The notes beneath the pieces were generated by a model. The model made no database searches. It saw only the letters and a program-made list of their open reading frames with translations, and was not told where the DNA came from. A DNA stretch of 47,297 nucleotides from Prochlorococcus sp. AG-459-B06 (GTDB lineage Bacteria; Cyanobacteriota; Cyanobacteriia; PCC-6307; Cyanobiaceae). Positions within the stretch are counted from its first letter, which is position 1, and every line of letters starts with the position of its first letter. The DNA is taken from contig QCQY01000011.1 of NCBI GenBank assembly GCA_003209475.1, forward strand, positions 1 through 47,297. Reading direction: 5' to 3'. Position numbers and translations under genes: made by a program. This document shows, in pieces, positions 1 to 47,297 of this stretch.

Positions 1-720
1 CCTGATGGAGTTGTGATAATTCCAGCAAATGATCCATTCCTGGAGAAAACTTTAAAAGAATTTTGGAAAGGCAGAGTGATAAAAGTAAGACTATTAAATA
101 TAGAAAATCAAAAGCAGAGTTTGAAGAAAGATGATAATTTGCGAGGATTTTATAATCCTTCGAATAAAAAAATTTTAATTGAAGAAAATATCTTTGAAAT
201 TTCATTTGAGGGATTTCATAATGCTTCAAATTTCTTATTTGCTTATGCAGTTGCTAGAGAGCTAGGCATTGATTTTGCAAGTTTTAATAAATTTGATTTT
301 GTAAGTTTAAGTGGAAGGAATAATATTCTTAAATCAGTAAAAACAACAATATATGATGAATCATATAATGCTTCGCCAGAGTCAGTAAAAGCATGTATTA
401 AGAACCTGCTTGAAAAACCGAGAAATAAATTTTTTATTTTTGGAAGTATGCAAGAATTGGGAGAAGAATCTGAAAAATATCATAAAGAAATATTCAAATT
501 AGTAAATAATTCAGAAATAGAAAAATGTTTATTTATTTGCGATAAAAAAAATGAAAAAATTTACACCAATTATCTAAAAAATAAGAAAAAATTTTTAGTT
601 TTAAATAATATAAAAGATGTACCTAAAGAGATAAACAAATCCACAAAAAAAGGTGATTCTATCCTTATAAAAGGGAGCAGATGTTGGCAGCTTGAAAAAA
701 TTATTGAATTAATTAATTAG
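1..720 (+). CDS. murF: MurF, UDP-MurNAc-tripeptide:D-Ala-D-Ala ligase (5' end outside window)
   Basis: This is the C-terminal part (239 residues) of a Mur ligase. The frame is open from base 1, so the start lies outside the window and the in-frame GTG at 13 is not the real start. MurF joins D-Ala-D-Ala to UDP-MurNAc-tripeptide in the cytoplasm, ATP-dependently, completing the peptidoglycan precursor. Visible Mur-ligase marks are GFHNASN (family GxHNxxN, end of the central domain), then DESYNASPESV and GSMQELGEES of the C-terminal domain, and KGSRCWQLEKI, which matches the family's terminal KGSR segment. It ends 1 base before the convergent glmU stop. MurF is preferred over MurC, D or E because of the DxYNANP-like and GSR motifs. 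Confidence 0.9.
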   Translation, partial: PDGVVIIPANDPFLEKTLKEFWKGRVIKVRLLNIENQKQSLKKDDNLRGFYNPSNKKILIEENIFEISFEGFHNASNFLFAYAVARELGIDFASFNKFDFVSLSGRNNILKSVKTTIYDESYNASPESVKACIKNLLEKPRNKFFIFGSMQELGEESEKYHKEIFKLVNNSEIEKCLFICDKKNEKIYTNYLKNKKKFLVLNNIKDVPKEINKSTKKGDSILIKGSRCWQLEKIIELIN

Positions 721-721
721 A

Positions 722-2071
722 TCAAGATTTCTTTCTTTTCCAATTTTCTATATTTACTTGCTTAGTTCTTGAGATTGCTAATGTATTGTCTTTGGAGTCT
801 TTGGTAATAACTGAACCAGCTCCTGTCGTTACTGATTCCCCGAGATTTATTGGCGCTATAAAAACTGTATTTGCACCAATACTGGAATTTTTGCCAATTC
901 TTGTTTGATGTTTTTTCTGACCATCAAAATTTGCAGTAATAGTACCTGCTCCAATATTTGTAGACCTTCCAATAATAGAATCGCCAATATAACTTAAATG
1001 GTTTACTTTAGATTCTTCCTCTAATTTACTATTTTTGATTTCAACAAAATTTCCTATTTTGCTGTAAGAAGATATTTTGGAATTAGGTCTTATATGACTA
1101 TAAGGGCCAATTTTTATATAATCCATTATCTGAGAATTATAAACAGTAGAGTTTGAAATTTCACAATGCAATCCCACCTTAGAATTCTCAATAAAAGTAT
1201 TTGGTCCAATAATGCATTGACTATTTATTTTGGTGCTTCCCCTTATATGTGTATTAGCCTCTATAGTTACATCCTTACCAATTTCGGCTTCTTCACTAAT
1301 TGAACAACTTGCTTTATTTATAAAAGTTACACCATTAAGCATATGCTTTTCTTTAATTGAATTCTGAATATTTTCCTCGCACTCTGATAGTTGAATTCTG
1401 TTATTAATTCCTTGAAGTTCTCCATTATCCTCTACCTCGAAACTTAAGGAATTCTTTAGCAATGGTACTGTATCTGTTAAGTAGATTTCTTTTTGATTAT
1501 TATTACTCTGTAAAGAATTAATTATTTCTGATAAGTTGCCCCAGTTAAAACAGTAAATACCTGCATTTATTAATAGATTTTCTCTTTCTAGATCATTGCA
1601 ATCTTTTTCTTCAACTATTCTCTCTATGAAATCACCATTTAAAAAAACTCTGCCATATCCATGAGGGTTTGTTTTCTTTGTAGTAATTAACGAAACATCA
1701 GCATTTTTTGAATCGTGTAAATATAAAAGATTTTTTAGAGTACTAGGCCTAATTAGTGGCACATCGCCGTTAAGTATCAAAAGTTTGCCTTCATGTTTTT
1801 TTACTTCTCTACAAAGTACCTGGATTGCATGACCGGTTCCTGATTGAGGTTGTTGAATAACTACATGGATATTTTTATCGTTTGGGATTGACTTTTGTAC
1901 TTCTTTTGATTTGTGTCCTGTAATTACGAAAATTTGATCAGGTTTTAACTCAACACATGAATCAATAACTCTTTGCAGAAGACTTTTGCCAGAAATTTTA
2001 TGTAAAACTTTTGGCAATGAGCTTTCCATCCTAGTACCCTTGCCTGCCGCTAAAATCGCAACACTTAACAT
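722..2071 (-). CDS. glmU: GlmU, bifunctional GlcNAc-1-P uridyltransferase / GlcN-1-P acetyltransferase
   Basis: GlmU acetylates glucosamine 1-phosphate with acetyl-CoA and then couples the product to UTP, giving UDP-GlcNAc for peptidoglycan and lipid A. The N-terminal half is a nucleotidyltransferase: LAAGKGTRM at residues 7-15, the following PKVLHKI with the catalytic-type Lys, and the LNGDVPL metal-site region near residue 100. From about residue 250 the protein is a left-handed beta helix of hexapeptide repeats, with NHLSYIGDS and [13 protein letters not shown] typical of the acetyltransferase site. At 449 residues it is full length for the family. It is the last gene of a minus-strand run, aroA then the MnmC-like gene then glmU, with gaps of 16 and 25 bases. 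The start is ATG. Confidence 0.96.
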
Positions 2072-2096
2072 GTTTATTTGAAATCCTTATTTAAAT

Positions 2097-3002
2097 TTAA
2101 CTCTTAACGGATAACTTCGTCATTCCCCACTTCTCTCTCCATTTATTTGTAGATAATAAATCTGAAAATAATTGCTCATCAAATCTCTTCTTGATTATAT
2201 CGTCTTTACTTGAGTTTAAACCTTGATCTCTATATGGAATACTAGCTTTAGTTAATAGATGTTCCTCTTCCATTAACGACAACTTTTTAAGATTGAAGTT
2301 GGGTTTCAATTTATTTTTCTCAAATTTTGATATTGCGACAGTTCCCTGACTCCAAAAAGTTCTGTTATTTAAACTTGGTTTAATAGTAAAAATCTCTAAT
2401 CCAAGATTTCTTAGGGTTTTTCTTACTGCCGCTGAAGAAGAATAAGTTATTAAATAACCTTGAGAATTGAGCTTTTCTGTGACTTTTGATAAAAATTCAA
2501 TTGTCCATACTTGTGGACATTTTTGAGGAGAAAAACCATCTAAATAAATTAGATCGAATTTAATAGACGAAGGAATAATATTGATTTTATCTCTAGCATC
2601 ACCCCACAAAACACTGCATTTAAAAAATTGATCCTCAAAGTAATTTTTTCGGTACAGTGATTTAAATATTGTTTTGACTTTTGGATCCCATAATTTCAGG
2701 AAAGATTCATTTTTAAGCGAATATTCAAGAGGCTTTTTATCAATCTCCAACCCAAATAAATTTAAATACGATTTTTGTTTAATTAACTCATTTAATAAGG
2801 AAGCGGAATTATATCCTAAACCAAAACATATATCCAAAACATTAAGAGATTTACCCTTAAATCTTTTCAGATTAGAAGGAGCTGTAAACTTTAATTTTGT
2901 TTCCTCCAATGCTCCTAATAAGCTATGGAAATTCTCTTGAAAAATTAAACTCCTTAAAGAGTAACTCCCATCCTTTGTTAAAACTTCAATTAATTCAGTC
3001 AA
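2097..3002 (-). CDS. MnmC-like SAM-dependent methyltransferase (DUF752 type)
   Basis: A 301-residue protein resembling the methyltransferase half of MnmC, which completes mnm5(s2)U at the tRNA wobble position. The SAM-binding motif LNVLDICFGLGYNSASLL lies near residue 55, and DLIYLDGFSPQKCPQVW around residue 150 matches the LDGFxPxKNPxxW signature of MnmC/DUF752. The FAD oxidase half found in enterobacterial MnmC is missing, as is usual for cyanobacterial homologues. The start codon is TTG. The gene follows aroA by 16 bases and precedes glmU by 25, so it is probably cotranscribed. The tRNA substrate is inferred from the family; another small-molecule or RNA substrate is possible. Confidence 0.8.
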   Translation of the reverse strand: MTELIEVLTKDGSYSLRSLIFQENFHSLLGALEETKLKFTAPSNLKRFKGKSLNVLDICFGLGYNSASLLNELIKQKSYLNLFGLEIDKKPLEYSLKNESFLKLWDPKVKTIFKSLYRKNYFEDQFFKCSVLWGDARDKINIIPSSIKFDLIYLDGFSPQKCPQVWTIEFLSKVTEKLNSQGYLITYSSSAAVRKTLRNLGLEIFTIKPSLNNRTFWSQGTVAISKFEKNKLKPNFNLKKLSLMEEEHLLTKASIPYRDQGLNSSKDDIIKKRFDEQLFSDLLSTNKWREKWGMTKLSVKS

Positions 3003-3018
3003 AAACTTTTTAATTCAG

Positions 3019-4335
3019 TTAATTAGTTAGTTTGGCAAGGTCTTCCCAAAAAGTGGGATATGAGACATTAGCAGCATCTGATCTCATGATTTTTGAGGTA
3101 CCTCTAGCGAGAAGTGAAGCAATAGCAAGACTCATCGCTACTCGATGATCCGTCTCACTGTCTATTTCCGCAGAATGAAATTTTGATTGACCATTAATAA
3201 TTAGCCCATCTTCTTTCTCTGTTATTTCAGCCCCGAACTTGAGCAACTGTCTTGCCATTACTTTTAATCGATCTGTTTCCTTAACTCTTAATTCTTGTGC
3301 ATCTTTAATTTCAGAAACTCCATTACAAAAACAGGCAGCTACAGTGAGAATAGGAATTTCATCTATGAGTTTTGGGAGAATATGTCCTTCAATAGTGAAT
3401 GATCTTAAATTATTTGCAGTCTTTACTTTAATAGATCCAATAGGTTCTCCTGCAATAGTAGATTTATCTAAAATCTCATAATTACACCCCATTAAATCCA
3501 TTACATCTAAAATCCCTGTTCTGGTGGGATTTAATCCGACATTTTGAATTAAAATCTCCGAATTTGGAACAATAGATGCAGCTATCATCCAAAAGGAAGC
3601 AGAGCTTATGTCTCCAGGGATTAATATTCTCTGACCAATTAAGTTACCCCCTGACTTTATAACTACATTCCTTCCTAACTCTCCTCTGATACTTATTTCT
3701 GCTCCAAATGCTTTTAACATTCTTTCAGTATGATCTCTTGAAGATGCTGGCTCAATAACAGAAGTGGTTCCAGAAGCTTTAAGGCCTGCCAATAATATTG
3801 CAGATTTTACTTGAGCACTAGCTACAGGGGTTCCAATAACACATCCTTTAAGTTTATTCCCATCAATTGAAATTGGAGCCTTGTTCCCTTTCTCTCTACC
3901 AAATATTTTGCCACCCATCAAAGATAATGGTTTGCCCACTCTACCCATTGGCCTTTCATTAAGAGATTTGTCCCCGGTTAGAATAAAGTTCTTACCTTCT
4001 TGACCTGCTAGTAACCCCATTAATAATCTCATGGTGGTTCCCGAATTCCCACAATTTAGAATTTCTTTAGGCTCTTTTAATCCATTAAGTCCCAATCCTG
4101 AAATCGTAAAAGGCTCATCTTTTTTTATTTCTGGTATATTTACACCTAATTTCCTAAGACAATCAGCAGTTGAAAGTGGATCTTCAGAATGTAAAAACCC
4201 CTCAATAGTAGAGTCACCCTTAGCAATACTTCCAATTATCAAGGCTCTATGAGAGATAGATTTATCTCCAGGTACCTTTATTTTTCCTTTTAAATTAACA
4301 CCACCTTTTATTGTGCGGATGTTCTTCATTTTCAA
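3019..4335 (-). CDS. aroA: AroA, 5-enolpyruvylshikimate-3-phosphate synthase
   Basis: AroA transfers the enolpyruvyl group of PEP to shikimate 3-phosphate in aromatic amino acid and quinone-precursor synthesis. [15 protein letters not shown] (near residue 22) holds the substrate Lys, Ser and Arg. [18 protein letters not shown] near residue 95 is the phosphate-binding segment, and RVKETDRL near residue 350 is the second signature. The length (438) is normal. The start is ambiguous: TTG at 4335 has an AGGAAG ribosome site about 7 bases upstream, while an in-frame ATG at 4329 lies two codons in. I keep the TTG for its spacing. It is the first gene of the aroA, MnmC-like, glmU run and is divergent from comB across about 125 bases. 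Confidence 0.95.
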
Positions 4336-4433
4336 ATTAATACTTCCTAAGTTTTCTATAAAAACAAAATTAGTTCTATATTATCAATAAGTTTGTTTTT
4401 AAAAAAAAATAATCAAATTAAGTAACTGTTTTC

Positions 4434-4439
4434 TATAAT
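4434..4439 (+). promoter_or_regulatory. -10 box (TATAAT) for comB
   Basis: A perfect TATAAT sits 24 bases before the proposed comB start and would place the RNA 5' end near 4446, just ahead of the GAAAGGGA ribosome site (4448-4455). No convincing -35 element is seen. The short predicted leader leaves little room for a start other than the 4457-4463 cluster. Confidence 0.55.
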
Positions 4440-4462
4440 AAAAACCAGAAAGGGACCTGATC

Positions 4463-5191
4463 ATTAATCTTACTTATTATCACGTTGCAAAGGATGTTCC
4501 AGAAATTACGCCCGATATTGCAGTTGTTATTGATGTTTTAAGAGCTACGACCACAATTTCTTGGGCTTTAAATAATGGAGCTGACTCAATACAAGTTTTT
4601 GCAGATTTAGATTTATTGAAAAAATCTGCAATTAAGTGGCAAGCTAATAAGAAGCTAATGCTTGGAGAGAGAGGCGGGGAAAAGATTGAGGGCTTTGATT
4701 TAGGGAATTCCCCTCTATCAGTTACAAAAAAAGTTGTTAACGGTAAAAGACTTTTTATGAGTACGACTAATGGGACTAAATCATTGCAAAAAGTTCAAAA
4801 TGCAAACCATTTATTTGCTATGGGACTCCCAAATAGGAAAGCAGTTGCCGAAAGAATTATTTCATTAAAAAGAGAAAATGTTTTAATACTTGGTAGTGGT
4901 TGGGAAAGTTCATATTCACTTGAGGATTCTTTAGCTGCTGGCGCTTTGGCTGCATACTTAAAACAGAACTGTGAGTTTGAAATTAATATATTGAATGACG
5001 AATTACAGGCTGCTTTGTCACTCTGGGATTTTTGGAAAAATGATATTTTAAAGTGTTTAAAAACAGCAACCCATGGCAAAAGATTGACAAGTCTTGGAGA
5101 TTATGAGGATGATTTTAAATGTTGCGCTGAACTTGATTGCTTAGATATTGTTCCAGCTCAAGTTGAAAGAGGTGTGATTCGTGCCTCATGA
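4463..5191 (+). CDS. comB: ComB, 2-phosphosulfolactate phosphatase-like, proposed ATT start
   Basis: The ComB family hydrolyses 2-phosphosulfolactate to sulfolactate in methanogen coenzyme M synthesis. Its role in cyanobacteria, which lack that pathway, is unclear. VVIDVLRATTT near residue 23 is the family hallmark, followed by GNSPL and MSTTNGTKSL, and the protein ends PAQVERGVIRAS. The frame runs back to a stop at 4439 and contains no ATG, GTG or TTG before the clearly internal TTG at 4616, which would delete the IDVLRATTT core. Candidate starts are CTG 4457, ATC 4460 and ATT 4463. ATT lies 7 bases after GAAAGGGA and gives MNLTYYHVA, which fits the usual N-terminus, so I choose it (242 residues). 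A sequencing error in the start codon is the alternative. Confidence 0.85.
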   Translation: MNLTYYHVAKDVPEITPDIAVVIDVLRATTTISWALNNGADSIQVFADLDLLKKSAIKWQANKKLMLGERGGEKIEGFDLGNSPLSVTKKVVNGKRLFMSTTNGTKSLQKVQNANHLFAMGLPNRKAVAERIISLKRENVLILGSGWESSYSLEDSLAAGALAAYLKQNCEFEINILNDELQAALSLWDFWKNDILKCLKTATHGKRLTSLGDYEDDFKCCAELDCLDIVPAQVERGVIRAS

Positions 5192-5221
5192 TTTACGAAT
5201 TGGTTCACTAGGAGTAAAGTC

Positions 5222-6049
5222 TTGACTGATTTTTTGGTAGCTGCATTGCAAATTACGAGTACTTCAAATGTTGAAGCAAATTTTATTGAAGCAGAAGAAC
5301 AGATTGAATTAGCTGCAAGAAGAGGTGCTGAGTTAATAGGATTGCCTGAGAATTTTGCTTTTTTGGGAGGCGATGATGAAAAACTTAGATTAGCTTCTGA
5401 ATTGTCAGAGAAGTGTGCAAATTTTCTAAAAACTATGTCTCAGAGATATCAAGTGTTTCTTTTGGGAGGAGGGTATCCTGTACCTGCTGGTGATGACAGT
5501 CATACTTTTAATAGGTCAGCCTTATTTGGGAAAGATGGACAGATTTTGGCAAAATACGACAAGATTCATTTGTTTGATGTTGATTTACCAGATGGAAATT
5601 TATACAAGGAATCATCCACTATTTTATCTGGAGCAGAATATCCACCTGTTGTAGATGTCCCAGGTTTATGCAAGATAGGATTATCGATTTGTTACGACGT
5701 TAGATTTCCTGAACTCTATAGATATTTATCTTCCAATGGTGCAGAGCTAATTATGATTCCCGCTGCTTTTACAGCATTTACTGGGAAAGATCATTGGCAA
5801 ATCCTATTACAAGCTAGAGCAATTGAGAATACAGTATATGTAGTCGCTCCAGCTCAAACTGGGATTCATTATGGAAGAAGACAAAGTCATGGCCATGCAA
5901 TGGTAATTGACCCTTGGGGTACAGTTTTATCTGATGCCGGAAAAACTCAGGGAGCTGCAATAGCCCCTGCTGATAAAGAAAGAGTAAAGAAAATTAGAGA
6001 GCAGATGCCAAGCCTTAAACATAGAAAAAACAAATTGTTTACAAACTAA
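5222..6049 (+). CDS. Carbon-nitrogen hydrolase, nitrilase superfamily (Nit1-like)
   Basis: A 275-residue hydrolase of the nitrilase fold, cutting or forming C-N bonds in amides. The Glu-Lys-Cys triad is visible: Glu in GLPENFAFL (near residue 43), Lys in YDKIHLFDVD (near 118) and Cys in GLSICYDVRFPELYR (near 156). This arrangement and length resemble the Nit1/NitFhit group, whose characterised members act on deaminated glutathione. That substrate is family knowledge and not shown here. The start is TTG with AGGAG 8 bases upstream, and a stop (comB's own) lies 30 bases before it in the same frame. It overlaps the amidase start by one base (TAATG), so the two are likely translationally coupled. 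Confidence 0.88.
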   Translation: MTDFLVAALQITSTSNVEANFIEAEEQIELAARRGAELIGLPENFAFLGGDDEKLRLASELSEKCANFLKTMSQRYQVFLLGGGYPVPAGDDSHTFNRSALFGKDGQILAKYDKIHLFDVDLPDGNLYKESSTILSGAEYPPVVDVPGLCKIGLSICYDVRFPELYRYLSSNGAELIMIPAAFTAFTGKDHWQILLQARAIENTVYVVAPAQTGIHYGRRQSHGHAMVIDPWGTVLSDAGKTQGAAIAPADKERVKKIREQMPSLKHRKNKLFTN

Positions 6050-7134
6050 TGATAAAGTTTTTAGATAATAAACTTTTTCGTTATTTATCCGTTTTTTTAT
6101 TTTTAAATTCTTCAATCCTTCCAGTTAAATCTTCAAGTGCTCTTGCGGCATGGGCTATAAATACTAATGGGGTTTTAGAATTAAGAACTAAATCAAATAC
6201 AAATTTAAAAGCATACTTTCAGAAGGCTAACCAAATATCGGGAGATAGATTCTGGGTAGATTTTCCAGGAGAATTAAAAAATCCAAGAATAATAAAAGGT
6301 AATGGCCCAATAAAAGAAATTAGATTAGGTAAACCAGATAAGGGTAAAACAAGACTAGTAATTGAATTTAAGGAAGAGACTTATTTAAAACCTTTGACTT
6401 GGCGATTGGTTGGTTTAGATCAAAACAGGTGGAGAATCAAACTATTTAACCAGAAATATTCTTTTAAGAGGATTAGTGAAGGTCAAGTTTTTAAGAGAGT
6501 AAAAAATATTAAAAAAAAGCAAAAATCAATTAATAAAAATAAAAGTGATTATTATTACTTGAAATTACCAGACGTAAAACAAAATAAATTTTTGGTTGTT
6601 ATCGACCCAGGTCACGGAGGTCTTGATCCAGGAGCAATAGGCATTGGTGGTATTAGGGAAACAGATGTTGTACTGGAGGTTTCCAAAATAGTTAAAAATT
6701 TACTTTCTGAGAAAGGTGTCAAAGTAAGATTAACCCGAAAAAATGAAGTTGATTTAGATTTGCCTCCAAGAGTTTCCTTTGCCAACAATACGGATGCGGA
6801 TATCTTTGTAAGTATTCATGCAAATGCCTCAAGGGGGAAAAGAAAGGATATTAATGGATTGGAAACTTTTTACTATAGAGGTTGGAGAGGTAGGTTACTT
6901 GCTAAAAAAATTCAAAAACAAATTCTAAGAGTTTCTCCTGGGAGTCCTGATAGAGGCGTTAAGCAAGGTAGGTTTTACGTAATTAAAAATACTAGGATGC
7001 CTGCAGTTCTGGTAGAAATTGGATTTTTAACGGGGAGATTAGATGCAAGAAGATTAGAAAAAACAACGCATCGTAAAAGATTAGCTTATGCAATTGCAAA
7101 AGGTATTCTTGAATATCTGTATAGAATAGGGTGA
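6049..7134 (+). CDS. N-acetylmuramoyl-L-alanine amidase, AmiC-like (AMIN + Amidase_3)
   Basis: This is an exported zinc amidase that cuts the MurNAc-L-Ala bond of peptidoglycan during division and wall remodelling. An N-terminal hydrophobic segment (residues about 9-27) looks like a signal peptide. Residues about 30-130 form an AMIN-like beta domain that probably targets the wall. The Amidase_3 domain follows from about 180, with zinc ligands His in DPGHGGLDPGA, Glu in GIRETDVVL and His in VSIHANAS, and the catalytic Glu in VLVEIGFLT. A basic linker around residues 140-165 separates the domains. It overlaps murI by four bases (GTGA), so amidase and glutamate racemase are coupled in a wall-related operon. 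Confidence 0.93.
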   Translation: MIKFLDNKLFRYLSVFLFLNSSILPVKSSSALAAWAINTNGVLELRTKSNTNLKAYFQKANQISGDRFWVDFPGELKNPRIIKGNGPIKEIRLGKPDKGKTRLVIEFKEETYLKPLTWRLVGLDQNRWRIKLFNQKYSFKRISEGQVFKRVKNIKKKQKSINKNKSDYYYLKLPDVKQNKFLVVIDPGHGGLDPGAIGIGGIRETDVVLEVSKIVKNLLSEKGVKVRLTRKNEVDLDLPPRVSFANNTDADIFVSIHANASRGKRKDINGLETFYYRGWRGRLLAKKIQKQILRVSPGSPDRGVKQGRFYVIKNTRMPAVLVEIGFLTGRLDARRLEKTTHRKRLAYAIAKGILEYLYRIG

Positions 7135-7925
7135 AGATTAAAATAGGTATATTTGACAGTGGTATAGGTGGTTTTACTATCCTTAATTCTCTACTAAAAA
7201 CACGTAAAGATGTGGATGTTTTTTATTTGGCGGATACAAAAAGAATACCTTTTGGCAATAAAAATTTTAAAGAGATAAGATCAATTGCAAAGGAGATTTG
7301 CAATTTCTTTGTTGATAAGAATTTGGATGCACTTTTAGTAGCTTGTAATACTACAAATGCATGTGCACTTGATATTCTGGAAAGTAATTTAATGGTTCCT
7401 TGTTTTGAACTTATAAACTCAGTATCGGAAATAGTTGATAAACAAATAATTGGGGTCCTAGCAACACAAACAACTGTTCGATCGTCATATTACAAAAACG
7501 CTATAAATTCTAAAAAAAAGAATACGATTATTTTTCAGCAAGAATGTCCAGAATTCGTATCCGAAATTGAAAAAGAAAAATTAAATCTTGATAAGTTAAA
7601 TTATCTTTCTGATTTATACTTAAGACCATTAATAAACAAAAATATTGAAGAATTAATACTTGGATGTAGTCACTATCCTTTAATTTATGACATTTTAAGA
7701 AAAAAATTAGATTCAAATATAAAAATTATTGATCCATCGGAAGCATTAATAAAAAAATTTAATAAATCTTTTGCTATTCCAAAAACTGACTGTTATGAAA
7801 GTCTTTCTTATGAAAATGTAGATTTCTTTGTTACTTCAGAAAAAGATGTATTTTTTAAAAAAGTAAAATTTTGGTTTGAAATTAATAAAGAAATTAGGTT
7901 AGTAAACCTCCGAAGCAATGTTTGA
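7131..7925 (+). CDS. murI: MurI, glutamate racemase
   Basis: MurI interconverts L- and D-glutamate, supplying D-Glu for the peptidoglycan stem peptide. The two catalytic cysteines are present in VACNTTNA (near residue 73) and LGCSHYPL (near 181), and the N-terminus has the family IFDSGIGGFT. The length of 264 is normal. Translation starts at a GTG that overlaps the amidase stop codon. The polyprenyl synthase gene follows after a few bases and may belong to the same transcript. Confidence 0.95.
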   Translation: MKIKIGIFDSGIGGFTILNSLLKTRKDVDVFYLADTKRIPFGNKNFKEIRSIAKEICNFFVDKNLDALLVACNTTNACALDILESNLMVPCFELINSVSEIVDKQIIGVLATQTTVRSSYYKNAINSKKKNTIIFQQECPEFVSEIEKEKLNLDKLNYLSDLYLRPLINKNIEELILGCSHYPLIYDILRKKLDSNIKIIDPSEALIKKFNKSFAIPKTDCYESLSYENVDFFVTSEKDVFFKKVKFWFEINKEIRLVNLRSNV

Positions 7926-7952
7926 TTCCTTAATATATAGATGAGGTCAATC

Positions 7953-8924
7953 ATGAATACAGTAACAGAACTACTACAACCAGTTGAAAATGATCTTGAT
8001 GATCTTATTCTTGAACTGAAAAATTTAATTGGAGCTGGTCATCCAATTCTTCAAGCAGCAGCTGAACATCTTTTTAGTGCTGGCGGTAAAAGACTAAGAC
8101 CAGGCATTGTTTTATTAATTTCGAAAGCAATATCTCCTGAATTTATTTTAACTAGTAAACACAAAAGGCTTGCTGAGATTACTGAAATGATTCATACAGC
8201 ATCACTAGTTCACGATGATGTTGTTGATGAGGCTTCTATAAGGAGAGGCGTAGATACAGTACATAGCAGATTTAATACCAGAGTAGCTGTTTTAGCAGGT
8301 GATTTTTTATTCGCTCAAGCAAGTTGGCACCTTGCAAATCTTGATAATGTAAATGTAGTTAAATTACTCAGTAGAGTAATAATGGATTTGGCAGAAGGTG
8401 AAATTAAACAAAATCTAAATAGATTTGACTCTGCTCAATCTTTTTCAAAATATATTAATAAAAGCTATTGTAAAACTGCATCATTAATAGCAAATAGCTC
8501 TAAGGCAGCTGGAGTTTTGAGTGGTCTTAACGATGAAAACTTAACCTCTTTGTACGATTTTGGCAAAAATATTGGCTTGGCTTTTCAAGTTGTAGATGAC
8601 ATACTTGACTTTACTGGAAATGATAAACAACTCGGAAAACCTGCAGTAAGTGATCTTGCAAGTGGTTATCTTACTGCTCCAGTTTTATATGCCTTAGAAG
8701 AAAATAAGAAATTATCTGTTCTTATTAACAGAGAACTTGCTGAAAAAGATGATTTAGATGATGCCCTAAGTATTATTATGAATTCTAAAGCTATTGAAAG
8801 TTCCAGAAAACTAGCTGAGGATTTTGCAATGCTTTCTAAAGAATCTCTAGTTTGGCTCCCAGATTCAGAATATAAAAGGGCTTTAATGGCTCTTCCAGAA
8901 TTTGTTCTAAGCCGTATTTATTAG
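7953..8924 (+). CDS. sds: Long-chain polyprenyl diphosphate synthase (solanesyl type)
   Basis: A trans-prenyltransferase that condenses isopentenyl diphosphate onto an allylic primer. In cyanobacteria this paralogue is expected to make the C45 tail of plastoquinone. Both aspartate-rich motifs are seen: LVHDDVVDEAS (near residue 88) and FQVVDDILDFTGN (near 215), with GGKRLRPG upstream. An ATG at 7941 is also in frame, but GAGG at 7943-7946 lies 6 bases before the ATG at 7953, so I use the latter (323 residues). Chain length cannot be read from the motifs alone; a shorter-chain product such as GGPP is less likely given the sequence type. Confidence 0.87.
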   Translation: MNTVTELLQPVENDLDDLILELKNLIGAGHPILQAAAEHLFSAGGKRLRPGIVLLISKAISPEFILTSKHKRLAEITEMIHTASLVHDDVVDEASIRRGVDTVHSRFNTRVAVLAGDFLFAQASWHLANLDNVNVVKLLSRVIMDLAEGEIKQNLNRFDSAQSFSKYINKSYCKTASLIANSSKAAGVLSGLNDENLTSLYDFGKNIGLAFQVVDDILDFTGNDKQLGKPAVSDLASGYLTAPVLYALEENKKLSVLINRELAEKDDLDDALSIIMNSKAIESSRKLAEDFAMLSKESLVWLPDSEYKRALMALPEFVLSRIY

Positions 8925-9018
8925 ATCTAAAAAAATAAACTCTTCGAGCTAAATTAATATTAAAATTTTGGAAAACCATAAATTTTTCGACTAAATTTAT
9001 TAAGCATAGATTTATTTA

Positions 9019-11001
9019 ATGTCATTAGATAAAAAAAATTCAATCAATAACATACTTGAAGAAAAGAGAATTTTCCCTCCATCAAAAAAATTTGCAGAAA
9101 ACTCAAACATTAGTACTCAAGAAGAATTACTAAGTCTAAAAAAACAAGCATCAGATAATCCTATTAAATTTTGGGAATCTTTTGCAAAATCTGAATTAGA
9201 TTGGTTTGAACCATTTCAAACTGTATTAGATAACGATAATGCGCCCTTTTTAAAATGGTTCAAAGAAGGGAAACTCAATATTACATATAATTGCTTAGAT
9301 AGATACATTAAGAGAGGGCTTGGAGGAAAGACTGCGCTCATATGGGAAGGTGAACCTGGGGATAGCAAAAAATATACATACGAAGAACTTCTAAAAGAGG
9401 TATGTAAAGCAGCTAATGCATTAAAAGAAATTGGTATAAAAAAAGGAGATTTGGTATGTATTTATATGCCTATGATTCCTGAAGCGATGTTTGCGATGTT
9501 AGCTTGTGCAAGAATTGGTGCGCCACATTCGGTTGTCTTTGGAGGATTTTCTTCAGAAGCTTTAAAAGATAGGTTAATTGATGGAAACGCAAGATTTGTT
9601 ATCACTGCTGATGGTGGCTTTAGAAAAGATAAAGTGATTGAACTTAAGCAAGCAGTCGATGCGGCAATTGAAAGTGGGGCAGATAAAGTTGTTGAAAAAG
9701 TAGTTGTTGTTCAACGAACCAAAAAAAACATTTCGATGGTTGCTGAAAGAGATTTATGGTGGCACGAATTATTAAAAGATCAAAAAGATCAGTGTGAACC
9801 AGAAATAATGAATAGCGAAGATAGACTTTTTATTCTTTACACTTCAGGCTCTACTGGAAAGCCCAAAGGTGTAGTCCACACCACAGGTGGTTACAATCTT
9901 TGGTCCCATTTGACATTTAAATGGATTTTTGATTTAAAAGATGACGACATTTACTGGTGTACTGCTGATGTTGGTTGGATTACAGGCCATAGTTACATAG
10001 TTTATGGGCCTTTATCTAATGGTGCTACAACCTTGATGTATGAGGGAGTGCCAAGACCATCAAATTTAGGGGCTTTTTGGGAAATTGTTCAAAAATATAA
10101 GGTTTCTATTTTTTATACTGCACCAACTGCAATAAGAGCATTTATGAAGTTTGGGCGCGAAATCCCTGATAAATATAATCTTGAGAGTCTTAGACTTTTG
10201 GGCACAGTTGGAGAACCAATTAATCCTGAAGCATGGATGTGGTACAAGGATGTTATTGGTAAAAATAAATGCCCTATTGTTGATACTTGGTGGCAAACTG
10301 AGACTGGTGGTGTGATGATAAGTCCCTTGCCTGGAGTCGTTGCTACAAAGCCAGGTTCAGCTACTTTCCCTCTTCCAGGAATCGAAGTTGAAATCGTTGA
10401 TAAGAATGGAGATAAGGTTAAGGAGAACGAGGGTGGCTATTTAATTATTAAGAAACCATGGCCAGGAATGATGAGAACAATACACGGAAACTCAGAGAGA
10501 TATTTGGAGAGTTATTGGGAATATATTTCCTTTAAAGGAGAAAAAAATGTTTACTTTGCTGGAGATGGAGCACGCATTGATGAAGATGGATATATATGGA
10601 TTATGGGAAGAGTTGATGATGTCATAAGTGTTTCAGGTCATCGGTTAGGAACAATGGAAATAGAATCTGCTTTGGTAAGTCATAAATCAGTTGCAGAGTC
10701 TGCAGTCGTCGGCAAAAAAGATGATTTAAAAGGTGAAGTTATAGTTGCTTTTGTATCTCTAGAGAAAGACGTGAATAGTTCTTCAGAATTAGTAGAGAAT
10801 TTAAAGAAACATGTTGTTAATGAAATTGGAATTATCGCAAAGCCTGAAAAAATTATAATTTCTGACTCTCTCCCGAAAACACGTAGTGGAAAAATTATGA
10901 GGAGAATTTTAAGATCTTTGGCTGCTGGAGAAAAAATTAGTGGTGATATAAGCACTCTTGAAGATAGTTCTGTTTTAGAAAAGCTGAAAGGATTATCCTA
11001 A
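9019..11001 (+). CDS. acs: Acs, acetyl-CoA synthetase
   Basis: Acs activates acetate with ATP to acetyl-AMP and then acetyl-CoA. It has the adenylate-forming signature [15 protein letters not shown] near residue 275, WWQTETGG near 427, [16 protein letters not shown] near 537, and the C-terminal [13 protein letters not shown], whose Lys is the residue regulated by acetylation in this family. At 660 residues it is full length. It stands alone on the plus strand after a 94-base spacer and overlaps the convergent DUF1350 gene by 4 bases at the stop codons. Confidence 0.97.
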
Positions 11002-11720
11002 TCAGAATCATCAATTAAATTGGAAATTTTTTTTATAGTATTTCTTTTGAATTCATCATCGGCCCAGTCTCCTAAAAAATTTTCTCTTAGTCCTGCGCTT
11101 GCAATTATTGTGTGTGTACCTCTTAACATCACCCCCTTAGAATTGTCTTCTTTTCTTGATTTCAGACAAGAAAATAATTTATCTGTTTGATCTAATTCGT
11201 CTGAGTTGAATTTTATTAGGAAGTTATTTTTTTGATTATATGTTTTTTCAATTAATCGCAAAGTTCTTTCAGGGCTTGGGCTGAATTCACTATTTAATTC
11301 TAATTTTTGAGAAATTTGTTTCAATAATGGAATTGATTTGTTAGCACTGAAGTTATTAAAACTAATTGATATGAATTTTTCGCAATTTCTTCCACCATCA
11401 GGGGAAATTAGATGAAGTTTGCAGCCTAGGCTATGACCAATTCTTATTGAAGGAATTGATGCTCCTATTCTCTTGGATAAAGATATTCGGCAATTCTTGA
11501 AATCTTTCCATGCTTTAATGGCAAGTTGTTGGTGATCAAATTGTGGAGTGTATTTATACGCATGTACTGCATAGTTTTTATTAATTAAACTCTCTATAAA
11601 TCTTCTATAAGTTAAATCTGGTTTAGAAGCTAAATAACTTCCACCAATAAATTCTATAATTTTTTTAGGATTTGAAGGCCAATAACAAAAATTGTTAAAT
11701 TGATATTTCGTAAAAGTCAT
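10998..11720 (-). CDS. DUF1350 family alpha/beta-hydrolase-like protein
   Basis: A 240-residue protein of the DUF1350 family found in cyanobacteria and plastids. The N-terminal [18 protein letters not shown] is characteristic. [12 protein letters not shown] near residue 115 has the shape of an alpha/beta-hydrolase nucleophile elbow (GHSLG). No substrate is known to me, and I cannot confirm the acid and His partners by eye. There is no signal peptide or membrane segment. It is convergent with acs and divergent from the DnaQ-like gene. Confidence 0.8.
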
Positions 11721-11836
11721 CTTTTATAAACTAAAATTGTTTTAAAATTATTTTCTAATCATATTTCTTAATTTATATTAATTTAAGAGAAATTTTTATG
11801 AAATGCGTCAAGATAAATGAAACTGTTTTTAGCTAA

Positions 11837-12616
11837 TTGGAACTATCTAATAAAAAAGAGTTAAATCAATTGGATATTCTTCAGGATCAAGTTATCAGTA
11901 ATCCCTCTGAAGAGAGTGTTTTTAATCAAAATAAGAAAATTGAAAAAATTTTAATTCTTGATACTGAAACAACAGGTTTAGACGAAAATAAAGATGAAGT
12001 CATAGAGATTGGTTGTATTTTGTTTGATGTATCTTTTAAATGCGTGCTTTCACAAGTTTCATTTTTATTCCCAGTTAATAATAATGAAGCCGAACATGTT
12101 AATAGGATATCTGCTGAAGTAACTAATGTCTCTCAACCATGGGAAGATGGATTGAATTTCTTTCTGAAACTTGTTGATTGTTCAGACTTCATTGTCGCGC
12201 ATAATGTAGAGTTTGATAAGAAATGGTTTGGAAAAGGAAGATTACCTAAACTTAAAAAAAAATGGATATGTAGTTTAGAGGATATTAATTGGTCTTTTCA
12301 AAAATCACTAAAAAATAGACCCTCAGTAACTGATCTAGCCTTATCTTTTTCAATACCAGTTTGGAATTTACATAGAGCTTTATCTGATTGCTTTTACATA
12401 TCTGAGGTTTTCAAAAAATGCGACAACTTAGAGGAACTTTTACTTAAAGCTACTGAACCAAGGTTTTTATACAAGGCTTTGGTTAGTTATGAAGATAGGT
12501 CCTTAGCTAAAAATGCTGGTTTCAGATGGAATAGTCCTGTGCAAGGAGCTTGGTCAAGAAAATTAACTACTGATGAGGCAAAAAATCTTGATTTTAGAGT
12601 AGAGATTTTGAATTAA
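11837..12616 (+). CDS. DnaQ-like 3'-5' exonuclease (DEDD family)
   Basis: A 259-residue protein whose residues about 35-200 form an epsilon-subunit-like exonuclease domain. Motif Exo I is ILDTETTGLDE, Exo II lies in DFIVAHNVEFDKKWF, and Exo III in NLHRALSDCFYISEVF (His and Asp), giving a complete DEDDh set. The last 60 residues (YEDRSLAKNAGFRWNSPVQGAWSRKL) are a basic tail with conserved aromatics, not part of the nuclease core. The start is TTG right after an in-frame stop, with no strong ribosome site. It may be a proofreading subunit or a stand-alone repair or RNA exonuclease; sequence alone does not decide. Confidence 0.85.
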   Translation: MELSNKKELNQLDILQDQVISNPSEESVFNQNKKIEKILILDTETTGLDENKDEVIEIGCILFDVSFKCVLSQVSFLFPVNNNEAEHVNRISAEVTNVSQPWEDGLNFFLKLVDCSDFIVAHNVEFDKKWFGKGRLPKLKKKWICSLEDINWSFQKSLKNRPSVTDLALSFSIPVWNLHRALSDCFYISEVFKKCDNLEELLLKATEPRFLYKALVSYEDRSLAKNAGFRWNSPVQGAWSRKLTTDEAKNLDFRVEILN

Positions 12617-12646
12617 TATTTAATAAATTTTTGACTAAGAAAATAT

Positions 12647-13069
12647 TTAGTGCATCTTACAAGACATCCATTTATTACCCATTTTATGTGCCCCAATACA
12701 TCCGTATTTTAAGGAAGCCTTTTCAGCCTCTTGTTTAGTGTTAAATAGATCGGACATTATATTTTCCTTATTTGAATTTGAAATTTGTTTTAAATGATGT
12801 TGATGATTATTATGAGAATTAGGTGAATACTCCCATATCCCCATAGTAGTAACACCGGCAGAGATAATTCCCATACCAACTACTGATAAATTGACTATCC
12901 CCATTGCTACTGCACCAAAAGAAAATACACCCATTGGGACTACCCCAATACTTATTACTCCCATTGGGACTATACCTATTGAAACTATACCAAGAGGTGC
13001 TATTCCAAAAGCAATTTTTTTTGGCTTTGTACCGCAATGTTGATTCTCTTTACTTTTATTAATTCCCAA
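12647..13069 (-). CDS. Glycine-pentad repeat protein with C-terminal DUF3721
   Basis: A 140-residue protein in two parts. Residues about 22-80 are twelve consecutive five-residue units of form G-[IV]-x-x-[MLI] (for example GIVPM, GVISI, GVVPM, GVFSF). Alternating units carry Pro-Met and Ser-Ile endings, and the ninth begins with Ser. The segment is hydrophobic and could be membrane-embedded or a beta solenoid. After a His/Asn-rich linker (SHNNHQHH), residues about 104-140 match DUF3721: TKQEAEKASLKYGCIGAH, then WMSCKMH. The Cys, His and Met there suggest metal binding, but that is inference. The start is TTG. It is divergent from hisS and its function is unknown. Confidence 0.75.
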   Translation of the reverse strand: MGINKSKENQHCGTKPKKIAFGIAPLGIVSIGIVPMGVISIGVVPMGVFSFGAVAMGIVNLSVVGMGIISAGVTTMGIWEYSPNSHNNHQHHLKQISNSNKENIMSDLFNTKQEAEKASLKYGCIGAHKMGNKWMSCKMH

Positions 13070-13167
13070 TAGTTTTTCTAAATGTTAAATTAAAATTGTC
13101 TCACAGAATAACCAATCAAAGATTAATTTCTAGATGAATTAAAAATTTTGAATTATTTTTTAAAACT

Positions 13168-14457
13168 TTGAATAACTTAAAAAACCTAAGAGGAACAGTA
13201 GACCTATTTCCTGATCAATTAATAAAGTGGCAAAACGTTGAGAAAATTGTATTGGAACAGCTTTCGAGAGCATCCATCAAAGAAATAAGAACACCAATAT
13301 TGGAAATGACCGAATTATTTATAAGAGGAATTGGTGAAGGAACAGATGTTGTCAGTAAGGAAATGTATACATTTCTTGATAGGGGGGAGAGATCTTGCAC
13401 TCTCAGACCTGAAGGAACAGCTTCAGTCGCACGAGCGTTAATACAAAATGGAATATCGTCTAATCCTCTTCAAAAACTTTGGTACATGGGTCCTATGTTT
13501 CGATACGAAAGACCTCAAGCAGGAAGGCAAAGACAGTTTCATCAGTTAGGTGTTGAGTTTATAGGACATGATTCAGTTAGAAGTGATGTTGAAATTATTG
13601 CTTTAGCTTGGGATATCTTAAGTAAATTAGGAATAAAAGATCTCAATCTTGAAATAAATACTTTAGGTGATACTAATGACAGATCAAATTTTCAAAAATC
13701 TTTTTTAAAATGGTTAGAAATAAATAAAGATTCTCTAGATTTAGATTCTCAGAATAGGATTACTAAAAACCCTTTGAGGATTTTGGACTCAAAGAATATT
13801 CAAACTAAAAAAGTTCTTGAAAATGCACCAAGATTATTTGATTTTTTGTCTGAAAAAAGTCATAACCGATATTTAGACTTAAAAAGACAATTAGAGATTT
13901 TAAAAATACGTTATATTGAAAATTTTAATCTAGTAAGAGGTTTAGATTATTACACTCATACAGCCTTTGAAATTACTAGTGGATCTCTAGGCTCCCAAGC
14001 TACAGTTTGTGGGGGAGGAAGATACGACGATTTAATAAAACAAATGGGAGGGCCAAATACCCCTGCAATTGGATTCGCTATTGGATTTGAAAGATTAATC
14101 TTACTAGCGGGAAAAGAGCTTGAAGTCCCAAGAAATACTGATATTTATATTATTAATCAAGGCTTAATTGCTGAATCATTAGCTATGAATTTATCTAGAA
14201 AATTAAGAAATTATGATTTATTAGTCGAGTTGGATTTAAGTGGAGCCTCCTTCTCTAAACAATTTAAAAAGGCTAATAAACTAAAATCTAAATGTATTAT
14301 TGTAATTGGTGATGATGAGGCGGCCAATGGAGAATTTATCATAAGGTTATTTGATCAATCAGATAATGGGAATGAAGAAGAGGTTATATCTTTTGATAAT
14401 GATATTAAATTAGAAAACTGGATAAACAATAACTTAATTGTAAAGAGATGTTCTTGA
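13168..14457 (+). CDS. hisS: HisS, histidyl-tRNA synthetase
   Basis: A class II aminoacyl-tRNA synthetase that charges tRNA-His. Motif 2 is GPMFRYERPQAGRQRQFHQ near residue 110, the His-specific segment RGLDYYTHTAFE is near residue 258, GGGRYDDLIKQMGG is near residue 285, and motif 3 GFAIGFERLIL is near residue 307. A C-terminal anticodon-binding domain follows from about 325. The length of 429 is normal. The start is TTG, giving MNNLKNLRGTVDLFP, as expected for the family. The downstream small gene overlaps its end by 10 bases. Confidence 0.97.
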   Translation: MNNLKNLRGTVDLFPDQLIKWQNVEKIVLEQLSRASIKEIRTPILEMTELFIRGIGEGTDVVSKEMYTFLDRGERSCTLRPEGTASVARALIQNGISSNPLQKLWYMGPMFRYERPQAGRQRQFHQLGVEFIGHDSVRSDVEIIALAWDILSKLGIKDLNLEINTLGDTNDRSNFQKSFLKWLEINKDSLDLDSQNRITKNPLRILDSKNIQTKKVLENAPRLFDFLSEKSHNRYLDLKRQLEILKIRYIENFNLVRGLDYYTHTAFEITSGSLGSQATVCGGGRYDDLIKQMGGPNTPAIGFAIGFERLILLAGKELEVPRNTDIYIINQGLIAESLAMNLSRKLRNYDLLVELDLSGASFSKQFKKANKLKSKCIIVIGDDEAANGEFIIRLFDQSDNGNEEEVISFDNDIKLENWINNNLIVKRCS

Positions 14458-14738
14458 AGATAGTTATAATTTTTCTTTTTATGTTTATTTTTATTTATTT
14501 AAGGAATTTTTTTAAATTAAATAGAAAGCAAAAAGTTTTGAAGGCTAATAAATTAAAAACTTTCAATAAAAAGAATCTTTATAACTGGATGAATTTAACT
14601 AAAAAAGAAAGATATAACTTATCCAAACAAGATTCTGTTAACTATATGGATAGAAGAAAACTTTTATTAGACGAAATTAGAAATGAATATAAGAAAATAT
14701 CTAGAAAAAATTCTGATGGGAATATTAAGAAAAAATAA
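14448..14738 (+). CDS. Small membrane-anchored basic protein, unknown
   Basis: A 96-residue protein with one N-terminal membrane helix (residues about 4-17) followed by a strongly basic, Lys/Asn-rich cytoplasmic or lumenal tail. I recognise no family. It overlaps hisS by 10 bases and ends 2 bases before the next gene, so the three are probably cotranscribed. The ATG start and intact reading frame between coupled neighbours support a real gene. Confidence 0.65.
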   Translation: MFLKIVIIFLFMFIFIYLRNFFKLNRKQKVLKANKLKTFNKKNLYNWMNLTKKERYNLSKQDSVNYMDRRKLLLDEIRNEYKKISRKNSDGNIKKK

Positions 14739-14740
14739 TT

Positions 14741-15040
14741 GTGGAAAATTACTGGACTTCTAACAAAACCATAAATGGATTGAGACATTTCGTTTTAGTA
14801 AATGAGACTAAAGAAAAAGGAAATTTTAGTTTTTTAATGGTTTCTGTCCTTGATTCTGAAATTTACTTAAAAACTACTTATGAAGAACTAATGAATAGTG
14901 GAAATTGGCACAAGGGTTGGATCAATCTTTCAAAGCATCAATCTATAAATGAAGAATACGTTAATTTTAAATCCATTAATAAAGGAGAGGGTATCGATGA
15001 GATATTCATTAATGAAGATTCTTTATTTAATATTTCTTAA
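14741..15040 (+). CDS. Tryptophan-rich conserved protein (TIGR02450/DUF2389 type)
   Basis: A 99-residue protein with the pattern W-x-S-x-x-T-x-N-G-x-R-H-F at the N-terminus and a central ELMNSGNWHKGWINL. This fits the small Trp-rich family TIGR02450 (DUF2389), whose function is unknown. The start is GTG, 2 bases after the preceding stop. No membrane segment or cofactor motif is visible. The family call rests on the remembered N-terminal WT-x-NGWRHFEV pattern and is not searched. Confidence 0.65.
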   Translation: MENYWTSNKTINGLRHFVLVNETKEKGNFSFLMVSVLDSEIYLKTTYEELMNSGNWHKGWINLSKHQSINEEYVNFKSINKGEGIDEIFINEDSLFNIS

Positions 15041-15177
15041 TTTGATATAAATCTTTCGAATCTCTCTCTCATTGTAAATACTAGGTTTTTTGTTACTTAA
15101 TAATTATTTAAAAGTTTTACCCCTTTCAAAAAAATAAAATTAACGTTATCAAGGATTAATAATATTTACTTAATTCA

Positions 15178-15411
15178 ATGTTAGGGGACATGTGGAGCTC
15201 ATCTGAGTTGACCGCGGAAAAACTAGGAATAACTGAAATTAAACTTTCTTTTTTACGTGAAAATGGAATACTCAAGCCAGGGATTCATTGGAAAAGCTCT
15301 CCACTCGGTCAGAAAAAACCATGGAAACCTAGAGCCCTTTACAATATAAAAATGTGCAGAAAAATAATTAATAAATTTTATTCTGAAGAAAACTTTAATA
15401 TCGCAGCCTAA
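15178..15411 (+). CDS. Small HTH/excisionase-like protein, unknown
   Basis: A 77-residue protein beginning MLGDMWSSSELTAEKLGI. The segment SELTAEKLGITEIKLSFLRENG (split across residues 8-29) looks like the first helices of a winged helix or excisionase-type DNA-binding domain. It is followed by KPGIHWKSS and a Trp/Pro-rich turn. Similar short proteins occur in marine cyanobacteria, but I know no function. Two ATGs are possible (15178 and 15190). AGGGG lies only 2 bases before the second, so I keep the first. Confidence 0.55.
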   Translation: MLGDMWSSSELTAEKLGITEIKLSFLRENGILKPGIHWKSSPLGQKKPWKPRALYNIKMCRKIINKFYSEENFNIAA

Positions 15412-15458
15412 AAACTAAATGTATTTTTTGATTAATTTGAAAAAAATATTTAAAATTT

Positions 15459-15635
15459 TTATTCAATTAGATTCTCATCCTTACACTCAATTAGAGTGTT
15501 TTGCAAAGTTGGATATAAGTTAATCATATTTATATATTGTTTTGATTTTCTGTATGATTTTGCAGCCTTTTTGTAATGAACTTCCGATTTCATTTCTAGT
15601 GCAAATTTTCTAGAAGACTTTTGAGAAGTAGTCAT
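15459..15635 (-). CDS. Small lysine-rich protein, unknown
   Basis: An ATG-initiated frame of 58 codons on the minus strand inside the large gap before pcbA. The product begins MTTSQKSSRKFALEMKSEV, is rich in Lys, Tyr and Ser in the first half (KKAAKSYRKSKQYINM) and ends ECKDENLIE. The composition looks like a real soluble helical protein. There is no strong ribosome-binding site and no recognised family, so it could still be chance. Confidence 0.4.
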   Translation of the reverse strand: MTTSQKSSRKFALEMKSEVHYKKAAKSYRKSKQYINMINLYPTLQNTLIECKDENLIE

Positions 15636-15964
15636 AATATTAGATGTCTTATCCCATATTTAATAATTGTTTGAGAATGAGGCAATAGACAGGATGGTTT
15701 AATGAAACAAAACATCGTTTAATGTCAGCAAAATGAAATTTTTTAAACTTATTTGAATTGAAAATAATGGTTTATTTTAAAAAACTTATATCTCTGAGAA
15801 AAGTTTTTCTACATTAAATCTACCTTCTTTGCTCTTTGATTTCCATATGAAGATTTTTTGTTTAGTGATAGCTAGGATTACTAACCTTTACAATTTTGTT
15901 ATGAATTCAACTGTTTGGTGAAATATAAAGTATTCTCAAAACGTTTAAGCTAATCAATTCCTAA
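15636..15964. other. Non-coding gap upstream of pcbA
   Basis: These 329 bases are very AT-rich and hold no convincing frame. They should carry the pcbA promoter and leader. The best -10 candidate is TATAAA at 15924-15929, but no -35 element at good spacing and no Shine-Dalgarno before the pcbA ATG are visible. Weak or absent ribosome sites are common in this genome type. Confidence 0.4.
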
Positions 15965-17023
15965 ATGCAAACCTATGGTAATCCAGATACCACCTATGGA
16001 TGGTGGGCTGGTAATTCAGGTGTAGCAAATCGCTCAGGAAAATTCATTGCTGCTCATGTAGCTCATGCAGGATTAATCGTTTTCTGGGCGGGTGCTTTCA
16101 CCCTTTTCGAACTTTCACGATTTGACCCAAGTGTTCCAATGGGACACCAACCTCTTATCGCACTTCCTCATTTGGCGACCCTAGGAATTGGGTTTGATGC
16201 TGATGGAGTAATGATGGGAGATACAAAGCCTGTCCTCGCGATAGCAATTGTTCACTTAGTTTCCTCTATGGTCTTAGCAGCTGGAGGACTTTTACATTCT
16301 CTTCTTCTTCCCGGAAATTTAGAAGATTCTGAAGTCGCAAGAGCAAGAAAATTCAATATCGAATGGGATAATCCTGATAAATTGACATTTATTCTTGGTC
16401 ACCATTTAATTATTCTTGGATTTGCAGTTATTCTTCTTGTTGAATGGGCTCGAGTTCACGGGGTTTATGACCCAGCAATTGGAGCAGTAAGGCAAGTTGA
16501 GTATGATTTAAATCTAGCCGAGATTTGGAATCACCAGACAGATTTCCTTCTGATTGATGATTTAGAGGATGTCATGGGAGGCCATGCTTTCTTAGCATTT
16601 GTTTTAATAACAGGTGGCTCCTGGCATATTGCAACCAAGCAAGTTGGTGAATTTACCAAATTCAAAGGTAAGGGTCTTTTATCTGCAGAAGCGGTACTTT
16701 CATGGTCCTTGGCAGGTATAGGTTGGATGGCAATTATTGCTGCTTTCTGGAGTGCATCTAATACAACTGTTTATCCAGTTGAGTTTTTTGGTGAACCACT
16801 TGAATTAAAGTTTAGTATTTCTCCTTATTGGATTGATACTGTTGACCTCCCTGATGGTACTTATACCTCAAGAGCTTGGTTAGCTAATGTTCACTACTAC
16901 TTTGGATTTTTCTTTATTCAAGGTCACCTATGGCACGCTTTAAGAGCTTTAGGCTTTGACTTTAAGAGAGTTACAAATGCTATTAGTAATATTGATAGCG
17001 CAACAGTTACACTTAAGGATTAA
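15965..17023 (+). CDS. pcbA: PcbA, divinyl chlorophyll a/b-binding antenna protein
   Basis: A 352-residue thylakoid protein of the CP43/IsiA/Pcb family, the main light-harvesting antenna of Prochlorococcus in place of phycobilisomes. Six membrane helices are evident, with paired His residues typical of chlorophyll ligation: [13 protein letters not shown] in helix [18 protein letters not shown] in helix [11 protein letters not shown] in helix III and a late [19 protein letters not shown] in helix VI. The large lumenal loop of CP43 between helices V and VI is short here, as in Pcb proteins. A strong terminator follows 24 bases after the stop, and the gene appears monocistronic. Its presence is the clearest taxonomic marker of the window. 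Confidence 0.95.
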
Positions 17024-17047
17024 TTCCTAAATTTCTTTATTAATATC

Positions 17048-17076
17048 AAAAGGCTCCTCTAACCGGAGCCTTTTTT
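17048..17076 (+). terminator. Rho-independent terminator of pcbA
   Basis: A 10-bp perfect stem (AAAAGGCTCC-type arm at 17048-17057 with GGAGCCTTTT at 17065-17074), a 7-base loop and a T run. It lies 24 bases after the pcbA stop codon. The GC-rich core stands out from its AT-rich surroundings. Confidence 0.93.
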
Positions 17077-17116
17077 ATTTGAAAAATTTTGTTTATTAAT
17101 TTAGATTTATTAGTAT

Positions 17117-18505
17117 ATGTTATTGAAGTCATTGAATATTATTTCTCTACAGGATAAAAATATTTTTTCAAATTCTATATATATAAGTTTTTTGGGATTT
17201 TTAATTATAATTTTTTTCTTGATTTTTGGGAGGAGATTAAAACTGGCTGTTCAGCTCGAGAGATTTGGACTGCCAATAGCAGTAATATCAGGAATTTTAG
17301 GTATATCTATAGGTCCATTTGGAGCGATACACTTCTTGCCCAAAGAAACAATTAATGTTTGGAGTAATTTTCCTACTCCTCTTTTATCATTAGTTTTCGC
17401 AACTTTAATGATGGGCAGACCTATCCCAAATATAAGTGGTTTAGTTAAACCTATTTTTAATCAATTTTTGCTTGCTCTTTCCCTAGGTTTCGGACAATTT
17501 TTCGTTGGTGGTTTAGTTGTTAAATATTTTTTGCCCCCAACTATGGAAACTAATCCTCTAATGGGATGTTTGATCGAGGTTGGTTTTGAGGGGGGGCATG
17601 GAGCCGCATCAATCATCGGAGAGAGTTTTAATAGATTAGGTTTCCCAAATGGTTTAGATCTCGGTCTGGCTATGGCAACAATGGGTCTTTTATCATCTTC
17701 ATTATTGGGCAGCATTTTTATTTTCCTTGGAAGGACTTTTGGTATTTCAGATACAGAGGAAATTTCCGAAAAAATAGATAATCAAAAAGAAAATACAAAG
17801 ATAGGAATTTTTGCGGATTTAAGAATTTTGATAATAAATCTTGGATTCTCTGGTTTGGCAATTTCTTTTGGTGTTTTATTACTTAAATTTTTGAAATATA
17901 TCTCGAATCCTTTTGGTGACTTTTCTAGAGAAATTATTTTTTCGCTTCCAGTATTCCCCTTTATTCTAATAGGTTCGCTCCTAATTAGATATATTTTAGA
18001 GAAAACCAAAAATACAGAATTTATTTCAAATATTTTGCAAAGAGAGATTGGGATTTTATCTACTGATCTATTGATTTTTTCGGCTATGGCAAGCTTAGAT
18101 ATTTCTATTGTTTTTGAAAATTGGAAAATAATCTTAGTTTTTACTATTTTTGGGTTACTTTGGAATTTAATTTGTATTGCTTATTTTGCATACTTTATAT
18201 TTGATGATTACTGGTTTGAAAAAAGTTTGATAGAGTTTGGAAACTCTACAGGTGTAGTTGCTTCAGGATTACTTCTCTTAAGGCTTGCAGATCCCAAAAA
18301 TATTTCTAGAACTCTCCCAATTTTTACATCAAAACAGCTTTTCGCACAATTAGTTCTATCAGGTGGATTTTTCACAGTTTTGGCCCCTTTGATGATTGCA
18401 AAAATTGGAATAGATTATTGGACAGAAATTTGTGCTGTAATTACATTTGTAATTCTTCTTATTGCATATATTTTTAATAAAGGAGAATTGAAAAAATCTC
18501 TTTAA
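17117..18505 (+). CDS. GltS-like sodium:glutamate symporter family protein (ESS)
   Basis: A 462-residue inner membrane protein with about 11-12 hydrophobic segments in two similar halves. The motif EVGFEGGHGAASIIGESF near residue 154 corresponds to the GHGT/A reentrant-loop signature of the GltS (ESS) family. The second half carries EFGNSTGVVASGLLLLR near residue 372, the inverted-repeat counterpart. GltS transports glutamate with Na+. The present substrate is uncertain, because the glycine-rich loops differ from the E. coli type. It begins 94 bases after pcbA's end, behind that gene's terminator. Confidence 0.78.
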   Translation: MLLKSLNIISLQDKNIFSNSIYISFLGFLIIIFFLIFGRRLKLAVQLERFGLPIAVISGILGISIGPFGAIHFLPKETINVWSNFPTPLLSLVFATLMMGRPIPNISGLVKPIFNQFLLALSLGFGQFFVGGLVVKYFLPPTMETNPLMGCLIEVGFEGGHGAASIIGESFNRLGFPNGLDLGLAMATMGLLSSSLLGSIFIFLGRTFGISDTEEISEKIDNQKENTKIGIFADLRILIINLGFSGLAISFGVLLLKFLKYISNPFGDFSREIIFSLPVFPFILIGSLLIRYILEKTKNTEFISNILQREIGILSTDLLIFSAMASLDISIVFENWKIILVFTIFGLLWNLICIAYFAYFIFDDYWFEKSLIEFGNSTGVVASGLLLLRLADPKNISRTLPIFTSKQLFAQLVLSGGFFTVLAPLMIAKIGIDYWTEICAVITFVILLIAYIFNKGELKKSL

Positions 18506-18544
18506 TAACTCTAGAATATTCTTATAATTATTTTTATTTTTTAA

Positions 18545-18802
18545 ATGTCATTTGCATCCTACGATATTCCGCCTCAAGAAAATAAAGGGAAGTGGTTTAG
18601 GAGTCATTTACTTGGGAGGGAAATCGAACTCGGAGAATTATATAGTCTTGGATCAAATGATTTGGATTTACTTATGGCTGAGACTGCTGAAATAAGAAGC
18701 GACCTTGATTTTAAAGAAAAGAATATTGGTAAATTTAGAACTGCAGGATATTTTTTGGAGTTAGCACGGATAATTGAGAAAAGGAAGTTATTAGAAAGCT
18801 AA
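18545..18802 (+). CDS. Conserved small cyanobacterial protein, unknown
   Basis: An 85-residue soluble protein beginning MSFASYDIPPQENKGKWFRS. The acidic central part (LDLLMAETAEIRSDLDF) and a helical, basic end are seen. I recognise no domain. It sits 39 bases after the symporter on the same strand and overlaps the convergent GST-like gene by 4 bases. Confidence 0.65.
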   Translation: MSFASYDIPPQENKGKWFRSHLLGREIELGELYSLGSNDLDLLMAETAEIRSDLDFKEKNIGKFRTAGYFLELARIIEKRKLLES

Positions 18803-19458
18803 TTTGAAGGAAAATAATTCTTTCTAGAATTTGGTTCCCATAATTCGTACTTATACATTAAGGATTTAAATTTTCCATTATTTTCAAAAGAATCCAGCCA
18901 GTTTTTTATTGAGGGTTCAAAATAATCTCTCCTTTTTTGACTTTCACAAGCGATTCTAAATTGTCTTATAAAAGGCCAAATAGACCAATCAGCGATTGTG
19001 GGGTTATCTCCAAAAAAGTATTTGTTTTCTGCAAGTAGCTCATTACACCTCTTGATAAATTTAATCGCATTTGTGAAATGAAATTCTTCATTAATATCGT
19101 GATATCTTGTCGAATATTTAAATCGATCTAAGTGATATTTGAATTCGTTATCGTTTTCATTAATTATTTCAAAAATATCTTTCTTTTTATTATCAGGTAA
19201 ATAAATTAATTTAATGTTTCCCCTTTTTGATTCTGAGAGTGCCCATAGGATTATTTCAAGACTTTCTTCAATAACTTCACTATCTTTTTTAATAAGTATT
19301 GGAACGGTTTTTGTCTTTGATTTATTAAGAAAATCAAGAGGTTTATTTTTTAAATCAATTTCTCTTATCTCTACTTTTATTTCACAAATTAATAGAGCCC
19401 ATCGAGCACGAATTGCATATGGACATCTTCGAAATGAATATAAAATATCGTTTGTCAT
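18799..19458 (-). CDS. Glutathione S-transferase-like protein
   Basis: A 219-residue two-domain protein. Residues 1-80 form a thioredoxin/glutaredoxin-like domain with CPYAIRARWAL, where the CPYA Cys suggests thiol chemistry, and with the cis-Pro segment KTVPILIKKDSEVIEESLEII that binds glutathione in GSTs. A helical C-terminal domain follows, with NPTIADWSIWPFIRQF near residue 165 matching the GST N-capping box. The presence of Cys makes it more like omega/beta-type or Grx-like GSTs. The substrate is unknown, with detoxification or thiol repair likely. Confidence 0.82.
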   Translation of the reverse strand: MTNDILYSFRRCPYAIRARWALLICEIKVEIREIDLKNKPLDFLNKSKTKTVPILIKKDSEVIEESLEIILWALSESKRGNIKLIYLPDNKKKDIFEIINENDNEFKYHLDRFKYSTRYHDINEEFHFTNAIKFIKRCNELLAENKYFFGDNPTIADWSIWPFIRQFRIACESQKRRDYFEPSIKNWLDSFENNGKFKSLMYKYELWEPNSRKNYFPSN

Positions 19459-19532
19459 TTTGTAAAAACTTTTAATTTCTCTGATTCTTTTAGTATTATC
19501 TAAATAGGAACAGTATCAATTTTACAACGCAA

Positions 19533-20075
19533 ATGTCGGGATATGTTTACCTTATTAGAGTGGGAGACCTATATAGAATTGGGAAAACGGATAATCTTGA
19601 AAAGAAAATTAAGAAATTAAAACCAGATGAATTATTAACATCAATTATGACAAAGGAGCCAGAAACTCTTGAAGCAAGATTACTAAGAAAATATAAGTCC
19701 GAAAGAATCCCTGAAACAGGTTATTTAAAGCTTTCTAAAAGACAAATTAGAGAATGCAAAAAGCAATTTGAATTAAAGGGAAGCTTACCTCACACTTTAG
19801 ATGCTGAAGTTTCCATTACTCTATTTGCATCTTTTTTATTGTTTTCATTAAGTTCCTTTATTTTTAATTATTTAAATTTTGGATTTGTAAAAGCTGTATC
19901 ATATTCTTTTGGAATGGCCTCTCTTCCAATGGTTGTATTATTTATTACAGGTAGTTTTGGGGGATACTTTTCTGAAGATTTATCTCTTTTTTCATTGTTA
20001 ACTAATCGAATAAAAGGTTTATTTATTGCAATTGCAATGCTCTCAATGGCTTACTTGATTTTCAAATTAGGTTAA
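19533..20075 (+). CDS. GIY-YIG-like (T5orf172/Mug113 type) domain fused to membrane helices
   Basis: A 180-residue protein. Residues 1-85 match the T5orf172/Mug113 branch of GIY-YIG nucleases: GYVYLIRVGDLYRIGKTDN for the two-strand core, then PETLEARLLRKYKSERIPETGYLKLS, which parallels the family LHxxFxxxRxxGEWF segment. The usual Arg after the TxN element is replaced by Lys (NLEKKIKKL), so activity is uncertain. Residues about 95-178 contain three hydrophobic helices. This fusion would place a nucleic-acid-binding domain at a membrane. The gene starts with ATG and overlaps the convergent SDR gene by 4 bases. Confidence 0.7.
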   Translation: MSGYVYLIRVGDLYRIGKTDNLEKKIKKLKPDELLTSIMTKEPETLEARLLRKYKSERIPETGYLKLSKRQIRECKKQFELKGSLPHTLDAEVSITLFASFLLFSLSSFIFNYLNFGFVKAVSYSFGMASLPMVVLFITGSFGGYFSEDLSLFSLLTNRIKGLFIAIAMLSMAYLIFKLG

Positions 20076-20779
20076 ATCTCATAATTACAATTTAAGGCTA
20101 TTTCAAATGGTACTGATTGGGTAGGCAACTTCAGAATCGTTGAGCATATTTCAGCAATATCCTCAGGCTGTGTCATGCTTGATTTGTCTAGGGAAGAGAT
20201 ATTTTGGGCCATTTTTGTATTAACCCAGCTTGGGCAAATTGCTGAAACCCTTATATTTTTATCCCAACCTTTATTTTTCATCGTTTGGCATAATCCCATC
20301 AAAGCAAACTTTGAAGAAGAATAAGCTGCTAAATCGCCTTTAGATCTTTTCCCACTCATTGAAACTAAAACAATAATCCTTCCTCTGCCTGAGGTACATA
20401 AATGATCCCAAGAAAGCCTACATAAATTCCAAATTGCCAAAAAATTGATATTTAGTGTATTTAAAATATCTTCTTCATCACCATCTTTGTATAAGAATGG
20501 AACTTTCGATAATACTCCAGAACAATTTACTACTGAATCAAATCCTCCAAATTTATCTAAGGTATTTTTTATCCAATTTTCAGCTGTAATTTTTTTTAAT
20601 GCATCATATTGGTTGATTATAATTCTCCCTTCTGGCCATTTACTTGGATCGATAGCGCTTGCTTTTAATGATTCTAAATCTCTTATGCCAACGCTAATTC
20701 TATTGCCTTCTTTTAATTCTTTATGTGCAATATTTAGTCCAATACCTCTACTGGCTCCACTTATTAGTATGGTTCTCAT
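20072..20779 (-). CDS. Short-chain dehydrogenase/reductase (SDR)
   Basis: A 235-residue classical SDR. The nucleotide loop ISGASRGIGLNIA is at residues 5-17, NCSG near 86 is a variant of NNAG, and the catalytic Ser in VSMSG and the YSSSK pair near 153 complete the triad. It probably oxidises or reduces an alcohol or ketone with NADP(H); the substrate cannot be read. It follows the lycopene cyclase gene by 7 bases on the same strand, so a link to carotenoid or lipid metabolism is possible but unproven. Confidence 0.85.
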   Translation of the reverse strand: MRTILISGASRGIGLNIAHKELKEGNRISVGIRDLESLKASAIDPSKWPEGRIIINQYDALKKITAENWIKNTLDKFGGFDSVVNCSGVLSKVPFLYKDGDEEDILNTLNINFLAIWNLCRLSWDHLCTSGRGRIIVLVSMSGKRSKGDLAAYSSSKFALMGLCQTMKNKGWDKNIRVSAICPSWVNTKMAQNISSLDKSSMTQPEDIAEICSTILKLPTQSVPFEIALNCNYEI

Positions 20780-20786
20780 TTTTAAA

Positions 20787-22070
20787 CTATATATTTGGAA
20801 ATATTATCCTGAGTAACATTTTAAATTCTCTACCATGCATAATCATAAGACCTTTCTTTACACTCCATGGAGCCTTTATAAACATTACACACATCGCATA
20901 TACAATCTCTTTTAAGGAAAGAGTATCAGTTAGAAAACCATACCATTGATTTTTAGGTAGTTGGAAAAAACTGCCAAAAAATTCTCTCAATAGTTTCTCG
21001 TCAAACCTCATGAGTTTTTCTAATCCAAATTGGTAAAGTGATTTCTTCCTAATTAATTCTTTTGACCATAAAGTTTCCCAACCTTTTCTAGCAATATGAT
21101 AGGTACTTAGATTTTTGTTTTTAATTGCTTGTGAGACTGCCCTAGCGACAAGTGGAGCTCTTCTTAAGACATTACCAATTAAATATCCAGACGCAGGATG
21201 TACCATTGAAGCAGCACCACCAAATCCAAGTATTTGTTGTTTAAAATCTGGGATTGCCATATTCATAGGGAGAAATAAGCCAAGCTCTTCATGTTGCATG
21301 CTTGTAATTGATATATTTCGATAAGAAAGCCTCTTCTCTAGTCTCTCTTTTAAACTTTCCATTGTTAGAGGATTTACTAAACCAAGAGATGTCTCTTCAA
21401 GAAAATATTTTCCATCCCCCATATCCATGGCATAAAGAAAAGTGGGCGGTTCTTTTTTTTGCTCATCGTTAAGATGGTCATTTCTATAGTCCATTAATAC
21501 AAACTGCCCTTTCTTAAGTGGAGGCTTACTAAAATTACCTACTATCCCATAACAAGTTTGGACGGCTAGAGGACCACACGATTTTAATTTAAGAAAAATG
21601 GGATCATATCCTGTCGCATCTACTACTAATCTTGCAGAGTAATTCTTGCCATCTTTTGTAGTTACTGTACTTTTGTATTTTTCAAAAAGTATTTTATTTG
21701 CAAAACCTTGATGCCATTTAATAAGAGACTTATTGCATTCATTAAACCAATAATTGTGGAGTTTCTTCTTATCAAATAGTCCATAATCTAGTGAATGTTC
21801 CGTGGCTTTATTTTCGTCGTCCTGTTCTTCTAAAGCGCCATGCCCAAAAAAACTTACAGTATTCTTCCATCTATATTCAAGTAAATCCTGAAGCCCGAGT
21901 TGATCAACTTCTTTCCCCCAAATGCCATATGTGTTTGGCCAAGGTTCATCGGGTCCATTTGGAGAAAGCACTTCAACATCTAATTTTTCCTTACCTAAAG
22001 CTGATGCAATTGCCATACCTGCAGGCCCTGCACCCAAAACAAGAACATCTGGCATGCTTTCTTTTGACAT
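20787..22070 (-). CDS. crtL: Lycopene cyclase, CrtL family (probably epsilon-type)
   Basis: A 427-residue flavoprotein that closes the ends of lycopene. The FAD site VLVLGAGPAGMAIASALG is at residues 10-27, PWPNTYGIWGKEVDQLG near residue 42 is the CrtL/LCY hallmark, FLEETSLGL lies near residue 220, and GFGGAASMVHPASGYLIGN near residue 282 is the second signature. Prochlorococcus carries two CrtL paralogues, and the epsilon/beta bifunctional one lies, as I recall, shortly after pcbA, as here. The epsilon assignment rests on that remembered gene order and not on a diagnostic residue. Alpha-carotene from such an enzyme is a pigment of this genus. It probably leads the SDR gene in a two-gene unit. 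Confidence 0.85.
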   Translation of the reverse strand: MSKESMPDVLVLGAGPAGMAIASALGKEKLDVEVLSPNGPDEPWPNTYGIWGKEVDQLGLQDLLEYRWKNTVSFFGHGALEEQDDENKATEHSLDYGLFDKKKLHNYWFNECNKSLIKWHQGFANKILFEKYKSTVTTKDGKNYSARLVVDATGYDPIFLKLKSCGPLAVQTCYGIVGNFSKPPLKKGQFVLMDYRNDHLNDEQKKEPPTFLYAMDMGDGKYFLEETSLGLVNPLTMESLKERLEKRLSYRNISITSMQHEELGLFLPMNMAIPDFKQQILGFGGAASMVHPASGYLIGNVLRRAPLVARAVSQAIKNKNLSTYHIARKGWETLWSKELIRKKSLYQFGLEKLMRFDEKLLREFFGSFFQLPKNQWYGFLTDTLSLKEIVYAMCVMFIKAPWSVKKGLMIMHGREFKMLLRIIFPNI

Positions 22071-22294
22071 TAAATATAAATCTTACGATTAAAGAAATTT
22101 ATGGAACAAAGTATAATTTCTGCGATTGTGTTTTTATATTCCATCCAATACTTGTAATGAGAGTAGATTAATAATAATCAAATTACTCAATTACTAGTGA
22201 CTAAGTTTTCAGTGTTTTAACAATAATTTATAAGATTACAAAATAAAAAAAACCTTATTTATTTTTTTATCATAAAAAAAATATAGCAAGTTAA

Positions 22295-23296
22295 ATGATT
22301 AAAAATAAAAATATTTTAATTACTGGAGGTAATTCGGGTATAGGGCTTTTTGCCATCATTAATTTACTAAAGACGAAAAATAATTTATACATTGTAATAA
22401 AATCTGAATTAAGAAAGAATGAATTTCTCAAAATAATTGAGAAATATTTTGATAAAAATTACCTCAGTAAATATTTAAATATTCTTGAAAATTGTGATCT
22501 TTCTGATCTAGAGAATATTAAAAAAATTAAAGATTACTTTATTACTAAAAAGATATTTTTAGATGTAATTGTTTTAAATGCAGGATTACAATATATAGGC
22601 TCTTTTTACCCTAAAGTATCAAAACAATGCATAGAACTAACTTTTGCGGTAAATCATCTTGCACATTTTTACTTGGTGAATATCCTAAAAGATTTTGTTA
22701 GAGATAAAGAAGAATCTAGAATCATTATTACATCATCAGATGTTCACGACCCCAAAAGTTCAGGTGGCAATGTAGGAAAGAAAGCGGGACTTAATAAACT
22801 AGTTGATTTTAGAAAAAAAGTAACTGGGCAATTTTTAAATTTTAACGCTGATGAAGCTTATAAAAATAGTAAGTTATGTAATATTTTGTTTGCTAAAGAA
22901 CTTGAAAAAAAATTGAAAATTTCCTCCAGTAAAATTTCTGTAATTACTTGGGCTCCTGGTCTAGTAATACCAAATGATGATTCCGGTTTTTTTAGATATA
23001 GTAAACGTTTTAATCTTTTTGGATATTTAATTTTTTCTAAAGCTGCAAAAAATGTTTTAGGAATATCTGAAAGTATTGAAAATGCTGGTAAGATACTTTC
23101 TGAAATTGTTTTTGATTCCAATTTAAATAATATTGGTTACGTTCATTTAAGTAATAAACTTATATCTTTTAAAAAACATAAATTAGTTGAAAGTAAGGTT
23201 AGTGATGAGGCAAATAATTCTGAGTTGGCTTCAAAACTCTGGATTTTAAGTGAAGAGATTTGTAGATCATTTGGCTTTGTCTCTTTCAATATTTAA
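22295..23296 (+). CDS. POR-like short-chain dehydrogenase (protochlorophyllide reductase paralogue)
   Basis: A 333-residue SDR. It has ITGGNSGIGL near residue 8, VLNAGLQYIGSFYPKVS near 93 and the catalytic DEAYKNSKLCNILFAKEL near 190, which is close to AYKDSKVCN of light-dependent protochlorophyllide reductase. GGNVGKKAGLNKLVDF upstream resembles the POR segment GNVPPKANLGDL. True POR reduces the D ring of protochlorophyllide in light. This copy is more divergent and Lys/Asn-rich, so it may act on another substrate. A retinol-dehydrogenase-type SDR is the alternative. Its last 30 bases overlap the convergent MscS gene. Confidence 0.7.
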   Translation: MIKNKNILITGGNSGIGLFAIINLLKTKNNLYIVIKSELRKNEFLKIIEKYFDKNYLSKYLNILENCDLSDLENIKKIKDYFITKKIFLDVIVLNAGLQYIGSFYPKVSKQCIELTFAVNHLAHFYLVNILKDFVRDKEESRIIITSSDVHDPKSSGGNVGKKAGLNKLVDFRKKVTGQFLNFNADEAYKNSKLCNILFAKELEKKLKISSSKISVITWAPGLVIPNDDSGFFRYSKRFNLFGYLIFSKAAKNVLGISESIENAGKILSEIVFDSNLNNIGYVHLSNKLISFKKHKLVESKVSDEANNSELASKLWILSEEICRSFGFVSFNI

Positions 23297-24304
23297 GGTT
23301 TGTGTTGGGAATGCAAACTCAATATTATTAACTGCGAATTCCTCAATTATTTTTAAATTTATAGATTGTTGAGCTTCCATCGCAGCAAGATAATTATTTG
23401 TTGGTATGTAATAAACAAGTTCGAAATTAAGACTGAAGTCGCCAAAATCTGTAAAATGACATCTATCAAAAGACGCATCTTTTGTCTCTTCAACTATTTT
23501 TTTTATTATTATTGGAATCAATTTCATAAGTTTTGGAGAGGTTTCATATACAACTCCTAATTTATGCACTAACCTTCTTTTTTCCATTTGTGCGTAATTT
23601 GAAATTATTCCATTTGTAAGGGCACTGTTGCTCATTACTATTACTTCTCCATTGATACTTCTTATTCTTGAGGATCTTACTCCGACCCTCTCAACCATCC
23701 CAAGGACGCCATCAGATTTTATAAACTCACCTTTTTGGAAAGGTTTATCAAGCAAAATTGTAATGTATTCAAAAAACTCCTGAACTGGATCTTTCAAAGC
23801 TAATCCTGCTCCAATACCTCCTGCACTGAGTAAAGCCCAAATAGCAGTCATTTGAACACCTATATTTTGTAAGAAAAATATTGAACCAATAGTCCATGTT
23901 AATGCTTTTATTAAAGGGGTAAGTGAAGATATCATTGAATTGATTGAGGAATCATCAATTTTCGATGTCGATTCTGTTAAAGATCTGATTAAAACTTTGT
24001 TGAGAGCTTTTATAATTATTATCAATACAAATAATTTCAGAATATTCAATAATACAGAGATAAAAGTTATTTCATCAGCAAAAAAATAGTCAATAGAAAA
24101 ATAAAATGAGAGGAGAAAACCTATAGGTTTAATAATTCCAGAGATGACTTCAAAAATAAAATCATCAAAATTTGTTTTTGTACGTTTGGAAATCTTTTTG
24201 AAGAATATTTTTGAAAGTTTAGAAATTATTATCGACAATAAAATTCCAATAAAAAATATAGATATTGCCAGAAGGAAGTTTTCAGTAATTAATTTCATAT
24301 TCAA
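23267..24304 (-). CDS. MscS-type mechanosensitive ion channel
   Basis: A 345-residue membrane protein with about five hydrophobic segments followed by a soluble beta domain. The pore-lining helix and following linker match the family: GIGAGLALKDPVQEFF near residue 165, then the Sm-like domain with FIKSDGVLGMVERVGVRSS and NGEVIVMSNSALTNG. It probably releases osmolytes on hypo-osmotic shock. TTG at 24304 and ATG at 24298 are both possible starts, and no ribosome site decides between them. It overlaps the convergent POR-like gene by 30 bases. Confidence 0.9.
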   Translation of the reverse strand: MNMKLITENFLLAISIFFIGILLSIIISKLSKIFFKKISKRTKTNFDDFIFEVISGIIKPIGFLLSFYFSIDYFFADEITFISVLLNILKLFVLIIIIKALNKVLIRSLTESTSKIDDSSINSMISSLTPLIKALTWTIGSIFFLQNIGVQMTAIWALLSAGGIGAGLALKDPVQEFFEYITILLDKPFQKGEFIKSDGVLGMVERVGVRSSRIRSINGEVIVMSNSALTNGIISNYAQMEKRRLVHKLGVVYETSPKLMKLIPIIIKKIVEETKDASFDRCHFTDFGDFSLNFELVYYIPTNNYLAAMEAQQSINLKIIEEFAVNNIEFAFPTQTLNIERDKAK

Positions 24305-24375
24305 ATAGAACTTAAAAATTTATCTTTGATAAAATTTTAAATTATCTCTAGATAACAAACCAGTCTTAATTTTCT

Positions 24376-24945
24376 TTATCTAATTATTATATTTCTAATT
24401 TCTTTGAATTCTTTTCTATCCGCAGTTCTGCATAATTCAAAAATTATTGATTCAGTAGTAGTTAAGATCGCCCCCTTCTGAATCATTCTTTGCAATGCTA
24501 TTTCATGATCTACCCTATTTCGACTGCTCATAGCATCTGATACGAGAATAACTTCAAATCCTTTTTGTAAACAATCTAAGACTGTTTGTTGAATACAAAT
24601 ATGCGTTTCGATACCACAAACTATCAAATTTGTAATTTTCTTATTTTTAAGTTCTTCTAAAAATTCTTGTATGTTTGCTAAGCTAAATTCCATTTTCTCA
24701 ATTTTTTTAAATCCATTTTTGGGCAATAATTCAGGTATCGTTGCACCCAATTTGAATGGGTTCTGTTCAGATAAAAAAATGTTTTCTTCTAAAATTTGGT
24801 AGGCCTCTATTAGCTTTTTGATGTTTTTGGCTATTGAATCCTTTTTAAATATTGATCTTAAAATTTTTTCCTGAACATCTATGATTAGTAAAGCATTCAC
24901 TTTTGGTGATAGTTGGCCAGAAGATTTTTCATACCCCTTCATCAT
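24376..24945 (-). CDS. Isochorismatase-family cysteine hydrolase
   Basis: A 189-residue hydrolase of the isochorismatase-like fold. The catalytic Asp is in LLIIDVQEKIL (near residue 23), the Lys lies in the FKKIEKMEFS region, and the Cys is in CGIETHICIQQTVLDC near residue 120, with the preceding cis-peptide GIETH. Family members cleave amides, ureas or enol ethers. The substrate here is unknown. It is divergent from the Fur-family gene, with about 114 bases between the two starts. Confidence 0.85.
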   Translation of the reverse strand: MMKGYEKSSGQLSPKVNALLIIDVQEKILRSIFKKDSIAKNIKKLIEAYQILEENIFLSEQNPFKLGATIPELLPKNGFKKIEKMEFSLANIQEFLEELKNKKITNLIVCGIETHICIQQTVLDCLQKGFEVILVSDAMSSRNRVDHEIALQRMIQKGAILTTTESIIFELCRTADRKEFKEIRNIIIR

Positions 24946-25059
24946 TTGTATTTAAAGATATATTCAACATAGTATTTTGCACAACTTTAGTAAACATTTT
25001 CAATCAAAAAGTTGTTTTACTCTCATCTAGAGTTATTATTGAGAATAGTCTTGGGTTAA

Positions 25060-25515
25060 TTGTTGTCATTATCCTCTCAATACAATGTCATCACATCTCC
25101 TCTTGGAGACGGTTTACATAAAGATGGGAAGAGGTTGACTCCTCAAAGGCTTAAGGTTCTTAATCTATTTGAAAATATTGGTTCTGGAAAGCATCTTAGT
25201 GCTGAAGAGGTACATGAAAAGTTAGTTAAATCAAGCTCAAAAGTTTCACTTGCAACAATTTATAGAACTTTAAGACTTTTAGTACAGATGGGTTTGCTTC
25301 ATGAATTAGAACTCAGTGAGGGCGGACACAGATATGAGTTGCTTAGTAATGACACGCCTGATCACCATCATTTAATTTGTATTAGGTGTGGTAGAACAGA
25401 AGAATTCGAAAATGACGAAGTTTTAGAAGCAGGCAAAGTTGCAGCAAAAATTAATGGGTTCAAACTAATTGAATCCTCTTTAAACGTAAGAGCTATATGT
25501 CCTAATTGCGTTTAG
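25060..25515 (+). CDS. Fur-family metalloregulator (Fur/Zur/PerR subtype open)
   Basis: A 151-residue regulator. A winged helix covers residues about 20-90, with recognition region KVSLATIYRTLRLLVQMGLL. The dimer domain has DHHHLICIRCGRTEEFE and ends CPNC, giving the two CxxC pairs of a structural zinc site. It represses genes in response to Fe, Zn or peroxide depending on subtype. The subtype is not decided by the visible residues, and the HHH cluster fits all three. TTG at 25060 and TTG at 25063 are adjacent candidate starts. Upstream bases contain TTATTATTGAGAATAG, a loose match to AT-rich Fur-type boxes and a possible site of autoregulation. Confidence 0.9.
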   Translation: MLSLSSQYNVITSPLGDGLHKDGKRLTPQRLKVLNLFENIGSGKHLSAEEVHEKLVKSSSKVSLATIYRTLRLLVQMGLLHELELSEGGHRYELLSNDTPDHHHLICIRCGRTEEFENDEVLEAGKVAAKINGFKLIESSLNVRAICPNCV

Positions 25516-25521
25516 CATATT

Positions 25522-26454
25522 TTAACTTAAAATCCCTCCGCAACTCGATCCTGCACCAGCAGTACAAGCAAAACAATGTTCTTTTACAGCTACCCTGTAG
25601 TCAAAAGTAAATGACTCATCCAATAGATCAAAAAGTGTCTTTGGCCCTATATTCTCTCGGAAATTTATCTGTTGATTAAAGTCACAATCATAAATTTCTC
25701 CAAGCCAATTTACACTAATAGTTTTTTTGCACATAAGATTTTCTAAATTATTTTCATTAAAATTTTCTTTTAGTAATTTGTAATAAGTATTTAGTTTCCC
25801 CTCTCTTCTTAGAGATTCTTCATATCTATTTATTGGCATATTAGTTATTGTATATAAGTTATTAAAAACGATATTATATTTTTCGTATAGTATTTTTTTA
25901 TAATCTTGTTCCAATATTTTCTGAGAGGGGGGAAGAATTGGGCTTACAGGATTGTAAACAAGATTTAATTGCAATCCATTTTCTTTCTTTCCATAGCCTA
26001 AATCATTAAGAATTTTTATAGCATTAATACTTTTTTCAAAGACCCCAAAACCCCTCTGAAACTCAACATTATTTTTTTCGTAACATGGTAGCGAAGCCGT
26101 AACTATGACATTATTCTTTGCAAGAAATTTAGGAAGATCTTCATAACCTTCTTCAAAGAAAATTGTCAAATTACACCTGTCAATAATATCAACTTTTTTT
26201 GTGCTCAAACTAGTTATAAGGTTTTTAAACTCTGGGTGCAGTTCTGGCGCGCCACCGGTAATATCTAAAGTTTTGATTTTGTATTTTTCAATTATTTTTG
26301 GAATAAGAGATATGATTTCATTTGACATCTTTTCTGTCCTTAAGGGACTTGAATTGACATGACAATGCTTACAAGCCTGGTTGCATTTATAACCTATATT
26401 AATTTGCAATGTTTCAATAGGTTCTTTATATATTGAGGGGAATTTTTCTTTCAT
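25522..26454 (-). CDS. arsS: ArsS-like radical SAM protein (DUF3641, arsenosugar synthesis type)
   Basis: A 310-residue radical SAM enzyme. The 4Fe-4S motif CNQACKHCHVNSSP (CxxxCxxC) is near residue 29, and the SAM-binding LDITGGAPELHPEF is near residue 77. The C-terminal DUF3641-type part carries CKKTISVNWLGEIYDCDFN and ends with CFACTAGAGSSCGG, characteristic of the ArsS group, which attaches an adenosyl-derived ribose to methylated arsenic. The terminal Cys cluster probably holds a further metal or Fe-S site. No arsenic methyltransferase gene is in the window, so the role is assigned by family only. Confidence 0.88.
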   Translation of the reverse strand: MKEKFPSIYKEPIETLQINIGYKCNQACKHCHVNSSPLRTEKMSNEIISLIPKIIEKYKIKTLDITGGAPELHPEFKNLITSLSTKKVDIIDRCNLTIFFEEGYEDLPKFLAKNNVIVTASLPCYEKNNVEFQRGFGVFEKSINAIKILNDLGYGKKENGLQLNLVYNPVSPILPPSQKILEQDYKKILYEKYNIVFNNLYTITNMPINRYEESLRREGKLNTYYKLLKENFNENNLENLMCKKTISVNWLGEIYDCDFNQQINFRENIGPKTLFDLLDESFTFDYRVAVKEHCFACTAGAGSSCGGILS

Positions 26455-26494
26455 ATATACAATTTATATAAATTGTTATTCGAAAATTAAAAAA

Positions 26495-27715
26495 TCAACT
26501 ATTTTTTTTAAAGTTTGATCTCTTATAAGCAAGTTCAATGAACCAACTAATGTATTCTTTGGGACCATTTTTAAAAACTATATCAAATTTTAAATCATCA
26601 TCAATATCGCTGATGCCTTTTAGACCAGTTTTTTTTGTAGAAGGTCGTTCAACTTCACCAGAACTACTATCTACAAAAATTATTTTATTATTTATCCCAA
26701 ATTCATTACCTAATATTTGTATAAATTCTAAAAAAGACCTGTCACTTCCTCCTCTTAAATAATTTTTCTTACCATTATTTTTTTTTGAGGTTACTGTGTC
26801 ACCAACTCCTACAATCAAAGGCATATCTTCTTTTTGAATAGTTCTTTTGCATAAATCAATTTTTTCCTTAATAGAATTTGGAGAGTTTCTAAAATTAAAA
26901 TTACTGCCAAAAGGAGCCTTACCAGTTTTATCCGCAATAAATTTATTTAAAAGAAATAAAACTCCAGAATCTTTAACTGCTCCTTTAATAAGTAATTGTA
27001 TGTCTGTTGATCCAATATCATCTTTAGAGGAAAGTTTAATTGTTTCTCTACCATTTTTATTACCTAAATTTGGTGAAATATGAAGGAAAAATGAGTTTTT
27101 GAGGCCTTCTGATTCAGCTTTTAAGATGATTTCATTCATCATTTTTTCAAAACTAATTTGAATAAGCTTTGTTTTATCAGAATCCTTGTGAACTAAATCA
27201 AATAGACTATTGAAATTAATCGTTGGCGAGAAGCGTGTTTCACAGATTGATTTTACTGCGTGAAAATTGATATCTTCTTGGCTAAGTTCAGGAAAAATAT
27301 TCTTAACTATAAAATTAAATTTTGGTCTTATTAAACTAGGTACTTGGGATAAAAAATTTATTTCTTTTTTTGAAACTCCCTCAAAACTTATTTCACCTTT
27401 GTTGTCTTGATACTCTACTCCACAGGCTGCTAAACCTCTTAAATATAGTTCTTTGTCTTTAGGCTCAGTAGTGCTTCTTAAACTCCTTTCTATTATTCTG
27501 TTAACCCCTCTTGGCCCCTCATGTTCCCCGCAAGTTAATACAAAGAATTCCTCAGCAAATTTTTTTACTGCATAGATATATTTTGATTCTAACTTTCTAG
27601 TTATTGGATCTTTAACTAAAGGGATACAAACTCCGTCAATATCTTGAATAATTAAGATATTTTTAGAAGAAATTAATTGTTTTTGTAACTTCAAATTATT
27701 TGCCATATATTCCAT
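26495..27715 (-). CDS. stpA: StpA-type glucosylglycerol-phosphate phosphatase
   Basis: A 406-residue HAD-like phosphatase of the StpA family, which in Synechocystis removes phosphate from glucosylglycerol phosphate to give the compatible solute. The family signatures IQDIDGVCIPLVKDPITR (near residue 23), FVLTCGEHEGPRGV, FFLHISPNLGNKNGRE, VGVGDTVTS and RGGSDRSFLEFIQILG are all present, with IDSSSGEV-like FVDSSSGEV near the end. The DxDG box supplies the nucleophile and general acid. It is divergent from the GpsA-like gene. Whether this organism has GgpS is not shown here. If not, the substrate may be another glycosyl phosphate. Confidence 0.85.
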   Translation of the reverse strand: MEYMANNLKLQKQLISSKNILIIQDIDGVCIPLVKDPITRKLESKYIYAVKKFAEEFFVLTCGEHEGPRGVNRIIERSLRSTTEPKDKELYLRGLAACGVEYQDNKGEISFEGVSKKEINFLSQVPSLIRPKFNFIVKNIFPELSQEDINFHAVKSICETRFSPTINFNSLFDLVHKDSDKTKLIQISFEKMMNEIILKAESEGLKNSFFLHISPNLGNKNGRETIKLSSKDDIGSTDIQLLIKGAVKDSGVLFLLNKFIADKTGKAPFGSNFNFRNSPNSIKEKIDLCKRTIQKEDMPLIVGVGDTVTSKKNNGKKNYLRGGSDRSFLEFIQILGNEFGINNKIIFVDSSSGEVERPSTKKTGLKGISDIDDDLKFDIVFKNGPKEYISWFIELAYKRSNFKKNS

Positions 27716-27878
27716 ATTTATAATTATTTCTCTTTTTATTAAATTTCTTTTTTAAAAAAATTATAAATTAAAAAATTCAATATTTACAATAAATAATTTG
27801 CTATGGTCAAAAATTGCTTTAATGTAGAAAAATGTTGTTAAGGGTACGAAATTAAAAAAATTATCAAGAATTTCAAAA

Positions 27879-29387
27879 ATGAAGAATAATTTCATAGAAA
27901 ACATAAATGATGAAAAATATTTTTATTCATTGATTGAGGATTTAGAGAACAGCAAAGTTGGATTCTACAGTGTTGGTTTATATCCTGCATCACTAGCATA
28001 CAACTGTGCTATGCATGGAAAATCAAATAATATTCTCTTAGCGCCTAGAGAAGATAGAGATTTGTTAGGTGCTTTCACAAATGATGTTCTTTCTGATATG
28101 GATAATAAGATTATTGAAAAGATTAAGAGGATGGGACATTATTCTTCAGAGGGGAAAAGAAAGTCTTTTGATCTAAAAGATCTCCTCTTGGAATGTGAGA
28201 TAGTTATTCTAGCTTCAAATAGTAATCATATAAAAGATGATGTTAAACATGCTTTAGAACTCAGAAAAACTTTAAAAAGAGAAAATGTGGTTCTTGGTTG
28301 TCTCGTAGGTTCTTTTTGCGTTGACAATAAAAGTAAAAACCCTTTTATTCTCTGTAATAAATATCCAAATTTAGCTTTTTTTACAGGATTTCATCGTCAC
28401 GGAGCTTTACGAAATCCTAATGATAGTTTTACTGCAAATTTCTGCCATCCTGATGCCCTAACTGCTTTAATAGGAGCTCGCATCTTGAATCAATTGTCCC
28501 CGAAAATTCAAGTTTCTCCTGGAGTTCACAATATTGAATGTCAATATATAAAATCTATAAAAAATATCTCATCCATATTTGCAGGTTTTGTAAATAACTT
28601 TCATTCCGATAAGCCAGGAATGCTGCCTAGCATTAATACGATTTTGTTAACTCAATGTTTAGATCAGGCCGCATCAGTATCATTACAAGTTAGAAAAGTA
28701 AATAAATTAGAAAATAAATATCTTTCATTAAAAGAACTTGGTTATGGTGAAGAAATAATTAGTGCAAAGGAAATAATTAATGATAAATTTTGTGAAAAAG
28801 GAGATTATACTTTTTCTCAATTAAATGCTGTTAAGGCTGATGTCTTAGGGAGTATGACTCTACCAACTGAGGGAAAACCAACAAGGAATTTCCAAGCAGG
28901 ACAAGTTTTATCAGATATGCTTTTGCAACTCAATAGATGTCCAAAAGATGTCTCAGAATTTGTAAATTGGTGTAATAAATACTCTCTCAGTCAAGGAGGT
29001 TTAGAAGGTCTAAAATCTTTAAAATTTTGGCCAGACATTTATAAAGAATTCAAAATCAAAAATAATAATTGTTCAATGATTAATCTTATTTATTTATGCT
29101 TTAATGCTAACTCAGAAGAAAAAAAAGAAATTTATAAGGTTTTAATTAGTTCAGAAGAGATCACTAATTTTTGCCAAGAATCTGTGAAATCTGAATTATC
29201 TTTAGAACTAAATGAAAAATTAAAAGGAGATTATCTTTATAATGATATCGAAAATCTTTACAAGAAATTATTTATTAACAAAGAGGAAAATGATATAAAA
29301 CAAGATAACTATAGTAATCAAATTTCTAAAAAATATCCAAGCTATATCAATGTATTGAAAATTATCAATAATTATTTTGACAATTGA
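27879..29387 (+). CDS. GpsA-like protein with altered nucleotide loop and long C-terminal extension
   Basis: A 502-residue protein I place near NAD(P)-glycerol-3-phosphate dehydrogenase by pattern. IKNISSIFAGFVNNF near residue 228 parallels the LKNVIAIAAG segment of GpsA with its catalytic Lys, and GKPTRNFQAGQVL near residue 332 parallels the SRNxxxG substrate-binding box. The N-terminal loop reads YSVGLYPASLA where GpsA has GAGSWGTALA, so two of the three loop glycines are replaced (by Ser and Pro). Residues beyond about 350 form an extension absent from normal GpsA (about 330 residues). It is divergent from stpA and may act in the same pathway. The homology is remote, so function is uncertain. 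Confidence 0.5.
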   Translation: MKNNFIENINDEKYFYSLIEDLENSKVGFYSVGLYPASLAYNCAMHGKSNNILLAPREDRDLLGAFTNDVLSDMDNKIIEKIKRMGHYSSEGKRKSFDLKDLLLECEIVILASNSNHIKDDVKHALELRKTLKRENVVLGCLVGSFCVDNKSKNPFILCNKYPNLAFFTGFHRHGALRNPNDSFTANFCHPDALTALIGARILNQLSPKIQVSPGVHNIECQYIKSIKNISSIFAGFVNNFHSDKPGMLPSINTILLTQCLDQAASVSLQVRKVNKLENKYLSLKELGYGEEIISAKEIINDKFCEKGDYTFSQLNAVKADVLGSMTLPTEGKPTRNFQAGQVLSDMLLQLNRCPKDVSEFVNWCNKYSLSQGGLEGLKSLKFWPDIYKEFKIKNNNCSMINLIYLCFNANSEEKKEIYKVLISSEEITNFCQESVKSELSLELNEKLKGDYLYNDIENLYKKLFINKEENDIKQDNYSNQISKKYPSYINVLKIINNYFDN

Positions 29388-29479
29388 TTATTTATTTAAT
29401 TTACTATAAAGCTAAGTTCTTCATTTATTTACTAATCTTGATTGCGGGGTTAGAATTATTAAGGTTTTAAAAGGTTTTT

Positions 29480-30139
29480 TTGAAAAAGGAATTATCACAT
29501 CGTTCTCATGAACTGAAAGCTCTTGGTTGGAATCAAGAAGATTTAACAAGATACGAAGATTTATGGGACTACAGTCAAAGATGGGGATTAATAAATTTAG
29601 AAAGAGAAGACAGACAGTTTTTAAAGAAAGCTGAAAAGTTACTCCCAAAGATCCAAAATAAAAAGATATCAGTTAAAAAAACTATTGAAGAAAAATCATA
29701 TTATTTATGGTTAAATTTTTACCTAGATGAAATTAATATTTTTATTAATTCTAATCTTCCAAAAAATAAACATGGTGTTTGGACACTCTTAATTGAAGAG
29801 GAAATAAAACTTCTCAAGGAATTACAACCAGTTATGGGTCTTCCAGATACTTTAAAAGCCAAGAATCTATTTAAAAATAGAAAGGAGCTAATAAATAAAG
29901 CTTTTAGCGAATTCGACGCTAATAATAACGATAAGGTTTTCAATTTTGATGATGCTTTGAACAACTCTGAAAAAAATGTTGGTAAGAATTGGAAATCAAT
30001 TACTGAAAAAGATCCTGAAGCTAATAAAACTTTTCCAATAATAGATTCTGCAAATATTGAGAAACTTAGATCTACGATAAAAGAGGATTTGAGTTTATAT
30101 ATGAAAGACAATTACCCTTCATTAAAAAAGGATTTATAA
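29480..30139 (+). CDS. Conserved protein of unknown function, charged helical
   Basis: A 219-residue soluble, highly charged, mostly helical protein. The N-terminus has LSHRSHELKALGWNQEDL and YEDLWDYSQRWGLINLEREDR, rich in Trp/Tyr. The middle contains FSEFDANNNDKVFNFDDAL, which superficially resembles an EF-hand loop (D-N-N-D-K-V-F-D), but spacing and partner residues are not convincing. The start is TTG with AAAGG about 6 bases upstream. No family is recognised. Confidence 0.65.
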   Translation: MKKELSHRSHELKALGWNQEDLTRYEDLWDYSQRWGLINLEREDRQFLKKAEKLLPKIQNKKISVKKTIEEKSYYLWLNFYLDEINIFINSNLPKNKHGVWTLLIEEEIKLLKELQPVMGLPDTLKAKNLFKNRKELINKAFSEFDANNNDKVFNFDDALNNSEKNVGKNWKSITEKDPEANKTFPIIDSANIEKLRSTIKEDLSLYMKDNYPSLKKDL

Positions 30140-30195
30140 ATATTTATCTATTTTTTGTTTTTTTTTGGGACTTTTTTAAGTTAAATAGATAGTAG

Positions 30196-31539
<1,344 letters not shown>

Positions 31540-31552
31540 GAAAGAAGATTTA

Positions 31553-32443
31553 TTGGCTTTAATAATTCCTAGTAACTATCACAAGATTAGTGATGTTGAG
31601 AAAAATCATATATCTTGGATCGAACCAGAATTGGCAAAAAGACAGGATATTCGTCCTCTTAGAATTGGTATTTTGAATATCATGCCTCTTGGCAAGCAGT
31701 ATGAATTTAACTTACTACATCCACTTGGTTTATCTCCTCTACAAATAGAGCCAGTTTGGATAAAGCTTAAAACTCACTCTTATAAAACATGGGATCTTAA
31801 TCATCTAAATAATCTATATATAACTTGGGAAGAAGCAAATAATCCAGAACCTTTAGATGGAATCATTATTACTGGAGCACCTATTGAGCATTTAGCCTTT
31901 GAGGATGTGAAGTATTGGGATGAATTTGTGAAAATTGTAAATGAAGCTAGAAATTCTTGTGCGAGTACTCTTGGATTATGTTGGGCTGGCTTTGCGCTGG
32001 CTTATTTGGCAGGGGTAGATAAGAAAGTTTTTGATAGGAAATTATTTGGGGTATTCCCTTTAAAAAGTCTTGTCCCTAGCCATCCTTTGATGGGTACACA
32101 AGATGATGAATTTATTTGTCCTCAAAGTAGATTTGCAGGATTACCAGATTTGGAGATGGAGAAGGCTCAAAAAGAAGGGAAATTGAATTTGCTGGCTTAT
32201 GGAGAAAAAGTAGGATATTCAATATTTGAATCTTATGATCAAAAACAACTTATGCATTTAGGTCATCCTGAATATACTGTGAATAGAATTTTTAGTGAAA
32301 TTGAAAGAGATAAAGAAAAGGGAGATGTTCCTCCTCCTGAAAATTTTGATCTAAATAGTTCAAAAACTGCTTGGAGATCACATAGGAATTTGCTTTTTCA
32401 GCAATGGCTTTGGTTTTGTTATCAACAAGTTAGTCTTAATTAA
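31553..32443 (+). CDS. metA: MetA family homoserine O-acyltransferase (probably acetyl-specific)
   Basis: A 296-residue MetA-type enzyme, read from TTG at 31553 because AGGAAAG lies about 8 bases upstream and the remaining product starts MALIIPSNYHK. A longer frame reaching back to 31511 would overlap metY. Catalytic Cys is in TLGLCWAGFALAYLAG, His in LMHLGHPEYT, and the Glu of the triad follows at HPEY. ITGAPIEHLAFEDVKYW carries Glu at the position where Glu favours acetyl-CoA and Gly favours succinyl-CoA in this family (shown for Bacillus cereus MetA). That fits its MetY neighbour, so O-acetylhomoserine is the expected product. Confidence 0.92.
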   Translation: MALIIPSNYHKISDVEKNHISWIEPELAKRQDIRPLRIGILNIMPLGKQYEFNLLHPLGLSPLQIEPVWIKLKTHSYKTWDLNHLNNLYITWEEANNPEPLDGIIITGAPIEHLAFEDVKYWDEFVKIVNEARNSCASTLGLCWAGFALAYLAGVDKKVFDRKLFGVFPLKSLVPSHPLMGTQDDEFICPQSRFAGLPDLEMEKAQKEGKLNLLAYGEKVGYSIFESYDQKQLMHLGHPEYTVNRIFSEIERDKEKGDVPPPENFDLNSSKTAWRSHRNLLFQQWLWFCYQQVSLN

Positions 32444-32449
32444 CTCTTT

Positions 32450-34015
32450 TTAATGAGCGCTTTCAGTACCACTTAGTCTCTCAAATAAGTTAAGACTTTC
32501 TTTATTTAATCCTACAATTTCAACTTTAGAACCACCATTCTGGAATTTTCTAATAATTTGCTCAAGAGCAATAACGCCACTTTGATCCCAAATATGAGCT
32601 AAAGACATATCAATTACAATATTTTCTGGATGGTCATGAATTTCAAATCCTTGTAAAAAATAAATTTTACTTACAAAAAATAATTGTCCTTTTACTTTGT
32701 AGGCAGTCAAATTATTTTCTTTAACTCTTGAGACAGTTATAACTTTTGCTACTTTTCTACTGAAAAGAATTGCAGCTAATGCAACTCCAGAAATAACTCC
32801 AAGTGCAAGATTATGAGGTTTTGTAAGCATAGTAACTGCAAAAGTCATAAGCATGACTGCAGTATCGCTTCTAGGTATCTTTCTAATATTTTTTAATCCA
32901 TTTATATCTGCCGTACTTATTGCGATTGTTATCATGATTGCTACTAGAGCAGCCATTGGGATTGCTCCAATCCAAGACTTCAAGAGGATGATCATAATTA
33001 GGAGAGATATACCTGAAGAAAGGGTTGATAGTCTTGATTTGCCACCATTTTCAGTATTCATTACAGATTGCCCAACCAAGGCACATCCTGCCATTCCACC
33101 AAATAAAGATGCCACAATATTTGCGATTCCCTGTCCTCTTGCCTCTTTATTTTTATTAGAACTTGTATCAGTTACATCGTCTAAAATGTCCTGAGTTAAA
33201 AAGGTTTCCATTAAACCCACAAGAGATATTGCAAGTGAGGTCGGTAAAATTATACCTAGTGTTTCAAAATTAAAAGGTACTTTCCCATTTTCTATTGATC
33301 CAAAAGGCAGAGAAATACTTGGCAATCCATCAGGTAATTTGCCCAAATCGCTAACTGTTGGGACATCTAGATTAAAGAATATGCTTATAAGAGTAATTAC
33401 TACTATTGCGATAAGTTGCGATGGGACTACTTTTGTAATTTTTGGAAGCCCATAGATAATTATTAATCCTAGGATTACGAGGATCCAAACTACTGGAATC
33501 TGAGAATTAATTGGATATTGACTAAAAGTTTGTTCAACTAATCCTTTTGATTCTTTGATTCCTATTCCCAACTGAGGTAGTTGAGCTTGAAATATTAAAA
33601 GTGCTAGTGCATTTACAAATCCACTTAATACTCCTGTTGGCACGAATCGCATTTGGTAGGCAAGTCTTAAATATCCCCAAAGAATTTGGAAAATTCCAGT
33701 TAATATTCCTGCTGCAATTAGATACGGGACTCCTAACCCAGGAGCTTGTGATTCTCCATAAGCAACAAGTCCGGTCATCAAAAGAGCTGTTGAACCTGTA
33801 GCTGAAGTGATCATCCCCCTTCTTCCTCCAACAATCGCAATTGTTATTGATAAACAAAATGCACCAAAAAGGCCAACTTTAGGGTCTACACCAGCTATAC
33901 CTGAAAAAGCAATTGCTTCTGGGATCATTGCAAAAGCAACAACTAAGCCAGAGAGAATATTTGACTTTGGATCATTTAACCAATTTTTTGATAAATATCT
34001 TGAGAAATTTGACAT
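32450..34015 (-). CDS. SulP family anion transporter with STAS domain
   Basis: A 521-residue membrane transporter. About 11-12 helices span residues 20-420, beginning with the SulP start NILSGLVVAFAMIPEAIAFS and GVDPKVGLFGAF. A C-terminal STAS domain (about 440-521) contains NIVIDMSLAHIWDQSGVIAL. SulP proteins move sulfate, bicarbonate or other anions, and BicA of cyanobacteria is a Na+/HCO3- member. The convergent metYA pair (7 bases away) may hint at sulfate, but substrate is open. In STAS domains the loop before the helix often carries regulatory Ser; here it is DQSG. Confidence 0.88.
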   Translation of the reverse strand: MSNFSRYLSKNWLNDPKSNILSGLVVAFAMIPEAIAFSGIAGVDPKVGLFGAFCLSITIAIVGGRRGMITSATGSTALLMTGLVAYGESQAPGLGVPYLIAAGILTGIFQILWGYLRLAYQMRFVPTGVLSGFVNALALLIFQAQLPQLGIGIKESKGLVEQTFSQYPINSQIPVVWILVILGLIIIYGLPKITKVVPSQLIAIVVITLISIFFNLDVPTVSDLGKLPDGLPSISLPFGSIENGKVPFNFETLGIILPTSLAISLVGLMETFLTQDILDDVTDTSSNKNKEARGQGIANIVASLFGGMAGCALVGQSVMNTENGGKSRLSTLSSGISLLIMIILLKSWIGAIPMAALVAIMITIAISTADINGLKNIRKIPRSDTAVMLMTFAVTMLTKPHNLALGVISGVALAAILFSRKVAKVITVSRVKENNLTAYKVKGQLFFVSKIYFLQGFEIHDHPENIVIDMSLAHIWDQSGVIALEQIIRKFQNGGSKVEIVGLNKESLNLFERLSGTESAH

Positions 34016-34045
34016 TGTACGTTTCTTTATAATTAAGAAGTTAAC

Positions 34046-35326
34046 TCATAAAGGAGGTAAAATACCTTGTGGGTCAAAAATATTCTTTAAAGTTTTTAAT
34101 TCATTCATTCTATTTCCAAAAGCTAAGGTAAGTTCTTCCTCATGAGAATGTAAATGATTATGCAATTGGGCCAAGTGAATATTTGGGAAAAACCTTTTTA
34201 ACTTATTCCATGATTTATAAATCCAGTCCAAAACAACTTTTTTTTCTTGAAGATCATTTTTTTTCCATGATGCATAAATCCATGGTTTCCAAGTACTTTT
34301 TCTATGAACAAAAAAACTTGAGCCATGATTTAACTTTTTAGTTTTGCAACCTAGTTGTTGAGAAGCAATATAACAGGAATCATTAGGTTTATTGTCCATT
34401 ATTTCATTCAAACATTCTATAAAAATTGGGATATCATTTTTTAAATCTTCTCCAAGAAGACTAATTACCTCAGAATGGTTATTTGCATTCAGCTCATATA
34501 AATTCAATTCCTTTGGGAAGAAATTTATTTTGTTAAAGTCCTCATATAGTTTTTTTTCTAGAGCGGGAAATTTGTCTAGAGGCATTAAGTATTCTTCTGT
34601 TCTTTTATCCTCTAAATTATTTTTGAGTTCAGCAAATACATATATATAAATTTTTTGGGCATAAATCCATTGAAGACTAATATTTTCTGGAAATTCTTCT
34701 GATAATTGTATTATTTCTGAAAGTTCATTTAGATTTACAAATCCCTCTATGACCTTAATTGGATTAGATTGGAAAGTTTTAAGTTCTATTTCGGTAATGA
34801 TTGAGAAGAAGGGTGCTGCGCCTTTAATCGCTTCCCAAATCAATTGTTCTTTTGGATTTATTTGATTTTTTCTTAAAGAGATAAATGTACCATTACCCAA
34901 GAACCCTTTAATTGATTCAATATTATCAATGGCTAATCCGTAGGCTCTACTAAGTGGGCTTACTCCACCAGTAAGTATATAGCCTGCCCCAGGGAGTTTA
35001 GAAAGTCCGATTGGAAAACTTCGATTATGTTTTTGTAAATGATTTACTAGATTCCCCATTATTACTCCACCTCCAATAGTTACTAAATTGCTTTCTCTAT
35101 CAAGGTGAATTTTACTGTGATTTTTTCTTAGATCAAGAGTTGTAAAACCATTTTTCGCGCAGCTAGAGGTAGTACCTCCACTACATACGCAAAGGTGCTC
35201 AAATTTTTCCTTAGAATAGTTTTCCTTATTAAATAAGGAATCATCTACGTCATAAATTATTTTCTTTAACTTTGCGTCATTTGAGTTAATATTTGGAATT
35301 TCAAGCAAATTATTATTTTTTTTCAC
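34046..35326 (-). CDS. FAD-linked oxidoreductase (BBE-type flavoprotein)
   Basis: A 426-residue flavoprotein of the FAD-linked oxidase (PCMH) fold. The FAD-binding region includes VCSGGTTSSCAKNGFTTLDL, NLVTIGGGVIMGNLVNHLQ and GAGYILTGGVSPLSRAYGL. The C-terminus AFGNRMNELKTLKNIFDPQ is the berberine-bridge-like signature seen in sugar and alcohol oxidases. The His that would attach FAD covalently is not evident. It lies downstream of no other gene on the minus strand (SulP follows 30 bases later) and is divergent from cbiX. The start is GTG. The substrate is unknown. Confidence 0.8.
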   Translation of the reverse strand: MKKNNNLLEIPNINSNDAKLKKIIYDVDDSLFNKENYSKEKFEHLCVCSGGTTSSCAKNGFTTLDLRKNHSKIHLDRESNLVTIGGGVIMGNLVNHLQKHNRSFPIGLSKLPGAGYILTGGVSPLSRAYGLAIDNIESIKGFLGNGTFISLRKNQINPKEQLIWEAIKGAAPFFSIITEIELKTFQSNPIKVIEGFVNLNELSEIIQLSEEFPENISLQWIYAQKIYIYVFAELKNNLEDKRTEEYLMPLDKFPALEKKLYEDFNKINFFPKELNLYELNANNHSEVISLLGEDLKNDIPIFIECLNEIMDNKPNDSCYIASQQLGCKTKKLNHGSSFFVHRKSTWKPWIYASWKKNDLQEKKVVLDWIYKSWNKLKRFFPNIHLAQLHNHLHSHEEELTLAFGNRMNELKTLKNIFDPQGILPPL

Positions 35327-35373
35327 TACATAATATTGATCTTTACTATTATGGTATAAGTAATAATTAAATA

Positions 35374-36528
35374 TTGGATAATTTAGATTCGAAGTTAAAT
35401 AATCAAGTTGCGATTCTTATCTGTGGACACGGGAGTAGAAATAAACTAGCCATTACTGAATTTCAAGAATTAACTAAACTCATTCAAAATAGATATCCAA
35501 ATATTTTAGTTGAATATGGTTTCTTGGAATTTGCTAAACCTTCAATTGTTGATGCGCTAGACAAGTTAAAAGATAATTCTATAAAAAAAGTAATTGCAAT
35601 ACCCGCAATGCTTTTCGCTGCTGGCCATGTGAAAAATGATATACCGAGCTTGCTTATGAATTATTCAAGTAAAACTGGTATTGAAATAATTTATGGAAGA
35701 GAATTAGGTATTAACAATTTAATGATTAGTGCAGCTTGCGAAAGAGTAAAAGAAGTATTTAAACAAAATAATACTCTCAAACCTGAAGAATCATTATTAG
35801 TTGTTGTGGGTAGAGGCTCTTCTGACCCAGATGCCAATTCCAATGTTTCAAAAATTACGAGAATGATCGTAGAGGGTATTGGTTTAGGGTGGGGGGAAAC
35901 AGTTTTTTCTGGAGTAACTTTCCCACTTGTTGAACCTGGCTTGAAAAATGTTGTGAGACTTGGTTATAAAAATATAATTATTTTCCCTTATTTCCTTTTT
36001 TCAGGTGTGCTTGTCACAAGAATAAAAAGGCAAAGTGATTTAGTTGCGATTAATAATCCACATATTTCATTTTTTCATGCAAGATATTTGTCTTCACAGT
36101 CTTATGTGGTCGACACTTTTGAAGAAAGGATTGGAGAGATTCTTAATAGCGAGGGTAAGAATTTTATGAATTGTTCTACTTGTAAATATAGATCAAATTT
36201 ATTTGGCTTTGAAAAAGAAGTTGGAATGGTACAAGAAAGTCATCATGACCACGTAGAGGGTTTGGGTATTAGCTGTGATTTATGTGATCCTGAATGTAAT
36301 GGTGCTTGTGAAATACAAAATCAAATCCCAACTCATAATCAAGGAATATCAAACATAGGAGAAGGTGATTACCCAGAACATGAACATGTCGAGGCTCATC
36401 AACATGAACATAATCATCATCATCATCACCATAGTATTTATCCCAATTCAAAACACCCTTTGGGACCTGTCACGCTTCGCTTGCCTAATGAAGATCAAAT
36501 CTTAAGAAAATCGGTTGAAAATAACTGA
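35374..36528 (+). CDS. cbiX: CbiX-type sirohydrochlorin chelatase with Fe-S motif and His-rich tail
   Basis: A 384-residue chelatase that inserts Co2+ (or another metal) into sirohydrochlorin in the anaerobic route to cobalamin. Two CbiX-like halves are seen: residues about 10-125 (ICGHGSRNKLA, AMLFAAGHVKND) and 140-270 (VVGRGSSDPDAN, FPYFLFSGVLV), giving the long CbiXL form. The tail carries MNCSTCKYR, the MxCxxC motif that holds a 4Fe-4S cluster in Bacillus CbiXL, further Cys pairs (CDLCDPEC), then a run HEHNHHHHHH and HPLGPVTLR. The His tail may store or deliver metal. TTG start; 47 bases from the divergent FAD gene. Confidence 0.88.
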   Translation: MDNLDSKLNNQVAILICGHGSRNKLAITEFQELTKLIQNRYPNILVEYGFLEFAKPSIVDALDKLKDNSIKKVIAIPAMLFAAGHVKNDIPSLLMNYSSKTGIEIIYGRELGINNLMISAACERVKEVFKQNNTLKPEESLLVVVGRGSSDPDANSNVSKITRMIVEGIGLGWGETVFSGVTFPLVEPGLKNVVRLGYKNIIIFPYFLFSGVLVTRIKRQSDLVAINNPHISFFHARYLSSQSYVVDTFEERIGEILNSEGKNFMNCSTCKYRSNLFGFEKEVGMVQESHHDHVEGLGISCDLCDPECNGACEIQNQIPTHNQGISNIGEGDYPEHEHVEAHQHEHNHHHHHHSIYPNSKHPLGPVTLRLPNEDQILRKSVENN

Positions 36529-36880
36529 ATCATCTGTCTCTTTCTCGACTAAGTCTTAATAGACTCAGTGTATATAAGTATTCCTAATATAAAATCTTAA
36601 AAGTATTTTGAGCTAGATTTTCCACAATTTATAGCTTGTTTTCCACGTCCAAATCCACATTGGATTAGAAATCCCAGCAGTTTTAAAAAAAAACAGGACT
36701 TCAACATTATTGTTGACTTTTCTTTGATATCTATTCAATTTCCTTATTTAGAAAGTAATTTTTTAAAAAATCAATTTATAACATGAGTCTCATTTGATAA
36801 TTTGAAATGTTTACATGTAGATTTTTTTTGATGTTTTGAGAAAAAAATATCATTATATCGATGTAAGAAAATATAGATTT
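36529..36880. other. Intergenic gap with a cluster of DnaA-box-like sites
   Basis: Between cbiX and the DUF2811 gene I find no convincing coding frame. Three DnaA-box-like 9-mers occur in the same orientation within 42 bases: TTTTCCACA (36618-36626), TTTTCCACG (36639-36647) and AAATCCACA (36651-36659). The first matches the cyanobacterial consensus exactly. An in-frame TTG at 36836 extends the next gene but is unlikely to be its start. The T8 run at 36822-36829 has no good hairpin. Confidence 0.45.
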
Positions 36881-37138
36881 ATGGATCAAATCAGCCAATC
36901 AAATTTAACTGATAAGAAACTTGTCGGATGTTCATCAATTAAAGTCTCTTTAGAAACAGAGCTTTCAGAAACTCTTTATAACACTATGAAAGATTTTGTA
37001 TTAAGTAACCCAACTTGGGATCAATATAAGCTTATAAATTCAGCATTAGCTTCTTTTCTCGTTCAAAATGGATGTACAGATAATTCTGTTTCTGAAATTT
37101 ATTTAAATCAATTATTTACACCCTCTAAGTCTTTTTAA
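36881..37138 (+). CDS. DUF2811 family small protein
   Basis: An 85-residue protein from ATG 36881. A longer frame to TTG 36836 exists but its N-terminal residues do not look conserved. SIKVSLETELSETLYNTMKDF followed by NPTWDQYKLINSALASFLVQN (each read as two stretches of family consensus) is the DUF2811 pattern, found in cyanobacteria and of unknown function. The helix-rich character and VSLE start suggest a small dimeric, perhaps ribbon-helix-helix-like, fold, which is inference. It overlaps the convergent GMC oxidoreductase gene by 14 bases. Confidence 0.7.
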   Translation: MDQISQSNLTDKKLVGCSSIKVSLETELSETLYNTMKDFVLSNPTWDQYKLINSALASFLVQNGCTDNSVSEIYLNQLFTPSKSF

Positions 37139-38765
37139 TATTTAAACAGGCTCTTCTACTCAAAGCCATCATTGTAAGTGTGGGGCTTTGCCAAGATGAT
37201 GTGGGCCAGCATGCTCCATCTAGTACAAGCACATTCTTACATCTCCATAATCTATTAAATTTATCAACTACGCTATTTTCTTCATTCATCCCCATTGGTG
37301 CTCCCCCTACTTCATGAATGTAATATCCAGGAGGAGGAGGAGTATCTGAAAGTGCGATCAAATTTTTTGTAAATATACTCCCTAACGGGATATTCATTAG
37401 TTCATCAATATTTTTTATTTCTCCATTTGCAGCTTTTATTGATTTTCGTATTGTGTTTTTCATATGTTTCGCCATATTTAACTCATTCTCGCTCCATTCG
37501 AATTCAATGTAGGGAATTGGGATACCCCATTCATCTGTTTTTTTTGAGAGAGAAACTGAGTTTCTCTCTCTAGGAAGGACTTCGCCATGCGCGATAAGAA
37601 AGCCAATGGATTTGTTTTTGCCTTTTTGTAAAAATTTAGGTATTCCTAATCTATCAATTGCCCCCCAGATTCCATAACCTCTATGGAAATTTATGTCGTC
37701 AATTTCTGGTAAATTTGAACCGAATGGAATAAAGAAGCTGCCTGCTCCAGAAAGATCGGGAGTATTATTTAATGGTTTTCCTAAGTTTTTTGTTTTTGGG
37801 ACTGAAAAAAATCTACAGATAGATATATGGTCCATGAGGTATTTACCTAATTTCCCAGAATTATCTTTAAAACCTGAGGAATTCGATTTATATTCTGAGT
37901 TCAGTAGGATTCTGAGTGTTGAAATTGTTGATGCGCATAGAAGAATTAAATCGCAATTTAATACTTCTTTGTGTCCATTTTCTAAGTTTACGATCGTTAG
38001 TTTTGATGCAAGCTCTGTTATCTTGTTAATCTCAAAAGACTCTACTAAGTGATTTGAAATTATTTGAACATTCCCAGTATCTAAGGCTTTTTTAAAAGTG
38101 GTTCCTATACTTGAGGATTTGGGCCATTTTTTATCTTTTACTGATGAATTACGGTCAAATCCTCTTGATTGCATAAATGGATAGTTTAATTTTGATTTAA
38201 CTTTGCTGCCAAAAATATTTTCGTTTTCTGTAAGAGGTATTTCACCAATATATTTACCGTTTGGGACTTCTTTAATGTCATCTTTTCGTCCACAGATGCC
38301 ACAGAAATTTTCAATGAAATCATAGTGAGGAGATAGTTCATCGTATGATATAGGCCAGTTTGGTCCGAATCCATCTTTTTTAGCCGGTTGAAAGTCTTCT
38401 GAAGAAAGTCTTAATGTTATACCTCCCCACGTTAATGATCTCCCCCCAAATTGTTTACCTTGGGTCCAAAGAAATGGCTTTTTTGGAGGGAAGTCATAAG
38501 GATGCTTCAATTCATTTGAATATAAGTCAGGATTATTTTTCCAATAACCAGGATGTTGGCATTGATTTGCATGTTTTTTTGTTAAAACTCCTGATAATCT
38601 TTTTAATGTACTTTTAGGCTCATGATTACTAGCTTCATGCCTTTTAACTTGAGGTCCCGCTTCTATTACTAAAACTTTTATCCCCTGCTCTGCCAATGTA
38701 AGAGCTGCTATTCCTCCAGTAGCTCCAGAACCAACAACAATTGCTTCATAAGGACTTATATCCAA
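37125..38765 (-). CDS. GMC family FAD oxidoreductase
   Basis: A 546-residue flavoprotein of the glucose-methanol-choline family. The N-terminal dinucleotide loop AIVVGSGATGGIAALTLAE is at residues 8-26, GRSLTWGGITLRLSSEDF near residue 110 is the GMC active-site-side loop, and HEVGGAPMGMNEENSVVD near residue 485 holds the catalytic His. VLDGACWPTSSWQSPTLTMM closes the FAD site. It resembles the choline/pyranose-like bacterial GMC group, but the electron acceptor and alcohol substrate are not readable. The start is TTG with AGG upstream. It is divergent from the pentapeptide gene. Confidence 0.87.
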   Translation of the reverse strand: MDISPYEAIVVGSGATGGIAALTLAEQGIKVLVIEAGPQVKRHEASNHEPKSTLKRLSGVLTKKHANQCQHPGYWKNNPDLYSNELKHPYDFPPKKPFLWTQGKQFGGRSLTWGGITLRLSSEDFQPAKKDGFGPNWPISYDELSPHYDFIENFCGICGRKDDIKEVPNGKYIGEIPLTENENIFGSKVKSKLNYPFMQSRGFDRNSSVKDKKWPKSSSIGTTFKKALDTGNVQIISNHLVESFEINKITELASKLTIVNLENGHKEVLNCDLILLCASTISTLRILLNSEYKSNSSGFKDNSGKLGKYLMDHISICRFFSVPKTKNLGKPLNNTPDLSGAGSFFIPFGSNLPEIDDINFHRGYGIWGAIDRLGIPKFLQKGKNKSIGFLIAHGEVLPRERNSVSLSKKTDEWGIPIPYIEFEWSENELNMAKHMKNTIRKSIKAANGEIKNIDELMNIPLGSIFTKNLIALSDTPPPPGYYIHEVGGAPMGMNEENSVVDKFNRLWRCKNVLVLDGACWPTSSWQSPTLTMMALSRRACLNIKKT

Positions 38766-38871
38766 AACCTAGTTCGTGATTTGTTATTTCAATAAATATA
38801 GCATTCAGTAAATAATAAATTTTTAGATTTCAGCTTAAGAAGTTAGAATTTATTGAAATACTACTCAAAAA

Positions 38872-39345
38872 ATGAGATTTATAATTTTAACTGTTTTAAT
38901 GATTGTTTTAACTTTCCCTTCTAGAAGCTTCGCTGTATTGGATTATGGAAAACAATCCTTAATAGGAGCTGATTTTTCTGGATCTGATTTAAAAGGGGCA
39001 ACTTTCTATTTGACTGATTTACAAGATGCAAATTTATCAGATTGTGAGCTCCAAAATGCTACTCTTTATGGAGCAAAATTGAAAGATACTAATTTAAGTA
39101 ACTCCAATTTAAGAGAAGTAACTTTAGACTCGGCTATTTTAGATGGAACAGATTTATCAAATACTAACTTAGAGGATTCATTTGCTTATAGTACACAGTT
39201 TGAAAATGTAAAAATCCAAGGCGCAGACTTCACAAATGTTTTTTTGCCAAAAGATATTGTCAAGAAATTTTGTGAAAGTGCCTCTGGTACTAATCCATTC
39301 ACAAATAGAGATACCAGAGAAACTTTAGAGTGCGATTACATTTAA
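38872..39345 (+). CDS. Exported pentapeptide-repeat protein
   Basis: A 157-residue protein with a signal peptide (residues 1-21, cleavage after SFA). Residues about 30-120 are about 18 tandem pentapeptide units of the A(D/N)Lxx type (LIGADFSGSDLKGATF, LQDANLSDCELQNATLYG), which fold into a right-handed quadrilateral beta helix. The C-terminus has two Cys (CES and ECDYI) that may form a disulfide. Lumenal or periplasmic location is likely. Related small lumenal pentapeptide proteins occur across cyanobacteria and chloroplasts with unclear roles. ATG start; convergent with the next gene, 2 bases away. Confidence 0.85.
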   Translation: MRFIILTVLMIVLTFPSRSFAVLDYGKQSLIGADFSGSDLKGATFYLTDLQDANLSDCELQNATLYGAKLKDTNLSNSNLREVTLDSAILDGTDLSNTNLEDSFAYSTQFENVKIQGADFTNVFLPKDIVKKFCESASGTNPFTNRDTRETLECDYI

Positions 39346-39347
39346 AT

Positions 39348-39740
39348 TTATGCAAATAAAAGTTCTTTTTTAATTTTTCTTCGTTTATAAAGTGATCTCC
39401 CAATAGGCCAACCTAAAGTGGATAAATGTCTCATTAAAGAATTTGAGTATTTAAAGTAAAGATTGTCTGAATATTTGATACCAAGCTCTTTTAGAGTAGT
39501 TACTAATAAAAATAGTTCTTTCTTATTGCCTTTTTTCATATCCAATAAAATAAATACCTTACTTGATAATTTTTTTTCAAGAACCTTATCATTTTCAGCA
39601 AAACCAACTTTAAGTGAATTAAATTCATCAGAATAAAGAGTGTAAATTATTCCATCTTTGAACTTATCAATAGAACTATCTACATTAAAACTTGATGATA
39701 TTAATGTTTTGTATCCTTTTATGATTTTTTTGTTATTCAT
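39348..39740 (-). CDS. Small basic protein with degenerate GIY-YIG-like N-terminus
   Basis: A 130-residue protein. GIIYTLYSDEFNSLKVGFAEN (residues 30-50, shown here as GIIYTLYS then KVGFAEN) followed by LEKKL parallels GYVYLIR, YRIGKTDN and LEKKI of the GIY-YIG-like protein at 19.5 kb. The C-terminal part, ending HLSTLGWPIGRSLYKRRKI, is helical and basic. Catalytic residues of active GIY-YIG nucleases are not clear, so it may only bind nucleic acid. It starts 2 bases after the ribbon-helix-helix gene's stop and is surely cotranscribed with it. The family is not recognised with certainty. Confidence 0.5.
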   Translation of the reverse strand: MNNKKIIKGYKTLISSSFNVDSSIDKFKDGIIYTLYSDEFNSLKVGFAENDKVLEKKLSSKVFILLDMKKGNKKELFLLVTTLKELGIKYSDNLYFKYSNSLMRHLSTLGWPIGRSLYKRRKIKKELLFA

Positions 39741-39742
39741 AA

Positions 39743-40240
39743 TTATTTGATTTCATTCTGTGCGATTTCGTATTTCTCCAATAAATTGTTTACTTCTGCT
39801 AGTGCAATCCTTTTTTGACAGGCCGAGTCATATCTATTTACTGCTACTGAAGGTATTGAACCTTTGCTTTTCATTTCTCTTATGCCAGTTTCTAAACACT
39901 GAAAAGCAACACTCGAAAGATCACGTCCCTCTGCTGCGGCCCAAACTTTCAAAAGATAAGTAAGATTTGAAGGTACTGAGATTTGTACTTTGTTTGAGTT
40001 TGAAGTATTTAATGCAATATCATCAAGACTAATTTCTTTCAAGGAAATAGTTTCTTTAACCTTTTTCTTCAAAAATTTAACCTGGCTTATAGCCTCCTCT
40101 TTATTCTTTATTTTTTGCTCTATTGCAAACAACTCTTCTTCAGAGTTAATTAAAGATTCTAATGCCCATTTCGCATCATCTTTCGCAACAGCGGTTCTAT
40201 CAAGCCATTCATCTCTTATTTTTGACCAATTACTAGGCAT
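39743..40240 (-). CDS. Coiled-coil protein with C-terminal ribbon-helix-helix-like domain
   Basis: A 165-residue protein. Residues 20-75 form a charged helical/coiled-coil stretch (EEELFAIEQKIKNKEEAI). From about 83, NKVQISVPSNLTYLLKVWAA then EGRDLSSVAFQCLETGIREM has the strand-helix-helix shape of Arc/MetJ/CopG DNA-binding dimers, with the strand residues facing DNA. The tail SVAVNRYDSACQKRIALAE continues a helix. It is the first gene of a two-gene unit with the GIY-YIG-like gene, and a 14-bp inverted repeat sits just upstream, suggesting autoregulation. ATG start. Confidence 0.65.
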   Translation of the reverse strand: MPSNWSKIRDEWLDRTAVAKDDAKWALESLINSEEELFAIEQKIKNKEEAISQVKFLKKKVKETISLKEISLDDIALNTSNSNKVQISVPSNLTYLLKVWAAAEGRDLSSVAFQCLETGIREMKSKGSIPSVAVNRYDSACQKRIALAEVNNLLEKYEIAQNEIK

Positions 40241-40266
40241 GAGCTCTATGAGATAATTCTATAATA

Positions 40267-40310
40267 ATTAATTCTATTTAGATTGTCTACAGAATTTAAA
40301 TAGAATTAAT
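40267..40310. promoter_or_regulatory. 14-bp perfect inverted repeat, putative operator
   Basis: ATTAATTCTATTTA at 40267-40280 is repeated inverted at 40297-40310 with 16 bases between. Read on the minus strand it lies 27-70 bases before the ATG of the ribbon-helix-helix gene, next to a -10-like TATTATAGAAT. Ribbon-helix-helix regulators often bind such palindromes in their own promoters. Role inferred. Confidence 0.55.
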
Positions 40311-40507
40311 ATAGATTGTATAAAATTTTGAATTGAATTTTTAATAATTAATCATTTTAGAAATAATCTTTTTTATAACAATTGAATTGCAGAATCTATC
40401 CCATATGATCTTAGAGATATATTTTTTGTTAATTGAAAACGATATATTAAACAATTAAATCTTTTTAAATTTTGGTTATTTGTTTATTTAATTTAAGACT
40501 TCTGAGT

Positions 40508-40897
40508 TTAATCTCTTTCAATAAGTTCAATTTTATAACCATCAGGATCCTCAACAAAAGCTAAGACAGTAGTACTGTTTTTCATTGTTTTAGGTTTGGT
40601 TGTTATTTTACAACCATTATTTTCTAATCCTTGGCAAATTAGATGAATATCTTTTACTCCAATAGCTATATGACCATATTTATCTCCAAGCTCATAATCT
40701 TCAGACTTTTTGTCCCAGTTATAAGTTAATTCAATAACTGTGTTTTCTTTTTCTGAGCCATAACCAACAAATGCCAAAGTAAATTTTCCATGAGGATAAT
40801 CCTTTTTTCGCAATAAATTCATTCCTAATCTATTGACGTAGAAATCAATGGATTTATCTAAATCTCCAACCCTCAACATTGTATGTAGGATACGCAT
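40508..40897 (-). CDS. gloA: GloA, glyoxalase I (lactoylglutathione lyase)
   Basis: A 129-residue metalloenzyme that isomerises the methylglyoxal-glutathione hemithioacetal to lactoylglutathione. Metal ligands are visible: His in [13 protein letters not shown] (residue 5), Glu in VIELTYNW, His in KYGHIAIGV near residue 75 and Glu in [12 protein letters not shown] near residue 124. The length is that of the Ni-type bacterial enzymes. It stands alone. The 267-base gap behind it contains AT-rich sequence and the inverted repeat at 40267. Confidence 0.94.
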
Positions 40898-41030
40898 TTT
40901 GAATTATGAACCTGAATCAATTATCTAATATTTAATAATAATCTGCCAAAGTTGATTTTTTCGAAAGTAAGTCTTTTTATTAAGTTCAAAAAATTAGGTT
41001 AAAATATGAATACGAAATTTCAATAATATA

Positions 41031-41465
41031 TTGAATCAGATATTCCAGAGACTCTCATCAGTATTTTTGTATACTTTGCCATTAAAGGCATCCATACCTT
41101 TTGGGTATTATTTGTTCTATAAATATTCATTTTTGAAAATACTATTATTACTAACTTTCCCGATAGCAATAATTGAAAAATCTTTGCCTTTTGGCAGTTT
41201 TTTATTATTCATAATTTTGTTTGCTGGATTAGCAAGAAATCCAAATGTTCCCTATTTCGTTAGATATAACGCATGCCAAGCATTACTTATTGATATTGCT
41301 TTGATAATAATTTCATATCTCTTGAGAATATTTCCAATAGTTGAATTAGCCTCAATAATTTTTATATTTACACTATGTATTTTTATTTATTCGATTTCCC
41401 AATGTATCTATGGAGTTGAACCTGAAATTCCCTTAATTAGTAAATCTGTAAGAATGCAAATTTAA
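41031..41465 (+). CDS. Tic20-like membrane protein (Ycf60 family)
   Basis: A 144-residue protein with four hydrophobic segments. NPNVPYFVRYNACQALLIDI near residue 70 is the Tic20/Ycf60 signature. In plastids Tic20 is part of the inner-envelope import channel; the cyanobacterial role is unknown. The start is TTG following a stop a few bases upstream. No ribosome site is strong. It is convergent with the secreted 109-residue gene. Confidence 0.8.
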   Translation: MNQIFQRLSSVFLYTLPLKASIPFGYYLFYKYSFLKILLLLTFPIAIIEKSLPFGSFLLFIILFAGLARNPNVPYFVRYNACQALLIDIALIIISYLLRIFPIVELASIIFIFTLCIFIYSISQCIYGVEPEIPLISKSVRMQI

Positions 41466-41492
41466 AAAGATTTATAGATTTACTGACTTTCT

Positions 41493-41822
41493 TCAGCACT
41501 CATTCAGAATAGATTCCCATCTTTGTTGACTTGCCTTTATTGCTTGCATTGGCGGATTAGCACCCTCTATTTCAAAGGCTTTAATTAATGATTTATTAGC
41601 TAATAGACCTAATCTTGCGGCCTCTCTTTGCCTAGAGCATACTTTTTTTCTTGATCCTTCTTTTAAACTATTTTCGATTTCTTTAAGAATCTGGCTAGCT
41701 TCATTCGATTTAGAATAAAAATCATTCATGTAAACATCAAGTGCCGTATCAGCAAAGATTTCAACTGGAGAGATTATTGTGACTAAGCACACTATAAAAC
41801 TTACAAATACAAATATTTTCAT
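41493..41822 (-). CDS. Small exported protein, unknown
   Basis: A 109-residue protein with a signal peptide (residues 1-25, ending EIFADT). The mature part is helical (YSKSNEASQILKEIENSLKEG) with two cysteines near residue 62 (KVCSRQR) and at the C-terminus (NEC) that could pair. A conserved-looking NPPMQAIKASQQRWESIL closes it. No family recognised. It starts 7 bases after the stop of the upstream minus-strand membrane gene and is probably cotranscribed. Confidence 0.65.
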   Translation of the reverse strand: MKIFVFVSFIVCLVTIISPVEIFADTALDVYMNDFYSKSNEASQILKEIENSLKEGSRKKVCSRQREAARLGLLANKSLIKAFEIEGANPPMQAIKASQQRWESILNEC

Positions 41823-41829
41823 AAGAATC

Positions 41830-42414
41830 TTAAGTAAATTTTTTGTCCGATCTCTTTAATACTAAATAAAAGGTAAGAACGCTAATTGTTCCAGATGGGC
41901 CTATTAAAACATGCCAAAATTGATCGCCACTAATTGAGAGCCTTGTGCCAAAGAAAGTCGTAAAAATAATACCAAATATTGGGTAAAGTATAAAAAGCCA
42001 ATCTTTAAAAACTCTTTGCCAATTTATAATAAGAAGGATACTTATTATTACTTGAAAAAGGAGAGCAATAGTTTTATCAAATAAAAAATATGAGATTATT
42101 GAACATAAAGAAATGCAAATATTAGTTTTTTGAATAAATTTATTTTTTATAACTGATATTGATAAACATGTTAGACCTAAAGAAAGGAAAGAATAAAATA
42201 ACCAATTAAATAAAGAGGAGTGATCTACATAAATCCAAGATGTTTGGGCATGATCTATCATTTCAGAAATCGATGCCAATCCTAAAAAAATAAAACCGAA
42301 AGATATCAATTTGTTCTCGCTTATATGTTTGAATTTATTGATCGATCTTATACCTAATAATATTGGGATGATTGCCGCTTGGAGGTGGGCAAATAATAAA
42401 ATTGAAAAAAACAA
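41830..42414 (-). CDS. Polytopic membrane protein with buried His/Asp/Glu, unknown
   Basis: A 194-residue protein with about six or seven helices. Polar residues within or near helices stand out: SEMIDHAQTSWIYVDHSSLF near residue 55 and SGDQFWHVLIGPSG near residue 170. Such patterns occur in membrane hydrolases of the CREST type (ceramidase/PAQR) and in channels, but I cannot assign it. The start is TTG, and no ATG lies upstream before a stop. It is followed 7 bases later by the small exported protein. Confidence 0.55.
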   Translation of the reverse strand: MFFSILLFAHLQAAIIPILLGIRSINKFKHISENKLISFGFIFLGLASISEMIDHAQTSWIYVDHSSLFNWLFYSFLSLGLTCLSISVIKNKFIQKTNICISLCSIISYFLFDKTIALLFQVIISILLIINWQRVFKDWLFILYPIFGIIFTTFFGTRLSISGDQFWHVLIGPSGTISVLTFYLVLKRSDKKFT

Positions 42415-42467
42415 AATAAATTCTCAAACTTAATTCATCCTAATTTAAATAAAAAAAAAGTTTCGGG

Positions 42468-42668
42468 TCACCTGAGTAGAGAAAGGTACCATTGCCCGAT
42501 TACTACAATCAATATTGTAAGAACAAAAGGAAAAGCGGGATATCGTGTTTGAAAATTAGCAGGTGGCCAAGGAGACCAAGATATTAATCTTCCTTGCGGT
42601 TCATTTGAAATAAATTTTTTTTTCGATTTTTTGGATATTAAATTTTCTGTGGCAAATCCTTTACTCAT
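42468..42668 (-). CDS. Small single-helix membrane protein, unknown
   Basis: A 66-residue protein with a basic N-terminus (SKKSKKKFI), a WSPWPPANFQTRYPAFP segment, and one C-terminal membrane helix. ATG start. No family recognised. The Pro/Trp-rich stretch before the helix suggests a membrane-surface segment. It lies 74 bases from tRNA-Ser. Confidence 0.55.
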   Translation of the reverse strand: MSKGFATENLISKKSKKKFISNEPQGRLISWSPWPPANFQTRYPAFPFVLTILIVVIGQWYLSLLR

Positions 42669-42742
42669 AGTCTAAATACAATTTAATATAACAAGAACGT
42701 TTCAAAAGAGCGTTTATAATATTCCGTTCTTTTTATTTGAAC

Positions 42743-42828
42743 GGAGGGGGTGGGATTCGAACCCACGGTGCCCTTGCAGACACGCTAGTTTTCAAGACTA
42801 GAGCCTTAAACCACTCGACCACCCCTCC
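42743..42828 (-). tRNA. trnS-UGA: tRNA-Ser (anticodon UGA)
   Basis: Read on the minus strand it begins GGAGGGGTGGTCGAGTGGTT and ends with CCCACCCCCTCC. A 7-bp acceptor stem, a D arm with GTGGTTTAAGGC, the anticodon stem-loop CTAGT-CTTGAAA-ACTAG with anticodon TGA, a long variable arm and the T arm GTTCGAATCCC are all seen. CCA is not encoded. 86 bases. The 5' half is duplicated at 43882-43928. Confidence 0.97.
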
Positions 42829-42831
42829 AGG
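42785..42831 (-). repeat. Putative att core, copy 1 (tRNA-Ser 5' half)
   Basis: 47 bases covering the anticodon loop to the 5' end of tRNA-Ser plus three bases outside are identical to 43882-43928. This is a typical integrase crossover target. The complete tRNA gene stays intact here. Confidence 0.8.
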
Positions 42832-42856
42832 TTAAATATTTAGTTTTAACTTTTGA

Positions 42857-42862
42857 ATTATA
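42857..42862 (-). promoter_or_regulatory. -10 box upstream of tRNA-Ser
   Basis: TATAAT on the minus strand, 28 bases before the tRNA 5' end. If the repeat pair marks an insertion, this promoter belongs to the inserted side and replaces the original one, which would lie beyond 43928 (a TATAGT there). Confidence 0.5.
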
Positions 42863-42973
42863 GCAGTATTGAGTTGCAGAAAGGTTTCCTGATTTAGTGG
42901 ATATTTAAAAATAAAAATATGTTTTATGATTTGAATTTACTAAAAAGGTTTTAAAAGTAATTTTCATAGAAAA

Positions 42974-43015
42974 TGGTCCCTATTTGGTCCCCTCATTTTT
43001 AGATCGACTGTCAAT
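42974..43015. repeat. Paired TGGTCCC motif followed by 27-base repeat R1
   Basis: TGGTCCC at 42974 and again at 42985 (period 11) is followed by a 27-base element ending GATCGACTGTCAAT (42989-43015). The element recurs at 43340-43365 with one T fewer, and the paired motif recurs at 43761. The placement suggests recombinase arm sites or element ends. Confidence 0.6.
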
Positions 43016-43048
43016 TACTAACTATTAGCAGTGCAAGTAGTAAGCGTT

Positions 43049-43321
43049 TCATTTATCTAGTTTAGACACGTTATCCCAGCTAGCTGGTTTCTTTGCCCAA
43101 TCCCCATCACTTTGTGGCTCTTTTGAATTTTTCTCTCCTTCTATTTGCCTAATATATTTTCTAAGTTTTTTATCTGGTAATCCTGCTGCTGCTATTAAGG
43201 CAAAAAACCCGAAAAATAATCCTCCCAAAAACCATGCGACAGGAAGATAACCTTTTTCATTGGCTAATATTGCACAAAAAAGAGCACTTGCAAGCCAGCC
43301 AATAACAACAACAAATAACAT
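43049..43321 (-). CDS. Small two-helix membrane protein, unknown
   Basis: A 90-residue protein with two hydrophobic helices (residues 1-20 and 27-47, the second GGLFFGFFALIAAAGLPDKK) and a charged, Lys/Trp-containing tail. Similar short proteins with this glycine-rich second helix occur in phages and bacteria; I know no function. The gene lies in the interval between the two tRNA-Ser repeats and could be cargo. ATG start. R1 sits 33 bases after its stop. Confidence 0.6.
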   Translation of the reverse strand: MLFVVVIGWLASALFCAILANEKGYLPVAWFLGGLFFGFFALIAAAGLPDKKLRKYIRQIEGEKNSKEPQSDGDWAKKPASWDNVSKLDK

Positions 43322-43339
43322 TAAAAAAGGAGCTAATTG

Positions 43340-43365
43340 CCCCTCATTTTAGATCGACTGTCAAT
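43340..43365. repeat. 26-base repeat R2
   Basis: CCCCTCATTTT then AGATCGACTGTCAAT, matching R1 except for one T. It lies 6 bases past the stop of the DUF3303 gene. A third, partial copy of the left part (14 of 15 bases) is at 43713-43727. Confidence 0.65.
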
Positions 43366-43371
43366 CTCTAT

Positions 43372-43644
43372 CTATGAGTAGACTTTAGCAACTATTGGAC
43401 CAGCTTCTTCATCAGTAAATACAGGTGTGGTTTCCCAATTTAGAAATTCAGCCCATTCAGCGGCATGTTGATATATTGCTTTTGGATCATCAGTCTTTAA
43501 AACTATCCAACCCTCTAAAGAACCAGGTGCATGATACCTTCCAATCATCTCAACTCCAGGATAATCTCCCCCACCACCAAGAAATTTTTCTGCACCTTTT
43601 TGATGATATCCAGTCTTAAATGACCAATGCTGAACATAAAGCAT
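43372..43644 (-). CDS. DUF3303 family small protein
   Basis: A 90-residue soluble protein beginning MLYVQHWSFKTGYHQKGAE. GRYHAPGSLEGWIVLKTDD near residue 35 and the end GPIVAKVYS fit the DUF3303 pattern, a ferredoxin-like dimeric alpha/beta-barrel-type fold of unknown function. It lies between the tRNA-Ser repeats with the membrane protein gene, in the same orientation. The start ATG follows an A-rich stretch. Possibly cargo of the putative element or a resident gene. Confidence 0.72.
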   Translation of the reverse strand: MLYVQHWSFKTGYHQKGAEKFLGGGGDYPGVEMIGRYHAPGSLEGWIVLKTDDPKAIYQHAAEWAEFLNWETTPVFTDEEAGPIVAKVYS

Positions 43645-43881
43645 TTTTTTTTAATTTTATAGGCTTTATATTACTAGCAAAAAAAATAATTCTTGAAAAT
43701 AAATAATGTTAGTTGCCCCTTATTTTATCAGTGTGATTCATAAATTATAGATATTTTTACTGGTCCCAAAATGGTCCCCCTGTCTCGATGGCTAAATTTT
43801 ATTATCAATATTGTCTTATTGAGATCTGTCTTATATCAATGCTTTTAAAAAATTCTTATAAATTCTTTTTATAGAGACTCC
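43645..43881. other. Non-coding end of the interval between tRNA-Ser repeats
   Basis: No coding frame is supported. It contains the partial R3 (43713-43727) and a second paired motif TGGTCCC-AAAA-TGGTCCCC at 43761-43779 (period 11), about 100 bases before att copy 2. I see nothing resembling an integrase gene. Confidence 0.5.
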
Positions 43882-43928
43882 CTAGTTTTCAAGACTAGAG
43901 CCTTAAACCACTCGACCACCCCTCCAGG
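43882..43928 (-). repeat. Putative att core, copy 2 (tRNA-Ser 5'-half fragment)
   Basis: An exact 47-base copy of 42785-42831 in the same orientation, without the rest of the tRNA (no variable arm, T arm or 3' acceptor strand). A minus-strand TATAGT lies about 25 bases upstream, so a short tRNA-like RNA might still be transcribed. Confidence 0.85.
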
Positions 43929-44089
43929 GTTCTTCAGTTTTATGAACTTAAAAACTATAACATAAGAAATTAGTCACAGTCTATAAATTCAAAGATTTAA
44001 AAATTATTTCAAGAAACTAGTTTGAGATAGGAAATTTTATTAATAATGATGGGTTAAATCGTTATAACAATCTATCATTAGTCAAATTT

Positions 44090-44113
44090 AGTCCACAAAA
44101 TGAGTCCACAAAA
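44090..44113. repeat. Tandem 11-base repeat with 13-base period
   Basis: AGTCCACAAAA occurs at 44090-44100 and 44103-44113, same orientation, 2 bases between. It lies 162 bases beyond att copy 2 and 22 bases before the 49-residue minus-strand gene's stop. It could be an external arm-type site, or chance in AT-rich DNA. Confidence 0.45.
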
Positions 44114-44135
44114 ATCTAGTCTGCTTTCAAAAAAA

Positions 44136-44285
44136 TCACCCAAAGTTGACATTTTGTTGAAATAAACCAAACAAGTTATTTCCAACTATGGCAGCGATTA
44201 TTAAAACGAAAGCAACTATGGCGAAAAGAGCACTAACATCTTTTATGTCATAAGGTGCTTTAAATAAAGGTTTTTGGTCTGCCAT
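44136..44285 (-). CDS. Small single-helix membrane protein (49 aa), unknown
   Basis: Reading frame from ATG 44285 to TGA, product MADQKPLFKAPYDIKDVSAL then a hydrophobic helix FAIVAFVLIIAAIVGNNLFG and a short polar end. The composition (DQKPLFKAPYD leader, one helix) resembles small thylakoid subunits, but no chlorophyll-binding motif is seen. The ribosome site is weak. Real because of strong hydrophobic pattern and lack of competing frames. Confidence 0.6.
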   Translation of the reverse strand: MADQKPLFKAPYDIKDVSALFAIVAFVLIIAAIVGNNLFGLFQQNVNFG

Positions 44286-44376
44286 GGTTATCTAAATATA
44301 TAAATGCAATTGAATCATATTACTTTAATGCTTGTGAGAAGTATTAAGTTATTTTTTAGCCTAAGAATGGACAATA

Positions 44377-44402
44377 AAAAAGCCACTAAAAGTGGCTTTT
44401 TC
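44377..44402 (-). terminator. Rho-independent terminator of the DUF4278 gene
   Basis: AGCCACT at 44381-44387 pairs with AGTGGCT at 44391-44397, 3-base loop, with A and T runs on both sides, so it can work in either direction. It ends 20 bases after the DUF4278 stop on the minus strand. Confidence 0.85.
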
Positions 44403-44421
44403 TATTAAATAGTTAAATAAA

Positions 44422-44523
44422 CTAGCTTGTGTAAGCTTTTCCTCTATAAGTTAGTTCATTGTGGTGCTTTTTAGCTGCTTCTTTGTTCTGGACGTACTTT
44501 TGCCCTCTGTAAGTTAGAGTCAT
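44422..44523 (-). CDS. DUF4278 small protein (33 aa)
   Basis: A 33-residue product MTLTYRGQKYVQNKEAAKK...KHHNELTYRGKAYTS. It carries two copies of the LTYRGxxY motif, the DUF4278 hallmark in cyanobacteria. The function is unknown. The gene has a promoter, a long structured leader (44524-44618), a GGAGC ribosome site before the ATG and a terminator, so it looks like a well-expressed monocistronic unit. It is too short for usual gene callers. Confidence 0.8.
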   Translation of the reverse strand: MTLTYRGQKYVQNKEAAKKHHNELTYRGKAYTS

Positions 44524-44632
44524 TTTTCAAGCTCCGTTTCGCTTAAGTCCCCGTTCCATGGCTTAAGTCGATTTGCGGCTTGCTATACGCAAGTTGAACG
44601 TTTTAGTAGTGGTTGCTACAGATTTATAATAA
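44524..44632 (-). promoter_or_regulatory. Promoter and structured 5' leader of the DUF4278 gene
   Basis: Minus strand: TATTAT at 44626-44631 is a -10 candidate, giving a leader of about 95 bases that is richer in GC than its surroundings. It holds a CTTGC-TATAC-GCAAG hairpin (44579-44593) and two GACTTAAGC repeats (44541-44549 and 44561-44569) whose CTTAAG cores can pair. Function unknown. Confidence 0.5.
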
Positions 44633-44701
44633 CATCCATTAAAATTATTTGTCTAGGTTTTTAATAAATAAACTTAATACATTAATGATTGATTAGGCTT
44701 C

Positions 44702-44719
44702 TGATAAAAATATTTATCA
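44702..44719. repeat. TGATAAA-N4-TTTATCA inverted repeat
   Basis: 7-bp perfect arms around AATA, 110 bases before the 64-residue gene at 44829. It resembles Fur/Zur-type operators only loosely. Might be a regulatory site or chance in AT-rich sequence. Confidence 0.35.
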
Positions 44720-44828
44720 TAAATCCCAGCGTAATTGCTTACAGGTTACATTTTGTTCGTTTTTGAGAAGTATTTTTTATTTAGTGAACTTTTAAATGTA
44801 AAATTCTTAAGATTATAAAATTTGTTTT

Positions 44829-45023
44829 ATGTTTTCGAGAAGCAAAAAACCTACAGTAAAAAAATCTGCAATAGTTGAAGAGACTCCATTATTTGCTCAA
44901 TTATTACCATTCGCAAACAGAATGAATGATAAGGTTCAATTGGTAAATGCTTTGGCTTTTACTTTTATTATGGGATTCTCAATTTTTGGAATTGCTCTAT
45001 GGAAACTATCAGGGCTGACCTAA
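44829..45023 (+). CDS. Small single-helix membrane protein, Hli-like in shape
   Basis: A 64-residue protein with a basic N-terminus (MFSRSKKPTVKKSA), PLFAQLLPFANRMNDKVQLV and one membrane helix (about residues 40-60, ALAFTFIMGFSIFGIALW). Position and size recall high-light-inducible proteins, but the ExxNGRxAM chlorophyll-binding motif is not present, only NRMNDK. It ends 4 bases into the convergent minus-strand gene. Function unknown; a thylakoid-linked role is a guess. Confidence 0.6.
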   Translation: MFSRSKKPTVKKSAIVEETPLFAQLLPFANRMNDKVQLVNALAFTFIMGFSIFGIALWKLSGLT

Positions 45024-45286
45024 TTATTTAATTTTTGCAAAGCATCAATTTTTGATTCTTTGTTTTCAATTATGGTTATTAGCCATCTAGAGGCTAGGCC
45101 TCTGGATATTGATCTATTTTTTAGAAATCTACATATATATACATGTAGATTTTTTTCGTTTTTGGAGTTAAATTTTTCCTCAAAATCTAAGATATCCTCT
45201 TCTGATGTTCTTTTTCTTAGCTCGTCAACTAATGCATGACTAGAGGAATCATTAAAAAAGTTCCCAATATTTAAGCTTAATGTCAT
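45020..45286 (-). CDS. Small conserved-looking soluble protein, unknown
   Basis: An 88-residue protein, MTLSLNIGNFFNDSSSHALV then EEDILDFEEKFN and RSISRGLASRWLITIIENKE. Mostly helical, mixed charge. No family recognised. ATG start. The DNA for residues about 43-54 forms a perfect 10-bp inverted repeat with a T run on the opposite strand (45125-45156). It is convergent and overlapping (4 bases) with the 64-residue membrane gene. Confidence 0.55.
   Translation of the reverse strand: MTLSLNIGNFFNDSSSHALVDELRKRTSEEDILDFEEKFNSKNEKNLHVYICRFLKNRSISRGLASRWLITIIENKESKIDALQKLNN
45125..45156 (+). terminator. Hairpin plus T run, likely terminator for the 44829 gene
   Basis: AAATCTACAT (45125-45134) and ATGTAGATTT (45143-45152) are perfect complements with an 8-base loop, followed by T to 45156. 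It lies about 100 bases after the plus-strand gene's stop, inside the minus-strand coding region. Confidence 0.6.
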
Positions 45287-45374
45287 AAATAATTTATGTT
45301 CCTATTTAAGAGGTAGCCATAAATTAAATTTTTAAAAACTAATTTATATTTTTTATTTACAAATAATTCAAAAA

Positions 45375-47297
45375 TTAATCTTTTGGTTTAGCAAGAGGAA
45401 GCAAGCACTTATCTGAATCACAACCTGCTGGTCCTGCTTCAGATAGTTCTCCAACATCATATTTATTAAGAGCATCAAAGAAATCGTTATTAACTTTCCT
45501 CTCTATTACTTTATTTTGCAATGATATATATTCATCTTTACTTATTGGTTCAAAGGGTAATCTAGGGAAAGTAGCGTTAGCACTAAATCTAGCTAGCAAT
45601 GCCGCTGAAATATATCCTTCATTATTTTCTATTGCATTATGAATAGCCTTAGCTAGGTCCTCGATTTCATTTTCTCTAAATTCTACGGTTGCAGAGGTAT
45701 TATGCTCCGTGTAAAATTTCTGCACTTGCATGTAAAAATCAAATTGAGCTAATGCCGAGAAATTATTGATGTCTATTTGGTCTGCACCATCTATATTTGC
45801 CCAACTAACTTCTGTAGGGATCTCAACTAACCATTCTGTACATCTTGGATCAAATGGATTATTGAGCAAGCAACCATTTTCATCTTTATCAGATTGAGAT
45901 GGAACAACTGAGTATCCATAATCCATGCAAGCTAAAGCGATTGGATCATTTTTCCTGAAAGTTATTCTTCTTATAAATCTTTGAGCCTTTGGAGGATGCC
46001 ATCCTGGAGCTGCTCCTGTAAGAAGACTTTTAGTTCCAGCTGGCTGAACTGTTGTGCATCTATTTGGTCTCCTTAGATTGTGCCTATCACAATATTCCCA
46101 TACAGTTTCTTTTACTATCTTTCTCCAATAATCTAAGAATTTAGCTTCCTTTTTTTTGAAAGCCTTCCCTTCTTCGCTATTTGGCCTTCCTGCTTCCCAC
46201 CATTTCAACCATGGCGTCCCAAAAGCATGGACACAAAAATCAAATAATCCAGTGAAACTTACTCCTACAATAGGATCATATTCTCTACTTTTTCTGTAAC
46301 GCTCAACTTCAAATTCATGATTAAGTAAGCATGCTACAGAAAGAGCTGCTGCCTTAAAAGCTTTTTTTTGCTCTTCAAAATTTTCAGGATCTATCTGATT
46401 CAAATGAACTTCAGCCAAATTGCAGTGGAAATCATTTCCCAAGATCTCACCACAAGGGTTAAGTCCATATCGACTCATCCTGTGGTCTAACTCTTCTTCA
46501 GAGAATGGACCATAACTACTATTAATCCAATTTCTCGCTTCATCCTTACCTTGCTCTGAGTAGATTTCAATAAATTCCTTTCTCAATTCGTCATCTTTGA
46601 GAATATCTGCATTTGACCTTGCGATTGCTTCTGGAGCAAATTGAATAGCTCCCTCACCTGAGTGGAATTGTTTTGTTACAGCATCCAAAACAGTTTGGTA
46701 AGTGGGTTTTGTATGGTAAACCCTAGTATGATTAGCCATCCTGAGGGCATCTTTTTCAGGATCTATTCTCCAATTACCATTCTCATCTTGACTCCATAAA
46801 TTTTCTTTTGCCGATGCTGCTTCCCTATCATCTGAAGCAAATTGTCTCATTCCAGCACTTCTTCTTATATTTCCAGCAACTATAGTTACTGCAGCTTCAT
46901 CAATTAATAAACAACATTCTACTGTACTTAATTTCCTGCCTATTGCCTTTCCAAGAAGTGATGCGACTCTGGAGTAGAGATCTTTCAATTTAATAGGATT
47001 TGCCATCCCACCAAAACCTTTTAATGATTCTCCAGCAGGTCTAATATCTTCCAAGTTTATATAAACATCAATTTCTCTTTCAAGATTTTCATTACTTGAT
47101 GCCTCAAGAAGATATTTATAGCTATCTACCCAGCCTCTTCTGCTATCTCCAACTTTGATGTGAAGATCTTTTCCTTTGATTTCTATTGATGACTTTTCTT
47201 CTCTTTGATCTTTAGGAGTTATTCCAACTTCACTGACTGATTTAATATTTATTTTGTTGATTACAGTAGGTAGATTATTTATAAAATGAGGCTCAAT
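45375..47297 (-). CDS. nrdJ: NrdJ, B12-dependent class II ribonucleotide reductase (5' end outside window)
   Basis: 640 residues of a class II reductase that makes deoxyribonucleotides using adenosylcobalamin. The frame is open to base 47297, so the start is outside; the TTG at 47054 is internal. VGDSRRGWVDSYKYLLEAS near the cut end and IRPAGESLKGFGG match the family's substrate-side Cys-free loop. NPCGEILGNDFHCNL holds the radical Cys and a redox partner, with the Glu of the active site at NPCGE. The C-terminus CDSDKC (CxxxxC) is the shuttle Cys pair of RTPR-type monomeric enzymes. Its B12 need ties it to CbiX upstream. Confidence 0.93.
   Translation of the reverse strand: MEPHFINNLPTVINKINIKSVSEVGITPKDQREEKSSIEIKGKDLHIKVGDSRRGWVDSYKYLLEASSNENLEREIDVYINLEDIRPAGESLKGFGGMANPIKLKDLYSRVASLLGKAIGRKLSTVECCLLIDEAAVTIVAGNIRRSAGMRQFASDDREAASAKENLWSQDENGNWRIDPEKDALRMANHTRVYHTKPTYQTVLDAVTKQFHSGEGAIQFAPEAIARSNADILKDDELRKEFIEIYSEQGKDEARNWINSSYGPFSEEELDHRMSRYGLNPCGEILGNDFHCNLAEVHLNQIDPENFEEQKKAFKAAALSVACLLNHEFEVERYRKSREYDPIVGVSFTGLFDFCVHAFGTPWLKWWEAGRPNSEEGKAFKKKEAKFLDYWRKIVKETVWEYCDRHNLRRPNRCTTVQPAGTKSLLTGAAPGWHPPKAQRFIRRITFRKNDPIALACMDYGYSVVPSQSDKDENGCLLNNPFDPRCTEWLVEIPTEVSWANIDGADQIDINNFSALAQFDFYMQVQKFYTEHNTSATVEFRENEIEDLAKAIHNAIENNEGYISAALLARFSANATFPRLPFEPISKDEYISLQNKVIERKVNNDFFDALNKYDVGELSEAGPAGCDSDKCLLPLAKPKD

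Follow-up and report, generated by a model that had tools for sequence, protein, structure and literature searches.

Integrative cassettes at tRNA-Ser(UGA) in Prochlorococcus: a 1,097-bp unit probably inserted by a recombinase acting in trans

The variable islands of Prochlorococcus hold many genes that have no recombinase beside them, and the route by which such genes arrive is unclear. Integron gene cassettes, for their part, are small and pile up at one site through a recombinase supplied in trans. Prochlorococcus has its tycheposons, which are reportedly the subject of Hackl et al. (2023, in Cell). An account of tycheposons quotes, in excerpt, a size of 4-200 kb and gives as their hallmark a tyrosine recombinase of their own (PMC10872708); the genus, the insertion site at a tRNA and a tyrosine recombinase are what they share with the locus described below (PMC10872708, PMC11389934, both in excerpt). 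CIMEs (cis-mobilizable elements) are defined as decayed ICEs or IMEs (PMC5704250, in excerpt). Among the ssrA islands of Dehalococcoides, 15 are without an integration module (PMC3146451, in excerpt). Two cases from marine picocyanobacteria are also on record: Prochlorococcus MIT9313 has partial tRNA-Met copies at the proposed attachment region of P-SS2, and Synechococcus RS9917 has an island bounded by tRNA-Ser (PMC2784084, in excerpt).

The locus lies in a 47,297-nt stretch of DNA from Prochlorococcus sp. AG-459-B06 that was analysed as a whole (the window). An intact tRNA-Ser(UGA) is encoded on its minus strand at 42741-42829 (ARAGORN, tga; Rfam tRNA); this tRNA and a glutamine-II riboswitch are the only features above gathering score in an Rfam scan of 41800-45400. 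The segment 42785-42831, which runs from the start of the anticodon stem to 2 nt past the 5' end of the tRNA, recurs at 43882-43928 in the same orientation with 47 of 47 bases matching and a start-to-start distance of 1,097 bp; the second copy is without the 3' half of the tRNA. An earlier note on this DNA, made by reading the sequence, had described just this repeat, and sequence comparison together with ARAGORN confirms it. So exact a match rules out chance as its origin. We propose that the intact tRNA gene is a composite, its 5' half (the first copy of the repeat) derived from an inserted cassette and its 3' half the host's own, and that the second copy is the displaced 5' half of the host tRNA-Ser.

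What makes up the 1,097-bp unit is a light cargo between two structured ends. The cargo consists of two minus-strand ORFs of 90 aa each, one for a putative membrane protein (43049-43321; assigned by reading, no Pfam match) and the other for a DUF3303 protein (43372-43644; Pfam PF11746, E 1e-24) whose best match among solved structures has an E of 0.34; PHROG adds two weak matches of unknown function. The earlier note had this gene content right, including the want of an integrase: Pfam finds none among the ORFs listed between the repeat copies, and with Pfam and PHROG the two small ORFs yield neither integration or transfer genes nor genes for replication, packaging or capsid interference. The left end (42832-43048, delimited by sequence and by comparison with relatives, which are found at 23 places in 21 of 266 genomes at E < 1e-12) comprises a leader and an arm pair. 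In the leader one reads a minus-strand TATAAT (42857-42862), probably the promoter of the tRNA; the list from a promoter scan does not include it. The arm pair, TGGTCCC-N4-TGGTCCC with an 11-bp period, lies at 42974-42991, 189 bp after the start of the recombination core (described below), and the right end (43645-43881, delimited by comparison with relatives) has the same pair with the same period at 43761-43778, 121 bp before the displaced core. At each of its two ends the cassette keeps the core intact, and the arm pairs of the two ends match, as putative attL and attR sites would.

The interior has minor features of its own. A terminator-like hairpin (43327-43345, minus strand) immediately precedes the start codon of the gene for the membrane protein, and an interspersed repeat, TAGATCGACTGTCAAT, occurs at 43000-43015 and again, beside the hairpin, at 43350-43365. 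Three related short repeats had been noted earlier; two of them share TAGATCGACTGTCAAT exactly, and the third (~43715-43740) is only loosely alike. The TGGTCCC pairs at the ends, a stronger feature than these repeats, had gone unmentioned.

How is the same tRNA occupied in relatives? A 103-bp query around it is matched in 253 of the 266 genomes of the genus, though the weakest matches may be other tRNAs, and 80 loci around such matches were classified together with the window. (A technical note on these 81 loci: the 80 come mostly from the best listed matches, with G043, G216 and G232 taken for a nearby integrase match, and are not a random sample; the loci are related by descent and the classes overlap; the class counts are lower bounds, the ungapped scan having missed L036 and L078, both of which BLAST found.) At least one displaced 5' half is present in 49 of the 81 and a displaced 3' half, on the other side, in 21; both occur together in 16. 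The two kinds of element are mirror images, those with the 5' half sitting upstream of the tRNA and those with the 3' half downstream. The 5' side is empty in 13/81 loci ("empty" meaning no displaced half and the next conserved small gene within 300 bp), and 19/81 lack both a displaced copy and an empty site (through divergence of the copies, a contig end or a larger island). Inserts range from "mini" units of ~122 bp with a single arm pair (28/81) through 0.5-2.5-kb inserts with varying cargo (19/81) to inserts of 4.6-11.6 kb (10/81, six of these with an integrase of one family); elements that encode an integrase measure 6.6-9.1 kb, and 9/81 loci hold tandem arrays.

In one relative, G022 (locus L047), whose nrdJ is 96% identical to the window's, the tRNA runs straight into the sequence that lies beyond the displaced half in the window (86% over 183 bp), and the same small gene is reached at 194 bp. 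Judged by this alignment, the window locus is a G022-type empty site plus a 1,097-bp insertion. Since the site in relatives is empty, or holds other cassettes, or holds integrase elements, site-specific insertion into tRNA-Ser(UGA) is well supported; the earlier note had argued for it, and the empty sites, varying cargo and larger inserts with an integrase seen across genomes bear it out. An invariable locus, with the same two copies and the same two genes in all relatives, which that note had held to speak against integration, is not what the 81 loci present.

The displaced halves also point to where strands are exchanged. For this mapping 108 loci were scanned (the 81 and 27 more; three are without an intact tRNA), and they yield 62 displaced 5' halves and 27 displaced 3' halves, which were compared with the window's tRNA as reference, the tallies being sums of per-position counts. 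The recombination core, defined by sequence and by this mismatch profile, is the anticodon stem-loop CTAGT-TTTCAAG-ACTAG (42785-42801). Among displaced 5' halves, mismatches fall in 78 of 310 cells of the left stem (CTAGT), in 11 of 434 of the loop (TTTCAAG) and in 11 of 310 of the right stem; for displaced 3' halves the corresponding tallies are 3 of 135, 9 of 189 and 39 of 135, and the cells are not independent, because the copies are related by descent. In each set the stem that varies is the one that the element itself would supply, so that the exchange probably takes place within the 7-nt anticodon loop (42790-42796). Seven nucleotides is a usual size of the overlap for a tyrosine recombinase.

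Paired short direct repeats at both ends are seen in many of the elements at tRNA-Ser, and they are written in several codes. Cassettes related to the window's have TGGTCTC or GGTCAC; integrase elements have CGGAAC or CGGAAAC with an 11-bp period, or AGTCCAC, AGGCCAC or AGTCATCAT with a 13-14-bp period; 3'-half elements have pairs of their own, such as AGTTCACC and TATGACCG, located 46-51 bp from one end and, in most cases, 130-146 bp from the opposite one. The two ends of an element tend to agree in code: scored as the longest common substring between left-arm and right-arm windows, the match averages 9.94 within 33 5'-side elements vs 7.35 (sd 0.27) when partners are permuted, and 11.37 within 27 3'-side elements vs 7.63 (sd 0.53), and 0 of 20,000 permutations reached the observed mean on either side (the windows were picked after the arms had been seen, and the permutations used the same windows). 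A score of 7 or less, no better than permuted, is found for 11 of the 33 and 8 of the 27, so that 19 of 60 elements are without an arm match; L115 and L200 look like hybrids that join the ends of two classes.

The code of the window's class can be searched for directly. TGGTCNC-N4-TGGTCNC has 28 exact occurrences in 16 of the 266 genomes (the reversed-pattern control has 0), and all 28 stand at a fixed distance, either 188-194 bp after the start of a tRNA-Ser half (left arms) or 120-123 bp before one (right arms). Most of the 28 pairs bound integrase-less cassettes; in G160 the motif ends the hybrid integrase element L115, and in G068, G077, G116 and G237 the whole motif-bearing element is not contained in one fetched piece. 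Shrinkage of an integrase element of class A (CGGAAC arms) or class C (AGTCCAC or AGGCCAC arms) was considered as the source of the cassette and rejected: the right arms of those elements start ~63-68 bp from the displaced half, vs 120-123 bp in the window's class, and the left ends differ. Local duplication of the tRNA 5' half, involving no site-specific recombination, would explain the repeat itself and nothing beyond it; the recurrence of half copies that share a defined point of exchange, the empty sites and the arms that match make it, in our estimate, exceedingly improbable.

We consider it quite likely that the unit in the window is a non-autonomous integrative cassette, inserted at tRNA-Ser by a λ-type tyrosine recombinase acting in trans. 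At its attachment site, a core with the very sequence of the tRNA-Ser(UGA) anticodon stem-loop would adjoin, on one side only, a copy of the tRNA 5' half and then a leader, with two pairs of 11-bp-spaced arm repeats flanking the site; the arm pairs would be binding sites for an integrase. The recombinase would exchange strands in the 7-nt anticodon loop and the cassette would land on the 5' side of the tRNA, which would gain a new, identical 5' half and a new leader while the host's own 5' half is pushed to the far end of the cassette. Comparison among genomes supports the insertion, the exchange region, arms matched in most of the class, variable cargo and some discordance between cassette and genome; beyond these we infer arms that bind an integrase, a helper recombinase acting in trans and a cassette that can still move.

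The same cassette might instead be dead: a larger integrase element that lost its middle, the remnant being inherited vertically or through homologous recombination of the locus. Its lack of an integrase fits, as do the decay of displaced halves, the "mini" inserts with a single arm pair, which look like end products, the elements without an arm match and the apparent two-class hybrids (L115, L200). We nevertheless think such a remnant unlikely, if worth keeping in mind: matching arms differ between elements yet agree within one; GGTCNC arms keep a fixed distance to the core in 28 of 28 cases; the left ends of the window's class are unlike those of the integrase elements seen, which therefore provide no known parent; and larger cargo is organised, as in an 11.6-kb insert of urease and urea-transporter genes. 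"Scar" and "nearly emptied", the terms chosen in the earlier note, are less apt because of the matched end arms, the relatives that look transferred between lineages and the presence of that 11.6-kb urease cassette in the family. Of the options which it offered, a satellite using a recombinase from elsewhere comes closest, with the reservation that no family integrase stands beside the left-arm code among the matches listed.

The 11.6-kb inserts, with genes for the use of urea, lie between the tRNA and the displaced half in G021 (L148) and G119 (L102). GGTCAC-type arms are found at both ends, as exact pairs in L148 and in degenerate form in L102. Ten of the 12 L148 proteins tested exceed NCBIfam cut-offs (UreA, UreB, UreC, UreE, UreG and UrtA to UrtE), and those read as UreD and UreF have no NCBIfam match; the L102 genes were named by their likeness to those of L148. 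(As an autonomous parent of the class, these two GGTCAC-armed elements are ruled out: their genes are for urease and urea transport, and there is no integrase ORF.) Single copies of ureC are present in 21 of 22 hand-picked genomes, and in G021 and G119 the sole copy is the one at tRNA-Ser; in 12 genomes that have the tRNA and ureC on one contig the two are ~134-166 kb apart. Between G119 and G021, ureC is 96.5% identical, nrdJ 91.0% and one core region 81.5%; G021 ureC is 85.0-86.3% identical to those of four other genomes. Overall identity between the two urease cassettes is only 83.1% (over their 11.3-kb alignable part), and they are therefore not simple recent copies.

Smaller cassettes present discordances of the same general kind. 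In G113 and G099 the cassette is 98.4% identical over 871 bp vs 91.7% for nrdJ; G108 and G151, conversely, have 98.2% identical nrdJ yet different cargo, with only 340 bp of cassette alignable. For the window the contrast is small: its cassette is, over 784 bp, 95.0% identical to that of G161 and 97.2% to that of G112, the corresponding figures for nrdJ being 94.9% and 94.0%, and for the core 92.2% and 92.2%. On these comparisons, cassettes of this family appear to have passed from strain to strain; discordant relatedness could also come from homologous recombination through the flanks.

If the cassette encodes no integrase, what might move it? Associated with tRNA-Ser(UGA) is a family of tyrosine recombinases, ~380-430 aa long, that has its own arm pairs. 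A search with one member located loci of which 26 of the first 30 contain tRNA-Ser(tga), and 28 of 31 HMM matches in scanned loci, of which 20 were chosen for such matches, lie 146-699 bp from the tRNA and code away from it (the other three: 214 bp past a displaced half, in a second tandem element; on a contig with an inverted duplication; weak). The family alignment has nine invariant columns, among them R261, K284, R355-H356, G377 and Y387. The predicted structure of one such integrase (pLDDT 80.3, pTM 0.51) has a predicted N-terminal three-strand-plus-helix domain and a fold like those of XerA and the Tn1549 integrase (E 1e-6 to 6e-4 for the best 12 tyrosine recombinase structures), but identity is only 11-18% and TM-scores are modest (query 0.27-0.42). 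L059-L061 (8.1-8.7 kb) encode a second, short tyrosine recombinase, and L059 has a satellite-type gene set: Prim-Pol, a VapE-like helicase, an excisionase-like protein and a weak small-terminase match. The integrase elements at tRNA-Ser look like satellite-type tycheposons. In the 266 genomes no family integrase is found beside GGTCNC left arms among the matches listed, and only G116 and G160 of the 16 motif-bearing genomes have, again among the matches listed, a family match better than E 1e-17. Relatives of the integrase number 0 in viral_contigs and 0 in phage records; a search of viral_contigs for the excised circle gave 0 and 0 matches to two class-B end patterns, and the tRNA half is present there on 1 contig.

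The window's own genome (75.5% complete) has, among the matches listed, one PF00589 match, a 389-aa chromosomal protein. This protein shares homology with the tRNA-Ser integrases along most of its sequence and retains R, K, RH, GH and Y. Its gene sits between hemH-like and cobO-like genes (by reading) with no tRNA in the 12 kb fetched, and it scores 38.7 bits against an NCBIfam model named XerA/integron integrase, for which the cut-off is 220. Were this protein the helper, cassette exchange would be run by the host and the cassette would not be a satellite of mobile elements. The homology, the conserved residues and the chromosomal setting suit that role, as do similar-sized frames in many genomes (among the matches listed) and the 14 of 16 GGTCNC genomes without a tRNA-Ser-type integrase better than E 1e-17 (among the matches listed); several of those 16 genomes are incomplete, however, and a helper can come from outside. 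GGTCNC pairs, moreover, are found in the 266 genomes only at tRNA-Ser halves, hence none beside the 389-aa gene, and the protein may serve chromosome-dimer resolution. On balance its role as helper seems to us distinctly improbable. It is similarly doubtful that GGTCNC-armed cassettes constitute an orphan family of gene-sized mobile units docking at tRNA-Ser(UGA) and moved by the 389-aa or another host recombinase; if they do, Prochlorococcus has an integron-like cassette system whose load extends from one small gene to an 11.6-kb cluster for urease and urea transport.

In terms of described systems, the non-autonomous cassette is best read as acting in the way of a CIME or of a tycheposon that is not autonomous. 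With tycheposons it has in common insertion at a tRNA with a direct repeat; it falls outside them in having no recombinase and, at 1,097 bp vs 4-200 kb, in size (PMC10872708, in excerpt). It differs further in using the tRNA 5' half and in an arm code not seen at the left end of an integrase element. With CIMEs, as excerpted, it shares the lack of integration and transfer genes, the retention of attL and attR and tandem accretion at one site, but the cassettes here are gene-sized and have no known parent (PMC5704250): an integrase element with the window's left-arm code, as a parent of the ICE or IME type, is absent from the matches listed for 266 genomes. PICI-like phage satellites have genes for replication, packaging or capsid interference; the two small ORFs of the window cassette include none, and the integrase element L059 does carry genes of this kind. 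The ssrA islands of Dehalococcoides resemble the present case in being tandem islands at one RNA gene with ecologically important genes, and differ in their serine recombinase and in using the 3' end of tmRNA, on the downstream side; their descriptions, as excerpted, mention no arm code (PMC3146451). The MIT9313 and RS9917 cases, likewise from marine picocyanobacteria, share the partial tRNA copies and the hypervariable islands next to tRNA genes; they involve tRNA-Met and transposases or a relic prophage, with no arm-bounded cassettes described in the excerpted text (PMC2784084). As against integrons, the core here is the anticodon arm of a tRNA and arm pairs stand at both cassette ends; no integron integrase was identified.

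Such cassettes are not described in the excerpts of PMC12324425, PMC10187409, PMC12416821, PMC11389934 and PMC10872708, nor in the excerpted literature on tRNA genes, islands, integrases, urease and tycheposons of Prochlorococcus or on trans- and cis-mobilizable elements, which is a statement about those texts and not a claim of absence from print. What the locus provides is a concrete unit open to testing, with an arm code that can be read, a defined 7-nt region of exchange, one tRNA used on both sides, and cargo that extends to a urea-use cluster. Surveys based on integrases would overlook non-autonomous cassettes of this kind, for which the arm code gives a key to search with. Should the helper recombinase be identified, short end sequences would allow gene gain in an abundant phototroph to be predicted in part.

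A last observation concerns the DNA just beyond the displaced half. The segment 43929-44135, delimited by sequence and by visual comparison with class C ends and with empty sites, is the original host-side tRNA leader. To the eye it is similar to the left end of integrase elements of class C, AGTCCAC being present twice at 44090-44110 with a 13-bp period, and it is perhaps an older relic.

The interspersed repeat TAGATCGACTGTCAAT stands in exact form at 43000-43015 and at 43350-43365 of the window. It was also noted at two fetched loci, L002 and L003, and in 12 further genomes: with up to one mismatch allowed, 12 genomes carry 4-17 copies each, frequently clustered, and the reversed control yields 0. 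Among the 60 elements compared, a 14-base part of the repeat (up to 2 mismatches) is found in 17 of the 27 elements on the downstream side of tRNA-Ser vs 4 of the 33 on the upstream side. This 14-base part is frequently accompanied by another module, AAGTAGTAAGCGTTTCA (at most 3 mismatches), which occurs in 17/27 downstream-side and 9/33 upstream-side elements. (The reversed control of each sequence gives 0/60.) The TAGATCGACTGTCAAT repeat may mark the joints between gene cassettes.

A conserved mini insert of 120-123 bp separates the tRNA from its displaced half, the partial tRNA-Ser copy at the far end, at 28 of the 81 classified loci (L034, L037 and L040, for example). In most cases the insert has just one CGGAAC or CGGAAAC pair, which lies ~65 bp ahead of the displaced half. 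Such inserts are possibly solo docking sites or a shared relic. At seven loci (L059, L060, L061, L090, L093, L113 and L115), the right ends show, by eye, an additional anticodon-arm-like sequence with an altered loop, ~70-130 bp before the displaced half.

On the downstream side of the tRNA, L059 carries a different tyrosine recombinase (429 aa), accompanied by a putative serine resolvase of 205 aa; this recombinase is a candidate helper for 3'-half elements. The pair recalls the integrase and small serine recombinase described in PMC10187409 at tRNA-Phe and tRNA-Cys. A 389-aa chromosomal tyrosine recombinase (G000:C8 28179-29348, the genome and contig coordinates corresponding to 4180-5349 of locus L152) retains the catalytic residues of the tRNA-Ser integrase family; among the matches listed, many genomes of the genus have frames of similar size.

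In one genome, G077 (loci L145 and L146), ~31 kb lie between the intact tRNA-Ser and a displaced 3' half adjoining a GGTCTC-armed end; this stretch is a large downstream-side island. The window also holds a minus-strand glutamine-II riboswitch at 44542-44603, which matches its Rfam family with 69 bits.
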